A DNA stretch of 64,000 nt from Limimaricola pyoseonensis (GTDB lineage: Bacteria; Pseudomonadota; Alphaproteobacteria; Rhodobacterales; Rhodobacteraceae). The notes beneath the pieces are model-generated. The model searched no databases. It had not been told where the DNA came from and was given only the letters and a program-made list of their open reading frames with translations. Of this stretch, positions 1 to 64,000 are shown piece after piece (the first letter of the stretch is position 1; each line of letters starts with the position of its first letter). The position numbers and the translations under genes were made by a program. Where the stretch lies: positions 310,001 to 374,000 of the forward strand of contig NZ_FNAT01000001.1 in assembly GCF_900102015.1 (NCBI RefSeq), read 5' to 3'.

Positions 1-704
1 GTGGCCGCATTGGATTCCTGCGCGTGGGCATCCTGCATGCTGTTCACGATCAGGCCGACCACGAGGTTCACCACCGCGAAGGTCGTGACCAGGATGAACG
101 GCACGAAGAACAGCCAGGCATAGGGATAGGTCTCCATCACCGGGCGCACGATGCCCATGGACCAGCTTTCCAGCGTCATGATCTGGAACAGCGAATAGGC
201 CGAGTGCGGGATCGTGCCGAACCAGTCCGGGAACGCCTCTCCGAAGAGCTTCGTCGCCATCACCGCGGCGATGTAGAAGATGAGCGCCATCAGCAGGAAC
301 ACCGAAGCCATGCCCGGCAGGGCCGACACGAAGCCTTCGACCACCCGGCGCAGGGTGGGGGCCACGGAGATGATCCGCAACAGCCGAAGGATGCGCAGCG
401 CGCGCAGCACCGAAAGCCCCTGGGTCGCCGGCACGAGGGCGATCGCCACGATCGCGAAGTCGAAGACGTTCCAGCCCGAGCGGAAGAACGAGAATCCGCG
501 GGCGAAGATCTTCAGGGCGATCTCGATCACGAAGATGGAGAGGCAGAGCACGTCGAGGAAGATGATCAGGTCGCCGGCCGCGGCCATCGCGGCATCGGAG
601 GTTTCGAACCCCAGAACGACCGCGTTGAAGAGGATCACACCCGTGATGAAGTTCCGCGTCACCGGGCGGTCCAGCCTCTCGGCGACGTAATCTCGGATCG
701 ACAT
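1..704 (-). CDS. Voltage-gated sodium channel, NaChBac/NavBac family (partial, C-terminus beyond window)
   Basis: Translating the minus strand from the ATG at 704 gives an uninterrupted frame to the window edge. It reads as a single-domain six-helix channel: S1-S3 in about residues 15-90, an S4 segment near residues 95-115 with arginines at every third position (VLRALRILRLLRII), a pore helix, and the selectivity-filter motif TLESW near residue 176. TLESW is the hallmark of bacterial voltage-gated Na+ channels such as NaChBac and the Roseobacter NavSp. Four subunits form an inner-membrane pore. S6 is cut by position 1, so the cytoplasmic coiled-coil tail is not seen. GGAG lies 6 nt before the ATG at 704; an ATG at 716 is an alternative. 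Longer plus-strand frames here are antisense shadows. Confidence 0.9.
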   Translation of the reverse strand, partial: MSIRDYVAERLDRPVTRNFITGVILFNAVVLGFETSDAAMAAAGDLIIFLDVLCLSIFVIEIALKIFARGFSFFRSGWNVFDFAIVAIALVPATQGLSVLRALRILRLLRIISVAPTLRRVVEGFVSALPGMASVFLLMALIFYIAAVMATKLFGEAFPDWFGTIPHSAYSLFQIMTLESWSMGIVRPVMETYPYAWLFFVPFILVTTFAVVNLVVGLIVNSMQDAHAQESNAA

Positions 705-1170
705 GCCCGACTCCATTTCGAAAACCGGCACCTCTATGCGGATGGCCGCGAGGCGACACAAGCCGGGAAGAGGCCTGAGTTCCCGCTTCGCGCCTGGGAT
801 TGGAGGGCTCAGCGAGGCCGAGGTGGGACGCTGCCGGAAATGCTGGGGCGAGGAATAAGGCTGAGCGACGGCGCAAATTGCCTGATCGCGTCGCCGGTCG
901 GGTTTGGCACTCCAACCGGGTTGGTGTCCACGAGACCGGCGGCAGGAGAGGATTCCCATTGTTGCTCGCCAGTCGATCAAGGTTGGGTCGTCGAATGGCA
1001 CGACTGGCGCCTAGGAGGCATAGGTAGCTTGAATGGGGAACACAGTCGGCGCACCCGGAAGGCTTGAAAGGTGCCATGGCATGACGCTTTTAGCGCTATT
1101 CGTGCGACATTCCGACACGCGCACTAAGCCCGTTGAACTCACTGTACTGCAGTTGGATCAAGGGGGATAG
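705..1170. other. Gene-free stretch between the sodium channel and tRNA-Ser
   Basis: No convincing coding frame is seen here. It should hold the promoter of the leftward channel gene and the 3' end of the tRNA-Ser transcript. A 45-codon frame starting near 1031 was examined and set aside. No repeat or RNA gene was recognised. Confidence 0.5.
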
Positions 1171-1260
1171 TGGCGGAGAGACAGGGATTCGAACCCTGGG
1201 ACCCCGTGAAGGGTCAACGGTTTTCGAGACCGCCCCGTTCGACCGCTCCGGCACCTCTCC
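1171..1260 (-). tRNA. tRNA-Ser (anticodon CGA)
   Basis: The reverse complement folds as a 90-nt class II tRNA. It has a 7-bp acceptor stem GGAGAGG/TCTCTCC, discriminator G, an encoded CCA end (1171-1173), anticodon loop CTCGAAA with anticodon CGA, a long variable arm as expected for serine, and a T arm containing GGTTCGAATCC. It reads UCG codons. A promoter-like element lies just upstream at 1278-1305. Confidence 0.97.
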
Positions 1261-1277
1261 GCGGTCTGTGGGGGGCG

Positions 1278-1305
1278 ATGTAACGAGAGCGGCGGGGGCG
1301 TGCAA
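1278..1305 (-). promoter_or_regulatory. Putative promoter of tRNA-Ser
   Basis: On the minus strand TTGCAC (1305-1300) is followed after 16 nt by TTACAT (1283-1278), ending 17 nt before the mature tRNA 5' end. The spacing suits a housekeeping sigma factor. The -10 element matches the consensus only moderately. Confidence 0.45.
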
Positions 1306-1424
1306 GCCCCAAATCGCGGGAATTTTCGCCTTGCCGCCGCGAAGGCCGCATCACCTCGGGGAAGCTTCGCTTGGCGCATCGGATGGCGCCGTATATTTTC
1401 CCTCACAGACCGCCGGAGAACGTC

Positions 1425-2264
1425 ATGACCTTGCCCTTCAAACCTGCCGCCGCGCTTTGCGCCACATGCCTCTGGCTCGGCCCCGTGGCCGCCCAGCCGG
1501 CGCCCGATGCCGGGGTCGATGCGCTCTACGATGCGCTCGCGCTCGAGGGGATGGTCGCCGTCATGCGGGTGGAGGGGCTCGATTACGGGGCCGAGATCGC
1601 CGAGGGCATGTTCGACGGCCGGGCGCCGGCGGGCTGGAGCGAGGCGGTCTCGGCGATCTACGATGCCGAGGCGATGCAGCAAAGCCTGCGCGACGGCATG
1701 GCGGAGGCACTCGACGGGGCGGAGATCGCGCCGATGATCGACTTCTTCGCCGATGGCCCCGGCCGTCGTCTCGTGGCCTTGGAGCTGTCCGCGCGCGAGG
1801 CCCTGCTCGACGAGGATGTCGAGGCGGCCGCCCGCGAGGCTGCCGCCCTCGCCATGGCCGAGGAGACGCCGCGCTTTGAACTGGTCGATCGCTTCGTGGA
1901 GGCCAACGACCTGATCGAGGCCAACCTCGTCGGCGCGCTCAACGCGAATTACGCGTTCTCTCTGGGGCTGCTCGAGGGCGGCGGCTTCGACGGCGCGCTG
2001 AGCGAGGACGAGATCCTGCTGCAGGTCTGGTCGCAGGAAGAGGAGATCCGGCGGTCGACCACCGAATGGGTCTATTCCTTCCTCAACCTGGCCTACCAGC
2101 CCGCCGAGGAGGCGGACCTGGAGGCCTATATCGCGTTCTCCGAAACCGCGACAGGCGGGGACCTGAACCGCGCGATGTTCGAGGCCTTCGACGCGATGTT
2201 CAGCGACATCTCGCGCGACCTGGGGCGCGCGGCGGCCGCGGCGATGGCCGGTCAGGACATCTGA
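1425..2264 (+). CDS. DUF2059 domain-containing secreted protein
   Basis: The 279-residue product starts at ATG 1425, preceded by GGAGA at 6-nt spacing. An 18-residue upstream extension is open but lacks a ribosome binding site and would bury the signal peptide. The N-terminus has a Sec-type signal (hydrophobic AAALCATCLWLG, likely cleavage after VAA). The mature part is helical and acidic and resembles DUF2059 proteins, whose biochemical role is unknown. A periplasmic location is inferred from the signal peptide. It converges with the small lipoprotein gene, leaving 3 nt between the stops. Confidence 0.75.
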   Translation: MTLPFKPAAALCATCLWLGPVAAQPAPDAGVDALYDALALEGMVAVMRVEGLDYGAEIAEGMFDGRAPAGWSEAVSAIYDAEAMQQSLRDGMAEALDGAEIAPMIDFFADGPGRRLVALELSAREALLDEDVEAAAREAAALAMAEETPRFELVDRFVEANDLIEANLVGALNANYAFSLGLLEGGGFDGALSEDEILLQVWSQEEEIRRSTTEWVYSFLNLAYQPAEEADLEAYIAFSETATGGDLNRAMFEAFDAMFSDISRDLGRAAAAAMAGQDI

Positions 2265-2267
2265 GGC

Positions 2268-2594
2268 TCAGCCGCCCCAGAGCAGCAAGGCGGTGGTGAG
2301 CGCGCCGGGGTTGGTCTGGTAGAGCCCGAGATCGCCCTGCATCTGCAGCAGGCGCGCCGGCCGATCGGTGCCGGGCACGCCGGCCGCGTCGAAGGCGCGG
2401 GTCAGGGCCGGCCCGCCGCCGGCCTCGATGTCGCCTAGCAGCGCCGCGAAGTCGCCCTTCACCGCCAGTTCGACCGCGCCGCGCCGGGCCTGATCGGCGG
2501 CGCTGGCCGGCATCAGGGTCGGTCTGAGGCCGGGCAGGGCGCCCGGCGCGCAACCGGCGAGGAGCAGGGCGAGGAGAAGGGGGGCGGCACGCAT
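2268..2594 (-). CDS. Small predicted lipoprotein, function unknown
   Basis: This 108-residue protein starts at ATG 2594 with GGAG 6 nt upstream. Its N-terminus MRAAPLLLALLLAGC is a classic lipoprotein signal, with lipobox LAGC and Cys15 as the expected lipidation site. The rest contains an alanine-rich helix pair (residues 31-75) followed by a short segment with RLLQMQGDLGLYQTNPG. No known domain was recognised. A much longer open frame continuing to 3749 is an antisense shadow of rplU and rpmA. Export and lipidation are inferred from the signal only. Confidence 0.7.
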   Translation of the reverse strand: MRAAPLLLALLLAGCAPGALPGLRPTLMPASAADQARRGAVELAVKGDFAALLGDIEAGGGPALTRAFDAAGVPGTDRPARLLQMQGDLGLYQTNPGALTTALLLWGG

Positions 2595-2614
2595 GAAGGG
2601 CTCCGGGACGGGGG

Positions 2615-2643
2615 TTGACTTGCGGGTCCGTTGTGCGGATAAG
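2615..2643 (+). promoter_or_regulatory. Putative sigma-70 type promoter of rplU-rpmA
   Basis: TTGACT (2615-2620) and GATAAG (2638-2643) are separated by 17 nt, a good match to the housekeeping consensus. Transcription would begin near 2650, giving a leader of about 160 nt before rplU. The element overlaps the start of the divergent lipoprotein gene's upstream region. Confidence 0.6.
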
Positions 2644-2645
2644 CC

Positions 2646-2679
2646 CGCATCCCGGCAAGGGCTCTTGCCTCGGGATGCG
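2646..2679 (+). promoter_or_regulatory. Stable hairpin in the rplU mRNA leader
   Basis: CGCATCCCG (2646-2654) pairs with CGGGATGCG (2671-2679). Inside this, GCAAG (2655-2659) pairs with CTTGC (2664-2668) around a GGCT loop, with a CT bulge on the 3' side. It sits at the expected start of the rplU transcript. Further GC-rich inverted repeats follow to 2780. The position suggests a ribosomal-protein leader, possibly bound by L21 itself, but that is inference. Confidence 0.5.
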
Positions 2680-2810
2680 CGGTCGTCCGCCAAGGACGCC
2701 GCATGATTGCAATGATCGCCCGAAGGGGCGCGCTGTCCAAGGGTGGCCCGGAAGGGCCATGAACGCCCCGAGGGGGGACCCGAGCGACGCGGGATACGAA
2801 GGAACGAATG

Positions 2811-3425
2811 ATGTTTGCGGTTCTGAAGACCGGCGGCAAGCAATACAAGGTGGCCCAGGGCGACGTGCTCCGGGTCGAGAAGCTCGCCGCCGAAGCGGGC
2901 GAGACCGTCCAGTTCAACGATATTCTGATGATCGGCGACACCATCGGTGCGCCCTTCGTCTCGGGTGCCGGCGTGCAGGCCGAGGTGATCGACCAGGTCA
3001 AGGGTGACAAGGTCATCAACTTCGTGCGTCGTCGCCGCAAGCACTCCTCCATGCGCACCAAGGGCCACCGTCAGCAGCTGACCCTGGTCCGCGTGACCGA
3101 GCTGCTGGCCGAAGGCGCCGACAAGTCGGGCGTCAAGGCCGCCATCGGTGCCGGCTCGGCCCCGCAGGCCGCCGCGCCCGCCGCCAAGCCGGCCAAGAAG
3201 GCCGCCAAGGCCGAAGCGCCCGCCGCCGGCGGCGACGATCTGAAGAAGCTGTCGGGCGTCGGCCCGGCGCTCGAGAAGAAGCTGCTGGCCGCCGGCATCA
3301 CCAGCTTCGCCCAGATCGCGGCCTGGACCGAGGCCGACATCGCCCGCGTCGACGAAGAGCTCGGCCTCAAGGGCAAGATCGAGAAAGAGGGCTGGGTCGC
3401 CCAGTCCAAGGACCTCAAGGCCTAA
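2811..3425 (+). CDS. rplU: 50S ribosomal protein L21 with C-terminal helix-hairpin-helix extension
   Basis: Residues 1-100 are a standard bacterial L21, starting [14 protein letters not shown] and containing [17 protein letters not shown]21 binds 23S rRNA in the large subunit. The protein continues through an Ala/Lys-rich linker (about 115-140) into a domain with [17 protein letters not shown], a helix-hairpin-helix fold, reaching 204 residues against about 100 in most bacteria. This long form is known from Rhodobacterales. Two ATG codons lie in tandem (2808, 2811); AAGGA at 2799 favours 2811 by spacing (7 nt) and gives the conventional N-terminus. rpmA follows 12 nt downstream. Confidence 0.95.
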
Positions 3426-3437
3426 GGAGAGAGACAC

Positions 3438-3707
3438 ATGGCACACAAGAAAGCAGGCGGCTCCTCCCGCAACGGGCGCGACAGCGCCGGACGCCGCCTC
3501 GGCGTCAAGAAGTTCGGCGGCGAAGCCGTGATCCCGGGCAACATCATCATGCGCCAGCGCGGCACCAAGATGTGGCCGGGCCAGGGTGTCGGCATGGGCC
3601 GCGACCACACCATCTTCGCCACCGAAGAGGGTCGCGTGACCTTCCACAAGGGCCTCAAGGGCCGCACCTTCATCTCGGTGCTCCCGGTGGCCGAGGCCGC
3701 GGAGTAA
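3438..3707 (+). CDS. rpmA: 50S ribosomal protein L27
   Basis: The 89-residue product starts [16 protein letters not shown] and contains [10 protein letters not shown] and the IMRQRGTK segment, all typical of L27. L27 sits near the peptidyl transferase centre, where its N-terminal tail contacts the tRNA end. AAGGAGAG precedes the ATG. It is co-transcribed with rplU and is followed by a strong terminator, so the usual rplU-rpmA-obgE order is broken here by two acetyltransferase genes. Confidence 0.97.
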
Positions 3708-3734
3708 CGCCGGACCTTCAGTCGAAGACAGAGG

Positions 3735-3768
3735 ACGGGGGATCGGCAAGAGGCCGGTCCCCCGTTCT
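3735..3768 (+). terminator. Rho-independent-like terminator after rpmA
   Basis: A 12-bp stem ACGGGGGATCGG / CCGGTCCCCCGT (one G-T pair) closes a 7-nt loop and is followed by TCTCATT. It lies 28 nt after the rpmA stop. Confidence 0.7.
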
Positions 3769-3865
3769 CATTATGAATACAAGACGCGCGTAGCATGAAG
3801 CGCGCGGACGCGGCCGGGCCGGAACCGGCCCATTTGAGGCAGCAGGGTAGCGGAGGAGGCCACCC

Positions 3866-4411
3866 ATGAAGAGCAACGACATTCAGGTCAGCGATGGCCA
3901 GCCGGTGATTCAGGCCGAACGCTTCGTGCTGCGGCCGGTGCGCCGCTCCGACGAGGGGCTGATCGCGCATTACGCTGCCGATCCGCGCGTGGCGCGCGGC
4001 ACCCGCACCATCCCGCACCCGCTGCCGCCCGGCACGATCACCCAGCTGATCGAGCGCGCGCAGCGCCCCGACCGTGGCGAGGATGTCTGGGTGATCGACG
4101 GCTCCGAGAACTCGCTGGCCGAGGTGCTGGGGCTGGTGACGCTGACCCGCATGGATCGCGGCCAGTCCGAGGTGCATTACTGGGTCGCGCCGGCCTTCTG
4201 GAACACCGGCTTCGCCTCCGAAGCGCTGCGCGCGCTGATTGCCGCCAACCCGCATGGCGCGGCGCAGATCTTCGCGGAAGTGTTCCAGGACAACGCCATC
4301 TCGGCCCGCGTCCTGACCAATTGCGGCTTCGAGTATCTGGGCGATGCCGAAGCCTATTCGGTGGCCCGCGGCGCCACCGCCCCCACATGGACCTATGCGT
4401 TGAAGATCTGA
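3866..4411 (+). CDS. GNAT family N-acetyltransferase (RimJ/RimL-like)
   Basis: The 181-residue product contains the N-terminal AERFVLRPVRRSDE strand-helix unit, a central WVAPAFWNTGFASEALRAL segment matching the acetyl-CoA binding region of GNAT enzymes, and the C-terminal NAISARVLTNCGFEYLG motif of the RimJ/RimL type. Such enzymes acetylate protein N-termini or small molecules with acetyl-CoA; the substrate here is unknown. GGAGG precedes the ATG at a slightly long distance. The stop overlaps the start of a second GNAT gene (TGATG at 4409-4413). The tandem pair lies between rpmA and obgE. Confidence 0.8.
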   Translation: MKSNDIQVSDGQPVIQAERFVLRPVRRSDEGLIAHYAADPRVARGTRTIPHPLPPGTITQLIERAQRPDRGEDVWVIDGSENSLAEVLGLVTLTRMDRGQSEVHYWVAPAFWNTGFASEALRALIAANPHGAAQIFAEVFQDNAISARVLTNCGFEYLGDAEAYSVARGATAPTWTYALKI

Positions 4412-4938
4412 TGACCGAACTGACGACCGAACGACTCCGGCTGCGGCCGGTCTGTGCCCGTGACGTGGACGCGATCCACGCCGCGCTGCAGGACATCGAG
4501 GTGGCCCGCTGGCTCAGCCGCGTGCCCTATCCCTACGGCCGGGGCGACGCCGAATGGTTCGCGGGCGAGGTCGAGGCCGGCCGGATCCCGGCCCATGCGG
4601 TGCACGACGCCGAGGGCTTCGCGGGCGTGATCGCGATCGACCCGACGCTGGGCTACTGGTTCGCGCGCGACCGCTGGGGCCGCGGCTATGCCACCGAGGC
4701 CGGCCGCGCCGTGCTCGCGGCGCATTTCGCCGACCCTGCGGCCGAGACCGTCGAGGCTGGCTATTACGACGAGAACGAGGGGTCGGGCCGGGTGCTCGCC
4801 AAGCTCGGCTTCGAGCCGGCGGGGCCGCAGATGCTGCCTTCCATGGTGCTTGGCCACGACGTGCCGGGCCAGAAGGTGCGCCTCACGCGCCAGCGCTGGC
4901 AGTCGCTGCAGGACGAGGCGCGGCGCAAGGCCGCCTGA
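4411..4938 (+). CDS. GNAT family N-acetyltransferase (second of a tandem pair)
   Basis: The 175-residue protein starts at ATG 4411, inside the stop of the preceding gene, which indicates translational coupling; a 30-residue upstream extension is unlikely. It shows TTERLRLRPVCARDVDAI at the N-terminus, LGYWFARDRWGRGYATEAGR as the acetyl-CoA loop, and NEGSGRVLAKLGFEPAG as the C-terminal motif. It shares the same architecture as its upstream neighbour but is clearly divergent in sequence, so this may be an old duplication. The substrate is unknown. Confidence 0.8.
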   Translation: MTELTTERLRLRPVCARDVDAIHAALQDIEVARWLSRVPYPYGRGDAEWFAGEVEAGRIPAHAVHDAEGFAGVIAIDPTLGYWFARDRWGRGYATEAGRAVLAAHFADPAAETVEAGYYDENEGSGRVLAKLGFEPAGPQMLPSMVLGHDVPGQKVRLTRQRWQSLQDEARRKAA

Positions 4939-5040
4939 CGCGGCGAAACGGATGGCGGGTCTCCCGCCCGCGGCGCCGCCCTTGAGAAGGGCGGCGCGAT
5001 CGGCTACCTCAAGCGCTTATCCGCAAGAGGCATCCGGCAC

Positions 5041-6081
5041 ATGAAATTCCTCGATCTCGCCAAGGTCACCATCCGCTCGGGCGCGGGGGGCAATGGCTGC
5101 GCCTCGTTCCGCCGCGAGAAGTTCATCGAATTCGGCGGCCCGAATGGCGGCGATGGCGGCAAGGGCGGCGATGTCGTCGCCGAAGCGGTCGACGGGCTGA
5201 ACACGCTGATCGACTTCCGCTACCAGCAGCATTTCTTCGCGCAGAACGGCCGGCCCGGCCAAGGCAGCCAGAAAACCGGCGCCGATGGCGACGAGATCGT
5301 GCTGCGCGTGCCCGTCGGCACCGAGATCATCGACGAAGACCAAGAAACCGTCCTTGCCGACCTTACCGAGGTCGGCCAGCGCGTGCTTCTGGCGCGCGGC
5401 GGCAATGGCGGCTGGGGCAACACCCATTTCAAGACCGCCACGAACCAGGCGCCGCGCCGCGCCAATCCCGGCCAGCCCGGGATCGAGCGGGAGATCTGGC
5501 TGCGGCTCAAGCTGATCGCCGATGCCGGCCTGCTGGGCCTGCCCAATGCCGGCAAGTCCACCTTCCTGGCCGCGACCTCGAACGCCCGGCCGAAGGTGGC
5601 GGACTATCCCTTCACGACGCTGGCCCCCAATCTCGGCGTGGTCGGCGTCGACAATGTCGAATTCGTGGTCGCCGACATCCCCGGCCTGATCGAGGGCGCG
5701 AGCGAGGGACGCGGCCTGGGGGACATGTTCCTTGGCCATGTCGAGCGTTGCGCGGTGCTTTTGCACCTCGTGGACGGCACCTCCGGCGACCCGATGGTCG
5801 ATTATCGTACCATCATCGGTGAACTGAACGCCTATGGCGGGGGTTTGGCTGAAAAGCCGAGGATCACGGTGCTCAACAAGATCGATGCGCTGGACGAGGA
5901 AGAGAGGGCCTTCTTGGCCGAGGAACTGGCTGCCGAATGCGGCGGCGAGGTGCTTCTGATGTCCGGCGCCACCGGCGAAGGCGTGACCGAGGTGCTGCGC
6001 GCATTGCGCGCGCGCATCGACGCGGACCGCCTGCGCCAGAAGACAATACCCGAGGAGGACAACGGAACATGGCAACCCTGA
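5041..6081 (+). CDS. obgE: GTPase Obg/CgtA, ribosome assembly
   Basis: This 346-residue protein has the glycine-rich Obg fold at residues 1-158 (for example [15 protein letters not shown]), then a GTPase domain with Walker A GLPNAGKS, switch [11 protein letters not shown] and specificity motif NKID. Obg acts in late 50S assembly and in growth and stress control. The C-terminal OCT domain of Gram-positive forms is absent, as in other alphaproteobacteria. Its 3' end overlaps proB by 13 nt, which suggests coupled expression. Confidence 0.96.
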
Positions 6082-7175
6082 CGGAAGCCAAGCGACTGGT
6101 CGTCAAGATCGGTTCGGCCCTGCTGGTCGACCGCGAGACCGGACAGCTTCGATCGGACTGGCTGCGCAGCCTGGCCGAGGACGTGGCGATGCTGCGCGAG
6201 AACGGCACCGAGGTGGCGTTGGTCTCGTCGGGCTCCATCGCGCTTGGCCGCCGGGTCCTGCACTTGCCGCAAGGCGAACTGCCGGTCGAGCAGAGTCAGG
6301 CCGCCGCGGCGGTGGGCACGATCCGTCTTGCCCGGGCTTACGAGGACGTCTTTACGCCGCATGGCAAGACCACGGCGCAAGTCCTTGTAACTTTGGACGA
6401 TTCCACGAACCGTCGTCGCTACCTCAATAGCCGCGCGACGCTCGATACGCTGCTGACGCTCGGTGTCATCCCGATCGTGAACGAGAACGACACCATCGCC
6501 ACGGACGAGATCCGCTACGGCGACAACGACCGCCTGGCGGCACAGGTCGCTGTTACGGTCGGTGCCGACCAGCTGATCCTGCTGTCGGATGTCGACGGCT
6601 TCTACAACGGCAACCCGCATGTCGATCCGAGCGCCAAGCGTTTCGAGGAGGTGAAGGAGATTACCCCCGAGATCCAGGCCATGGCCGGGCTCGGCGTCTC
6701 CGGCCTGTCGAAGGGCGGCATGATCACCAAGCTGCTCGCCGCGAAGGTCGCCTCCGAGGCGGGCTGCGACATGGCGATCACGCTGGGCTCGCCGCTCAAC
6801 CCGCTCAAGCAGCTGATGGAAGGCGCCAACGCCACTTGGTTCAAGGCGCAGACCGACCCGCATTCGGCCCGCAAGAACTGGATCTCCGCGATGAAGCCGA
6901 AGGGCGAGATCCGGATCGACGCCGGCGCCGCCAAGGCGCTCGCCGATGGCAACTCGCTGCTGCCGGCCGGCGTCACCGGCGTGTCGGGCCGGTTCGGTCG
7001 CGGCGACCCTGTGGCGATCACCGGCCCGGACGGCATCCGCGTCGGCTTCGGCCTGACCCGCTACACCGCCGAGGAGGCCCGCAAGCTGCGCGGCCATCAG
7101 AGCGACGAGATCGAGAAGGTGCTGGGCTACAAGGGCCGCGCCTCGCTGGTGCACCGCGACGACATGGTCGTCTGA
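6069..7175 (+). CDS. proB: Glutamate 5-kinase
   Basis: This enzyme phosphorylates glutamate as the first step of proline synthesis. The start at 6069 ([16 protein letters not shown]) has GAGGAGG about 10 nt upstream and gives the normal 368-residue length. Visible features are the amino acid kinase N-terminus [35 protein letters not shown], and a C-terminal PUA domain from about residue 280. PUA-containing ProB enzymes are usually feedback-inhibited by proline. proA follows 51 nt downstream. Confidence 0.96.
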
Positions 7176-7226
7176 GACCGGCCGCACACGACCAACGAAC
7201 ATGACAGCGTCCGAAAGGAGCCCCGC

Positions 7227-8492
7227 ATGACCGAGACCACCGACATTCCCGCCCTGATGAAGGATATCGGCGAGCGCGCCCGCGCTGCCGCAGCCGAGCT
7301 GGCCTACGCGCCGGCCGAGACCAAGAAGGCCGCGCTCGAGGCGGCCGCCGAGGAGGTGCTGCGCCGCCGCGACGAGATCAAGGAAGCGAACGCCAAGGAC
7401 CAGGAGTTCGCGACCGAGAAGGGCATCAGCCCCGCGATGATGGACCGCCTGAAGCTCGACGACGACCGCATCCAGTCGATCGTCGACGGCTTGCGCGCCA
7501 TCGCCGGGCAGGACGACCCGGTCGGCGCGGTGATGACCGAATGGGACATGCCCTCGGGCCTCAACATCCGCCGCGTGCGCACCCCGCTCGGCGTGGTCGG
7601 CGTGATCTACGAGAGCCGTCCCAACGTCACCGCCGACGCTGGCGCGCTGTGCCTGAAGTCCGGCAATGCCGTGATTCTGCGCGGCGGCTCGGAGAGCCTC
7701 AACTCCTCGACCCTGCTCACCGAGTGCCTGAAGACCGGCCTCGAGAAGGCAGGGCTGCCGTCCGACGCGATCCAGCTCGTCCCGACCCGCGACCGGGCCG
7801 CCGTCTCGGAGATGCTGAAGGCGACCGACCATATCGACGTGATCGTGCCGCGCGGCGGCAAGGGCCTCGTCGGCCTCGTGCAGCGCGAGGCGCGGGTGCC
7901 GGTCTTCGCCCATCTCGAGGGCATCGTGCACATCTACGTCGACAAGGACGCCGACCCGAAGAAGGCGATGGAGGTCGTGCTGAATGCCAAGACCCGTCGC
8001 ACCGGCATTTGCGGCGCGGCCGAGTGCCTGCTGGTGGACGAGGCGGTCAAGGACAGCCTCGGCCGCGAGATCGTCTCGGCGCTGGCCCAGGCCGGGGTCC
8101 GGGTGCATGCCTCCGACGCGTTCCGGGATGTCGAGGGCGCCGAAGCCGCGACCGAAGAGGATTGGGGCCGCGAGTATCTCGACATGGACATCGCCGCGAC
8201 GACGGTGGACGGCGTCGACGGGGCGATCGCGCATATTCGGCGCTACAGCTCGAACCACACCGACGGCATCATCACCGAGAACCAGGCGACCGCCGAGCGG
8301 TTCTTCGAGCGGATCGACAGTGCGATCCTCGTGCACAACGCCTCGACCCAGTTCGCCGATGGCGGCGAGTTCGGCATGGGCGCCGAGATCGGCATCGCCA
8401 CCGGCAAGATGCACGCGCGCGGCCCGGTCGGGGCCGAGCAGCTGACCAGCTTCAAGTACCTCGTCACCGGGGACGGCACGATCCGGAGCTGA
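7227..8492 (+). CDS. proA: Glutamate-5-semialdehyde dehydrogenase (gamma-glutamyl phosphate reductase)
   Basis: The 421-residue product reduces glutamyl 5-phosphate with NADPH in the second step of proline synthesis. The aldehyde-dehydrogenase-like fold is recognisable from [20 protein letters not shown] and VPRGGKGL, and the catalytic cysteine lies in [17 protein letters not shown] precedes the ATG. The 3' end overlaps the convergent chpT gene by 29 nt, so the last ten ProA codons are also chpT coding sequence. Confidence 0.96.
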
Positions 8493-9084
8493 CCTCCAAC
8501 GCGAGGTGGGTCGCGCACGCCTCGAGACCAAGCTGGCCGCCACTGGCGGCCAGCGCCGCGGCGGCCAGCGGGAATTGCACCTGGCCAGGGTCGGGCGGCG
8601 GCATCGGCACTGTGTCGGTCAGACATGCCCAAGCATCCGAATCGAGGCGGATGCGCCGGGCGCTGGCCTCGATCCGCCATTCCGCCCCCGAGCCCAGGAT
8701 CACGACGTCGCCGCCTTGCGGCAGGGCCGTCTCGACGCATTGCAGCAGCAGGTAGACAAGGCGCAGCGCGTCGCGGGGCTGGTCCTCGGTCGGCCGCCAG
8801 TCGTAATGCGTGCGCCCGCCATGCGACAGCGTGTCGAGCGTGGCGACGATCTCGGCACGGCCGATCAGCTGCCCCGGCGCCGGGGCGCCGAAGGCGATGC
8901 GGAAGAAGCGGATCCGCGCGATCGCGTTGTTCACGCTTTCGGTGATGAGCGCCATCTCGGGGCCGGGCGCCGCGATCATGGCCAGCAGCTCCACCCCATT
9001 GCCGATCGCGCTCACCGGGTTGATAAGATCATGGCAGATCCGCGATGCGACGAGCGCGGGCAGACTGTCGCCCGACCCGCTCAT
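8464..9084 (-). CDS. chpT: Histidine phosphotransferase ChpT
   Basis: ChpT relays phosphate from the hybrid kinase CckA to the response regulators CtrA and CpdR. The 206-residue product has the phosphoacceptor His18 in [20 protein letters not shown], as in Caulobacter ChpT, followed by a degenerate HATPase-like domain without good ATP-binding motifs. The start at 9084 is chosen because [14 protein letters not shown] follows closely; upstream ATGs would run into the divergent gene. It faces the DUF3553 gene across only 33 nt. Its likely target CtrA is encoded about 46 kb further on in this window. Confidence 0.88.
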
Positions 9085-9117
9085 CCCCGTGCCACCCGAA
9101 TTCCAGAGGAGATCGCG

Positions 9118-9297
9118 ATGACCGATCTGAACGCCATTTTCACGCCGGGCGTCGTCGTCCGGCATCCCGACCGGCCGGAATGGGGCGAAGGCCAGGTCCA
9201 GTCGAACATCGGCGGCCGCATCACGGTCAACTTCCGCGAACGCGGCAAGGTGGTGCTCGATGGGTCGCGCGTCGATCTCATCCTGGTCTCCAGTTGA
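9118..9297 (+). CDS. DUF3553 small protein
   Basis: The 59-residue product begins at ATG 9118 with AGGAG 7 nt upstream. Its sequence (PGVVVRHPDRPEWGEGQVQS, then ITVNFRERGKVVL) matches the DUF3553 pattern, a small beta-rich fold resembling the KOW/SH3-like tail found in some UvrD-type helicases. Its function is unknown. It is divergent from chpT with a 33-nt gap, an arrangement worth noting because both promoters must lie within or near the neighbouring gene's coding sequence. A longer frame in the same phase from 8506 is antisense to chpT. Confidence 0.8.
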   Translation: MTDLNAIFTPGVVVRHPDRPEWGEGQVQSNIGGRITVNFRERGKVVLDGSRVDLILVSS

Positions 9298-9443
9298 GCG
9301 AATACAACCTAAGGTAGCAATCTGCCCTGTTCTGTCAACGCCGCCGACGGTTGCCGGCGGCGGCCCGGCCCCATAGAACCGGCGGCACCGTCCGATGAGC
9401 CAAGGGAGCCCGGGGCGATGACCCTCGTGCCGCGTCAGCATCA

Positions 9444-10205
9444 ATGATCGTTACCCGACCGCAACTGACCGTGCGCCTCGCGCGGGATGCCGACGATATC
9501 CTGGCCGCGGCACGCCTGCGCTATGCCGTCTTCGTCGAGGAGCTGGGTGGCACGGGCGCCGGGGTCGACCACGCCGCCCGCGTCGAGCGCGACCGCTTTG
9601 ATGCGGTGGCCGAACATCTGCTGCTGGTCGACGAGGCCCGGCCCGCGGGCGACCAGGTCGTGGGGCTCTACCGATTGCTGTCGCAGGAGGGCGCGGCGCA
9701 GATCGGCCAGTTCTATTCGGAGGACGAGTTCGATCTACGGCCGCTCCACCGCTCTGGGCGCCGCTTGCTCGAACTGGGCCGCTCCTGCCTGCATCCCGAC
9801 TACCGTGGCGGCGGCGCGATGTTCCGGCTCTGGCAGGGGCTGGCCGAGCATGTGGAGCGCCGCGGGGTCGAGCTTCTGTTCGGCACCGCCTCCTTTCCCG
9901 GCACCCGCATCGCCGATGTGGCCGGGTCGCTGTCGCTCCTGCACCGGGCGCATCTGGCCCCCGAGGAACTTCGCGTGATCTCGCGCGACCAGCCCGCACC
10001 CGACCTGCTGCCCGAGGAGCGCGTCGATCGCGCCGCCGCGATGCGCGCGATGCCCGCCCTGATAAAGGCCTATCTGCGGCTCGGCGGGCAGGTCGGGCAG
10101 GGGGTCTTTATCGATCACGACTTCAACTGCATGGATGTGTGCATGCTGCTCGACCTTTCGCGCGTGGATGCCCGCCAGACCGCTCTCTACCGGACGCCGC
10201 AATGA
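9444..10205 (+). CDS. olsB: L-ornithine N(alpha)-acyltransferase (lyso-ornithine lipid synthase)
   Basis: OlsB transfers a 3-hydroxyacyl group from acyl-ACP to ornithine, giving lyso-ornithine lipid. The 253-residue protein has the GNAT-like fold of OlsB: RLRYAVFVEELGG near residue 25, GRRLLELGRSCLHPDYRGGGA in the middle, and a conserved C-terminal GQGVFIDHDFNCMDVCMLLD segment. The stop overlaps the olsA start (ATGA, 10202-10205), so the two enzymes are made together. Ornithine lipids are phosphorus-free membrane lipids common in Rhodobacterales. Confidence 0.9.
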   Translation: MIVTRPQLTVRLARDADDILAAARLRYAVFVEELGGTGAGVDHAARVERDRFDAVAEHLLLVDEARPAGDQVVGLYRLLSQEGAAQIGQFYSEDEFDLRPLHRSGRRLLELGRSCLHPDYRGGGAMFRLWQGLAEHVERRGVELLFGTASFPGTRIADVAGSLSLLHRAHLAPEELRVISRDQPAPDLLPEERVDRAAAMRAMPALIKAYLRLGGQVGQGVFIDHDFNCMDVCMLLDLSRVDARQTALYRTPQ

Positions 10206-11083
10206 CCGATGCCCCCGATCCGCAGACGCGCCGCCTCACTTGGCACGGGGCCGAGCCGGCCCCGTTCGAGGCACCGGGCGCGGGCGGCTGGGCCCGCGCC
10301 GTGCTGCGCGGCGTGCCGCTGGTGCTGTTCGTGCTCACGGGCCTGCTGCTGACCCTGGTGCTGCGGCTGGTCGAGCGACCGGTCTTCGGCTTGCACCGTC
10401 CGCTGACGCCGAAGCTCACCCGCGCCGTCTGTCGCGGCGCGCTCGCGATCCTCGGCATCGGCTACCGCGTGACCGGTCGCCCGATGGCGGGGCGCGGCGC
10501 CATGGTGGCGAACCATTCGTCCTGGCTCGACATCTTCGCGCTGAACGCGCCGGCCGAGATCTACTTCGTCTCCAAGGAGGAGGTGGGCGGCTGGCCCGGC
10601 ATCGGCTGGCTCGCCAAGGCCACCGGCACGGTCTTCATCAAACGTGAGCGGCGCGAGGCCACCGCGCAGGTGAAGCTGATGCGCGAGCGGCTCGCCGCGG
10701 GGCACCGGCTGTCGTTCTTTCCGGAGGGTACCTCGACCGACGGGCGGCGGGTGCTGCCCTTCAAGCCGACGCTCTTCGCGGCCTTCCTGTCGCCGGACCA
10801 GCCCGACCTCGAGATCCAGCCGGTGTCGCTGGTCTACCGGGCGGCCGAGGGGGGCGACCCGCGCTTCTACGGCTGGTGGGGCGACATGGAGTTCGGGCCG
10901 CACATGTTGAAGATGCTGGCGGCACGGCGGCATGGCACGATCGAGGTGATCTACCATGCGCCGGTCAGGGTAGCCGACCACCCCGACCGCAAGGCGCTGG
11001 CCCGGCGGCTCGAGGCGGATGTGCGCGCCGGGCTCGAGGGCGCCGGCGCGCTCGAGGATCAGCCCGCCATGGCCGAGGCGTAG
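10202..11083 (+). CDS. olsA: Lyso-ornithine lipid O-acyltransferase (PlsC family)
   Basis: OlsA adds the second acyl chain to lyso-ornithine lipid. The 293-residue product has a hydrophobic anchor around residues 38-60 (VPLVLFVLTGLLLTLVL) and the PlsC acyltransferase blocks NHSSWLD (HX4D catalytic motif) and FPEGTS. The start at 10202 overlaps the olsB stop. Without the olsB context it could be taken for a lysophosphatidic acid acyltransferase, and some OlsA proteins have both activities. The last 25 nt overlap the convergent ThiE-like gene. Confidence 0.9.
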   Translation: MTDAPDPQTRRLTWHGAEPAPFEAPGAGGWARAVLRGVPLVLFVLTGLLLTLVLRLVERPVFGLHRPLTPKLTRAVCRGALAILGIGYRVTGRPMAGRGAMVANHSSWLDIFALNAPAEIYFVSKEEVGGWPGIGWLAKATGTVFIKRERREATAQVKLMRERLAAGHRLSFFPEGTSTDGRRVLPFKPTLFAAFLSPDQPDLEIQPVSLVYRAAEGGDPRFYGWWGDMEFGPHMLKMLAARRHGTIEVIYHAPVRVADHPDRKALARRLEADVRAGLEGAGALEDQPAMAEA

Positions 11084-11685
11084 CGCCGCAGCGCCTCGGC
11101 GGCATCCTCCTCGCGCCAGATCTCCTCGCCGATGCCGAAGAAGTCGGCATGCGGCGCCAGCCGGCGCACGAGGTCGAGGTCGAGCGCGCCCTCGGCCACG
11201 ACCGGCACCTCGATCATCATCGACCACCACTCGAACAGCTCGGCCTCGGCCTGCTTGCCGGTGCCGAGTTCGGTCGCACCCGCCGGGCCGAAGGAGACGT
11301 AGTCCGCCCCCATCTCGCCCGCCGTCATGCCGTCATGGCGCGAGTTGCCGCAGAAGGCGCCGACGATCGCGTCCTCGCCCAGATCCTTGCGGGTCGCGCG
11401 CACCGAGCGCGAGCCGTCGGTCAGGTGCACGCCGTCGAGCCCGAGCCGGCTGACGAGGCGGGCATGGCTGTCGATCACCAGCGCCACGTCGCGGGCATGG
11501 GTCACCTCGCGCAGCGCGTCGGCGGCGCGGGCGATCCGGTCCTCGTCGGCGGTGGCGAGGCCCATGCGCACGCAGGCCACCTCGGTCGCGTCGAGGCAGG
11601 CGGCCAGCCGGTCGGGAAAGACCGACAGCTCGAATTCCGGCGGGGTGACGAGATAGATCTGCGGCGCGTCTTCGGTGTCGCTCAT
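11059..11685 (-). CDS. Thiamine phosphate synthase-like protein
   Basis: This 208-residue TIM-barrel protein looks like ThiE, with QIYLVTPPEFE at the start, GLDGVHLTDGSRSVRATR in the middle, then GADYVSFGPAGATELGTGKQ. Canonical ThiE joins HMP-pyrophosphate and thiazole phosphate. The C-terminal part is divergent (VVAEGALDLDLVRRL instead of a VAIGGI-like strand), and no thiamine gene or TPP riboswitch is nearby, so its reaction is uncertain. GAGG lies before the ATG. The gene converges on olsA with a 25-nt overlap. Confidence 0.65.
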   Translation of the reverse strand: MSDTEDAPQIYLVTPPEFELSVFPDRLAACLDATEVACVRMGLATADEDRIARAADALREVTHARDVALVIDSHARLVSRLGLDGVHLTDGSRSVRATRKDLGEDAIVGAFCGNSRHDGMTAGEMGADYVSFGPAGATELGTGKQAEAELFEWWSMMIEVPVVAEGALDLDLVRRLAPHADFFGIGEEIWREEDAAEALRRYASAMAG

Positions 11686-11737
11686 GAGGGCCTCCTGCTC
11701 TTCGAGGTGGCCCTATATCCGGTCTGTTGGCGCTTGG

Positions 11738-12067
11738 CTACTTCGGCGGCAGCGCCTCGGCATTGGCGATCGCCAACGCCATCAGCGCCGCGCGCCGCTC
11801 GTCGTCGGCCATGACCTCCTCGTCGGCCGAAACCATGCCGCCCATCGGCTTGCCGGTGAACTCCATCGGTCCTGTGCCGGGGATCGCGCGGGCCTGCGCC
11901 TCGTGCTCCTTGCCGACCCGGAACATGGCGCCGCCCGCATGCACGCCGCAAACCATGTGGCCGTTCAGCATGAAGGCGAGGCCGCCGAACATCCTGCGCT
12001 CGGTCAGCCCCGGCGTCCCGTCGAGATCGCCGCGCATGATCTCCGCCAGCCCCTCGTCATAGGCCAT
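11738..12067 (-). CDS. TfoX/Sxy N-terminal domain protein
   Basis: The 109-residue product carries the TfoX N-terminal domain (GLTERRMFGGLAFMLNGHMV, then GGAMFRVGK). Full-length TfoX/Sxy is a competence regulator in gammaproteobacteria, but these single-domain proteins are of unknown function in alphaproteobacteria. GGAGG is found 7 nt upstream of ATG 12067. It lies upstream of the ThiE-like gene on the same strand with a 52-nt gap and is divergent from the methyltransferase gene. Confidence 0.8.
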   Translation of the reverse strand: MAYDEGLAEIMRGDLDGTPGLTERRMFGGLAFMLNGHMVCGVHAGGAMFRVGKEHEAQARAIPGTGPMEFTGKPMGGMVSADEEVMADDERRAALMALAIANAEALPPK

Positions 12068-12141
12068 GCGTCGTCCTCCTTGTCTCCCCGGCGTCCCGAG
12101 GCTACACCGCGCGCCATCCCACGCACAGCCCCCGGACCGCC

Positions 12142-12885
12142 ATGACCGAGCACGCCCCGCAGCCCGCCTTCGTCCTGATCCGCCCGCAAATGGGCGAGAA
12201 CATCGGCGCGGCAGCGCGCGCGATGTGGAATTTCGGCCTCGACCGGATGCGCGTCGTCGCCCCCCGCGACGGCTGGCCGCAGGAGCGCGCCGTGGCGCTG
12301 GCCTCCGGCGCGGGGCGGCTTCTCGACGAGGCGATGCTGGCGTCCGACACCGCCGAGGCGGTCTCGGACTGCACCTTCGTCTATGCCACCACGGCGCGCC
12401 CGCGCGGCCTGACCAAGGAGGTGATGACCCCCGAGGCCGCGATGCGCGACGCCGCAGAGCGCATCTCGCAGGGCCAGAAGGTCGCGGTGATGTTCGGCCC
12501 CGAGCGCGCCGGCATGGAGAACGACGACATCGCGCGCGCCAATGCCATCGTCTCGGTGCCGGTGAACCCGGAATTTGCCTCGCTCAACCTCGGGCAATGC
12601 GTGCTGCTCCTGGCCTATGAGTGGCGCCGCGCCAGCGCCGAGGTCGAGGACCGGCGCGTCGAGATGGCCGGGGCCGAGTGGGCGCAGGCGCACGAGGTCG
12701 AGAAGCTCGCCGAGCATTACGAGGGCCGGCTGGACGAGGCCGGGTTCTTCTTCCCGGAGCACAAGGCCGCCCACATGAAGCAGACGCTGCGCAACCTGTG
12801 GAGCCGTATGCCGCTCACGCGCTCGGACGTGCAGACCCTGCACGGCGTGATGCGACAGATGGTCCGCTGGAAGGAGCGCGGCTGA
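12142..12885 (+). CDS. trmJ: SpoU-family RNA methyltransferase (TrmJ-like)
   Basis: The 247-residue product has the three SPOUT/TrmH motifs: MGENIGAAARAMWNFGL, VMFGPERAGMENDD and ASLNLGQCVLLLAYE. These form the trefoil-knot AdoMet site. The C-terminal extension of about 80 residues (KAAHMKQTLRNLWSRMPL) is like that of TrmJ, which makes 2'-O-methylated nucleoside 32 in tRNA. The tRNA target is inferred from family resemblance only. The gene stands alone between a TfoX-like gene and ctaA. Confidence 0.8.
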   Translation: MTEHAPQPAFVLIRPQMGENIGAAARAMWNFGLDRMRVVAPRDGWPQERAVALASGAGRLLDEAMLASDTAEAVSDCTFVYATTARPRGLTKEVMTPEAAMRDAAERISQGQKVAVMFGPERAGMENDDIARANAIVSVPVNPEFASLNLGQCVLLLAYEWRRASAEVEDRRVEMAGAEWAQAHEVEKLAEHYEGRLDEAGFFFPEHKAAHMKQTLRNLWSRMPLTRSDVQTLHGVMRQMVRWKERG

Positions 12886-13003
12886 ACGCATAGCTCCGGC
12901 GCGACCCGGAACCCCCTGCAATCGCAGGCGCACCGGCCGTCCCGGCCTTGCCGCCCGAGCGGCGCGGGCCTAGGGTGCGCGCCGACCAGACGGAGGCCCT
13001 GAC

Positions 13004-14149
13004 ATGGCGAAACCAGCCCGCTCCATCTTCGAGGAGGTCGGCACCGGCGAGAAGGCCCGGGCCACGCCCGGCGGCATCGACCGGGGCCGCGCCGACGCCC
13101 GCCGCGCGATCCGGATCTGGCTCGGCCTGCTCTTCGCCATGGTGGTCACCATCGTCTTCGTCGGCGGCATGACCCGTCTGACCGACAGCGGCCTCTCGAT
13201 CACCGAATGGGCGCCCGTCACCGGGGCGATCCCGCCGCTCAATGCCGCCGACTGGCAGTCCGAGTTCGATGCCTACCGCGCCAGCCCGCAATACGAGCTG
13301 ATGAACCAGGGCATGTCGATGTCCGAGTTCCAGTTCATCTACTGGTGGGAATGGGGGCACAGGCAGCTTGGCCGCGCCATTGGCCTCGTCTGGGCCTTGG
13401 GCTTCGCCTTCTTCCTGCTGACCAAGCGCATCCCGGCGGGCTGGACCCGGCCGCTTCTGGGCATCGGCGTGCTGATCGGCGTGCAGGGCGCGGTCGGCTG
13501 GTGGATGGTCTACAGCGGCCTGCAGGAGGGTATGATCACCGTCGCCTCCTACCGCCTCGCCACTCATCTCGGCCTCGCCTTCGCGATCCTCGGCCTGATC
13601 ACGTGGTATTTCCTGAAGCTCAAGCGCCGCGAGGTCGAGCTTCTGCAGGCCCGCCGCTCGGGCGAGCGCAAGCTCTGGGGCGGCATGACCGGGCTGATGC
13701 ATCTGGGCTTCGTGCAGATCATTCTCGGCGCTCTGGTGGCCGGCATCGATGCGGGCCGCGCCTTCCCGACCTGGCCGCTGATGGGCGACGGCTTCTTCCC
13801 GCCCGACCCGTTCCAACTCGAACCGGTCTGGCGCAACTTCTTCGAGGATGCGGGGCTCGTGCAGTTCATCCACCGCATGGCGGGTTACCTGCTCATGATC
13901 CTCGGCATCGTCGTCTGGCTGCGCGGCCGCCGCTCGCCGCACCCGAAGACCCGCTTCGCCGTCAATGCCGTGCTGGCGATGCTGGTGGTGCAGATGGCGA
14001 TCGGCATCGTCACCGCGCTCTATTCGGCCCCGTGGCACGCGGCGATCACCCACCAGCTGGGCGCCGTGCTCCTGTGGGTGCTGATCCTGCGCGCCCGCTT
14101 CCTCGCCCGCTACCCCTATGTCCAGTCCCTGAGAGGTGCCCGCGCATGA
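13004..14149 (+). CDS. ctaA: Heme A synthase (CtaA/COX15)
   Basis: This integral membrane enzyme oxidises the C8 methyl of heme O to give heme A for cytochrome aa3 oxidase. The 381-residue protein has about eight membrane helices and conserved heme-ligand regions: GGMTRLTDSGLSITEW, WEWGHRQLGR, ATHLGLAF, FIHRMAGY and ITHQLGAV. It is the long alphaproteobacterial/mitochondrial type. GGAGG lies 7 nt before the ATG. The stop overlaps the next start (ATGA), linking it to the carboxypeptidase gene. Confidence 0.95.
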   Translation: MAKPARSIFEEVGTGEKARATPGGIDRGRADARRAIRIWLGLLFAMVVTIVFVGGMTRLTDSGLSITEWAPVTGAIPPLNAADWQSEFDAYRASPQYELMNQGMSMSEFQFIYWWEWGHRQLGRAIGLVWALGFAFFLLTKRIPAGWTRPLLGIGVLIGVQGAVGWWMVYSGLQEGMITVASYRLATHLGLAFAILGLITWYFLKLKRREVELLQARRSGERKLWGGMTGLMHLGFVQIILGALVAGIDAGRAFPTWPLMGDGFFPPDPFQLEPVWRNFFEDAGLVQFIHRMAGYLLMILGIVVWLRGRRSPHPKTRFAVNAVLAMLVVQMAIGIVTALYSAPWHAAITHQLGAVLLWVLILRARFLARYPYVQSLRGARA

Positions 14150-15615
14150 GCGCTTACGACGAACTGATGGCGCATGCGCGCGAGACCGAGGCGCTGGCGC
14201 AGGTCGCGGGCCGGCTCGGCTGGGACCAGGAGACGGTGATGCCGCGCGGCGCGGCCGAGCAGCGCGGCGAGGAATCGGCGGCGATGGAGGGCGTGCTGCA
14301 CGCCCGGCGCACCGATCCGCGCATCGGTGAATGGCTGGAGACGGCCGAGGCCGAGGGTGACGTCGCCGCCGCCAACCTGCGCGAGATCCGACGCAGCTTC
14401 GAGCGCAGCCGCAAGGTGCCTGCCAAGCTCGCCGCCGAGATCGCCCGCGTGACTTCGGTGGCGCAAGGCGTCTGGGCCGAGGCGCGCGCGGACGAGGACG
14501 TCTCGGCCTTCCTGCCGACGCTGGAGCGCGTCGTGGCGCTGAGACGCGAGGAGGGCGAGGCGCTGGCGCAGGGCCGCGACGTCTACGACGCGCTGCTCGA
14601 CAATTACGAGCCCGGCGCCACGGCGGCGGAGCTCGACGCCATGTTCGGCGCGCTGCGCCCGCGCCTCGTCGCGCTGCGCGAGGCGATCCTCGCCAAGCCG
14701 CAGCCCAAGGGGCTGTCGGGCAGCTTCGACGAGGCCGCGCAGCTGGCGCTCTCGCGCGAGCTGGCCGAGGTTTTCGGCTACGACCTGAAGCGCGGCCGGA
14801 TCGACAAGGCGGTGCACCCGTTCTGCTCGGGCTCGGGCAACGACGTGCGGCTCACGACCCGGACCGAGGCGGACGACCCGTTCAACTGCTTCTACTCGAC
14901 CATCCACGAGGTCGGGCACGCCAGCTACGAGCAGAGCGTCGAGCAGCGGCACCTCCTGACGCCGATCGGTAGCGGCGCCTCGATGGGCGTGCATGAAAGC
15001 CAGAGCCGGATCTACGAGAACCAGCTCGCGCGCAGCCCGGCCTTCGCGGGCTGGCTGATGGGGCGGATGCGGGGCACCTTCGGCGATCTCGGCATCGACG
15101 ACCCGATGGACTTCGCCCGCGCGGTGAACCGGGTGTCGGACAACTACATCCGCACCGAGGCCGACGAGGTGCAGTACAACCTGCATGTGCTCATGCGCTT
15201 CGACCTCGAGCGGGCGCTAATCTCGGGCGACCTCGCCGTGGCTGACTTGGAAGCCGCCTGGAACGACCGCTTCGCCGCCGATTTCGGCTTTGCCGTCGAC
15301 AAGCCTTCCAATGGCTGCCTGCAGGACGTGCACTGGTCTGTGGGGCTGATGGGCTATTTCCCGACCTACTCGCTGGGCAACGTCTATGCCGGCTGCCTGC
15401 ACGAGGCGCTGCGCGCGGCGCGGCCCGATCTCGACGCCGAGCTGGCGCGGGGCGATTTGTCCGGCGCGACCGGCTGGCTGCGCGAGAACGTGCAGCGCCA
15501 CGGCAGCCTGATGCGCCCGCGCGAGGTGATCGAGCGGGCCTGCGGCTTCGCGCCGTCGGAAGCGCCGCTGCTCGACTACCTCGAGACGAAGTTCGGGGCG
15601 CTCTACGACCTCTGA
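14146..15615 (+). CDS. Carboxypeptidase M32 (carboxypeptidase Taq family)
   Basis: The 489-residue cytoplasmic metallopeptidase starts at ATG 14146, overlapping the ctaA stop; a much longer frame from 13207 is a shadow of ctaA. The M32 zinc site IHEVGHASYEQ (HEXXH) lies near residue 257, with the downstream ESQSRIYEN glutamate region. M32 enzymes remove C-terminal residues from peptides with broad specificity. Pairing with ctaA has no obvious functional meaning. A bidirectional terminator follows 16 nt after the stop. Confidence 0.93.
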   Translation: MSAYDELMAHARETEALAQVAGRLGWDQETVMPRGAAEQRGEESAAMEGVLHARRTDPRIGEWLETAEAEGDVAAANLREIRRSFERSRKVPAKLAAEIARVTSVAQGVWAEARADEDVSAFLPTLERVVALRREEGEALAQGRDVYDALLDNYEPGATAAELDAMFGALRPRLVALREAILAKPQPKGLSGSFDEAAQLALSRELAEVFGYDLKRGRIDKAVHPFCSGSGNDVRLTTRTEADDPFNCFYSTIHEVGHASYEQSVEQRHLLTPIGSGASMGVHESQSRIYENQLARSPAFAGWLMGRMRGTFGDLGIDDPMDFARAVNRVSDNYIRTEADEVQYNLHVLMRFDLERALISGDLAVADLEAAWNDRFAADFGFAVDKPSNGCLQDVHWSVGLMGYFPTYSLGNVYAGCLHEALRAARPDLDAELARGDLSGATGWLRENVQRHGSLMRPREVIERACGFAPSEAPLLDYLETKFGALYDL

Positions 15616-15631
15616 CTTTCGTTGTAACATG

Positions 15632-15668
15632 AAAAAGGCCGCGCAACCTTTTGGTTGTGCGGCCTTTT
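15632..15668. terminator. Bidirectional terminator between the M32 peptidase and bmt
   Basis: A-tract, 12-bp stem GGCCGCGCAACC / GGTTGTGCGGCC (one G-T pair), TTTT loop, then T-tract. The A and T tracts make it work in both directions, and it lies exactly between two convergent genes. Confidence 0.85.
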
Positions 15669-15684
15669 CTGTTCGTCCGGTCGC

Positions 15685-16698
15685 TTAGCCGCGGCGGCGG
15701 CCCCGCCGTGCGGCCCGGGTCGGCCCGGCGCCGTCGGTGCCGTCGGAGGCCGAGGAGAAGGCACCCAGCTGGTCGACGATGGTCTCCAGCGTCGGCCGTT
15801 CGCCGCGCCCGCGCGTCTCGAGCGCCTCGCGCATGGCGCGCAGGTGGTCGGGCATGGTGCCGCAGCAGCCGCCGATGATCGTCGCGCCCGCGTCGCGCGC
15901 CAGCACCGCGTAGTCGGCCATCAGCTCGGGCGTGCCGTCGTAATGGATGTGGCCGTCCTGGTACTTGGGGATGCCGGCATTGCCCTTGGCGATGATCGGC
16001 TGCTCGGCCCCGGCGGCGGTGAAGCCCAGCACGGTGCGCATCAGGTCCGAGGCGCCGGTGCCGCAATTGGCGCCGAACGCGACCGGCGCATGGCCGATCT
16101 TGCCGACCATCTTCACCATGTCGGCCGAGGTCAGCCCCATCATGGTGCGGCCCGCGGTGTCGAAGCTCATCGTGCCGCACCACGGCATGCCGGCCTTCTC
16201 GAAGGCCTCGGCGGCGGCGCGGAATTCCTCGGCGGCGGAGATGGTCTCGACCCAGAGCACGTCGGCGCCGCCGGCCTTCAGCCCCTCGGCCTGCTCGTGG
16301 AACATCTCGACGGCAAGCTCGTGCGTCAGGCTGCCCATTGGCGCCATGATGTCGCCGGTCGGGCCGACCGAACCCGCGACCACCACCGGCCGGCCCGCCT
16401 TGTCGGCGACCTCGCGGCCGATTTCGGCCGCGGCCTTGTTCAGTTCGAACACCCGGTCCTGCGACTGGTGCAGCTTCAGCCGCGAGGCGTTGCCGCCGAA
16501 GCTATTGGTCAGGAACAGGTCTGAGCCCGCCTCGACCGCCATGGAGTAGAGCTTGCGGATCTTGTCCGGCGCGTCGACGTTCCACAGCTCCGGCGCGTCG
16601 CCCGAGCTCAGTCCCATGTTGAACAGGTTGGTCCCGGTCGCGCCGTCGGCTAGCAGCCAGTCACGGGTTTCGAGAAGTCGGGAAAGCGCGTCGGTCAT
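15685..16698 (-). CDS. bmt: Homocysteine S-methyltransferase family protein (betaine-homocysteine type)
   Basis: The 337-residue TIM-barrel enzyme transfers a methyl group to homocysteine, making methionine. Zinc ligands are visible in FGANCGTG and IGGCCGTMP, together with LLADGATGTNLF at the N-terminus. The betaine-dependent assignment is from resemblance to Rhodobacterales Bmt enzymes; another methyl donor is possible. The C-terminus ends in an arginine-rich tail ([10 protein letters not shown]). The start at 16698 lies 38 nt inside the mprF coding region, so translation is probably coupled to mprF; the upstream signal is a weak AGG. Confidence 0.83.
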   Translation of the reverse strand: MTDALSRLLETRDWLLADGATGTNLFNMGLSSGDAPELWNVDAPDKIRKLYSMAVEAGSDLFLTNSFGGNASRLKLHQSQDRVFELNKAAAEIGREVADKAGRPVVVAGSVGPTGDIMAPMGSLTHELAVEMFHEQAEGLKAGGADVLWVETISAAEEFRAAAEAFEKAGMPWCGTMSFDTAGRTMMGLTSADMVKMVGKIGHAPVAFGANCGTGASDLMRTVLGFTAAGAEQPIIAKGNAGIPKYQDGHIHYDGTPELMADYAVLARDAGATIIGGCCGTMPDHLRAMREALETRGRGERPTLETIVDQLGAFSSASDGTDGAGPTRAARRGRRRG

Positions 16699-18646
16699 GT
16701 GCTGAACCTGTCTGGTCAATGATGCGCGGCCGGTGACCGCGAAAGACCGGCAGGGGAAGCGGCCGCCGGCCGAGCTTGGGGCCCTTCTGCACCGGACGCG
16801 ACGCGAGTTCAACGTCGGGGATGCGCGGCTCCCGCCCGAGCGGCGCCGGTTCGTGGATCGCCTTCGAGATCTCGAGGGCGGCGCGCAGGCCGGCAAGCCA
16901 TCCCGGCGCCGCGAGGTAGAGCGGCCGCCATGCGGGGCCAAAGGCGCGCTTGAACTGCTCGAGGCCGGCGCAGCCGGGGCGGGCGGTGATCCGCCGGCTG
17001 ATCGCGGCCGGCAGCCAACCCGGCAGGACCGGCAGCGCCGCGAGGGACAGCTGCGGCACGCCGGCCGACCGCGCCGCCGCGATGGCGGCCGCGATCAGCG
17101 CCATCATCGTGCCGTCTGGCGCCGTGCTTTCCTGCCGCATCAGGTCGAGCGTCCATTCGCCGCGACCCTCGTGGAAGGTCGCGAAGGCCACCAGCCGGTC
17201 GTCCTGCCATGCGAGGAACACCCGCTGGTGGCCGATCAGCTCGGGGCAGAAGCGCCCCATGGAAAAGCCGCGCTCGCCGCCCGAGCGGTCGGCCCAGTCG
17301 GCATGGATGCGGGCCATCTCGTCGAGCGGCAGGCCGGTCGTGGCGGTCTGCACGCTCACCCCGGCCTTGGCGGCGGCCTTGAGCTTGCGCCGCAGGCTGC
17401 GGCAGACCGGGCGGTCGGCGCTCCAGCTGGCGGTGTCGATCACCGCCTCGTCGGCGATGCGCGCGACCCGCCAGCCGGCCGTGCGGGCCCGCAGGGCGGT
17501 GATGGCGTCGCATTTGTACAGCGCGGGCACGAGACCGAGCCGGGCGGCCTGGTCGGCCAGGGCCTCTAGCTCCGGACGGCCGAGCGGCGTGCCGATTGCC
17601 GCCAGCGTACCGCCGGCGCGGCGGGCCAGCCAGCCGCTGTTCTGGTCGCGCGACAGCAGGATCTGCGCGCCCTGATGCGCGAGGCCCCACTCGGCCTGCG
17701 GGGCGCGTGACAGCGCCTGGTGCCGGGCCGCGCCCTCGGCCAGCTGCAGGGCCGGTCGGCGCATCGGCGCTGCGGGCCGGATCAGCAGCGCCAGCGCCAG
17801 CAGGGCGGGGAGCAGGTGGTAGACGATGCGGTAGCCGATCATCGCCGTCAGCAGACCGGCTTCCGGCAGCTCGGGCATGACCGCGAGAAGGCACAGCTCG
17901 AAGGCGCCGACGCCGCCGGGGCTCTGGCTGAGCAGGCCGGCGCCGAGCGCCACGAGATAGGCGGCGATCATCGGCATCAGGCCGATCTCGCAGCCCTCGG
18001 GCAGCAGCACCCACAGCACCGCCGCGGCGGCGAAGGTGTCGATAGCGGTCCAGCCGATCAGCCGCAGCGCCGTGCCCGAGCGCATCAGCGGCAGGCCGGG
18101 CAGGACCGGCAGGCGCGGGGCCAGCATCAGCACCAAGACCGCCAGCGCCGCCGCCGGCAGCACGTGGCCCTCGACCACCAGCACGGCGATGCCCGACAGC
18201 AGGCCCAGCGCGACGAGGAAGGACAGCGACACGAAGACCGAAAGCCGCGTCACCTGCCACAAATCGCAATCGGGCAGGCTGCGCCAGCGGACCAGCGCGC
18301 CCGATAGGCTGCCGAAGCCGACGGTCTGGGCGATCGCCATGGCCCGCATTCCGGCCGCGCGCGCCCGGGACGGGTCGACCCCGGTTCCCATGGCGCGGTG
18401 CAAAACGACGTCGTACTGGCCCAGCGCCCACAGGCTGATGCCGGTGAAGCCCAGCGCCGCCAGCCATTGCCCGGCCGACAGGCTCTTCAGCGCCGGCAGC
18501 ACCTCGCCCAGCTCCATCTGCCCCAGCCGGTCGGCCAGGAGCCACAGGCACAGCGCCAGCGCGGCGGGCGGCAGCAGCCGGACGAGGAGCCGGCCCATCC
18601 GCGGAAAGGCAAGGCGGCGCGCGAGGCGGCCGGTGGCATGACGCAT
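16661..18646 (-). CDS. mprF: MprF-like bifunctional lysylphosphatidylglycerol synthase/flippase
   Basis: This 661-residue protein has two parts. Residues 1-320 carry about eight hydrophobic helices of the flippase-like family (GVGAFELCLLAVMPELP). Residues 330-620 are a cytoplasmic DUF2156 domain (KCDAITALRARTAGW, RSLRRKLKAAAKAG, FATFHEGRGEWTLDLMR), which uses aminoacyl-tRNA to modify phosphatidylglycerol. This usually lowers membrane charge and gives resistance to cationic peptides. AGGAG lies 8 nt before the ATG at 18646. Which amino acid is transferred cannot be read from the sequence. The 3' end overlaps bmt by 38 nt. Confidence 0.85.
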   Translation of the reverse strand: MRHATGRLARRLAFPRMGRLLVRLLPPAALALCLWLLADRLGQMELGEVLPALKSLSAGQWLAALGFTGISLWALGQYDVVLHRAMGTGVDPSRARAAGMRAMAIAQTVGFGSLSGALVRWRSLPDCDLWQVTRLSVFVSLSFLVALGLLSGIAVLVVEGHVLPAAALAVLVLMLAPRLPVLPGLPLMRSGTALRLIGWTAIDTFAAAAVLWVLLPEGCEIGLMPMIAAYLVALGAGLLSQSPGGVGAFELCLLAVMPELPEAGLLTAMIGYRIVYHLLPALLALALLIRPAAPMRRPALQLAEGAARHQALSRAPQAEWGLAHQGAQILLSRDQNSGWLARRAGGTLAAIGTPLGRPELEALADQAARLGLVPALYKCDAITALRARTAGWRVARIADEAVIDTASWSADRPVCRSLRRKLKAAAKAGVSVQTATTGLPLDEMARIHADWADRSGGERGFSMGRFCPELIGHQRVFLAWQDDRLVAFATFHEGRGEWTLDLMRQESTAPDGTMMALIAAAIAAARSAGVPQLSLAALPVLPGWLPAAISRRITARPGCAGLEQFKRAFGPAWRPLYLAAPGWLAGLRAALEISKAIHEPAPLGREPRIPDVELASRPVQKGPKLGRRPLPLPVFRGHRPRIIDQTGSAHDRRAFPTSRNP

Positions 18647-18800
18647 GGCGACGGCTCCTGGTCCGAGGGCCGGGATCCTGTCGCGGCGCTGCGCACGACA
18701 GTATCGGGTCTGAGGTGAAAACGGGATTAAACGGGCAAAACCAGAAGGTCGACCGGGCGTCAAGCCCGGCCTGCGGGGCGCGCTGCGCGCGATGTGGTCG

Positions 18801-19115
18801 TCAGACTTCCTGCAGCAGCTGCGCCTTGGCCTCGGCCTTCAGCTCGGCCATCTTGGCGCGGATCTCGGCATCGTCGAGAAGGTGGCCCAGATCCTGTTGC
18901 ACGCGGCGGAACACGTCCTCATCGCCGGCCTCGTGGAAGTCGGCCTTGATGATCTCGCGGGCATAGGCTTCGGCCGCCTCGCCCTTGCGCCCCAGGAGCT
19001 CCGCGGCCCACAGCCCGAGCAGCCGGTTGCGGCGCGCCTCGGCCCTGAACTGCATCTCCGCATCATGCGCGAACTTCGCCTCGAAGGCGTGTTCTCGGTC
19101 GTCGAAGAGGGTCAT
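18801..19115 (-). CDS. F1-ATPase inhibitory zeta subunit (DUF1476)
   Basis: The 104-residue helical protein starts MTLFDDREHAFEAKFAHD and contains RRNRLLGLWAAELLG and AREIIKADF, matching the Paracoccus denitrificans zeta protein. Zeta binds the F1 part of ATP synthase and blocks ATP hydrolysis through its N-terminus. A 22-residue upstream extension lacks support. The gene lies apart from any atp operon, divergent from purC, as in many alphaproteobacteria. Confidence 0.88.
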   Translation of the reverse strand: MTLFDDREHAFEAKFAHDAEMQFRAEARRNRLLGLWAAELLGRKGEAAEAYAREIIKADFHEAGDEDVFRRVQQDLGHLLDDAEIRAKMAELKAEAKAQLLQEV

Positions 19116-19169
19116 GGGCCTTGCCTTTCGGTGGTGCCGGGCTATGCAACGAGGATAGCTGTCGCAACA

Positions 19170-19200
19170 CCTTGCCGGCAAGGGGTGGGTGGACTATGAG
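19170..19200 (+). promoter_or_regulatory. Putative purC promoter with a 14-bp palindrome
   Basis: TTGCCG (19172-19177) and TATGAG (19195-19200) are 17 nt apart, upstream of purC. The -35 element sits inside the perfect palindrome CCTTGCCGGCAAGG (19170-19183), which could be an operator. Confidence 0.4.
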
Positions 19201-19290
19201 GCGGCCTAGGCCGCGCCGCGCAGCATCTCCGACACGGAAACGTTGCGTCGCCCGAGGCGGGCAGGGCGCGCGAAACCCCGTGGAGAGCGC

Positions 19291-20052
19291 ATGGCACGTC
19301 GCAAGAAGATTTACGAGGGCAAGGCGAAGATCCTCTACGAAGGCCCCGAGCCGGGGACGCTCGTGCAGTATTTCAAGGACGACGCCACCGCCTTCAACGC
19401 CGAGAAGAAGGCCGTGATCGAGGGCAAGGGCGTGCTCAACAACCGCCTGTCTGAGTTCTTCATGACCGGCCTGCAGTCAATCGGCGTGCCGACGCACTTC
19501 ATCAAGCGGCTCAACATGCGCGAACAGTTGATTCGCCAGGTCGAGATCATCCCGCTCGAGGTGATCGTGCGCAACTTCGCGGCCGGCTCCATGGCCAAGC
19601 GTCTGGGCCTCGAGGAAGGCACGCCGCTGCCGCGGCCGATCATCGAGTTCTCCTACAAGGACGACAAGCTCGGCGATCCGCTGGTGCCGGAAGAGTACAT
19701 CATCGCCTTCGGCTGGGCGTCGCAGCAGGATCTCGACGACATCGTGCCGCTGGCGCTGCGGGTCAACGACTTCCTGTCCGGCGTGATGCACGGCGTCGGC
19801 ATCAAGCTCGTCGACTTCAAGATCGAGATCGGCCGGATCTGGGACAACGACTACCAGCGTCTGGTGGTGGCCGACGAGATCAGCCCCGACAGCTGCCGGC
19901 TGTGGGACATCGAGTCCGGGCAGAAGCTGGACAAGGACGTGTTCCGCAAGGATCTGGGCTCGCTCACCGACGCCTACACCGAGGTGGCCCGGCGCCTGGG
20001 CGTGCTGCCCTCCAACGTCACCCACCGGCCCCGTCCGACGCTCATCAACTGA
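19291..20052 (+). CDS. purC: Phosphoribosylaminoimidazole-succinocarboxamide synthase
   Basis: PurC joins aspartate to CAIR in purine synthesis. The 253-residue product starts [18 protein letters not shown] with GGAG 5 nt upstream. SAICAR synthetase signatures [23 protein letters not shown] and [13 protein letters not shown] are visible. It leads the run purC-purS-purQ, which provides consecutive needs of the pathway; purL is not in the window. Confidence 0.97.
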
Positions 20053-20091
20053 GCCTCGTTTCCAATCCGAACCCAAGAAGGAGCGGCGCGC

Positions 20092-20331
20092 ATGAAGGCT
20101 CGCGTGCAGGTGATGCTGAAGACCGGAGTTCTCGACCCGCAGGGAGAAGCCGTGCGCCATGCGCTCGGCGCTCTGGGCTTCGACGGCGTCGAGGGAGTCC
20201 GGCAGGGCAAGCTGATCGAGATCGACCTCGCCGGGGACGATCCGGAGGCCGCCAAGCGGCAAGTGACCGAGATGTGCGAGAAACTTCTCGCCAACACGGT
20301 GATCGAAAGCTACAAGATCGACCTGAACTGA
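20092..20331 (+). CDS. purS: Phosphoribosylformylglycinamidine synthase subunit PurS
   Basis: The 79-residue protein ([20 protein letters not shown], then [16 protein letters not shown]) is the small subunit that bridges PurQ and the small-type PurL in the FGAM synthase complex. AAGGAG lies 8 nt upstream of the ATG. A GC-rich hairpin follows the stop, so purQ 199 nt downstream may be partly uncoupled. Confidence 0.96.
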
Positions 20332-20530
20332 GGTCGCGCCGCCGCCCCCTCGGGGCGGCGCTTGCGTCTTCAGACCTTCGCTTCGCGGAGCGCTCGGCAT
20401 TCGCCTCGAGCACCCGGAGCGATCCGGCGGCGGTTGCAGGGGAGGGCGCCGCCGCCGGGCTTTTCCCGCCGGTTCTCCGGCCAGACCCTTCGCGGCCAGC
20501 GCGCCGCCCAGACCCCGAGGACATTCCGCC

Positions 20531-21199
20531 ATGAAGGCTGCCGTCATCGTCTTTCCCGGTTCGAACTGCGATCGCGACATGGCCGTCGCCCTGCGTGCCG
20601 CCGGCGCCGAGGTGGAAATGGTCTGGCACAAGGATGCCGGTCTGCCGCGCGGCGTCGATCTCGTCGCGGTGCCGGGCGGCTTTTCCTTCGGGGATTACCT
20701 GCGCTGCGGCGCGATCGCGGCGCAGTCGCCGGTCTGCCGCGCGGTGATCGATCACGTGCACAAGGGCGGCTACGCCCTGGGCGTCTGCAACGGCTTCCAG
20801 GTGCTGACCGAGACCGGGCTGCTGCCGGGCGCCCTGATGCGCAATGCCGGCATCCGCTTCGTCTGCCGCACCGTCCCGCTTGCCGTCGGCACGAATGACA
20901 GCGCCTTCACCGCCGGCTACGCCCGCGGCCAGACGCTGCAGATCCCGGTGGCGCATCACGACGGCAACTACTTCGTGGACCAGGCCACCCGCGAGATGCT
21001 CGAGGCCGAGGACCGCATCGCCTTCACCTATGGCGATGAGGTGAACGGCTCGGTCGGCCGGATCGCCGGCGTGCTGTCCGAGAACCGCCGCGTGCTCGGC
21101 ATGATGCCGCATCCCGAGCGGGCCGTGGATGCCGGTCATGGCGGCACCGACGGGCGCGCGATGTTGGATGGGCTGGTCGGGGCGCTGGTCGCCGCCTGA
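20531..21199 (+). CDS. purQ: Phosphoribosylformylglycinamidine synthase subunit PurQ (glutaminase)
   Basis: PurQ releases ammonia from glutamine for FGAM synthesis. The 222-residue class I glutamine amidotransferase has an oxyanion strand region [18 protein letters not shown], the nucleophile Cys in ALGVCNGFQ, and the catalytic His-Glu pair in [14 protein letters not shown] element precedes the ATG. It pairs with PurS above and a PurL encoded elsewhere. Confidence 0.97.
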
Positions 21200-21270
21200 C
21201 GGGCCCGCCGGGCGGGCCGTGATCGCCGCGAAGCTTGCCGCTTCCCCGGCGGGGGCGTAAACCCCGAGAA

Positions 21271-23019
21271 ATGGCCCAGTCCGCTCCGACATCCCCAAGA
21301 CCCCGGCGAAGCTGGGGGCCGCGCATCGCGCTGGCGCTGTTCTGCGCCGTCGCGCTGGTGGTGATCTGGGTCACCAACGTGCTCCTGACCGAGCGGTTCA
21401 CCGAGGCCACCCGCAACCGGGCCGAGGTGCGCCTCACACTCTATGTCGGCAACCTGATCTCCGAGCTGCAGCGCAATTCGATCGTGCCGCAGCTTCTGGC
21501 GCGCGACCCCGAGCTGATCGGCGCGCTGTCCTCCTCGGACTATTCGCGCTCGACCCAGCGGCTTCTGTCCTTCGTCGACGAGATCGGTGCCGCGAGCCTC
21601 GTGCTCTACGACCGCGACGGCCGGATCGTCGCGGCGACCGACCGGTCGCGGCTGGGCGAAAGCCATCGCGGCGCGCCCTATTTCGTCGAGGCGATGCGCG
21701 CCAACTCCACCGTCTTCACCATCCACAGGCAGGTGACCGGCGGCTACGCCTTCCTCTATTCGCGCAAGATCGACGCCAACGGCACCACGCTCGGCGTGAT
21801 CTCGGTCGAGGTCGACCTCGCCAAGCTCGAGCGCAGCTGGGCCGGCACTTCGGACGCGGTGCTGGTCACCGACAGCTCGGGCGAGATCATCCTGTCGACC
21901 GAGCCGCGCTGGCGCGGGCTGCCCGAGGGCGAGGCGCTGGAGCGCCAGAGCGCGCCGTCGGCGATCGAGCGGGCCTTCCTCGCCACCGACTGGACCGCCC
22001 TGCCGATCGACGCCTATCTGCGCGGCGAGGCGGTGATGCGGCGCGAGATGCGGGTGCCATTCCAGGGCTGGAAGATGGTCACCTTCACCGCCTACACCTC
22101 CGTGCGCGAGCGGGTGAACGGCGTGCTGGCGCTGGAAATCATGGGCTTTGCCGTTCTTCTGGCCTTCGCCTTCTGGATCAGTTCGCGGAAATCGGCCTCG
22201 CGGCTCCTGCTGGTCAGGCGCGAGAGCGACCAACTCAGGCGGCTCAACATGCGGCTGCAGCGCGAGATCGCCCAGCGCCAGCAGGTCGAGCGCAACCTCG
22301 AGAGCGCCGAGCAGACCATCGCGCAATCCTCAAAGCTCGCGGTGCTAGGCGAGATGTCCGCCAGCGTCAGCCACGAGTTGAACCAGCCGCTCGCGGCGAT
22401 GAAGACATATCTCGCCGGGGCGCGGCTGCTTCTGGAGCGGCGCCGCAGCGAGGAGGCGCTGTCCTCCTTCCAGCGCATCGACGACCTGATCGACCGGATG
22501 GGCGCGATCACCCGGCAGCTCAAATCCTATGCCCGCAAGGGATCCCAAGCCTTCGAGCCAGTCGACGCGCGCGCCGCGCTGTCCTCGGCGCTGGCGATGA
22601 TGGAGCCGCAGCTCAAGACGCGCTCGGTCGAGATCAATCGCAACCTGCCCTCGGATCCGGCCATGATCCTCGGCGACCGGCTGCGCTTCGAGCAGGTCAT
22701 CATTAACCTGCTCAGGAACGCCATCGACGCCACCAAGGAGGTGGCCGACCCGCGGATCGACATCACGCTCGCGGTCGAGGACGCCGTCGTCCTGACCGTG
22801 CACGACAACGGCCCCGGCATCGAGGACCTCGATTCGCTGTTCGAGCCGTTCTATACAACCAAGCAACCGGGCGACGGTGTCGGTCTGGGGCTTGCCATCT
22901 CCTCCGGGATCGTGAACGACCTCGGGGGACGCCTGACCGCGCGGAACGCGACCGCCGGCGGGGCTGTTTTCGAAGTGCAGCTGCCTATCTTGGAAGAAGG
23001 CGTGGCTGCAGCGGAATAG
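21271..23019 (+). CDS. DctB-type sensor histidine kinase
   Basis: The 582-residue membrane kinase has TM1 (about residues 17-40), a periplasmic sensor of about 230 residues resembling the double-PDC/Cache domain of C4-dicarboxylate sensors, TM2 near residues 290-312, a coiled coil, and a kinase core. Motifs are SVSHELNQPLAAMKTYLAG (phospho-His), NLLRNAIDAT, DNGPGI and GVGLGLAIS. ATG 21271 is preferred over a TTG at 21235. The response regulator gene follows after 9 nt. No dctPQM transporter is adjacent, so the true ligand is unknown. Confidence 0.87.
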   Translation: MAQSAPTSPRPRRSWGPRIALALFCAVALVVIWVTNVLLTERFTEATRNRAEVRLTLYVGNLISELQRNSIVPQLLARDPELIGALSSSDYSRSTQRLLSFVDEIGAASLVLYDRDGRIVAATDRSRLGESHRGAPYFVEAMRANSTVFTIHRQVTGGYAFLYSRKIDANGTTLGVISVEVDLAKLERSWAGTSDAVLVTDSSGEIILSTEPRWRGLPEGEALERQSAPSAIERAFLATDWTALPIDAYLRGEAVMRREMRVPFQGWKMVTFTAYTSVRERVNGVLALEIMGFAVLLAFAFWISSRKSASRLLLVRRESDQLRRLNMRLQREIAQRQQVERNLESAEQTIAQSSKLAVLGEMSASVSHELNQPLAAMKTYLAGARLLLERRRSEEALSSFQRIDDLIDRMGAITRQLKSYARKGSQAFEPVDARAALSSALAMMEPQLKTRSVEINRNLPSDPAMILGDRLRFEQVIINLLRNAIDATKEVADPRIDITLAVEDAVVLTVHDNGPGIEDLDSLFEPFYTTKQPGDGVGLGLAISSGIVNDLGGRLTARNATAGGAVFEVQLPILEEGVAAAE

Positions 23020-23028
23020 GGGGCTCAC

Positions 23029-24363
<1,335 letters not shown>

Positions 24364-24384
24364 TTCACTGGTCTTTTCGCGACG

Positions 24385-24412
24385 CGGCCGTCCCTTCGGG
24401 GGCGGCCGTTTC
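24385..24412 (+). terminator. Terminator after the dctD-like gene
   Basis: A 10-bp stem CGGCCGTCCC / GGGGCGGCCG (one T-G pair) carries a stable TTCG tetraloop and is followed by TTTC. It lies 21 nt after the stop. Confidence 0.75.
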
Positions 24413-24793
24413 ACTTTGGTCATTGTGTCATGTGGACAAGTGCCGCTATGAAGGGCGGAACGGGACCGCGCATCGCGCGCCGCCCGGACGGATTTTCCGC
24501 CACCTTTGCGACGGGTCGACCCGGCACCGGCGGCGGACGAGACCGGTTTCGCGAGAAACCGCTGACCTGACCCCGGACGGGCCGTCCCATGGACGGTTCG
24601 GGACGGGCATGAACTGGCCCCGTCGGGGCCGAGGAAGAACCGCGATGCAACGCGCGCAGCATGCAGGCGACCCGTTGACGGCCCCGAGGGGCCGCGCGGA
24701 GGCCGATACGCGCGTCATCGCCACAATCGGACATGGCTGGTTCGAGCGGACCCTTTCGGGGGCGCCGCCGGGGCGGCCATGCGAATGGATTCA
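24413..24793 (+). promoter_or_regulatory. Long structured 5' leader region of rne
   Basis: No gene is seen in this 381-nt stretch. It contains several clean hairpins: GGTTTC-GCGA-GAAACC (24545-24560, GNRA tetraloop, one more C-G pair outside), GGCCCC-GTC-GGGGCC (24616-24630), and GGCCCC-GA-GGGGCC (24680-24693). RNase E genes often have a long leader through which the enzyme limits its own mRNA. A similar role is inferred here from position and structure; no specific RNA family was recognised. Confidence 0.5.
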
Positions 24794-27547
24794 ATGGCAA
24801 AGAAAATGCTCATCGACGCCACGCACGCGGAGGAAACCCGCGTCGTGGTCTGCGACGGAAACAAGGTCGAGGAATTCGACTTCGAAAGCCAGAACCGGCG
24901 CCAGCTGGCCGGCAACATCTACCTGGCCAAGGTCACGCGGGTAGAACCCTCGCTGCAGGCCGCCTTCGTCGATTACGGCGGCAACCGGCACGGCTTCCTG
25001 GCCTTCTCGGAGATCCACCCGGATTACTACCAGATCCCGGTCGCCGACCGCGAGGCGCTCCTGGCCGAGGAAAAGGCCTATGCCGAAAGCCTGAAGGCCG
25101 AGGCCGAGGCGGCTGCCTCCGATGACACCGACACGGACGCCTCGTCCGAGGATGACGGCGAGGAGGGCGACCGCCCGCGCCGCCGCCGCCGGTCGCGTTC
25201 GCGCAGCCGCGCCGCCGAGGCGGGCAGCGACGCCGTGGCCACGCGCGACAGCGACGCCATCGCCGGGCTCGAGACGATCGAGACCGAGGATGCCGGCGAC
25301 GAGGACGAGGACCGCGCCGGCAAGGACGAAAGCATCGAGAGCGTCGCCGACGAGGACGACAGCGAGGATGTGCGTCCCGCCCGCAAGCCGCGGCCCAAGC
25401 GTTACAAGATCCAGGAGGTGATCAAGGTCCGGCAGATCATGCTGGTCCAGGTCGTCAAGGAAGAGCGCGGCAACAAGGGCGCGGCGCTGACCACCTATCT
25501 CTCGCTGGCCGGCCGCTACTGCGTGCTGATGCCCAACACCGCCCGTGGCGGCGGCATCTCGCGCAAGATCACCAACGCCGCCGACCGCAAGAAGCTCAAG
25601 GAGATCGCGGCCGAGATGGACGTGCCCGAGGGCGCGGGCCTGATCATCCGCACCGCCGGCTCGCAGCGCACGAAGTCCGAGATCAAGCGCGACTACGAGT
25701 ACCTGCAGCGGCTGTGGGAGCAGATCCGCGAGCTGACGCTGAAATCCATCGCGCCGGCCAAGATCTACGAGGAGGGCGACCTCATCAAGCGGTCGATCCG
25801 CGACCTCTACTCCAAGGACATCGACGAGGTGATCGTCGAGGGGGTCGAGGGCTACCGGACCGCGCGCGACTTCATGAAGATGATCATGCCGTCGCATGCC
25901 AAGAACGTGAAGCCCTACACCGATCCGCTGCCGCTCTTCGCGCGCTACCAGGTCGAGAGCTACCTCTCGGGCATGTTCAACCCGACCGTGCAGCTGCCGT
26001 CGGGCGGCTACATCGTGATCGGCGTGACCGAGGCCCTCGTCGCCATCGACGTGAACTCGGGCCGGGCCACCAAGGAAGGCTCGATCGAGCAGACCGCGGT
26101 GAAGACCAATCTCGAGGCCGCCGACGAGGTGGCCCGCCAGCTGCGGCTGCGCGATCTCGCCGGCCTGATCGTGATCGACTTCATCGACATGGACGAGCGC
26201 AAGAACAACGCCGCCGTCGAGAAGCGCTTCAAGGAAAAGCTGAAGACCGACCGCGCCCGCATCCAGGTCGGCCGGATCTCCGGCTTCGGCCTGCTCGAGA
26301 TGAGCCGCCAGCGGCTGCGTCCGGGCATGCTCGAGGCGACGACGCAGCCATGCCCGCATTGCCACGGCACCGGCCTGCTGCGCTCCGACGAGAACGTCGC
26401 GCTGTCGATCCTGCGCCAACTCGAGGAAGAGGGCGTGCGCGGCCGCTCCAAGGAAGTGCTGGTCAAGCTGCCCTTCGGCATCATGAACTTCCTGATGAAC
26501 CACAAGCGCGAGCATGTGGCCGCGATCGAGCAGCGCTACGGCATGGCGGTCCGGGTCGAGGGTGATCCCGAGCTGGTCTCGCCGAACTTCACGGTCGAGA
26601 AGTTCAAGACCGCCACCCGCGCGGTGCCCGAGGCGGCGCCCGTCGTCTCGACCGCGGCGCTGATGGAAGAGCTGGATGCCGAGGCGGAGGCCGAGGCCGA
26701 GCTGCCGCAGGAGGTCGAGGAGGAAGAGGCCGAGCGCGAAGCCGCGACCGAGACGACCGCCTCAAAGGGCGAAGAGGTCTCCGAGACCCGTGGCGAGGAG
26801 GACGACGACAAGCCGCGTCGCCGCCGCCGCCGTCGCCGCCGCCGTCGGGGTGGCAATGGCGAGGCCGATGCCTCGGGCGATGACGACATGCAGTCCGAAG
26901 CCGACGAGTCCGCCGCGCAGGACGCGGAGCCGGCCGTCGAAACGCCTGCCGAGACCGCGCCGCAGCCGGTCGAGGAGGCCGCGCAGCCCGAGCCCGCGCC
27001 CGAGGAAGCGGCCGCACCGGCCGAGGCCGCGCAGGACGCCGAGGTTGCGGCCGAGCCCGCCGAGGAGCCTGCGCCCAAGCCCAAGCGGACCCGGACTCGT
27101 CGCAAGAAGGTCGAGCCCGAAGAGGCCGAAGCCGAAGCCGAGGCCAAGACCGCCAAGGTCGAAACTCCGGCCGAGGCCGAGGAGAAGCCCAAGCGGACCC
27201 GCCGCAAGAAGGCCGACCCCGCCGCGACCGAGGCGACCGAGACCGAGGAGAAGCCCAAGCCCAAGCGCACCCGCCGCAAGAAGGCGGAGCCCAAGCCCGA
27301 GGAGGTGGCCGAAACGGCCCCGACTCCGGCCGAGGCCGAAGTCGCTGCGGCCGGCGCCACGGATGCGGCCGCGCCGGAGGGCAAGCCCGAGACGCGCGAG
27401 GACGCGGCCGAGGTGATGCCCGAGGTGGCCGAACAGGTGGCCGAGACGGTCGAGAAGGCCCGGCAGCCGGAACCGGCCGAAGCCGGGGCCGATGCGGAGG
27501 CGGACAAGAAGCCGCGCCGCCGCGGCTGGTGGTCGGTCGGCCGCTGA
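24794..27547 (+). CDS. rne: Ribonuclease E
   Basis: RNase E starts mRNA decay and processes rRNA and tRNA. The 917-residue protein has an S1 domain (residues 30-230) interrupted by an acidic then Arg/Ser-rich insertion, an RNase H/DNase I-like catalytic core with DVNSGR and VIDFIDMDERKN, and the zinc-link motif CPHCHGTG. The tail from about residue 620 is low-complexity, with a polyarginine run near 675 and three copies of KPKRT(RT)RRKK around 760, 800 and 820, likely RNA- or partner-binding. MAKKMLIDATHAEETR is the conserved start; in-frame ATGs at 24779 and 24785 are alternatives, and none has a strong ribosome binding site. Confidence 0.94.
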   Translation: MAKKMLIDATHAEETRVVVCDGNKVEEFDFESQNRRQLAGNIYLAKVTRVEPSLQAAFVDYGGNRHGFLAFSEIHPDYYQIPVADREALLAEEKAYAESLKAEAEAAASDDTDTDASSEDDGEEGDRPRRRRRSRSRSRAAEAGSDAVATRDSDAIAGLETIETEDAGDEDEDRAGKDESIESVADEDDSEDVRPARKPRPKRYKIQEVIKVRQIMLVQVVKEERGNKGAALTTYLSLAGRYCVLMPNTARGGGISRKITNAADRKKLKEIAAEMDVPEGAGLIIRTAGSQRTKSEIKRDYEYLQRLWEQIRELTLKSIAPAKIYEEGDLIKRSIRDLYSKDIDEVIVEGVEGYRTARDFMKMIMPSHAKNVKPYTDPLPLFARYQVESYLSGMFNPTVQLPSGGYIVIGVTEALVAIDVNSGRATKEGSIEQTAVKTNLEAADEVARQLRLRDLAGLIVIDFIDMDERKNNAAVEKRFKEKLKTDRARIQVGRISGFGLLEMSRQRLRPGMLEATTQPCPHCHGTGLLRSDENVALSILRQLEEEGVRGRSKEVLVKLPFGIMNFLMNHKREHVAAIEQRYGMAVRVEGDPELVSPNFTVEKFKTATRAVPEAAPVVSTAALMEELDAEAEAEAELPQEVEEEEAEREAATETTASKGEEVSETRGEEDDDKPRRRRRRRRRRRGGNGEADASGDDDMQSEADESAAQDAEPAVETPAETAPQPVEEAAQPEPAPEEAAAPAEAAQDAEVAAEPAEEPAPKPKRTRTRRKKVEPEEAEAEAEAKTAKVETPAEAEEKPKRTRRKKADPAATEATETEEKPKPKRTRRKKAEPKPEEVAETAPTPAEAEVAAAGATDAAAPEGKPETREDAAEVMPEVAEQVAETVEKARQPEPAEAGADAEADKKPRRRGWWSVGR

Positions 27548-27570
27548 GCGGACCGCAGACCGAGACATGC

Positions 27571-27605
27571 GGGCCGGGCAGGGAAACCTGCCCGGCCCGT
27601 TTCGT
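27571..27605 (+). terminator. Strong terminator after rne
   Basis: A perfect 12-bp stem GGGCCGGGCAGG / CCTGCCCGGCCC with a GAAA tetraloop (27571-27598) is followed by GTTTCGTTT. It starts 23 nt after the rne stop. Confidence 0.85.
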
Positions 27606-27633
27606 TTCCGGCCATTTGCTGTCGAACGATGAA

Positions 27634-27660
27634 CGGAACGAATTCGTCTGTTTCGTTCCG
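27634..27660. repeat. 9-bp inverted repeat between rne and the tusA-like gene
   Basis: CGGAACGAA (27634-27642) and TTCGTTCCG (27652-27660) form a perfect inverted repeat with a 9-nt spacer in an AT-richer patch. It lies after the rne terminator and just beyond the 3' end of the leftward tusA-like gene, so it may terminate that transcript. Confidence 0.45.
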
Positions 27661-27696
27661 TACTGTGAAGACCCTTCGATTTGGACGGACGACGAC

Positions 27697-27957
27697 CTAG
27701 TCGCCGGCCTCCGCACCCCGCAGGATCCGGTGCAGCTGCCCCTCGGGTCCGTCCTCCACGCCCAGATGCCGGTGTCCCGCCTCGGCGCAGAAATGCGGCA
27801 GGTCGATCCGGGCGACCGGATCGTCAGTCAGGATCTGCAGTTCCTCCCCCGTCTGCATCGCCGCAAGGATCTTGCGCGCGCGCAGGACGGGCAGGGGGCA
27901 GATCAGCCCCCTTGCGTCGTAAGCCTTGGGGGTTCCACGTGATTTCGGAAAATTCAT
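27697..27957 (-). CDS. TusA-family sulfurtransferase
   Basis: The 86-residue protein contains YDARGLICPLPVLRARKIL, with the conserved Cys in CPLP used by TusA proteins to carry persulfide sulfur. Such proteins supply sulfur for tRNA thiolation or cofactor synthesis; which pathway uses this one is not clear. It diverges from the PRC-barrel gene with a 77-nt gap. mnmA, a possible sulfur user, is elsewhere in the window. Confidence 0.85.
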   Translation of the reverse strand: MNFPKSRGTPKAYDARGLICPLPVLRARKILAAMQTGEELQILTDDPVARIDLPHFCAEAGHRHLGVEDGPEGQLHRILRGAEAGD

Positions 27958-27970
27958 CCGGCCATCCTTT

Positions 27971-27995
27971 GGAACATTCGTTTCCGCCTTCTGTT
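27971..27995 (+). promoter_or_regulatory. EcfG-like promoter candidate for the PRC-barrel gene
   Basis: GGAAC (27971-27975) is followed after 16 nt by TGTT (27992-27995). The alphaproteobacterial general stress sigma factor EcfG uses GGAAC-N16/17-CGTT, so this matches except for one base. PRC-barrel proteins are frequent EcfG targets elsewhere. Confidence 0.35.
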
Positions 27996-28034
27996 GGACC
28001 GTCGAACCACGAAACGCAACGAGAGGAGATCAGC

Positions 28035-28508
28035 ATGACCCGCCTGATGACTTCCACGGCCCTGACGCTTGGCCTCACCCTCGCTGCCGGTGGCGCCGCC
28101 GCCGAAGCGCATACTGAGAGCTTCGACACCACGAGCGGCGTCGTCAGTGCCGACAACTACGCCAACACGCTGCGCGCCGAAAACCTGATCGGCGAAGAGC
28201 TTTACACCATCGGCGCCGAATACGAGGAAGAAAGCTGGCTCGACCCCAATGCCTATGTCGAGGTCGAAGCCGAATGGGAAAACATCGGCGAGATCGAGGA
28301 CATCGTCATGTCGCGCGATGGCGAGCTGATCGGCCTCGTGGTCGAGACCGGCGGCTGGCTCGATATCGGTGACGAAGAGGTCATCATCGACTTCAAGGAC
28401 GTTCGCATCGTCGGCGAATACGGCATGGGCGATTTCGATGTCGTCACCCGGATGAGCCAGGAGATGCTGGAGCAGATGCCCGAGGCCGACGAAGGCTACT
28501 GGAACTGA
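28035..28508 (+). CDS. Exported PRC-barrel domain protein
   Basis: The 157-residue product starts at ATG 28035 behind GAGAGGAG. Residues 1-25 form a signal peptide (LTLGLTLAAGGAAAEA). The mature acidic protein contains a PRC-barrel-like region: LIGEELYTIG, then IGEIEDIVMSRDGELIGLVVETGGWLDIG across residues 90-125. PRC-barrels are small beta folds seen in the RimM protein and photosynthetic reaction centre H subunits; in exported form their role is unknown, often linked to stress. A strong terminator follows the stop. Confidence 0.82.
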   Translation: MTRLMTSTALTLGLTLAAGGAAAEAHTESFDTTSGVVSADNYANTLRAENLIGEELYTIGAEYEEESWLDPNAYVEVEAEWENIGEIEDIVMSRDGELIGLVVETGGWLDIGDEEVIIDFKDVRIVGEYGMGDFDVVTRMSQEMLEQMPEADEGYWN

Positions 28509-28531
28509 TCCGTCCCGGTTTTCGTGACGCC

Positions 28532-28566
28532 AAAGGCCGCGGCTGATGCCGCGGCCTTTCTTTTTT
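28532..28566. terminator. Bidirectional terminator between the PRC-barrel gene and eno
   Basis: A 12-bp stem AAAGGCCGCGGC / GCCGCGGCCTTT with a TGAT loop is followed by C and a run of seven T. It lies between convergent genes. Confidence 0.9.
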
Positions 28567-28582
28567 CCGTGCGTCGCCGCGC

Positions 28583-30785
<2,203 letters not shown>

Positions 30786-31205
30786 CTAGGTGTCTTTCTC
30801 GTCGCTGGGCACGCCGTAAAGCTCCAGCCTGTGACCGATCAGCCGGTAGCCGAGCCGCTCGGCGATCTTTTCCTGCAGCCGCTCGATCTCTGCGTCGACG
30901 AACTCGATCACCTCGCCGGAATGCATGTCGATGAGGTGGTCGTGGTGCTCGCGATCCGCGGTCTCGTAGCGGGCGCGGCCGTCGCCGAACTCGTGTTTCT
31001 CGAGGATGCCGGCCTCCTCGAACAGCTTGACCGTCCGGTAGACCGTGGCGAGCGAGATGCGGGCATCCTCGGCCGCGGCGCGAGCATGCAGCTCCTCGAC
31101 GTCGGGGTGGTCGTCGGCGGCTTCGAGCACCTGCGCGATCACCTTGCGCTGCTCGGTGAGGCGCAGGCCGTTCTGTTCGCAGCGGGCCAGGATGGATCGG
31201 GGCAT
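30786..31205 (-). CDS. fur: Fur-family metal regulator (Fur/Mur)
   Basis: The 139-residue product has the winged-helix N-terminal domain (LTEQRKVIAQVLE, ISLATVYRTVKLFEEAG) and the metal-sensing motif REHHDHLIDMHSG. The C-terminal CXXC zinc site of gammaproteobacterial Fur is absent. In Rhodobacterales this type acts mainly as Mur, repressing manganese uptake; which metal it senses here cannot be read from the sequence. It is transcribed with the EamA transporter gene. Confidence 0.9.
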   Translation of the reverse strand: MPRSILARCEQNGLRLTEQRKVIAQVLEAADDHPDVEELHARAAAEDARISLATVYRTVKLFEEAGILEKHEFGDGRARYETADREHHDHLIDMHSGEVIEFVDAEIERLQEKIAERLGYRLIGHRLELYGVPSDEKDT

Positions 31206-31363
31206 GTCGGGGTCCGTCGGTCGTCTTGCCGCCGGTCTAGCCGGTTCGCCGGAAGGGCGCCACCCCGCAGGCGCACGCGCTCTCGCGACCCGTCACCTGT
31301 GCGTGAGGCAGGCTTCGCGCAGGCCCGCCGCGCTGTCAGGCTTGGGCGCAGGGAGGATGATGA

Positions 31364-32341
31364 ATGCGAATTCTGAAGATCGCCGCGGCGCTTGCCGTCG
31401 CCGCCATGGCCGTCGCCAGCACGGCCCATGCGCAACCGGAGCGCTGGCAACGCCAATGGCCGCAGACCGACTTCACGACGGCGGCCATCACCGACTGGTC
31501 CGAGATCCGCTCCGGCGGGCCGCCCAAGGACGGCATCCCGGCGATCGACGACCCGCGCATGATCGCCGCCTCCGAGGAAACGCGGCTCGGCGCGCAGGAG
31601 CCCGTGATGGTGCTGCCGGTCGAGGGGGTCAGGGCGCGCGCCTACCCGATCCGCTACCTGCTCTGGCACGAGATCGTCAACGACAGCGCCGGCGGCGTGC
31701 CGGTGGCGGTGACCTACTGCCCGCTGTGCAACTCCGGCATGGTGTTCGACCGCCGCGTGGGCGGGCAGGTGCTGAGTTTCGGCGTCTCGGGGCTGCTGCG
31801 CCATTCCGACATGGTGATGTATGACCGCCAGACCGAAAGCTGGTGGCAGCAGGCGGTCGGCACCGGCATCGTCGGCGCGATGACCGGGCGCGAACTGGAG
31901 CTTCTGCCCGCCTGGATGGACAGCTGGGAGCGCTACCGCGCCGCCTACCCGGAGGGCCTCGTGATGGACGAGCCGGACTGGCGCCGCGCCTATGGCCGCA
32001 ACCCCTATGTCGCCTATGACCGGGCAGCGCGGCCCTTCCTCTACTCGGGCGAGATGCCGCCGCACGGCATCCCGCCGCTGATGCGGGTCGTGCGGGTGGG
32101 CGACCGGGCCTGGACTTTCGAGCGGCTGCGGCAGGAGCGCACGATCCGCGAGGCGGGCGTGGTGGTGTCGTGGGAGCCGGGGCAGGCCAGCGCGCTCGAT
32201 GCGGGCCGCGTGGCCGAGGGGCGCGACGTCGGCAATGTCCGGGTGCGCGACGCGGGCGGCCGCGACCTGCCGCATGACGTGCTCTTCGCCTTCGCCTTCC
32301 ATGCCTTCTGGCCGGAGGGCGAGTGGATGCTGGGCGGCTAG
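31364..32341 (+). CDS. DUF3179 domain-containing exported protein
   Basis: The 325-residue product starts at ATG 31364 with GGAGG 7 nt upstream and has a signal peptide (AAALAVAAMAVASTAHA). The DUF3179 region is recognised by YPIRYLLWHEIVNDSAGG, VTYCPLCNSG and SGLLRHSDMVMYDR. The CPLC cysteine pair is conserved in the family and could bind metal or form a disulfide. The function is unknown. A terminator shared with convergent tyrS follows. Confidence 0.85.
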   Translation: MRILKIAAALAVAAMAVASTAHAQPERWQRQWPQTDFTTAAITDWSEIRSGGPPKDGIPAIDDPRMIAASEETRLGAQEPVMVLPVEGVRARAYPIRYLLWHEIVNDSAGGVPVAVTYCPLCNSGMVFDRRVGGQVLSFGVSGLLRHSDMVMYDRQTESWWQQAVGTGIVGAMTGRELELLPAWMDSWERYRAAYPEGLVMDEPDWRRAYGRNPYVAYDRAARPFLYSGEMPPHGIPPLMRVVRVGDRAWTFERLRQERTIREAGVVVSWEPGQASALDAGRVAEGRDVGNVRVRDAGGRDLPHDVLFAFAFHAFWPEGEWMLGG

Positions 32342-32361
32342 AGACGCCATTCAGTCATGGG

Positions 32362-32394
32362 AAAAGGGGCGACCGTCACCGGTCGCCCCCTTTT
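32362..32394. terminator. Bidirectional terminator between DUF3179 and tyrS
   Basis: AAAA, then the perfect 10-bp stem GGGGCGACCG / CGGTCGCCCC with a TCAC loop, then CTTTT. It lies between two convergent genes. Confidence 0.88.
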
Positions 32395-32398
32395 GTCG

Positions 32399-33649
32399 TC
32401 AGCCTAGACGGACCAGCGCGTGGCGCTTCTTGCCGGCCGAGAGCTTGATCGGCGCGGCAAGCGCGGCGCGGTCGATCATCATCCCGGCATCGGTCAGCGG
32501 CTGGTCGTCGATCCGGGCGCCGTTGTCCGCGATCAGTCGCTTGGCCTCCTTGCCCGACCCGGCAAGGCCCGAGCGCACGATTAGCTGGACGATCGAGATG
32601 CCGTCGCCGATTTCCTGCTCCGAAAGCGTCAGCGTCGGCAGGTCGTCGCCCACGCCGCCCTTCTCGAACACCTCGCGCGCCGTGGCCTTGGCGGCCTCGG
32701 CGGCCTCGCGGCCATGCAGGAGCGCCGTGACCTCGTCGGCCAGCACGATCTTGCCCTCGTTGATCTCAGAGCCCGACAGCGCGCCGAGGCGCTCGCACTC
32801 GTCGACGGGAAGCTCGGTGTAGAGCTTGAGGAAGCGGCCGACATCGGCGTCGGTCGTGTTGCGCCAGAACTGCCAGAACTCGTAGGGGCTCAGCATCTCC
32901 TCGTTGAGCCAGACCGCGCCGCCGGCCGACTTGCCCATCTTGCGGCCGTCCGAGGTGGTCAGCAGCGGCGAGGTCAGGCCGTAGATCTCGTGGTCGAGCA
33001 CGCGGCGCGTCAGGTCGATGCCGTTGACGATGTTGCCCCACTGGTCCGAGCCGCCCATCTGCAGCACGCAGCCGTAGCGGCGGTTCAGCTCGAGGAAGTC
33101 GTAGGCCTGCAGGATCATGTAGTTGAACTCGAGGAACGAGAGCGACTGCTCGCGGTCGATCCTCGACTTCACGCTCTCGAAGCTCAGCATCCGGTTCACC
33201 GAGAAATGCCGGCCGATGTCGCGCAGGAACTCAAGGTAGTTCAGCCCGTCGAGCCACTCGGCATTGTCGAGCATGAGCGCGTCGGTCGGCCCCTCGCCGT
33301 AGGAGAGGTAGCGCGCGAAGACCTGCTTCATGCCGGCGATGTTCGAGGCGATCTGGTCGGGCCCGAGCAGCGGCCGCTCGTCCGAGCGGAAGGACGGGTC
33401 GCCCACTTTGGTGGTGCCGCCGCCCATCAGGGTGATCGGCTTGTGACCGGTCTTCTGCAGCCAGCGCAGCATCATCACGTTGAGCAGGTGGCCCACGTGG
33501 AGCGACGCCGCGGTGGCGTCATAGCCGATATAGGCGGGCACGACCCCCTTCGACAGCGCCTCGTCCAGGCCCTGGTAATCGGTGCAGTCGGCCAGATAGC
33601 CGCGCTCGATCATCACGGACATGAAGTCGCTCTTGGGGTGGTAGGTCAT
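32399..33649 (-). CDS. tyrS: Tyrosyl-tRNA synthetase
   Basis: The 416-residue class I synthetase has the HIGH-type motif in [22 protein letters not shown] for tyrosine and ATP binding, KMGKS, and a C-terminal S4-like RNA-binding domain (about residues 350-412). AGAGGGG precedes the ATG. It is divergent from anmK across 63 nt. Confidence 0.97.
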
Positions 33650-33712
33650 GTCTTGTGCCCCTCTCTTGGTCGCGCCACTCTATAGGCGGCAGGACGGGCG
33701 AGGGAAAGCACG

Positions 33713-34837
33713 ATGCGGCGGATCGGAACGAGCGACCGGGTGAGGGCGCTGGGGGCGATGTCGGGCACTTCGCTCGACGGCGTCGACGCCGCGGTGATCG
33801 AGACCGACGGCGAGACCGTCTTCGGCTTCGGCGAGACCGCCTACCGCGCCTATACCGACGCCGAGCGCGCGGTGCTGCGCGCCGCGCTGGGCCGCTGGGA
33901 GGGCCCCGAGGTCGAGGCCGCCGCGGAGGTGGTCGAGACCGCCCATGCCGAGATCCTGAGTCGCTTCGAGAACATCGACCTCGTCGGCTTCCACGGCCAG
34001 ACGCTGGCGCATGACCCGCGCGGGCGCGGCACGCATCAGGCGGGGTCGGGCGCGATCCTCGCCGAGGCGCTGGGCCTGCCGGTGGTCTGGGACTTCCGCA
34101 GCACCGATGTGCGCTTCGGCGGCGAGGGCGCGCCGCTCGCGCCGTTCTACCATTTCGCCCTGGCGAAGTTCGCCGGCGCGACGGGGCCCGTGGCCTTCCT
34201 CAACCTCGGCGGGGTCGGCAACCTGACGCTGGTCGATCCGGGCTTCGCCCGGCCAGAGGCGGAAGGCGCGCTGCTGGCCTTCGACACCGGTCCGGCCAAC
34301 GCCCCGGTCAACGACCTGATGCAGGCGCGGCGCGGTCTCGCGCTCGACGAGGGCGGGGCGCTGGCGGCGCAGGGTGAGGTGGCGGACGCGGTGGTCGAAG
34401 ACTTCCTGCGCCATCCGCATTTCTACCGCATGGCGCCGAAATCGCTCGACCGCGACGCCTTCGCCGATCTTTCGGCCGCGGTGGCAGAGCTGTCCGACGC
34501 CGATGCCGCCGCCACGCTCACCGCCTGCGCCGCGGCCTCGGTCGCGGCCGGGATGGAGCAGTGCCCGGTGCCGCCCGAGCGGCTGCTGGTCACCGGCGGC
34601 GGGCGCCACAACCCGGTGCTGATGGCGATGATCGCGGCGGGCTGCGACTGCCCGACCGAGCCGGTCGAGGCCGCGGGGCTCGACGGCGACATGCTCGAGG
34701 CGCAGGCCTTCGGCTTTCTCGCGGTGCGGGTGGCGCGGGGCCTTCCGACCTCGTGCCCCGGCACCACGGGCGTGCGCGCCGCGGTGGGCGGGGGCACGCT
34801 CAGCCGGCCGGGCGAGCTGGCCGTGGCGCTGGGCTGA
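33713..34837 (+). CDS. anmK: Anhydro-N-acetylmuramic acid kinase
   Basis: AnmK phosphorylates 1,6-anhydro-MurNAc to MurNAc-6-phosphate during recycling of cell wall fragments. The 374-residue product shows [49 protein letters not shown] and [13 protein letters not shown], all typical. AGGGA lies about 7 nt before ATG 33713. A lytic transglycosylase gene, a producer of such anhydro sugars, lies 0.7 kb downstream. Confidence 0.95.
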
Positions 34838-34845
34838 AACGAAGA

Positions 34846-34867
34846 GCGCCGCCCTTTGGGGCGGCGC
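34846..34867. terminator. Bidirectional hairpin between anmK and ssb
   Basis: A perfect 9-bp stem GCGCCGCCC / GGGCGGCGC with a TTTG loop sits between the convergent stops. No T-tract follows, so termination is inferred from position. Confidence 0.6.
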
Positions 34868-34873
34868 ATCCGA

Positions 34874-35386
34874 TCAGAACGGGATCTCGTCGTCGATGTC
34901 GCGGCTGCCGCCGCCGCCCTGGTTGCCGCCGCCATAGCCGCCGCCGCGATCATCGCCGTAGCCACCGCCCGAACCGCCGCCATAGCCGCCACGGTCGTCG
35001 CCATAGCCGCCGCCAGAGCCGCCGCCGTCGCCACCGCGGCCGCCCAGAAGCGTCATTTCGCCCTTGTAGGGGCGCACGACGACCTCGGTCGAGTAGCGGT
35101 CGTTGCCGCTCTGGTCCTGCCACTTGCGGGTCTCGAGCTGGCCCTCGATGTAGACCGTCGAGCCCTTCTTAAGGTACTGCTCGGCGATCCGGCCGATGTT
35201 CTCGTTGAAGATCGCGACCGAGTGCCACTCGGTCTTCTCGCGCCGCTCGCCGGTGTTGCGGTCCTTCCAGGTCTCGGATGTGGCGATGCGCAGGTTCACC
35301 ACCTTGCCGCCGTTCTGGAAGGTCCGGACCTCGGGGTCGCGGCCCAGATTGCCGATGATGATCACCTTGTTCACGGATCCGGCCAT
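34874..35386 (-). CDS. ssb: Single-stranded DNA-binding protein
   Basis: The 170-residue protein has the OB fold ([46 protein letters not shown]), then a glycine-rich linker with repeated GGYGDDRGG units, and ends in the acidic DIDDEIPF tail that recruits RecG, RecO and other partners. AGGGGA lies before the ATG. A 33-residue upstream extension is not supported. No SOS box was found in the 184 nt upstream. Confidence 0.97.
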
Positions 35387-35570
35387 GTGGGTCCCCTTTT
35401 CGCCGTGGAATCTGCTGTTTCGTCCGGCGTACACTAATGTTCCCGGCGCGGGGATGACAGGGCTTTCGCCACTTCCGCCTTCCATTTCCGTGGCGATCGG
35501 CTAGCCTTCGCAAGACACGCGACGGACGACCTGACGGCCGGAGTTCAACCGGCGGGCAAGAGGGACGGGT

Positions 35571-36167
35571 ATGCGCAATCTCATCACGCGGGCCGCATTG
35601 GCGGCATTGGTCGCGGCCGGTCCGGGCGCGGCGCTGGCCGACAGGGTGTCGAGCATGTCGCGCGCGCCGCAGCTCTCGGCCTCGCAGCTCGGGGTGCTCG
35701 ACGGGCGGGCGGCCTCGCAATATGCCGGCTCGAACCGGTTCCAGCCGCCGCGCGCCGAGCTGCCGCCGGCGCTGGCCGCGGCGCCGGCCTATTCGGGGCG
35801 CTATGCCGGGCCGTACCTCGATCTGGCCAAGGCGGCGGCGCGCAGGTACCGAATCCCCGAGGACCTGTTCCTACGGCTGGTGCAGCAGGAAAGCGGCTGG
35901 AACCCGCGAGCGGTGAGCCGGGTCGGCGCGCTCGGCCTCGCGCAGCTCATGCCCGACACGGCGCGGCTCCTGAGGGTCGACCCGGCGGACCCGAAGCAGA
36001 ACCTCGAAGGCGGGGCGCGCTATCTCAGGATGCAGTACGACGCCTTCGGCGACTGGCGGCTGGCGCTGGCCGCCTACAATGCGGGTCCCGGCGCGGTGCA
36101 GAAGCATGGCGGCGTTCCGCCCTATGCCGAGACCACGCATTACGTGAAGGCGATCCTCGGGCGCTAG
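35571..36167 (+). CDS. Lytic transglycosylase (SLT domain)
   Basis: The 198-residue protein has a signal peptide ([16 protein letters not shown]) and a C-terminal SLT/lysozyme-like domain with catalytic Glu in [14 protein letters not shown], then [13 protein letters not shown] and [13 protein letters not shown]. These enzymes cut murein strands and leave 1,6-anhydro-MurNAc ends, the substrate class salvaged by anmK nearby. Its stop lies one nucleotide from that of the convergent DUF1206 gene. Confidence 0.9.
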
Positions 36168-36168
36168 G

Positions 36169-37002
36169 TCACGCGGCGAGCTTGCGCGCCATGGTCTCCA
36201 TGTCGTCGGTCTTGAGCTTCGGCACGATCCGGTAGGCGGCGTTGACGAAGCAGAACAGCGAAAAGCCGAGCAGGCCGGCCGCGAGCGCTGTGACGAGTGC
36301 CGTGCCGAAGGGCTGGTCGCGCAGCCAGTCGAAGGCTTCGGCCAGGCCGCCCGCCTGGTCGGGGTTCAGCGTCCAGGCCGCCCAAGCGAGAAAGCCGCCG
36401 ACGATGGCGATCACCGCGCCGTTCGCGGCGAGGCCGGCCGTCAGGGCGGGCTTGAGCTTCAGCGTCGCGGACTTGGCGCGCAGGTTCTGCATGTATTTGC
36501 CCGAAAGACCCTTGTGGATGTAGTAGATCCCGGCCCCGATGCCGATCAGCCCGGCAAGGCCGACGATCCACTGGCCGAAGGGCACCTGCATGACCTGCGC
36601 GGTCCACTTGTCGAGGCTGGAGCCGCCGCCAGAGCCGCTGGAGGACGGCATCAGGATCGCCGCGGCGGTGCCGGCGAGGCCGAGATGGATCAGCCCGGTT
36701 ACCACCTGACCGGTCCGGGCCACCGCGCCCTTGGCATTGCTGCCATAGGCCTCGAGATCCCAGAACGCCGCGGCCAGCCGCCAGACGCCGTAGGCGGCGA
36801 GGCCGATCGCGATCAGCGCCAGCAGCCCGACGCCCCACCAGGCGCGCTCCAGCGAGGCCATCGCCTCGCCCGTGCCGCCCGGCGTCGAGCCGCGCCAGAT
36901 CGCCATCAACGACAGGATCGCCACGACGAGGTAGATGAGGCCGCGCCCGGCATAGCCGAGGCGCATCACGGGGACTGCCCATTGGAGGTTCTGATGTGTC
37001 AT
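36169..37002 (-). CDS. DUF1206 integral membrane protein
   Basis: The 277-residue product has six hydrophobic helices arranged as three repeated two-helix DUF1206 units, each beginning with a motif like RLGYAGRGLIYLVVAIL (residue 14), RTGQVVTGLIHLGLAG (95) and GLAANGAVIAIVGGFLA (190). Its function is unknown. A Ser/Gly linker (SSSGSGGGSS) follows the fourth helix. The gene is leftward and ends next to the transglycosylase gene. Confidence 0.83.
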   Translation of the reverse strand: MTHQNLQWAVPVMRLGYAGRGLIYLVVAILSLMAIWRGSTPGGTGEAMASLERAWWGVGLLALIAIGLAAYGVWRLAAAFWDLEAYGSNAKGAVARTGQVVTGLIHLGLAGTAAAILMPSSSGSGGGSSLDKWTAQVMQVPFGQWIVGLAGLIGIGAGIYYIHKGLSGKYMQNLRAKSATLKLKPALTAGLAANGAVIAIVGGFLAWAAWTLNPDQAGGLAEAFDWLRDQPFGTALVTALAAGLLGFSLFCFVNAAYRIVPKLKTDDMETMARKLAA

Positions 37003-37082
37003 GCCGGCTTAATTCTCGCGCGGCTCGACCTGTTCCGTGTCAGCCGCCGAATTCGTGCTCGCCCGCCCGCGCCGGCGCAGGG

Positions 37083-38573
37083 TTACCGCGGCACGGACCA
37101 GATGATCGACAAGAACCATACGAACATCAGGACGATCAGAGCATAGCTGAGAACGCGCCCCGGCATTCGACCCCGCTGCTGCGCCAGATCGGAAAGGGGG
37201 TCGAGATCGAAATGCATGATCCTTTTCTGAAGTACCCAGCAGATCACCATCATGTAGCTGATGGTCACGCAGATGATGTAGGCGATCGAGTCCCCCTCGA
37301 ACGAGTTCTCGCGCGAGTACAAGGTGATGATGATGCTCGCCAGGGCCACGATGCTTAGCAGGAGCAGTTCCGAGATCGAGGTCGACTCCCTTTTCAGCGC
37401 CATGAGCTCGGCCCGGGCGGCATTCGAGGATCCCGCGTCATGGGCGCAGATGCTTCTCAGGGAGATGAGCCTTTCGAAGCGGTTCGACAGCCGCGTGATA
37501 GCCGAGGCCTGCAGGAGCCCAAAAAACACGGAAATCGTCTGGATATAGGCCCAGTAATGCGGCGCGCCCCGGCCGGGGATGAAAATGACGACATGGCCGA
37601 AGGCGGCGATCGCCAGAAGGATCAGCAGGAACTGGCCGTTGATGTCCTTGCCGCGCGAGGTCAGCGCGATCCCCGCGAAGATTCCCGCTGAGCCCACCAA
37701 TAAGTTGGTGTGCAAATGGCCATAGCCCAGCATGTAGATGATGACCGGCGCGAGCACAGGCGCGATCAGCGCGGCTAGGGTTCCAACATTGCCGCTGATG
37801 TTGCGCGCGCCGATATGAAAGAAGAAGGAATTCAGCGATACGAGAACGCCGATCAGCAGGCTCGCGCTGACGAATTCCACGCTAAACTCCAGACGTCCCG
37901 GCGCGGCTTCGACCAGGCAGTAGAGTCCTATGAACAGGGTGGCCGCCAACGCGCGAACCGTCAGGAAAACGCTGAACTCCCGCATTCTGGAGAAACTGGC
38001 ACGCCGCCTAATATAGACCTGCACCACCACCACGGTTAGGCCCATGCTGAGCGACGAGACGACGGGCAGGAGCGTGTCCGAGAACTCTCCGAATTGCAGC
38101 AGGATTCGGATGTCGGTGAGGTTGATGATCAGGAAGCCGGCGCAGAACAGGACGAGCGCGAGCCTCGAGGCCCAGTTCCTGTCGTCTCTCTTCTTGCTGA
38201 ACCACGACAGCATGGCGGTCGCGATGATCGGCCAGGCCTCGAAGATGACGGCCGCCGTGACGAGGTCGCCGCCCCTCGCGGACTTCGCCAAGGCAATGAA
38301 TGCGATGCTGACCAGAAGCCCGTCGGCCACGGTGGTGAGCAGGAAACTCCACTTGTCGGCGCGGCTGCGAAACGCCGCCGCGACACGCTTGCGATTGGCC
38401 GTGAAGAAGGCGGTGGTCCCCACCACGGCCACGATCCCCACATGGTTGAGCAGCACGAAGACAGAGTTCGTTTCCTGGTACCTTTGGCCGAAGATGAGCA
38501 GGAACACCGGTTGGATCGACCACAACAGCCCGCCCGTCAGCACGAAGATCAACGCTTTTTGTTCTCGTGTCAT
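37083..38573 (-). CDS. Unusual DMT-like membrane protein with extra C-terminal membrane domain
   Basis: The 496-residue protein begins with ten hydrophobic helices resembling an EamA/DMT transporter (TREQKALIFVLTGGLLWSIQP, then ALAKSARGGDLVTAAVIFEA). From about residue 325 a second part adds a helix pair, a charged cytoplasmic-type stretch (RLSNRFERLISLRSICAHDA), and about three more helices ending near SYALIVLMFVWFLSIIWS. Ordinary DMT proteins are about 300 residues. Codon use is more mixed and less GC-rich than in the neighbours, and no good ribosome binding site precedes ATG 38573. The role is unknown; horizontal acquisition is possible. Confidence 0.65.
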   Translation of the reverse strand: MTREQKALIFVLTGGLLWSIQPVFLLIFGQRYQETNSVFVLLNHVGIVAVVGTTAFFTANRKRVAAAFRSRADKWSFLLTTVADGLLVSIAFIALAKSARGGDLVTAAVIFEAWPIIATAMLSWFSKKRDDRNWASRLALVLFCAGFLIINLTDIRILLQFGEFSDTLLPVVSSLSMGLTVVVVQVYIRRRASFSRMREFSVFLTVRALAATLFIGLYCLVEAAPGRLEFSVEFVSASLLIGVLVSLNSFFFHIGARNISGNVGTLAALIAPVLAPVIIYMLGYGHLHTNLLVGSAGIFAGIALTSRGKDINGQFLLILLAIAAFGHVVIFIPGRGAPHYWAYIQTISVFFGLLQASAITRLSNRFERLISLRSICAHDAGSSNAARAELMALKRESTSISELLLLSIVALASIIITLYSRENSFEGDSIAYIICVTISYMMVICWVLQKRIMHFDLDPLSDLAQQRGRMPGRVLSYALIVLMFVWFLSIIWSVPR

Positions 38574-38742
38574 GCCGTCGGGCCGCCCGGTCTGTCTTGG
38601 TGCCCAAAGGGGCTAAGCGGTCAGCCGGCAGGGGTCGAGCCGACCCCTCTGTTCCGGCCCTACCAGAGAGCGAGTGTGGCTTTTTTGACAATTCCCGCGT
38701 GCAGACCGGGCGGGGCGGTTCGCGCAGCCGGCGTTAGCCGGG

Positions 38743-40389
38743 CTACCGGTCGATCCACCATTCATGGTGGTGATGTTCGAACATCGGATGCATCCCGGCA
38801 TCCCGGACCGCCGGGGCGTGGTGGCGGAAGAGGGCGCGCCAGTAGGGCTGGATCAGCACGCCGTCTTCCTGCAGGAGCCGTTCGATCCGCGCCATCACCA
38901 GCGACCTGCGCCGGGCATCGGTGACGGACATCGCCTCGTCCAGCAGCTGGTCGAAGGTCTCGTTCGCGTAGCCGGTCTCGTTCCACGGCGCGTTCGAGCG
39001 GTAGGCCAGCGATAGCACCTGCACGCCGAGCGGGCGCATGTTCCATTCGGTGGCCGAGAAGGGAAAATCGCGCCAGCCGTCCCAGAAGAGAGGGCCGGGC
39101 AGCACGCGGCGCTCGACCGAGATGCCGGCATCGAGAAGCTGGGCGGCCACGGCGTCGCAGCTTCGGGCCTGCCAGGCGTCGTCGAGCGAGACCAGCTCGA
39201 ACACATGCGCGCCGTGCCCCGCCTCGACCAGTGCCGCGCGGGCGGCGGCGGGGTCGTGCTGCTGCGGTTCGACCTCCGCGTAATCGGGATGGATCGGGCA
39301 GACATGGTGGTTGTCGGCGACGAGACCGCGGCCGCCATGGCCCAGCTCGAGAATGATGGCGTTGTCGACCGCCATCTGCAGCGCCCGCCGCACCCGCAGC
39401 TCGCCATAGGGTGCATGGGCCTGGTTGAACCGCACGGCCAGCGTCGCGGCGCTCATCACCTCCGATCCGGTCCAGCCGATCTCGTCGAAGGCCGTCACGA
39501 AATCGCCGGCGGTGCGGGCGGTCATGTCGATCTCGCCCGCCCGGGCGGCGGCGAGCTTCGCCGCCGGGTCGGTGCCGTAGTCGAGATACTCGATCCGGTC
39601 GAGATGGGGCCCGCCGAAAATCTCCGTGCCCCACCAGTCATGGTCCGGGTTGCGCACCAGCACCTGGCGCTGGCCCGGCTCGTTCGTCTCGGGCAGGTAG
39701 GGCCCGGTGCCCACGGGGCGCTCTGAGGGATCGCCGCCGTCGAAGCTGCCATGCACGATCGCGGCAGGGTAGTCGGCCATCGAGGCGATCAGCGAGACAT
39801 CGGGCCGCGACAGCGTCAGCCGGACGGTGACCTCGTCCAGCCGCTCGATCGCGCCGGGCCGGGCCCGGCCCGTGGCCGGATCCAGCAGCGCCGACATCCG
39901 CAGCGCCATCGAGTTGCCGGGCACGCGGCTGTCGCACCAGCCTTCGATGTTGCGCACGACGTCGTCCGCGGTGAAGCGGTCGCTGTTGTTCCAAGTCACC
40001 CCCTCGCGCAGGTGCAGCGTGAACAGGGTGGCCGCGTCGTCGACCTCCCAGCGCTCCAGCAGCATCGGCACCAGCGTTCCGTCGCGCTGGTAGCGCACGA
40101 GGTATTCGAGCCAACCGCGGTAGAAGTTCGCGACCTGGCTCCATTCCGCGCGGCGCGGATCGACGATCGGCCGGGTCTCCATTTCCACGCGCAACGTGCC
40201 GCCCGGCCGTGGCGAGGGCCCGGCACGGCCCGGCACCGGCAGCCCGGCGAGGCCCAGCGCCGCGGGCGCCGAGACGCCCAGCGCCGTGGCGCGGGTCAGG
40301 AACTCGCGGCGCGACATGCGGCCGGCACGCAGTTCCCGGGCATCGGCACTTGCCACGGGATGCAGGGCGGCGGAACGGGGCGGGGGCAT
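38743..40389 (-). CDS. Tat-exported peptide-type ABC transporter substrate-binding protein (orphan)
   Basis: The 548-residue product belongs to the SBP_bac_5 (DppA/OppA) family: GVTWNNSDRFTADDVVRNIE, VGTGPYLPE, RVRRALQMAVDNAII. It carries a twin-arginine signal (MSRREFLTRATALGVSA at residue 25), so it is probably exported folded. GGAGG 8 nt upstream supports ATG 40389 with a long n-region; ATG 40317 is the alternative. No permease or ATPase gene is near. The C-terminus is histidine-rich (MFEHHHHEWWIDR), which could hint at metal binding, but the ligand is unknown. Confidence 0.85.
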   Translation of the reverse strand: MPPPRSAALHPVASADARELRAGRMSRREFLTRATALGVSAPAALGLAGLPVPGRAGPSPRPGGTLRVEMETRPIVDPRRAEWSQVANFYRGWLEYLVRYQRDGTLVPMLLERWEVDDAATLFTLHLREGVTWNNSDRFTADDVVRNIEGWCDSRVPGNSMALRMSALLDPATGRARPGAIERLDEVTVRLTLSRPDVSLIASMADYPAAIVHGSFDGGDPSERPVGTGPYLPETNEPGQRQVLVRNPDHDWWGTEIFGGPHLDRIEYLDYGTDPAAKLAAARAGEIDMTARTAGDFVTAFDEIGWTGSEVMSAATLAVRFNQAHAPYGELRVRRALQMAVDNAIILELGHGGRGLVADNHHVCPIHPDYAEVEPQQHDPAAARAALVEAGHGAHVFELVSLDDAWQARSCDAVAAQLLDAGISVERRVLPGPLFWDGWRDFPFSATEWNMRPLGVQVLSLAYRSNAPWNETGYANETFDQLLDEAMSVTDARRRSLVMARIERLLQEDGVLIQPYWRALFRHHAPAVRDAGMHPMFEHHHHEWWIDR

Positions 40390-40493
40390 CGGCGATCCTC
40401 CGGCATGCGCGGGGGCCGCTCTTGCGGCGGCCATGGCGGCCTTACAAGTTCTAGCCGTTTCTCCTGCCGGGTCAAAGCCCTGGCAGCCTTGGT

Positions 40494-41372
40494 TCAGAGC
40501 GTGGCGGGATCGATGGCGCGCCAGCCGCACATCCGGTTGCGGAACCAGCTGCGCTGGCGCTTGGCATATTGCCGAGAGGCGATGACCGCGTCGTTCCGCG
40601 CGGCTTCGATCGTGGCCGCGCCGCGCAGATGCGCGACCAGTTCCGGGGCGCCGATCGCGCGGGCCCATGGGGCGGTCGGGCTCCAATGTGGCAGCGCCAC
40701 GCGGACCTCGTCGAGCGCGCCGTCCCTCAGCATCGCGTCGAAGCGGCGCGCGATGCGGGCGTTCAGCCAGCCCGGTTCGGGGCGCAGGACCAGTGGCTGG
40801 GCCTGGTCGAGCGGCAGCAGCGGCGCCGGCGTGTCGGCCTGCCAGTCGGCGATGCCGCGCCCGGTGGCGCGCAGCACCTCCCAGGCGCGCTGCACCCGCG
40901 CGCGGTTGTTCAGGTCGATCCGCGCCCGGCTGCGCGGGTCCAGCCCGGCCACCAGCTCGGGCAGGGCGATGGCATCGGCCTCGGCCCGCACCTCGACCGG
41001 CGTGGCCGGTATCTCGGCCAGGCCTTCGGTCAGGGCCGAGAAGTAGAGCCCGGTGCCCCCGACGATCACCGGCCGCGCGCCCTCCAGCAGCGGCGCGACC
41101 GCGCGCAGCCAATGTCCGACCGACCAGTCCTGCCCGCGCCCGACATGGCCGTAAAGCGCATGCGGAGCGCGCGCCTCCTCCTCGATCGAGGGGCGCGCGG
41201 TCAGGATGCGCCAGTCGGCATAGACCTGCAGCGCGTCGGCATTGATCACGACACCGCCGCCGGTTTCGGCGATCTCAAGCGCCAGCGCCGATTTTCCCGA
41301 GGCGGTGGGCCCGGCGATCAGCACCGGGCGCGCAGGGTCGAGCCCGCGCGCGATGTCGGCCATGTCGCTCAT
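40494..41372 (-). CDS. miaA: tRNA dimethylallyltransferase
   Basis: MiaA adds a dimethylallyl group to A37 of tRNAs that read codons starting with U. The 292-residue product has the P-loop [42 protein letters not shown] and a C-terminal [22 protein letters not shown] 41372 is used; ATG 41363 (MADIARGL) is an alternative with comparable spacing to GGAA. It is divergent from pyrH. Its isoprenoid donor comes from the pathway that includes dxr in this window. Confidence 0.94.
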
Positions 41373-41479
41373 TTCCGGCCGGAGGCCGCCGAAGGCGTTC
41401 GCACGGCATTGAACTGCCTGCCGCTTTCGTCCATCTTCCCGCGCGACCCAAAACATCCCCAACAGACCACGGAGCCTCC

Positions 41480-42205
41480 ATGTCCGAGACCCAAAAGCCC
41501 GCTTTCCGCAGGGTGATGCTCAAGATCTCCGGGGAGGCGCTGATGGGGAACACGGCGTTCGGGCTGCATCCGCCGACCGTCGAACGCATCGCGCGCGAGG
41601 TCAAGTCGGTGCACGACCTCGGCGTCGAGATCTGCATGGTGATCGGCGGCGGCAACATCTTCCGCGGCCTCTCGGGCTCGGCCCAGGGCATGGAGCGCAC
41701 CACCGCCGACTACATGGGCATGCTCGCCACGGTGATGAACGCGCTGGCTATGCAGTCGGCGCTCGAGACGCTGGGCGTGTTCACCCGCGTGATCTCGGCC
41801 ATCCCGATGGACCAGGTCTGCGAGCCCTACATCCGCCGCCGCGCGGTGCGCCATCTCGAGAAGAAGCGCGTCTGCATCTTCGCCGCCGGCACCGGCAACC
41901 CGTATTTCACCACCGACACCGCGGCGACGCTGCGCGCCAACGAGATGAGCTGCGAGGCGATCTTCAAGGGCACCAAGGTGGACGGCGTCTACGACAGAGA
42001 CCCCAAGAAGTTCGAGGATGCGAAGCGTTACGAGACCGTCACCTATGACGAGGTGCTGCAGAAGCATCTCGGCGTGATGGACGCCTCGGCGATCGCGCTC
42101 GCGCGCGACAACGATCTTCCGATCATCGTTTTCAGCCTTGACGAGCCGGGCGGCTTCCGCGGCATTCTGGCCGGCGAGGGAACCTCGACACGGGTGCATG
42201 GCTGA
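41480..42205 (+). CDS. pyrH: UMP kinase
   Basis: PyrH makes UDP from UMP in pyrimidine nucleotide synthesis. The 241-residue product shows [42 protein letters not shown] and [12 protein letters not shown], standard for bacterial UMP kinase. GGAG lies 5 nt before the ATG. It opens the large cluster that runs to lpxB. The rpsB-tsf genes that often precede pyrH are not adjacent here. Confidence 0.97.
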
Positions 42206-42223
42206 GCTTTTTCAGTCCCCCGC

Positions 42224-42246
42224 GGGACCGGGCGAAGGCCGGTCCC
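42224..42246 (+). other. Hairpin between pyrH and frr
   Basis: GGGACCGG (42224-42231) pairs with CCGGTCCC (42239-42246) across a 7-nt loop. With no T-tract, it could be a processing site or partial attenuator. Confidence 0.4.
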
Positions 42247-42328
42247 GGCAAAGGGTTCTGGAACGCGGGGCGTATTGCCGGTAGACCGGCAACGAACAGC
42301 CGCTCCCTCGAACGACAAGAAGAGACCG

Positions 42329-42892
42329 ATGGCAGACGATTTCGAACTCGACACCGACGACCTCCAGCGCCGCATGGACGGCGCCATCGCAGCGCTGCGC
42401 ACCGAGTTTGCCTCGCTGCGCACCGGCCGCGCCTCGGCCTCAATGCTCGAGCCGGTGCAGGTCGAGGCCTATGGCCAGATGACCCCGATCAACCAGGTCG
42501 GCACCGTCAACGTGCCCGAGCCGCGCATGGTGACCATCAACGTCTGGGACAAGGCGATGGTCGGCAAGGTGGAGAAGGCGATCCGCGAAAGCGGGCTCGG
42601 CATCAACCCGCAGCTCAACGGCACCATCATCATGCTGCCGATCCCGGAACTGAACGAAGAGCGCCGGCGCGAGTTGACCAAGGTGGCCGGCACCTATGCC
42701 GAGCATGCGCGGGTGGCGATCCGCAACCTGCGCCGCGACGGCATGGACCAGATCAAGAAGGCCAAGGCCGACGGCCTGTCCGAGGACGACCAGAAGTTCT
42801 GGGAGCAGGAGGTCCAGGAGCTGACCGACCGCTACATCAAGCAGGTCGATCAGCAGCTTGAGACCAAGCAGGCCGAGATCATGCAGGTCTGA
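42329..42892 (+). CDS. frr: Ribosome recycling factor
   Basis: RRF, with EF-G, splits post-termination ribosomes. The 187-residue product has the conserved [50 protein letters not shown] and [17 protein letters not shown] at 42275 extends the frame but ATG 42329 gives the normal start. It lies between pyrH and uppS in the usual order. Confidence 0.97.
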
Positions 42893-42930
42893 GGCGCCGG
42901 CCTCGACATTCTCACCTCCAGGAGGCCGCG

Positions 42931-43661
<731 letters not shown>

Positions 43662-43662
<1 letters not shown>

Positions 43663-44516
43663 TGGCGGAGGAAGCGGACAGCAAGACGAGAGAGGGGGGC
43701 GGCATGGCGTCTTCGACCGCGGCACTCGCCGACCCCGGCCGTTGGGGCGATCTGGGAACCCGAATGGCCTCCGGGGCCGCGATGGCGGTGATCGGCGCGC
43801 TGGCGGTGATGATGGGCGGGCTGTGGTTCCAGATGCTGACGGTCTTCGTGACCGCCGTCATGGTCTGGGAACTCTGGATGATGATCGAGCCCGGCAAGCC
43901 GACGCCGGGCATGCTGCTCGCCGCGCTTTGCGCCTCGGTGCTGTCGGGCCAGCTGTCGAGCCACGAGAACTGGGTGCTCCTGCTGTTTCTCGTCGCGCCG
44001 CTCGCTGGCGCGATGATGCTCAAGCGCGAGCGGCTCACCTTCTTCGGATTCGCGCTCGGGATCGAGGTCGCGGGCTGGGGGCTCGTCACGTTCCGGGCCG
44101 AGTACGGCTTTACCTGGTTGCTCTGGCTGATCCTCGTGGTCACCTTCACCGACGTGTTCGGCTACGTCGCCGGCCGGGCGCTGGGCGGCCCGAAATTCTG
44201 GCCCAAGGTCAGCCCCAAGAAGACCTGGTCCGGCACCTCGGCCGGCTGGGTCGCTGCCGGTGCGGTGGGCTTGGCCTTCGCATTGCTGACGTCGAGCCCG
44301 TGGCACCTGATCTGGATCTCGATGCTTCTGAGCTTTGCCAGCCAGATGGGCGACATCGCCGAGAGCGCGCTCAAGCGCCGCATGAAGGTCAAGGACAGCT
44401 CGGCGTTGATCCCCGGCCATGGCGGGCTGTTCGATCGGTTCGACGCGATGCTCGGCGCCTCGCTCTTCATGCTGCTCGTCTCGGCGCTGGGCTTCCTGCC
44501 CGGAGTGGACTTTTGA
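43662..44516 (+). CDS. cdsA: Phosphatidate cytidylyltransferase
   Basis: CdsA makes CDP-diacylglycerol, the precursor of all membrane phospholipids. The 284-residue membrane protein has about seven helices and the family signature near the C-terminus (SALKRRMKVKDSSALIPGHG, then GLFDRFDAM). ATG 43662 overlaps the uppS stop; ATG 43704 has a better ribosome binding site (AGAGGGGGG) and would give a 270-residue form. Its stop overlaps the dxr start. Confidence 0.93.
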
Positions 44517-45685
44517 AACGCGTCTCGATTCTCGGCGCGACCGGTTCGATCGGCTGCCAGACGGTCGAGCTGATCGCCGCCGCGCCCGAACGTTTCGAGG
44601 TGGTCGCGATGACCGGCGGCCGCAACGTGGCGCTGCTGGCCGAGCAGGCCCGGGCTCTGAAGGCGCAGGTCGCCGTCACCTGCCACGAGGCCTGCCGCGA
44701 CGAACTGGCCGAGCGCCTGTCTGGCACCGGCATCGAGGTCGCGGCGGGTGACGCCGCGATTGCCGAGGCCGCGGCGCGGCCGGCGGACTGGGTCATGTCC
44801 GCCATCGTCGGCGCGGCCGGGCTGCTGCCCGGTCTCGCGGCGATCCGGCAGGGGGCGACCCTGGCGCTGGCCAACAAGGAAACCATGGTCGCGGCCGGCC
44901 CGCTCGTTCTGGCCGAGGCGCAGCGCCACGGCGCGACGCTCTTGCCGGTCGACAGCGAACATTCGGCGGTGTTCCAGGCGCTGGTGGGCGAGGAACGCGC
45001 GGCGGTCGAGCGGGTCATCCTGACGGCTTCGGGCGGTGCCTTCCGCGACTGGCCGCTCGAGCGTCTCGCGCAGGCCACGCCCGAACAGGCGGCGACGCAC
45101 CCGAACTGGTCGATGGGCCAGCGGATCACCGTGGACAGCGCCTCCATGTTCAACAAGGCCCTCGAAGTCATTGAGGCCAAGGAGCTTTTTGGCCTCAAGC
45201 CCGATCAGGTCGAAGTGGTGGTCCACCCCGAGAGCCTCGTGCATGCGCTGGTCGGCTTCAATGACGGGGCGCTGATGGCGCATATGGGCGCGCCCGACAT
45301 GCGCCATGCCATCGGCTACGCGCTGAACTGGCCCGAGCGGCGCGCCTTGCCGGTCGAGCGGCTCGATCTCGCCCGGCTCGGCAGCCTGACCTTCCGGGCG
45401 CCCGAGGCGGCGCGCTACCCGGCGCTGGGGCTGGCAAGGCGGGTGATGGAGGAGGGCGGCCTCGCCGGCGCCGCCTTCAACGCCGCCAAGGAAGCCGCGC
45501 TCGACGCCTTTCTCGAGCGGCGCCTCGGCTTCATGGCGATGGCGCCGGTGGTCGAGCAGGTGCTGGACACGATGTCGCGTGATGGGCTTCTGCGGGTTGA
45601 CACTCCGGGCCTCGACGCGGTCCTTGGGGCCGACGCAGAAGCGCGGTCGCGCGCGGCCCGTGCCGCGGCGACCCAAGCCGCATAG
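44513..45685 (+). CDS. dxr: 1-deoxy-D-xylulose 5-phosphate reductoisomerase
   Basis: Dxr commits the MEP isoprenoid pathway, converting DXP to MEP with NADPH. The 390-residue product starts at a TTG (44513) inside the cdsA stop, with GGAG 7 nt upstream, giving KRVSILGATGSIGCQTVEL. ALANKETMVAAG, PVDSEHSAVFQ, ILTASGGAFRDW and HPNWSMGQRITVDSASMFNK are diagnostic. The same cluster holds uppS, a consumer of the pathway's products. Confidence 0.95.
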   Translation: MKRVSILGATGSIGCQTVELIAAAPERFEVVAMTGGRNVALLAEQARALKAQVAVTCHEACRDELAERLSGTGIEVAAGDAAIAEAAARPADWVMSAIVGAAGLLPGLAAIRQGATLALANKETMVAAGPLVLAEAQRHGATLLPVDSEHSAVFQALVGEERAAVERVILTASGGAFRDWPLERLAQATPEQAATHPNWSMGQRITVDSASMFNKALEVIEAKELFGLKPDQVEVVVHPESLVHALVGFNDGALMAHMGAPDMRHAIGYALNWPERRALPVERLDLARLGSLTFRAPEAARYPALGLARRVMEEGGLAGAAFNAAKEAALDAFLERRLGFMAMAPVVEQVLDTMSRDGLLRVDTPGLDAVLGADAEARSRAARAAATQAA

Positions 45686-45697
45686 GACGACATCGCC

Positions 45698-47029
45698 TTG
45701 GAGCTCAGCCAGATCCTGCCGCAATTCGGCAATGCCGCCTTCACCCTGCTAGCCTTCGTGGCCGCGCTGTCGGTGATCGTGGCGATCCACGAATACGGCC
45801 ACTACATCATCGGCCGCCTGTCGGGCATCCATGCCGAGGTGTTCAGCCTCGGCTTCGGGCCGGTGCTGTTCTCGCGCACCGACCGGCGCGGCACCCGCTG
45901 GCAGGTCGCGGCCTTGCCCTTCGGCGGCTATGTCAAGTTCCTGGGCGACGCCAATGCCGCCTCGGTCGGGCACGCGGCCGGGACCGACGCGGCGCGGCTG
46001 CGCCACACCATGCTGGGCGCGCCGCTCTGGGCGCGCGCGGCGACCGTCGCGGCCGGCCCGATCTTCAACTTCGTGCTCAGCCTCGCGATCTTCGCCGGCG
46101 TGATCCTCGCGCAGGGGCGCGCGACCGACCCTCTGACCGTGGAGTCGCTCGCGCCGCTGCCGGCGGGCTATGTCAACGAGCTGCGGCCCGGCGACGAGAT
46201 CCTCGCGATCGACGGGCGGACCCTGCCCGAAAGCGGCGGCCTCGCCGTGCTGGGCGAACTGCCGGCCGAGCTGGTGCTCGACTACCGCGTGCGGCGCGAC
46301 GGTCAGGAGCGGATGCTGCGCGGGCCTTACCCGCAGCCGCCGCTGGTGGGCGGCGTCTCGCCGCGCTCGGCCGCGGCCGATGCCGGGCTGCGTCCGGGCG
46401 ACGTCATCCTGTCGCTCGACGGGCAGGAGGTCTTCGCCTTCGCCGAACTGGTCGACATCGTCAGCCGCTCCGACGGGCGCGAGCTGTCGCTGCGGGTCTG
46501 GCGCGACGGCGAGACCCGCGATCTGGCGCTGGCGCCGCGCCGGGTCGACCTGCCGCGCGAGGGCGGCGGTTTCGAGACCCGCTGGCTGATGGGCATCTCC
46601 TCGGGGCTGTTCTTCGAGGCCGCCACCGAGTCGCCCGGCCTCGCCACGGCAATGGCCGAAGCGGCCGGCCAGGTCTGGACCATCATCACGTCCTCGCTGT
46701 CGGGGCTGTGGCACATGATCACCGGCGCGATCTCGTCGTGCAACCTCTCGGGCCCGGTCGGCATCGCCCAAACCTCGGGCGCCATGGCCGAGCAGGGCGC
46801 GGCAAGCTTCATCTGGTTCGTCGCCGTGCTGTCCACCGCGGTGGGCCTTCTGAACCTGTTTCCGATCCCGGTGCTCGACGGCGGCCATCTGGTGTTCTTC
46901 GGCTACGAGGCGATCACCGGCCGCCAGCCCGGCGACAAGGCGCTGCGGCTGCTGATGGCGCTCGGGCTGTCGCTGATCCTGACGCTGACCGTCTTCGCGG
47001 TGCTCAACGACCTGTTCCTCTGCCCCTGA
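45698..47029 (+). CDS. rseP: RseP-type site-2 intramembrane zinc protease
   Basis: The 443-residue membrane protease has the zinc motif HEYGH near residue 35, a PDZ domain repeated around residues 145-280 (GGVSPRSAAADAGLRPGDVIL), and the C-terminal LNLFPIPVLDGGHLVF that supplies the third zinc ligand. Such enzymes cut anti-sigma factors and signal peptide remnants in the membrane. It starts with TTG at 45698, preceded by AGGAC. bamA follows, the usual pairing in proteobacteria. Confidence 0.95.
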   Translation: MELSQILPQFGNAAFTLLAFVAALSVIVAIHEYGHYIIGRLSGIHAEVFSLGFGPVLFSRTDRRGTRWQVAALPFGGYVKFLGDANAASVGHAAGTDAARLRHTMLGAPLWARAATVAAGPIFNFVLSLAIFAGVILAQGRATDPLTVESLAPLPAGYVNELRPGDEILAIDGRTLPESGGLAVLGELPAELVLDYRVRRDGQERMLRGPYPQPPLVGGVSPRSAAADAGLRPGDVILSLDGQEVFAFAELVDIVSRSDGRELSLRVWRDGETRDLALAPRRVDLPREGGGFETRWLMGISSGLFFEAATESPGLATAMAEAAGQVWTIITSSLSGLWHMITGAISSCNLSGPVGIAQTSGAMAEQGAASFIWFVAVLSTAVGLLNLFPIPVLDGGHLVFFGYEAITGRQPGDKALRLLMALGLSLILTLTVFAVLNDLFLCP

Positions 47030-47119
47030 GCGGCGCCGCCCGAGCCACCGCCTTGCCCGAATGTCGCCACGATCCGGCGGCATGATGAGCCCATGGACGC
47101 TCTTGCTGGAGGCTTGGCG

Positions 47120-47239
47120 ATGCACGACACCTCGATCAGGCCCCTGGGGCTGCTGCTTGCGATGAACCTCGACCGGCTGCTCTTTCCGGCCGTGACGTTG
47201 GTCGCGCTGGTGCTGGCCGTGTGGACCACATCCCCCTGA
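47120..47239 (+). CDS. Candidate 39-residue membrane peptide between rseP and bamA
   Basis: ATG 47120 follows GGAGG at about 7-nt spacing and opens a 39-codon frame ending at TGA 47237-47239. The product has a short polar head (MHDTSIRPLG) and one hydrophobic helix over about residues 20-36 (LLFPAVTLVALVLAVW). No homologue was recognised. The excellent ribosome binding site and the clean membrane segment are the only support, and it fills a 300-nt gap otherwise without a gene. It could act with the neighbouring envelope proteins, but that is guesswork. Confidence 0.45.
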   Translation: MHDTSIRPLGLLLAMNLDRLLFPAVTLVALVLAVWTTSP

Positions 47240-47329
47240 CGCGCATAATCTGGCGTCGGCTCGCCCAGTTCTTTTGACAAGCCGCGCGGCTGCCGGTACT
47301 CCGTTGCCAAGAAACGACGCGGGGCAGGG

Positions 47330-49648
47330 ATGGTGACGATGACGGCTCGCAGCAGGGGCGCGTTCGCGCGCAGGATCTCGGCCGGCGCGAGCGTCGCGGC
47401 CATCGCGGCGGTACTGGCGGCCACGGCGCCGGCCTGGGCGCAGGAATTCCGCTTCGACGATGTCTCGGTCGAGGGCAACCGCCGGATCGAGACCGGCACC
47501 ATCCTCACCTATGCCGGCGTGACGCGGGGCGAACGGGTCTCGGCCGCGGCGCTGAACGACGCCGCCCAGCGGATCCGTGAATCGGGCCTGTTCCAGAGCG
47601 TGGACCTGCGCCCCGAGGGCGACAGGCTGGTGATCGAGGTCACCGAGTTCCCGACCATCAACCGCATCGCCTTCGAGGGCAATTCCAGGGTCGACGACGC
47701 GGAGTTGTCGCAGATCGTGTCTTCGACCGAGCGCCGGGTCTACAACCCGGTGCAGGCGCAGGCCGATGCCGACGCCATTGCCGCGGCCTATGTCGATCGC
47801 GGCCGGATCAACGCCACCGTGCGGCCGGCGCTGATCGAGCGCTCCGACAACCGCGTCGATCTGGTCTACCAGATCGCCGAGGGCGGCGTCACCGAGATCG
47901 AGCGGATCTCCTTCACCGGCAACCGCAGCTTCTCCGACCGGCGGCTGCGCAGCGTTCTGGCAACCCGCCAGGCCGGGCTCCTGCGCCAGCTGCTCAAGAA
48001 CGACACTTTCGTGGCGGACCGGATCGCGCTGGACCGGCAGCTGCTGACCGATTTCTACCGCTCGCGCGGCTATATCGACTTCGAGGTGCTCGATGTCGAC
48101 AGCTCGCTCACCCGCGAACGCGACGCCTACCTGCTGACGCTCAACATCCGCGAGGGGCAGCAATACAGCATCAACCGCGTCGGCGTGGCCAGCGAGATCG
48201 AGGGGCTAGACGCCGCCCGCTTCGAGTCGGCGGTCGAGCTCGACCGGGGCGAGACCTATTCGCCCACCGCGATCGAGAACGACATCGCGCGCATGGAGAA
48301 GCTGGCGATCCGGCAGGGTGTCGACTTCCTGCGGGTCGAGCCGCGGATCGAGCGCAACCCGCGCGACCTGTCGCTCGACGTCACCTACGTGCTGACCCGC
48401 GGCGAGCGCATCTTCGTCGAGCGGATCGACATCGAGGGCAACGCCACGACGCTCGACCGCGTCGTGCGCCAGCAGTTCAACACCGTCGAGGGCGACCCCT
48501 TCAACCCGCGCGCCATCCGCGAGAGCGCCGAGCGCATCCGTGCCCTCGGTTACTTCGCCGACGCCGACGTGCAGGCACGGCCCGGCTCGCGCCCCGACAG
48601 CGTCGTGATCGACGTCGATGTCGAGGAGCAGCCCACCGGCTCGCTCTCCTTCGGCGCGAACTTCTCGACCGACAACGGCCTCGGCCTCGTGGCCGGGTTC
48701 TCCGAGCGCAACTTCCTCGGCCGCGGCCAGCTGTTCAGCCTCGACATCTCGACCAGCGAGAAGAACCGCCGCATCTCCTTCGACTTCGCCGAGCCGGCCT
48801 TCCTCGGCCGCGACCTGCGCTTTGGCATCGGCGTCGACTACCGCTCGACCGACAACGACTCGGCGCTCTACGACACCGACACCTTCCGGATCTCGCCCTC
48901 CTTCACCTTCCCGGTGAGCGAGAACGGCCGGCTGCAGACTTACTACGCCGCCGAGTACACCGACATCACCGACGTCTCCGACGATGCGAGCGAGATCATC
49001 AAGGCCGAGAAGGAAGAGGCCGGCGTCTGGACCAACTCGGTGGGCTACAACTACAGCTACGACAGCCGCCGCGCCGGCCTCGACCAGCGCAGCGGCTATC
49101 GCCTGCGTTTCGGGCAGGAGTTCGGCGTCGGCGACGAGGCCTTCATCAAGACCACGGCGCTGGCCTCGGCCGAGACCCGGGTCTGGGGCGAGGACGTGCT
49201 GCTGCGCGCCACCGTCGAGGGCGGCGTGCTGCATCACGAGGACGGCGACACCCGCGTCACCGACCGCTTCTTCCTCGGCAGCCGGCTCATGCGCGGCTTC
49301 GAGCCGGGCGGGATCGGGCCGCGCGATGCGGATTCCGACGATGCGCTCGGCGGCAACAAGTATGCCGTGACCCGGCTCGAGGCGGAGTTCCCGCTCGGCC
49401 TGCCGGAGGATTACGGCATCTCCGGCGGCCTGTTCGCGGATTACGGCTCGGTCTGGGACATCGGCTCGGATCGCGGCACCGGGGCCGAGGTGCTCTATGA
49501 CGACTACACGCCGCGGGCGGTGGTCGGCGCCTCGATCTTCTGGGACACGCCGATCGGGCCGCTGCGTTTCAACTTCACCGAGGCCCTTCAGGCCGAGGAG
49601 CGGGACGAGACGCGCAACTTCGACCTGACGATTTCCTCGCGCTTCTGA
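47330..49648 (+). CDS. bamA: Outer membrane protein assembly factor BamA
   Basis: BamA inserts beta-barrel proteins into the outer membrane. The 772-residue precursor has a signal peptide (ASVAAIAAVLAATAPAWA), five POTRA domains (about residues 38-440) and a C-terminal barrel. The barrel shows GLVAGFSERNFLGRGQ, the lid motif region RLMRGFEPGGIGPRD (RGF), and a terminal aromatic (ISSRF). ATG 47330 and 47339 are both possible starts. Its stop overlaps the skp-like gene (TGATG). Confidence 0.96.
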   Translation: MVTMTARSRGAFARRISAGASVAAIAAVLAATAPAWAQEFRFDDVSVEGNRRIETGTILTYAGVTRGERVSAAALNDAAQRIRESGLFQSVDLRPEGDRLVIEVTEFPTINRIAFEGNSRVDDAELSQIVSSTERRVYNPVQAQADADAIAAAYVDRGRINATVRPALIERSDNRVDLVYQIAEGGVTEIERISFTGNRSFSDRRLRSVLATRQAGLLRQLLKNDTFVADRIALDRQLLTDFYRSRGYIDFEVLDVDSSLTRERDAYLLTLNIREGQQYSINRVGVASEIEGLDAARFESAVELDRGETYSPTAIENDIARMEKLAIRQGVDFLRVEPRIERNPRDLSLDVTYVLTRGERIFVERIDIEGNATTLDRVVRQQFNTVEGDPFNPRAIRESAERIRALGYFADADVQARPGSRPDSVVIDVDVEEQPTGSLSFGANFSTDNGLGLVAGFSERNFLGRGQLFSLDISTSEKNRRISFDFAEPAFLGRDLRFGIGVDYRSTDNDSALYDTDTFRISPSFTFPVSENGRLQTYYAAEYTDITDVSDDASEIIKAEKEEAGVWTNSVGYNYSYDSRRAGLDQRSGYRLRFGQEFGVGDEAFIKTTALASAETRVWGEDVLLRATVEGGVLHHEDGDTRVTDRFFLGSRLMRGFEPGGIGPRDADSDDALGGNKYAVTRLEAEFPLGLPEDYGISGGLFADYGSVWDIGSDRGTGAEVLYDDYTPRAVVGASIFWDTPIGPLRFNFTEALQAEERDETRNFDLTISSRF

Positions 49649-50271
49649 TGCGCCGCGCGGCTCTGGCGCTTCTCGGCCTTTGCCTGGCGCTGTCGGCCGG
49701 TCCGGCCATGGCCCAGCGCGTGGCCGATGCCCGGCCCGTGGCCGACACGCAGGCCGCGCCGGCGCCGGCGCCCGCCGTTTCCGCGGTTCTGGTGATCGAC
49801 ACCGAGCGGCTGTTTGCCGAAACCCGCTTCGGCCAGCGCATCGCGCGCGAACTGCAGCAGGACTCCGAGGCGCTGGCCGAGGAAAACCGCGCCCTCGAGG
49901 CCGAGCTGACGGCGGAAGAGCAGAGCCTGACCGAACGCCGCGCCGACATGACGCCCGAGGCCTTCCGGGCCGAGGCCGAGGCGTTCGACGCCAAGGTGCA
50001 GCAGATCCGCCGTGAACGCGACGCGAGGGAAAGGGCGCTGCAGCAGGAAATCGCGCAAAGCCGCGAACGCTTTCTCGCCGCGGCCGGACCAACGCTCGGC
50101 GAGGTGATGATCGCCCGCGGCGCCTCGGTGATGCTCGACCGCCGGGCGGTGTTTCTGTCGACCGGTGCGGTCGACGCCACCGATGCCGCGATCGCCGCGC
50201 TCGACGCCGCGGTGGGCGACGGGGCCGAGATCGAGGACGCGCCCCGGGGCGAGGACCCGGCGCCGCGCTGA
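49648..50271 (+). CDS. skp: OmpH/Skp family periplasmic chaperone
   Basis: The 207-residue product has a signal peptide (cleavage likely after AMA) and a long charged helical hairpin (about residues 60-135: ELQQDSEALAEENRALEAEL) followed by a small C-terminal core, as in Skp/OmpH, which holds unfolded outer membrane proteins. An Ala/Pro stretch after the signal and an acidic tail are extra. It is coupled to bamA by start-stop overlap. lpxD, which often comes next, is missing here. Confidence 0.85.
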   Translation: MRRAALALLGLCLALSAGPAMAQRVADARPVADTQAAPAPAPAVSAVLVIDTERLFAETRFGQRIARELQQDSEALAEENRALEAELTAEEQSLTERRADMTPEAFRAEAEAFDAKVQQIRRERDARERALQQEIAQSRERFLAAAGPTLGEVMIARGASVMLDRRAVFLSTGAVDATDAAIAALDAAVGDGAEIEDAPRGEDPAPR

Positions 50272-50361
50272 GGCCGGGCGATCGGGGCCGGCGCTTGCCG
50301 GGCGGGGGGCGAGTTGCTAGTCAGACGGCGAATATTGGCCCCGAGGGAAGGACCCCGAGAC

Positions 50362-50838
50362 ATGACCGACACCCCCGAGACGGGCGCGCCCACCACCGCC
50401 GACATCCAGCTGATCCAGCGCATCCTGCCGCATCGCTACCCGTTCCTGCTGGTGGACCGCGTGGTCGACATCGACGGCACGCGCTCGGCCACGGGCCTGA
50501 AGAACGTCACCATGAACGAGCCGCATTTCCAGGGGCATTTCCCCGGCACGCCGATCATGCCGGGCGTCACCATTGTCGAGGCGATGGCGCAGACCGCGGG
50601 CGTGATGGTCGGGGCCTCGATGGGCCTCGTCGACGGCAACATGCTGATCTACTTCATGGGCATCGACAACTGCAAGTTCCGCCGCAAGGTGGTGCCCGGC
50701 GACCGGCTGGAGATGCGGGTCGAGACCACGCGCGGCAAGCCCGGCGGCAAGGTCTGGCGCTTCAAGGGCGTGGCTACCGTCGATGGCGAGATGGCCGCCG
50801 AGGCCGAGTTCACCGCGATGATGGACCTGCAGGGCTGA
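50362..50838 (+). CDS. fabZ: 3-hydroxyacyl-ACP dehydratase FabZ
   Basis: FabZ dehydrates 3-hydroxyacyl-ACP in fatty acid elongation. The 158-residue hot-dog protein shows [13 protein letters not shown] and [18 protein letters not shown] with the catalytic His and the downstream Glu (VEAMAQ). ATG 50362 is chosen over an upstream TTG/GTG extension and has AAGGA upstream. FabZ and LpxA share the substrate pool of 3-hydroxyacyl-ACP, which explains the lpx linkage. Confidence 0.97.
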
Positions 50839-51620
50839 TGGCCGCGATCCACCCTTCCGCCGTGATCGAGGAGGGCGCGCGGATCGGCGAAGGCTGCCGC
50901 GTCGGCCCGTTCTGCCATGTCGGGCCCGAGGTGGTGCTGGGCGACGGCGTCGAGCTCAAGAGCCACGTCGTCGTCACCGGCGACACCGAGATCGGCGCGG
51001 AGACGGTGGTGTTCCCCTTCGCGGTGATCGGCGAGATCCCGCAGGACCTGAAGTTCGGCGGCGAGCGCACCCGGCTGCGGATCGGTGCGCGCAACCGCAT
51101 CCGCGAACACGTGACGATCAACACCGGCACCCAGGGCGGCGGCGGCGAGACGCGGGTGGGCGACGACTGCCTGCTGATGGCCGGCTGCCACGTCGCGCAT
51201 GACGTCACCGTCGGCGACCGGGTGATCCTCGTGAACCACGCCAGCGTCGCCGGCCACTGCCAGATCGGCGACGACGTGATCGTCGGCGGGCTCTGCGGCA
51301 TCCACCAGTTCGTCCGCATCGGCCGCGGCGCGATCATCGGCGCGGTGACCATGGTGACCAACGATGTCATTCCCTTCGGTCTCGTGCAGGGGCCGCGCGG
51401 CCGGCTCGACGGTCTGAACCTCGTCGGGTTGAAGCGCCGCGGCACCGAGCGCGCCGAGATTTCCGCGCTGCGCGCCGCCTTCCGGGCGCTGGCCGAGGGC
51501 GACGGCACCTTCCACCAGCGCGCGGCCGACCTGTCGGAGAGCGACAGCGCCCTGGTGCGCGAACTCGTGGCCTTCGTCTCGGGCGACAGCGACCGCCAGT
51601 TCCTGACGCCGCAGGGCTGA
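50838..51620 (+). CDS. lpxA: UDP-N-acetylglucosamine acyltransferase LpxA
   Basis: LpxA starts lipid A synthesis by O-acylating UDP-GlcNAc. The 260-residue protein is a left-handed beta-helix with hexapeptide repeats (AVIEEGARIGEGCRVGPFC onward) and catalytic His in LMAGCHVAHDVTVGD, then GGLCGIHQFVRIG. It starts at 50838, overlapping the fabZ stop; a longer frame from 50295 is a shadow. Confidence 0.97.
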   Translation: MAAIHPSAVIEEGARIGEGCRVGPFCHVGPEVVLGDGVELKSHVVVTGDTEIGAETVVFPFAVIGEIPQDLKFGGERTRLRIGARNRIREHVTINTGTQGGGGETRVGDDCLLMAGCHVAHDVTVGDRVILVNHASVAGHCQIGDDVIVGGLCGIHQFVRIGRGAIIGAVTMVTNDVIPFGLVQGPRGRLDGLNLVGLKRRGTERAEISALRAAFRALAEGDGTFHQRAADLSESDSALVRELVAFVSGDSDRQFLTPQG

Positions 51621-51621
51621 G

Positions 51622-52407
51622 ATGGCGCTGGCGCTCCTTGCCGGAACCGGGGCGCTGCCGGGCGAGATCCTGGCGCGCCGCCCCGACGCGCTGGTCTGCG
51701 AGATGCGCGGCGTGCCGGTCGATGCGCCCGAGGTGGCCGAACGGCTATCCTACCGCATCGAGACGCTCGGCACCTTGCTGGCCGAGCTGAAGGCGCACGG
51801 CGTGGACGAGATCTGCCTTGCCGGCGCGATGACCCGCCCCGCGGTCGACCCGTCGGCCATCGACGCCGCCACCGCGCCGCTGGTGCCGCGCCTGATGGCA
51901 GCCATGGGCCAGGGCGACGACGGCACGCTGCGCGCCGTGATGGCGCTCCTCGAAGAACAGGGCTTCGCCCTGCGCGCCGCGCACGAGATCGCGCCCGACC
52001 TGCTGCCCGAAGCCGGGGCGCTGGGTGCGGTCGCCCCGAACGACGCGCATCGCGCCGATGCCGACCGCGCCGAGGCGGTGCACCGCGCCATGGCCGCCGC
52101 CGATGTCGGGCAGGCCTGCGTGGTGCGCGGCGGCCTCTGCCTCGCGGTCGAGGCGCTGCCCGGCACCGACTGGATGCTCGACAGCCTCGCGAACGGCGAG
52201 GCTGCGGGCGGGCTGCTCTACAAGGCGCCCAAGCCCGGTCAGGATCGCCGCGCCGATCTGCCGGTGATCGGCCCAGCCACGGTGGAGCGCGCGGCGCGCG
52301 CGGGCCTCTCGGCCATCGTCATCGCGGCGGGCGGTGTCATGGTGCTGGGCCGCGACGAGGTCGTCGCGCTGGCGGACCGCCACGGCATCGCGCTCTGGGT
52401 GCGCTGA
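51622..52407 (+). CDS. lpxI: UDP-2,3-diacylglucosamine diphosphatase LpxI
   Basis: LpxI cleaves UDP-2,3-diacylglucosamine to lipid X in alphaproteobacteria, replacing the unrelated LpxH of enterics. The 261-residue product (DUF1009) shows LALLAGTGALPGEI, AGAMTRPAVDPS, ALGAVAPNDAHRADADRA and LPVIGPATVERAARAG. It starts one base after the lpxA stop and overlaps the lpxB start, fitting sequential steps of one pathway. Confidence 0.93.
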   Translation: MALALLAGTGALPGEILARRPDALVCEMRGVPVDAPEVAERLSYRIETLGTLLAELKAHGVDEICLAGAMTRPAVDPSAIDAATAPLVPRLMAAMGQGDDGTLRAVMALLEEQGFALRAAHEIAPDLLPEAGALGAVAPNDAHRADADRAEAVHRAMAAADVGQACVVRGGLCLAVEALPGTDWMLDSLANGEAAGGLLYKAPKPGQDRRADLPVIGPATVERAARAGLSAIVIAAGGVMVLGRDEVVALADRHGIALWVR

Positions 52408-53555
52408 TGCGGGTCTTCGTCATCGCGGGCGAGCCCTCGGGCGATCGGCTCGGCCGGGCCGTCATGGCGGGGCTGAAGCAGCTGTCCCCCGGCATCGCCT
52501 TCGACGGCGTCGGCGGGCCCGGCATGCAGGCCGAAGGGCTGAAGAGCCGCTTTCCGATGGACGAGCTGTCGGTGATGGGCATCGCCGAGGTGCTGCCGCG
52601 CTACCGCCAGCTCATGCGCCGCATCGACGAGACCGCCCGCGCGGTGATCGAGACCAGGCCCGACATCCTGCTGACCATCGACAGCCCCGATTTCTGCCTG
52701 CGCGTGGCGCGGCGGGTGAAGGAGGCGGGCGCAAAGGTGCGCTGCGTGCATTACGTCGCGCCGACGGTCTGGGCCTGGCGGCCGGGCCGGGCGGCAAAAA
52801 TGGCGCGCAGCATCGACCACGTGTTGGCGCTCTTTCCGTTCGAGCCGCCCTACATGGAGGCGGCCGGGATGGAGTGCGACTTCGTCGGTCACCCGGTCGT
52901 GACCGACCCGCAGGCCACCGAGAAGGAAGCCCGCGCTTTCCGCGACCGCCACGGCATCGGTGATGCGCCCTTGGTGCTGGCGCTGCCCGGATCGCGGCGG
53001 GGCGAGGTGCAGCGCCTGTCCGAGACCTTCGGCGCGGCGCTGGCCCGCGTGCAGGCGGCGCTGCCCGAGGCCCGCGTGGTGCTGCCCTGCGCCGCGCCGG
53101 TGGCGGACCTCGTACGCGCGGAGACGCGGCATTGGGACGTCGCGCCGCTCTTGATCGATCCGGCCGACGACCCGGACGGGGCCGAGAAGCGCGCGGCCTT
53201 CCGCGCCGCCGACGTCGCGCTCGCGGCTTCGGGCACGGTGTCGCTGGAGCTGGCGGCGGCCGATACGCCGATGGTCGTGGCCTACGACATGGGCTGGATC
53301 TCGCGGCAGATTATCGGGCGGATGCTGCTGACCGACACGGTGACGCTGGTGAACCTCGTGAGCGAGACCCGCGTGGTGCCGGAATATATCGGCCGCGATT
53401 GCCAGCCCGAGCCGATAGGCCGGGCGCTGCTGCGGGTGCTGGAGCGTCCCGAGGCGCAGCGCGCGGCGCTGGCCGAGACGATGCAGCGGTTGGGTGCGGC
53501 AGGCGAGGCCCCGGGGCTGCGCGCGGCCCGCGCGATCCTCGACCGCGCGGGCTAG
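52407..53555 (+). CDS. lpxB: Lipid A disaccharide synthase
   Basis: LpxB joins lipid X to UDP-diacylglucosamine, forming the lipid A backbone. The 382-residue GT19 glycosyltransferase shows VFVIAGEPSGDRLGR, HYVAPTVWAWRPGRA, FEPPYMEAAGMECDFVGHP and LPGSRRGEVQRLSETF. It starts at 52407 within the lpxI stop (TGATG) and closes the cluster. A long perfect palindrome follows its stop. Confidence 0.96.
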   Translation: MRVFVIAGEPSGDRLGRAVMAGLKQLSPGIAFDGVGGPGMQAEGLKSRFPMDELSVMGIAEVLPRYRQLMRRIDETARAVIETRPDILLTIDSPDFCLRVARRVKEAGAKVRCVHYVAPTVWAWRPGRAAKMARSIDHVLALFPFEPPYMEAAGMECDFVGHPVVTDPQATEKEARAFRDRHGIGDAPLVLALPGSRRGEVQRLSETFGAALARVQAALPEARVVLPCAAPVADLVRAETRHWDVAPLLIDPADDPDGAEKRAAFRAADVALAASGTVSLELAAADTPMVVAYDMGWISRQIIGRMLLTDTVTLVNLVSETRVVPEYIGRDCQPEPIGRALLRVLERPEAQRAALAETMQRLGAAGEAPGLRAARAILDRAG

Positions 53556-53577
53556 TACCGGTTTCTTCGGAGATACC

Positions 53578-53603
53578 GGCAAAACTCTTCGAAGAGTTTT
53601 GCC
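53578..53603. terminator. 26-bp perfect palindrome between lpxB and mnmA
   Basis: A perfect inverted repeat with no spacer is centred at 53590/53591 (left arm GGCAAAACTCTTC). The A4 and T4 tracts allow it to act as a terminator in both directions between the convergent genes. A similar palindrome may be repeated in related genomes. Confidence 0.75.
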
Positions 53604-53610
53604 CCCGGCC

Positions 53611-54750
53611 TCAGCGGCCCTTCCAGATCCAGCCGCCGCCCAGCACGCGGCTGCCCTCGGTGGCGTAGAACACGCAGGCCTGGCCCGGCGAGACACCCTG
53701 CTCGGGCGACAGAAGCTCGACCTCGGCCTCGGTTTCGCTGATCGGGCGGATCACGGCGGGCGCCGGCGGTCGGGTGGACCGCACGCGCACCAGCACCTCG
53801 CGCTCGGCCTGGTCGGTGAAGCTGCCGCCGCCGATCCAGTTGACCTCGCGGATCGGCACCCGGCGCGTTGCCAGCATCTCCTTCGGGCCGACCACGACGC
53901 GGCGGGCGTCGACGTCGAGCTTGACCACGTAGAGCGGCTCGTCGAGGCCGCCGATGCCAAGGCCCCGCCGCTGGCCCACCGTGTAGTGGATCAGCCCGCG
54001 ATGCTCGCCCAGCACCCGGCCGTCGGCATGCACGATCTCGCCCGGCTCGGCCGCGCCGGGGCGCAGCTTCTCGATCACCGCGGCGTAGTTGCCGTTCGGC
54101 ACGAAGCAGATGTCCTGGCTGTCGGGCTTGTCTGCGACCGACAGCCCGTAGCGCGCGGCGAGCGCGCGCGTCTCGGCCTTCGACGCCAGCCCGCCGAGCG
54201 GAAAGCGCAGGTAGTCGAGCTGCTCCTGCGTGGTCGAGAACAGGAAGTAGCTCTGGTCGCGGTTGGCGTCGGCGGCCGAGTGCAACTCGGCCCCGTGCTC
54301 GCCCATCTCGCGGCGGATGTAGTGCCCGGTCGCCATGCAGTCGGCGTCGAGATCCTTGGCGGTGGCGAGCAGGTCCTTGAACTTCACCCGCTCGTTGCAG
54401 CGGATGCAGGGGACCGGCGTCGCACCGGCGAGGTAGCTGTCGGCGAACTCGTCGATCACCGCCTCGCGGAAGGTGTTCTCGTAGTCGAGCACGTAATGCG
54501 GAAAGCCCATGCTCTCGGCCACGCGGCGCGCGTCGTGGATGTCGCGGCCCGCGCAGCAGGCACCTTTCTTGGCCAGCGCCGCGCCGTGGTCATAAAGCTG
54601 CAGCGTCACGCCGACGACGTCGTAACCCTCTTCCTTGAGCTGGGCGGCCACCACCGAGCTGTCGACGCCGCCGGACATGGCCACCACGACGCGGGTTTCG
54701 GAGGCCGGCTTGGCGAAGCCCAGCGAATTGACTGCGGTATCGAGCGGCAT
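53611..54750 (-). CDS. mnmA: tRNA 2-thiouridylase MnmA
   Basis: MnmA thiolates U34 of tRNAs for Lys, Glu and Gln. The 379-residue product has the PP-loop motif [16 protein letters not shown], catalytic cysteines in [12 protein letters not shown] and a second Cys in [11 protein letters not shown], then the beta-barrel domain. AAGGA lies 7 nt before ATG 54750. It ends at the palindrome shared with lpxB and is divergent from sciP. Confidence 0.96.
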
Positions 54751-54907
54751 GGGGTGATCCTTGCGCGTTGGGGAGGGGCGTCGGCGCGCGGCGCTGGCGA
54801 TCGCGCCGGAATATATGAAAAACGCGCCCGTTCTCAACCCCCCCTCCTTCACCCGTCCTTAGGGGCTTTCGCGTCAGGGTCCGGTCGGGGGTGGAAGGAG
54901 GGTGACG

Positions 54908-55207
54908 ATGTATCTCAGGAAGATCGACGGGCCACGCGCGGTCACGCTGCCCGACGGCACGGTGATGACCCGTGCCGATCTGCCGCCGCCGGGCACCGCC
55001 CGCTGGGTGGCGTCGCGCAAGGCGGCCCTGCTCAAGGCGGTGGCCTCGGGGCTCGTTCGGCGCGACTGGGTGGAGGAGACCTACGGGATCTCGCCCGAGG
55101 AACTGGCCAGCTGGGAGCGGCTGGCGGGCCGGCATGGTGTCCCGGGGCTCAGGGCCACCTCGGTGCAGAAATACCGGGGTCCCGCACGAAAGCGTGGACA
55201 ACCATAG
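54908..55207 (+). CDS. sciP: CtrA inhibitor SciP (DUF1153)
   Basis: SciP is a small helix-turn-helix protein that binds CtrA-controlled promoters and blocks transcription. The 99-residue product matches the DUF1153 pattern: LPPPGTARWVASRKAALLKA, GISPEELASWERLAGRHGVP and GLRATSVQKYR. AAGGAGG at 6-nt spacing supports ATG 54908; a GTG at 54902 is open but less well placed. It lies 95 nt upstream of ctrA in the same direction. Confidence 0.88.
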   Translation: MYLRKIDGPRAVTLPDGTVMTRADLPPPGTARWVASRKAALLKAVASGLVRRDWVEETYGISPEELASWERLAGRHGVPGLRATSVQKYRGPARKRGQP

Positions 55208-55225
55208 CGTGTATTGGCACTCTCC

Positions 55226-55262
55226 AACCATGGTAACATGGTTTTAACGGTTGAGCGGTTAA
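55226..55262 (+). promoter_or_regulatory. Candidate CtrA site and inverted repeat in the ctrA promoter
   Basis: GTAA (55233-55236), 7 nt, then TTAA (55244-55247) differs by one base from the CtrA consensus TTAA-N7-TTAA. It is overlapped by the 7-bp inverted repeat AACCATG-GTAA-CATGGTT (55226-55243). A further TTAA lies at 55259-55262, within GGTTAAG. The site is 56 nt upstream of the ctrA start, a plausible place for autoregulation. Confidence 0.5.
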
Positions 55263-55302
55263 GTCGGACTCAACGCATGCCGGTATCGGAAGGGGCCAAG
55301 AA

Positions 55303-56019
55303 ATGCGCGTTTTGCTTGTGGAGGACGACCCGACCACCTCGAAGAGCATCGAGTTGATGCTGACCCACGCGAACCTCAACGTCTACGCGACGGACATGGG
55401 GGAGGAAGGCATCGACCTGGCGAAGCTCTACGACTACGACCTGATCCTTCTGGATCTGCACCTGCCGGACATGAACGGTCACGAGGTTCTGCGCCAGCTC
55501 CGGCTCAACCGCGTCGAGACACCGATCCTGATCCTGTCGGGCGATGACGGCACCGAAAGCAAGCTCAAGGGCTTCGGTTTCGGCGCCGACGACTACCTGA
55601 CCAAGCCGTTTCACCGCGACGAGCTGGTCGCGCGGATCCATGCGATCATCCGCCGCTCGAAGGGCCATGCCCAGTCGGTGATCACCACCGGGCTGGTGTC
55701 GGTCAACCTCGACGCCAAGACCGTCGAGGCGGCCGGCCAACCGGTGCACCTGACCGGCAAGGAATACCAGATGCTGGAGCTTCTGAGCCTGCGCAAGGGC
55801 ACCACCCTGACCAAGGAGATGTTCCTCAACCACCTCTACGGCGGCATGGACGAGCCGGAGCTGAAGATCATCGACGTCTTCATCTGCAAGCTGCGCAAGA
55901 AGCTGGCCCAGGCCACCGGTGGAGAGACCTATATCGAGACCGTCTGGGGCCGTGGCTACGTGCTGCGCGACCCCGAGCCGAAGGGCCAGGCCGCCCCCAG
56001 GATCGCCGTCGGGGCCTGA
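55303..56019 (+). CDS. ctrA: Cell cycle/motility response regulator CtrA
   Basis: The 238-residue OmpR-type regulator starts [20 protein letters not shown], with phosphoacceptor Asp51 in [13 protein letters not shown], and a winged-helix DNA-binding domain ([44 protein letters not shown]). In Rhodobacterales CtrA is usually not essential and controls motility and gene transfer agent genes. Phosphate arrives from CckA through ChpT, encoded in the same window. A proline-containing tail without Caulobacter's di-alanine end (it ends IAVGA) follows. Confidence 0.97.
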
Positions 56020-56092
56020 GCGGCGCGAACGCGGCCCCTTTCCCGGCTTCGGCCCGCCGACCGATCTGGACGCTGCCGGGGCGGGCTTCTAA

Positions 56093-60417
<4,325 letters not shown>

Positions 60418-60464
60418 ACATTTCCGCAACACCGGAACACGCCGAGACCGCATGAGAACGGAAT

Positions 60465-60479
60465 GTTCTCATTAAGTTC
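60465..60479 (+). promoter_or_regulatory. LexA (SOS) box of alphaproteobacterial type
   Basis: GTTC (60465-60468), seven nucleotides, GTTC (60476-60479) is an exact match to GTTC-N7-GTTC, the LexA operator established for Rhodobacter and other alphaproteobacteria. TGAGAAC at 60453-60459 and 60500-60506 add inverted copies of the GTTCTCA half. A TTTACA -35-like element begins at 60480, so bound LexA would cover the promoter. The next gene is the small membrane peptide at 60545. Confidence 0.7.
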
Positions 60480-60544
60480 TTTACAGGTCCGTTCCCGTGT
60501 GAGAACAAAGTGGCAACTGGAACGCGCAGGGAAGGAGACGCGCC

Positions 60545-60667
60545 ATGGCACGGGAACTGAAACTGGTGATCGACCGCTCGCGCGACACGCTGCTTTCGGA
60601 CGCGCTGGGCGTGGCCTCCCTCGTTGCATTGCTTTTTGTCGGTCTTTGCCTCCCCGGCCTGGTCTGA
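60545..60667 (+). CDS. 40-residue membrane peptide, probably LexA-controlled
   Basis: ATG 60545 follows AAGGAG at 8-nt spacing and opens a 40-codon frame ending at 60667. The product has a charged N-terminal half (MARELKLVIDRSRDTLLSD) and a single membrane helix over about residues 20-39 (ALGVASLVALLFVGLCLPGL), with Cys35. No homologue was recognised. An exact LexA box lies 65 nt upstream and a strong terminator 133 nt downstream, so it forms its own small transcription unit after recG. Small SOS-induced membrane peptides such as Caulobacter SidA inhibit cell division; a similar role is possible but inferred only. Confidence 0.7.
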   Translation: MARELKLVIDRSRDTLLSDALGVASLVALLFVGLCLPGLV

Positions 60668-60799
60668 CACCGATTTGCCCGGACCCTTCGCCGGTCGCCG
60701 CAGCCCAAGTCCCGCAGGGCGCTGGCGGCGGATAGCCTGATCCGTCGCCCGGAACCGCCCCGTTCCGTTCGCGGCCGGAGCCCCGGAAGGTCCCGACTT

Positions 60800-60839
60800 C
60801 GCCGCCGCCACCCCGAGGGGTGCGCGGCGGCGTTTTTTA
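60800..60839 (+). terminator. Strong rho-independent terminator after the SOS peptide gene
   Basis: A 15-bp stem CGCCGCCGCCACCCC / GGGGTG-C-GCGGCGGCG, with one bulged base and a GA loop, is followed by six T. It also lies just beyond the end of the convergent Fe-S scaffold gene. Confidence 0.88.
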
Positions 60840-60850
60840 TCCGGAATGCC

Positions 60851-61324
60851 TCAGCCGCAGGCCGTCTGCGCGCCGCCCTCGGCCTCCTCGACCGCCTGCG
60901 TGACCGCCTCGATCGCCAAGAGGATCGAGGCATGGCGGTTGCGGTATTCGCGCGCCGCCTGCAGCACCTCGAATTCATCGAAGGGCGCGGCGGGGGCGGG
61001 GCCGTTCTCGGCCAGCATCGCGCGCAGCTCGTCGCGCGCCCGCGCCAGTTCGGCATGCGACCGGCCGATCACGTTCTGGCCCACCACCGCGGCCGCGGCT
61101 TGGCCCAGCGCGCAGGCCTTCACGTCCTGACCGTAGCCCGTCACCCGGCCCTCCGACACTGTGACGTCCACCGTCACGGTCGAGCCGCAGAGCGGCGCGC
61201 GGCGGCGCACCGTGGCGTCCGGGGCCTCCAGCCGCTCGGTGAACGGCATCTCGGTCGTCAGCGCGAGGATCCGCTGCGAGTAGAGCTTGATCAGGTCGGT
61301 CTCGCCGCCGGTCGTGTCGGTCAT
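60851..61324 (-). CDS. Iron-sulfur cluster assembly scaffold protein (IscU/NifU-like)
   Basis: The 157-residue product resembles the NifU N-terminal/IscU fold used to build Fe-S clusters: [18 protein letters not shown] at the start, a first cysteine in [12 protein letters not shown], a second in [17 protein letters not shown], and a C-terminal Cys near the end (GGAQTACG). The spacing is not that of canonical IscU, which has an FGCG motif, so it is a divergent scaffold-like protein. It is divergent from hisI. Confidence 0.75.
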
Positions 61325-61390
61325 GTTTGCCCTTTCCCTGCCGCCCCCTTAGATAGGCACGGCGCCAGCAGATGCAAAAGGTTTCCACCG

Positions 61391-61747
61391 ATGTTCGACC
61401 CCGCCTCCCTGCGTTACGACGCCAACGGCCTCATCCCCGCCATCGCGCAGGAGGCCGACACCGGCGAGGTGCTGATGATGGCCTGGATGAACGCGGCCTC
61501 GATCGAGAAGACCTTGGCCAGCGGCATGGTCACCTACTGGTCGCGCTCGCGGCAGGAATTCTGGGAAAAGGGCGCGACTTCGGGCCACCGCCAACGCCTC
61601 GTCGAGATGCGGATCGACTGCGACAGCGACTGCCTGCTGCTGCAGGTCGAACAGACCGGCCCGGCCTGCCACACCGGGCGGCGCAGCTGCTTCTACACCG
61701 CGGTGCGGGACGGCGAAGAGGTCGAGCTCACGAAGCCGATGGTGTGA
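61391..61747 (+). CDS. hisI: Phosphoribosyl-AMP cyclohydrolase
   Basis: HisI opens the adenine ring of PR-AMP in histidine synthesis. The 118-residue single-domain enzyme shows [57 protein letters not shown] and HTGRRSCFY, which hold the zinc and magnesium ligands. ATG 61391 gives the usual length; the longer frame from 60932 is a shadow. No other his genes are adjacent. Confidence 0.96.
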
Positions 61748-61789
61748 CGGCTGAACCGTCGGGCCGGAGTATTTGAAGAGTAAAGTGGC

Positions 61790-62635
61790 CTAGAGCCCGA
61801 TCATCCGGCGGATGTCGTCGGGCGTGCGGCCCTCGTCGCGGAAGACGGCGATGGCGCGCGCGTCGTCGCGCTTGGCGAGCCTGCGGCCGGTCTCGTCGCG
61901 GATCAGCTGGTGATGGTGGTAGTCCGGCACCGGCAGGCCAAGGAGCCGCTGCAGGAAGACGTGCAGCGGCGTCGCTTCGAGAAGGTCGCGGCCGCGCACG
62001 ACCTCGGTCACGCCCTGATGCGCGTCGTCCACCACCACGGCGAGGTGGTAGGAGGTGCCCATGTCGCGCCGCGCCAGCACCGGGTCGCCGACCGTCTCGA
62101 TCAGCTCGGCGGCTGCGATGCGCCGCTCGCCTGCGTCTTCGCCGGTCTCGCGCCAGATCAGCGGCCCCTCGATCCGGCGCGCGGCCAGCCCGAGGTCGAG
62201 CCTGAGCGGCGTATCTTCGGGCAACGGGCCGTGGCGGGCGGCGTCGCGACAGGTGCCGGGATAGATCATCCCGTCCGGCCCGAAGCGTGGCCCGCCTTCC
62301 TGCGGCGCGGAGGCCGCCTCGAGGATGTCGCGCCGGTTGCAGCCGCAGGGATAGAGCAGCCCCTCGGCCCAGAGATGCTCCAGCACCTCGCGATAGGCGG
62401 GCAGGCGGTCCGATTGGCGCAGAACCGGCTCGGGCCAGTCGAGCCCGAGCCAGCGCAGGTCGTCGTAGATCTGCCGTTCCCATTCGGGCTTCGAGCGCTG
62501 CCGGTCGATGTCCTCGATCCGCAGCAGGAATGTCCCGTTCGCGGCCGCCGCGCGTGCCGCCGCCGTCAGCGCCGAGAAGGCATGGCCGAGATGCAGCGGC
62601 CCGGTGGGCGAGGGCGCGAAGCGGGTGACGCTCAT
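61790..62635 (-). CDS. gluQ: Glutamyl-Q tRNA(Asp) synthetase
   Basis: This truncated GluRS paralogue attaches glutamate to queuosine in tRNA-Asp. The 281-residue product has FAPSPTGPLHLGHAFSAL (HIGH motif), cysteines around PCGCNRRDI for zinc, and RLAKRDDARAI in place of KMSKS. The anticodon-binding domain of full GluRS is absent, which defines this family. It follows the PMP3-like gene after 7 nt on the same strand. Confidence 0.93.
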   Translation of the reverse strand: MSVTRFAPSPTGPLHLGHAFSALTAAARAAAANGTFLLRIEDIDRQRSKPEWERQIYDDLRWLGLDWPEPVLRQSDRLPAYREVLEHLWAEGLLYPCGCNRRDILEAASAPQEGGPRFGPDGMIYPGTCRDAARHGPLPEDTPLRLDLGLAARRIEGPLIWRETGEDAGERRIAAAELIETVGDPVLARRDMGTSYHLAVVVDDAHQGVTEVVRGRDLLEATPLHVFLQRLLGLPVPDYHHHQLIRDETGRRLAKRDDARAIAVFRDEGRTPDDIRRMIGL

Positions 62636-62642
62636 GCCTCGG

Positions 62643-62825
62643 TCAGCGCGTGACCGCGCGCTGATGGATCAGGAACCAGGCCAGCAGGATGAAGATCGGG
62701 TGACCGAGACCGCCCGAGATCAGGATCGCGGGCAGCCAGATCACCAGCACGATCAGTCCGACGATCACGCGGCCCGTCAGCATGATCGCGACGGGCGGCA
62801 GAAGCAGGGCAAGGACGTAGAGCAT
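62643..62825 (-). CDS. YqaE/PMP3-like small membrane protein
   Basis: The 60-residue product is almost entirely hydrophobic with two helices (LYVLALLLPPVAIMLTG, then a second from about residue 35, ILISGGLGHPIFILLAWFLI). The LLPPVA-loop-two-helix layout resembles the PMP3/YqaE (UPF0057) family, linked in other organisms to ion and membrane stress. The assignment rests on short motifs. It lies 7 nt upstream of gluQ. Confidence 0.65.
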   Translation of the reverse strand: MLYVLALLLPPVAIMLTGRVIVGLIVLVIWLPAILISGGLGHPIFILLAWFLIHQRAVTR

Positions 62826-62887
62826 GTCGGGTCCGTGTAAGAGGCGTTTCGCTACATCTGTGGTTGCGATGCGGCCCGGGCAAGGGG

Positions 62888-64000
62888 TCAGGCGGTTTCG
62901 GCCGCCTGTCCCTCGAGCCAGCCGGTCCAGTCTTCCTTGGCCCGGTCGGTGTAGCCCTTGTAGCGATCCTTGCGGCCGCGCCGTCCGCCGCGCACGCCCT
63001 CGAGCGGCGGGAACAGCCCGAAATTGACGTTCATAGGCTGGAAGGTCTTGGCCTCGGCCCCGCCGCTAATGTGGGTGACGAGCGCCCCCATCGCCGTGGT
63101 CTGCGGCACCGGCGGCAGCTCCCGGCCCAGTATCTCGGCGGCGGCCATGCGGCCCGCCAGCAGCCCCATCGCGGCGCTCTCGACATAACCCTCGACGCCG
63201 GTGACCTGTCCGGCGAAGCGGATGTTCGGCCGCGCCTTCAGCCGCATCTGCCCGTCGAGCAGCGTCGGCGAGTTCAGGAAGGTGTTGCGGTGGATACCGC
63301 CGAGCCGGGCGAAGCGCGCCTCCTGCAGGCCGGGGATCATCCGGAACACCTCGGTCTGCGCGCCGTATTTCATCTTCGTCTGGAAGCCGACGATGTTGTA
63401 GAGCGTGCCTAGCTTGTTGTCGCGCCGAAGCTGCACGACGGCGTAGGGCTTGTTCTCCGGGTCGTGCGGGTTGGTCAGGCCCACAGGCTTCATCGGCCCG
63501 TGGCGCAGCGTCTCGCGGCCGCGCTCGGTCATCACCTCGATCGGCAGGCAGCCGTCGAAATAACCCGCCGTCTCGCCCTCGTGGAACTCGGCCTTGTCGG
63601 CGGCGAGCATCGCGTCGATGAAGGCCTCGTACTGGGGCTTGGTCATCGGGCAGTTGATGTAGGCGGTGCGCTCTTCCTCCGTCTCGCCCTTGTCGTAGCG
63701 CGACTGCCGCCATGCCACCGACATGTCGATGCTCTCGGCATAGACGATCGGCGCGATGGCGTCGAAGAAGGCCAGCGCCCCGGTGCCGGTCACCGCCGAG
63801 ATCGCCTCGGCCAGCGCCGGCGAGGTGAGCGGGCCGGTGGCGAAGATCCAGCGGCCGGTTTCGGGCAGCTCGGTCACTTCCTCGTAGCTGACGCTGACCA
63901 GCGGATGCGCCTTGAGCTGCGCGGTCACGTCGGCGGCGAAGGGGTCGCGGTCGACCGCGAGCGCGCCGCCCGCGGGCAGGCGATGCCGGTCGGCGGTGGA
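62888..64000 (-). CDS. trmFO: TrmFO, folate-dependent tRNA U54 methyltransferase (partial, N-terminus beyond window)
   Basis: The frame is open to the last base of the window, so the N-terminal FAD-binding part is missing; 370 residues are seen. [17 protein letters not shown] near the window edge, [59 protein letters not shown] and [20 protein letters not shown] are typical of TrmFO, which makes 5-methyluridine at position 54 using methylene-tetrahydrofolate and FAD. The apparent start at 63928 is an internal GTG, not the true start. Confidence 0.94.

Follow-up and report, generated by a model that had tools for sequence, protein, structure and literature searches.

A predicted LexA-controlled membrane peptide of Rhodobacteraceae, with likely relatives in phages of the same bacteria, is a candidate inhibitor of late cell division

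Downstream of recG in the window, the whole 64-kb stretch of DNA analysed here, lies a gene for a 40-aa peptide that is preceded by a candidate LexA operator and followed by a terminator and a convergent gene (Table 1). The original prediction for this locus had named a GTTC-N7-GTTC box with two flanking TGAGAAC copies, and an AAGGAG site ahead of the 40-aa ORF. We find the box exactly as claimed and confirm the AAGGAG site and the ORF, with one TGAGAAC copy upstream of the box and the other at 60500-60506.

Table 1. Coordinates of the features at the peptide locus, and of related ORFs in phage records
Feature	Position	Strand	Basis
recG, conserved upstream neighbour	58318-60417	+	Pfam DEAD, Helicase_C and RecG domains
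Extra TGAGAAC half-site	60453-60459	+	Window sequence; absent as a family-wide feature
Candidate LexA operator GTTC-N7-GTTC, GTTCTCATTAAGTTC	60465-60479	+	Exact motif; conserved in relatives
TTTACA, putative -35, abutting the operator	60480-60485	+	TTTAC kept in 65-71/72 loci per position
TGAGAACAAA, inverted half-site (GAAC) over the putative extended -10 region	60500-60509	+	GAACA conserved; function putative
GGCAAC, putative transcription start near A60515	60512-60517	+	Start placed by spacing only; CAAC conserved
AAGGAG ribosome-binding site	60532-60537	+	Window sequence
Predicted 40-aa single-pass membrane peptide gene (candidate SOS peptide)	60545-60667	+	ORF; ATG at 60545, stop ends at 60667
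Conserved Asp19 codon	60599-60601	+	Within the peptide gene
Conserved Gly22 codon	60608-60610	+	Within the peptide gene
Terminator, hairpin and T6	60800-60838	+	Folding
Convergent gene	60851-61324	-	Weak NifU_N match, under the curated cut-off
27-37-aa unannotated ORFs with the peptide core, Roseobacter Autographiviridae phages	L301 2492-2590; L303 from 592; L305 982-1095; L306 799-900; L307 1501-1584; L308 31-114		

The terminator hairpin (60800-60832) begins 132 bases beyond the stop of the peptide gene and consists of 14 pairs followed by six T, with a predicted energy of -31.6 kcal/mol (z -4.1; 0/200 shuffles equally stable). Folding supports the strong terminator that had been ascribed to the peptide gene; the convergent gene may share it. 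At the other end of the locus, the extra TGAGAAC copy and the first half of the operator form a 9-pair inverted repeat (60452-60472) that is not found family-wide.

The bare GTTC-N7-GTTC motif matches the window twice, the second time at 57416 inside ligA, against 1.06 matches expected, and 29/100 shuffles contain at least two. The box is thus unremarkable within the window alone, and the case for an operator rests on conservation. Among 73 loci picked by the peptide only, with the promoter ignored, 72 carry an exact box upstream and the remaining locus has a single mismatch; the distance from box start to start codon is 70-107 bases (median 79). A chance match, which the window statistics by themselves would allow, is ruled out by this conservation, and in close relatives both the peptide and its box are retained.

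When the loci are aligned on the box, the promoter DNA proves very strongly conserved, and this conservation reaches well past the box itself. Most relatives have a third GTTC half-site immediately 5' of the box (its G in 60/72 loci), and TTTAC follows straight after the box. GAACA recurs 23 nt past the box in 63/72 loci, TGAGAACAAA and CAAC stand at a nearly fixed distance, and CAAC is kept in 61-68/72 loci per position. We infer that TTTACA is the -35 element, TGnGAACAA an unusual extended -10 overlapping the inverted half-site, and CAAC the start; a sigma-70 scan found no consensus promoter. A promoter-only scan (box, TTTAC and GAACAA at 17-18 nt) of a genome collection said to cover 84,980 species matched at least 117 stretches, of which 80 were read. 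The peptide is shown by profile in 77 of these, with one more peptide cut by the stretch end, and the end of recG precedes the box in 78, which bears out the predicted linkage to recG. In the two exceptions, one from a Thermolongibacillus and one from an Acidimicrobiaceae MAG, both peptide and recG are missing. No match to the promoter was found in viral contigs.

GTTC-N7-GTTC is reported as the alphaproteobacterial LexA site, and LexA sites have been predicted for recG of some alphaproteobacteria (both in PMC3323433). In the window's genome the motif has 54 matches versus 29 for a reversed control, so that about half of the genome's boxes may be chance. The same box stands ahead of recA, lexA, uvrA and a uvrD-type gene, its centre 40-54 nt before the frames of the uvrD-type helicase, recA and uvrA and its end 38 nt before the lexA match. 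As in the LexA regulon of Rhodobacter-type bacteria, the operator of the peptide gene sits at the promoter and is conserved in relatives, and this comparison strongly supports the LexA control that had been predicted for the gene. Another box in the genome (L093 1201-1215; G000:C11:508356-508370) stands some 64 nt ahead of a gene whose product has an IrrE N-terminal-like (Peptidase_M78) domain, possibly a further LexA target or else a chance box.

A search with the single peptide found relatives in 25/61 genomes, all of them in the same family (25/37, versus 0/24 of the others). A profile (A1) built from 23 distinct peptides detected the peptide in 369/390 genomes and 137/139 genera of an order sample. 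Across the class, 7/385 genomes matched, five in the same family and two outside; we rejected the latter two as spurious, each being a piece of a longer reading frame, one of which is by eye a response regulator. The peptide has no counterpart in Pfam, NCBIfam, PHROGs, PADLOC or PDB, tblastn found no plasmid copies, and we recognised no description of it in the open-access PMC literature; a prior mention is possible. The family is uncatalogued and is carried by most sampled Rhodobacteraceae, the family name used here (some phage records name their hosts Paracoccaceae).

Diverged copies were sought with the motif GTTC-N7-GTTCTTKMC in 32 genomes, comprising that of the window and others in which the peptide searches had no match. 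The motif occurs at 28 places in 25 of these genomes (reversed control, 9 matches in 8 genomes) and once in the window's genome. By eye, a short ORF with a D-x2-G membrane core follows at 20 of these 28 places, among them the one in the window; seven are chance-like or lack an ORF, and one (L104) was outside the reading. Several genomes of one genus carry a form of 31 aa that lacks the charged head, indicating that the head is not essential to what is conserved. Of 13 genomes picked as lacking a peptide match, 11 yielded recG, and by eye a diverged copy follows it in six (one of these, which overlaps the recG stop codon, was read manually). The other five show no visible copy, so the gene can be lost. 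The misses of the peptide searches are partly divergence. At L287 (G327), which is one of the five and belongs to a 2.7-Mb genome, the promoter GTTCTCAATTTGTTCTTTAC is retained after the recG stop without a peptide ORF, which looks like gene loss. At L281 (G352), an unrelated-looking 72-aa ORF occupies the peptide's usual place after recG, and no box is seen.

From 192 loci, many of them chosen by promoter, we obtained 173 copies and 158 distinct peptides of 29-43 aa, of which 109 have 40 aa. The D-x2-G core is nearly invariant (D19 in 157/158 and G22 in 158/158), L34 is kept in 149 and P37 in 150/157, and K6 (121/149), R11 (121/148) and T15 (118/158) are common. All 158 contain a 19-residue window with a mean hydropathy of at least 1.6, none has K/R after that window, and in 156 no charged residue follows the Asp, a pattern that predicts an N-in, C-out topology. 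This comparative evidence strongly supports the original assignment as a membrane peptide. AlphaFold2 returned one helix at residues 2-39 (mean pLDDT 84.9, pTM 0.45), and the product is predicted to be a single helix whose C-terminal half spans the membrane. The periodicity of conservation peaks at 100 degrees but is marginal (permutation p 0.064). Pairwise dN/dS is moderately low (median 0.52, at sites near saturation), falling below 1 in 1695 of 1792 pairs and not in the other 97.

There were also 16 extra matches, spread over 15 genomes, and all ten that we examined hold a short D-x2-G core peptide. We rejected host paralogs as their identity, as the neighbours were phage-type wherever tested among these ten. 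The downstream neighbour is ParB-like in 5/5 tested (phrog_3264 best) and the divergent neighbour has an S24 repressor domain in 5/5 tested, an arrangement consistent with the early region of a transposable phage. In L265, L267, L271, L274, L278 and others, apparent transposable prophages of Rhodobacteraceae, a D-x2-G membrane peptide of 30-80 aa sits between the divergent S24 repressor and the ParB-like gene.

By tblastn against 50,697 phage records, a prophage peptide gave six weak matches (E 1-10) in four distinct phages, all of Rhodobacteraceae. The CRP-403 peptide matched 11 records, again all phages of Rhodobacteraceae and some of them near-duplicates, with three (itself included) at E 6e-4 or better and the others at E 0.1-8. 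The R5C peptide retrieved only its own phage, as two records, and a rearranged control peptide only its own parent; neither a host-type query nor another prophage-type query had a match in phages. Six Autographiviridae CRP phages have an ORF with the core close to one end of their linear records, unannotated in all six (Table 1). In CRP-821 and CRP-811 the peptide ORF opens a rightward cluster of small genes; it lies inside a small-gene cluster in Dinoroseobacter phage R5C, and precedes a ParB-like gene and a 'mobile element protein' in Rhodovulum phage RhkS_P1. In RcapMu, which was examined by name, RcapMu9 sits between the repressors and a ParB-like gene and scores 14.8 bits with the host profile versus at most 6.5 for its neighbours. 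Nine viral contigs have relatives of the peptide. The phage copies are mostly in regions that look early, and the early module of CRP phages is described as serving host takeover and as containing small genes whose function is unknown (PMC11092137). None of the phage and prophage copies examined has a LexA box upstream, so the regulation is not common to host and phage.

A host-only HMM scored 14 phage and prophage peptides at 13.8-40.0 bits. Each peptide was shuffled 300 times in full and 300 times with its pattern kept, and no shuffle reached the score of the peptide it came from; among 4754 background ORFs the top score was 7.1 bits. Seven of the 14 were first found through the host profile and are therefore not independent, while the CRP, R5C and RhkS peptides were reached through phage queries. 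Profile comparison with the host type gave 93.2% for the CRP type and 97.5% for the prophage type, 8/10 rows of the latter having first been found with the host profile. Used as a query, the prophage-type profile matched 70/198 family genomes, and the 30 loci read comprised 23 recG-linked host copies, seven ParB-linked prophage copies (two of them rows of the profile itself) and none that was neither. Its sole match in the window's genome is the window's peptide (E 5.9e-4), and across the class it matched 3/289 genomes, two in the family and one spurious. With similarity above that of shuffles and with host copies retrieved by a phage-type profile, the host and phage peptides are likely to share descent; alternatively, their likeness may reflect convergence on a short membrane core.

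The compound operator, the predicted membrane peptide, the near-invariant helix residues, the wide retention, the phage copies and the absence of SulA (PF03846 in 0/100 family genomes) together suggest an SOS brake on the cell. The phage relatives, the D-x2-G in the helix and the lack of SulA also lend indirect support to the division inhibitor that had been suggested for this locus, although none of these features singles out division or an Fts protein directly. Arguing by analogy, we propose with moderate confidence that the peptide is a membrane inhibitor induced by the SOS response and aimed at a specific target, most probably late cell division. LexA bound to the compound operator over the promoter would keep the gene silent; upon DNA damage LexA would be lost, and the peptide would be made from a short leader and insert into the inner membrane as one helix with a cytoplasmic N-terminus. 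There R11, T15, D19, G22, A/S25, L26, L30, L34 and P37 would face a transmembrane helix in one particular host protein, most likely part of the late septal machinery (FtsW/FtsI/FtsN), and division would be delayed to allow repair. The phages of these hosts, whose copies of the core sit mostly among what look like early genes, would press this brake as they enter the cell.

We propose a late-division target because the SOS membrane peptides of known target described in PMC4211646 and PMC13396833 act on late division. SidA, within the SOS response, and DidA, outside it, are reported to act on FtsW/FtsN (PMC4211646); the YneA helix is reported to bind FtsW TM7, and low-confidence AF3 models also put SosA, ChiZ and SidA on FtsW (PMC13396833). 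Filamentation of a Caulobacter lexA deletion has been attributed to sidA (PMC12700426). YneA, SosA and ChiZ, SOS division inhibitors of Gram-positive bacteria, resemble the peptide as small damage-induced membrane proteins, but YneA and ChiZ carry a LysM domain (PMC13396833) whereas the peptide has no Pfam match. The closest parallel is SidA of the alphaproteobacterium Caulobacter crescentus, also a tiny inner-membrane peptide under LexA (PMC4211646), of which the peptide is plausibly a functional analogue, being by prediction small, single-pass and behind a LexA operator. SidA has 29 aa, whereas the peptide here mostly has 40, is recG-linked and has phage relatives. This comparison is by description only. 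All three class matches outside the family are spurious, and Caulobacter possibly lies outside the 385-genome sample.

Phage proteins provide a second set of parallels, among them T7 Gp0.4, which blocks division. Gp0.4 is reported to act with FtsZ (PMC13423816), and lambda Kil and phiNM1 Gp11 are likewise small phage proteins that block host division (PMC3961180; PMC11237401), Gp11 being an early membrane protein (PMC11237401). A further and more tentative suggestion is that one D-x2-G membrane-helix design is common to a family-wide SOS checkpoint and at least three phage kinds. A single conserved septal docking site would then serve both, with either the phages exploiting the host's own damage brake or the host having domesticated a takeover peptide of phage origin.

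TisB of E. coli is an SOS-controlled single-span membrane peptide. DinQ of E. coli is another and has antisense RNAs (PMC3567139), whereas none was seen for the peptide here, from sequence alone. A dormancy peptide of this kind, depolarising the membrane or altering its energetics without a single protein target, would be tiny, single-pass and under the elaborate LexA-type operator expected of a harmful product, as the peptide appears to be. We nevertheless consider this quite unlikely, as the D-x2-G core and the near-complete lack of charge after the Asp resemble a docking face more than a charged pore peptide, and a TisB-type RNA control is not apparent from the short putative leader (about 30 nt), an mRNA that folds no better than shuffles (z +1.7) and the lack of an Rfam family match at the gene. 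The near-invariant helix residues imply a partner, and an SOS-induced modulator of another membrane protein, such as an FtsH-type protease, secretion, ATP synthase or a signalling kinase like CckA, would also account for them; LexA has been linked to CckA in R. capsulatus (PMC9638019). We regard such a role outside division as unlikely, since there is no pointer to any of these candidates and the SOS membrane peptides of known target described above act on the late divisome.

Small membrane proteins of phages have further roles, superinfection exclusion among them. A peptide that blocks DNA entry, with which phages exclude rivals and which hosts induce on damage, would explain copies in different phage kinds of the same hosts, but we rate it as highly unlikely given the lack of a PADLOC match, the oddity of placing exclusion on a near-universal host copy behind a LexA-type operator, and an early phage position that suits host takeover at least as well. 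The very strong conservation of the promoter DNA could also mean that it serves a non-coding RNA or leader and that the ORF is incidental. This has scarcely any likelihood in our view: length and residues are conserved across the 158 distinct peptides, dN/dS lies below 1 in nearly all pairs, there is neither an Rfam match nor an unusual fold, and related phage peptides exist without this promoter.

We favor an SOS-induced membrane inhibitor of late division. If true, this would provide a candidate SOS division checkpoint for Rhodobacteraceae, where SulA was not found, encoded by a gene without a Pfam or NCBIfam model. The phage relatives would offer a genetic handle on it, as host and phage peptides should hit one target, and would suggest a possible function for ORFs that lack annotation in marine roseophages.
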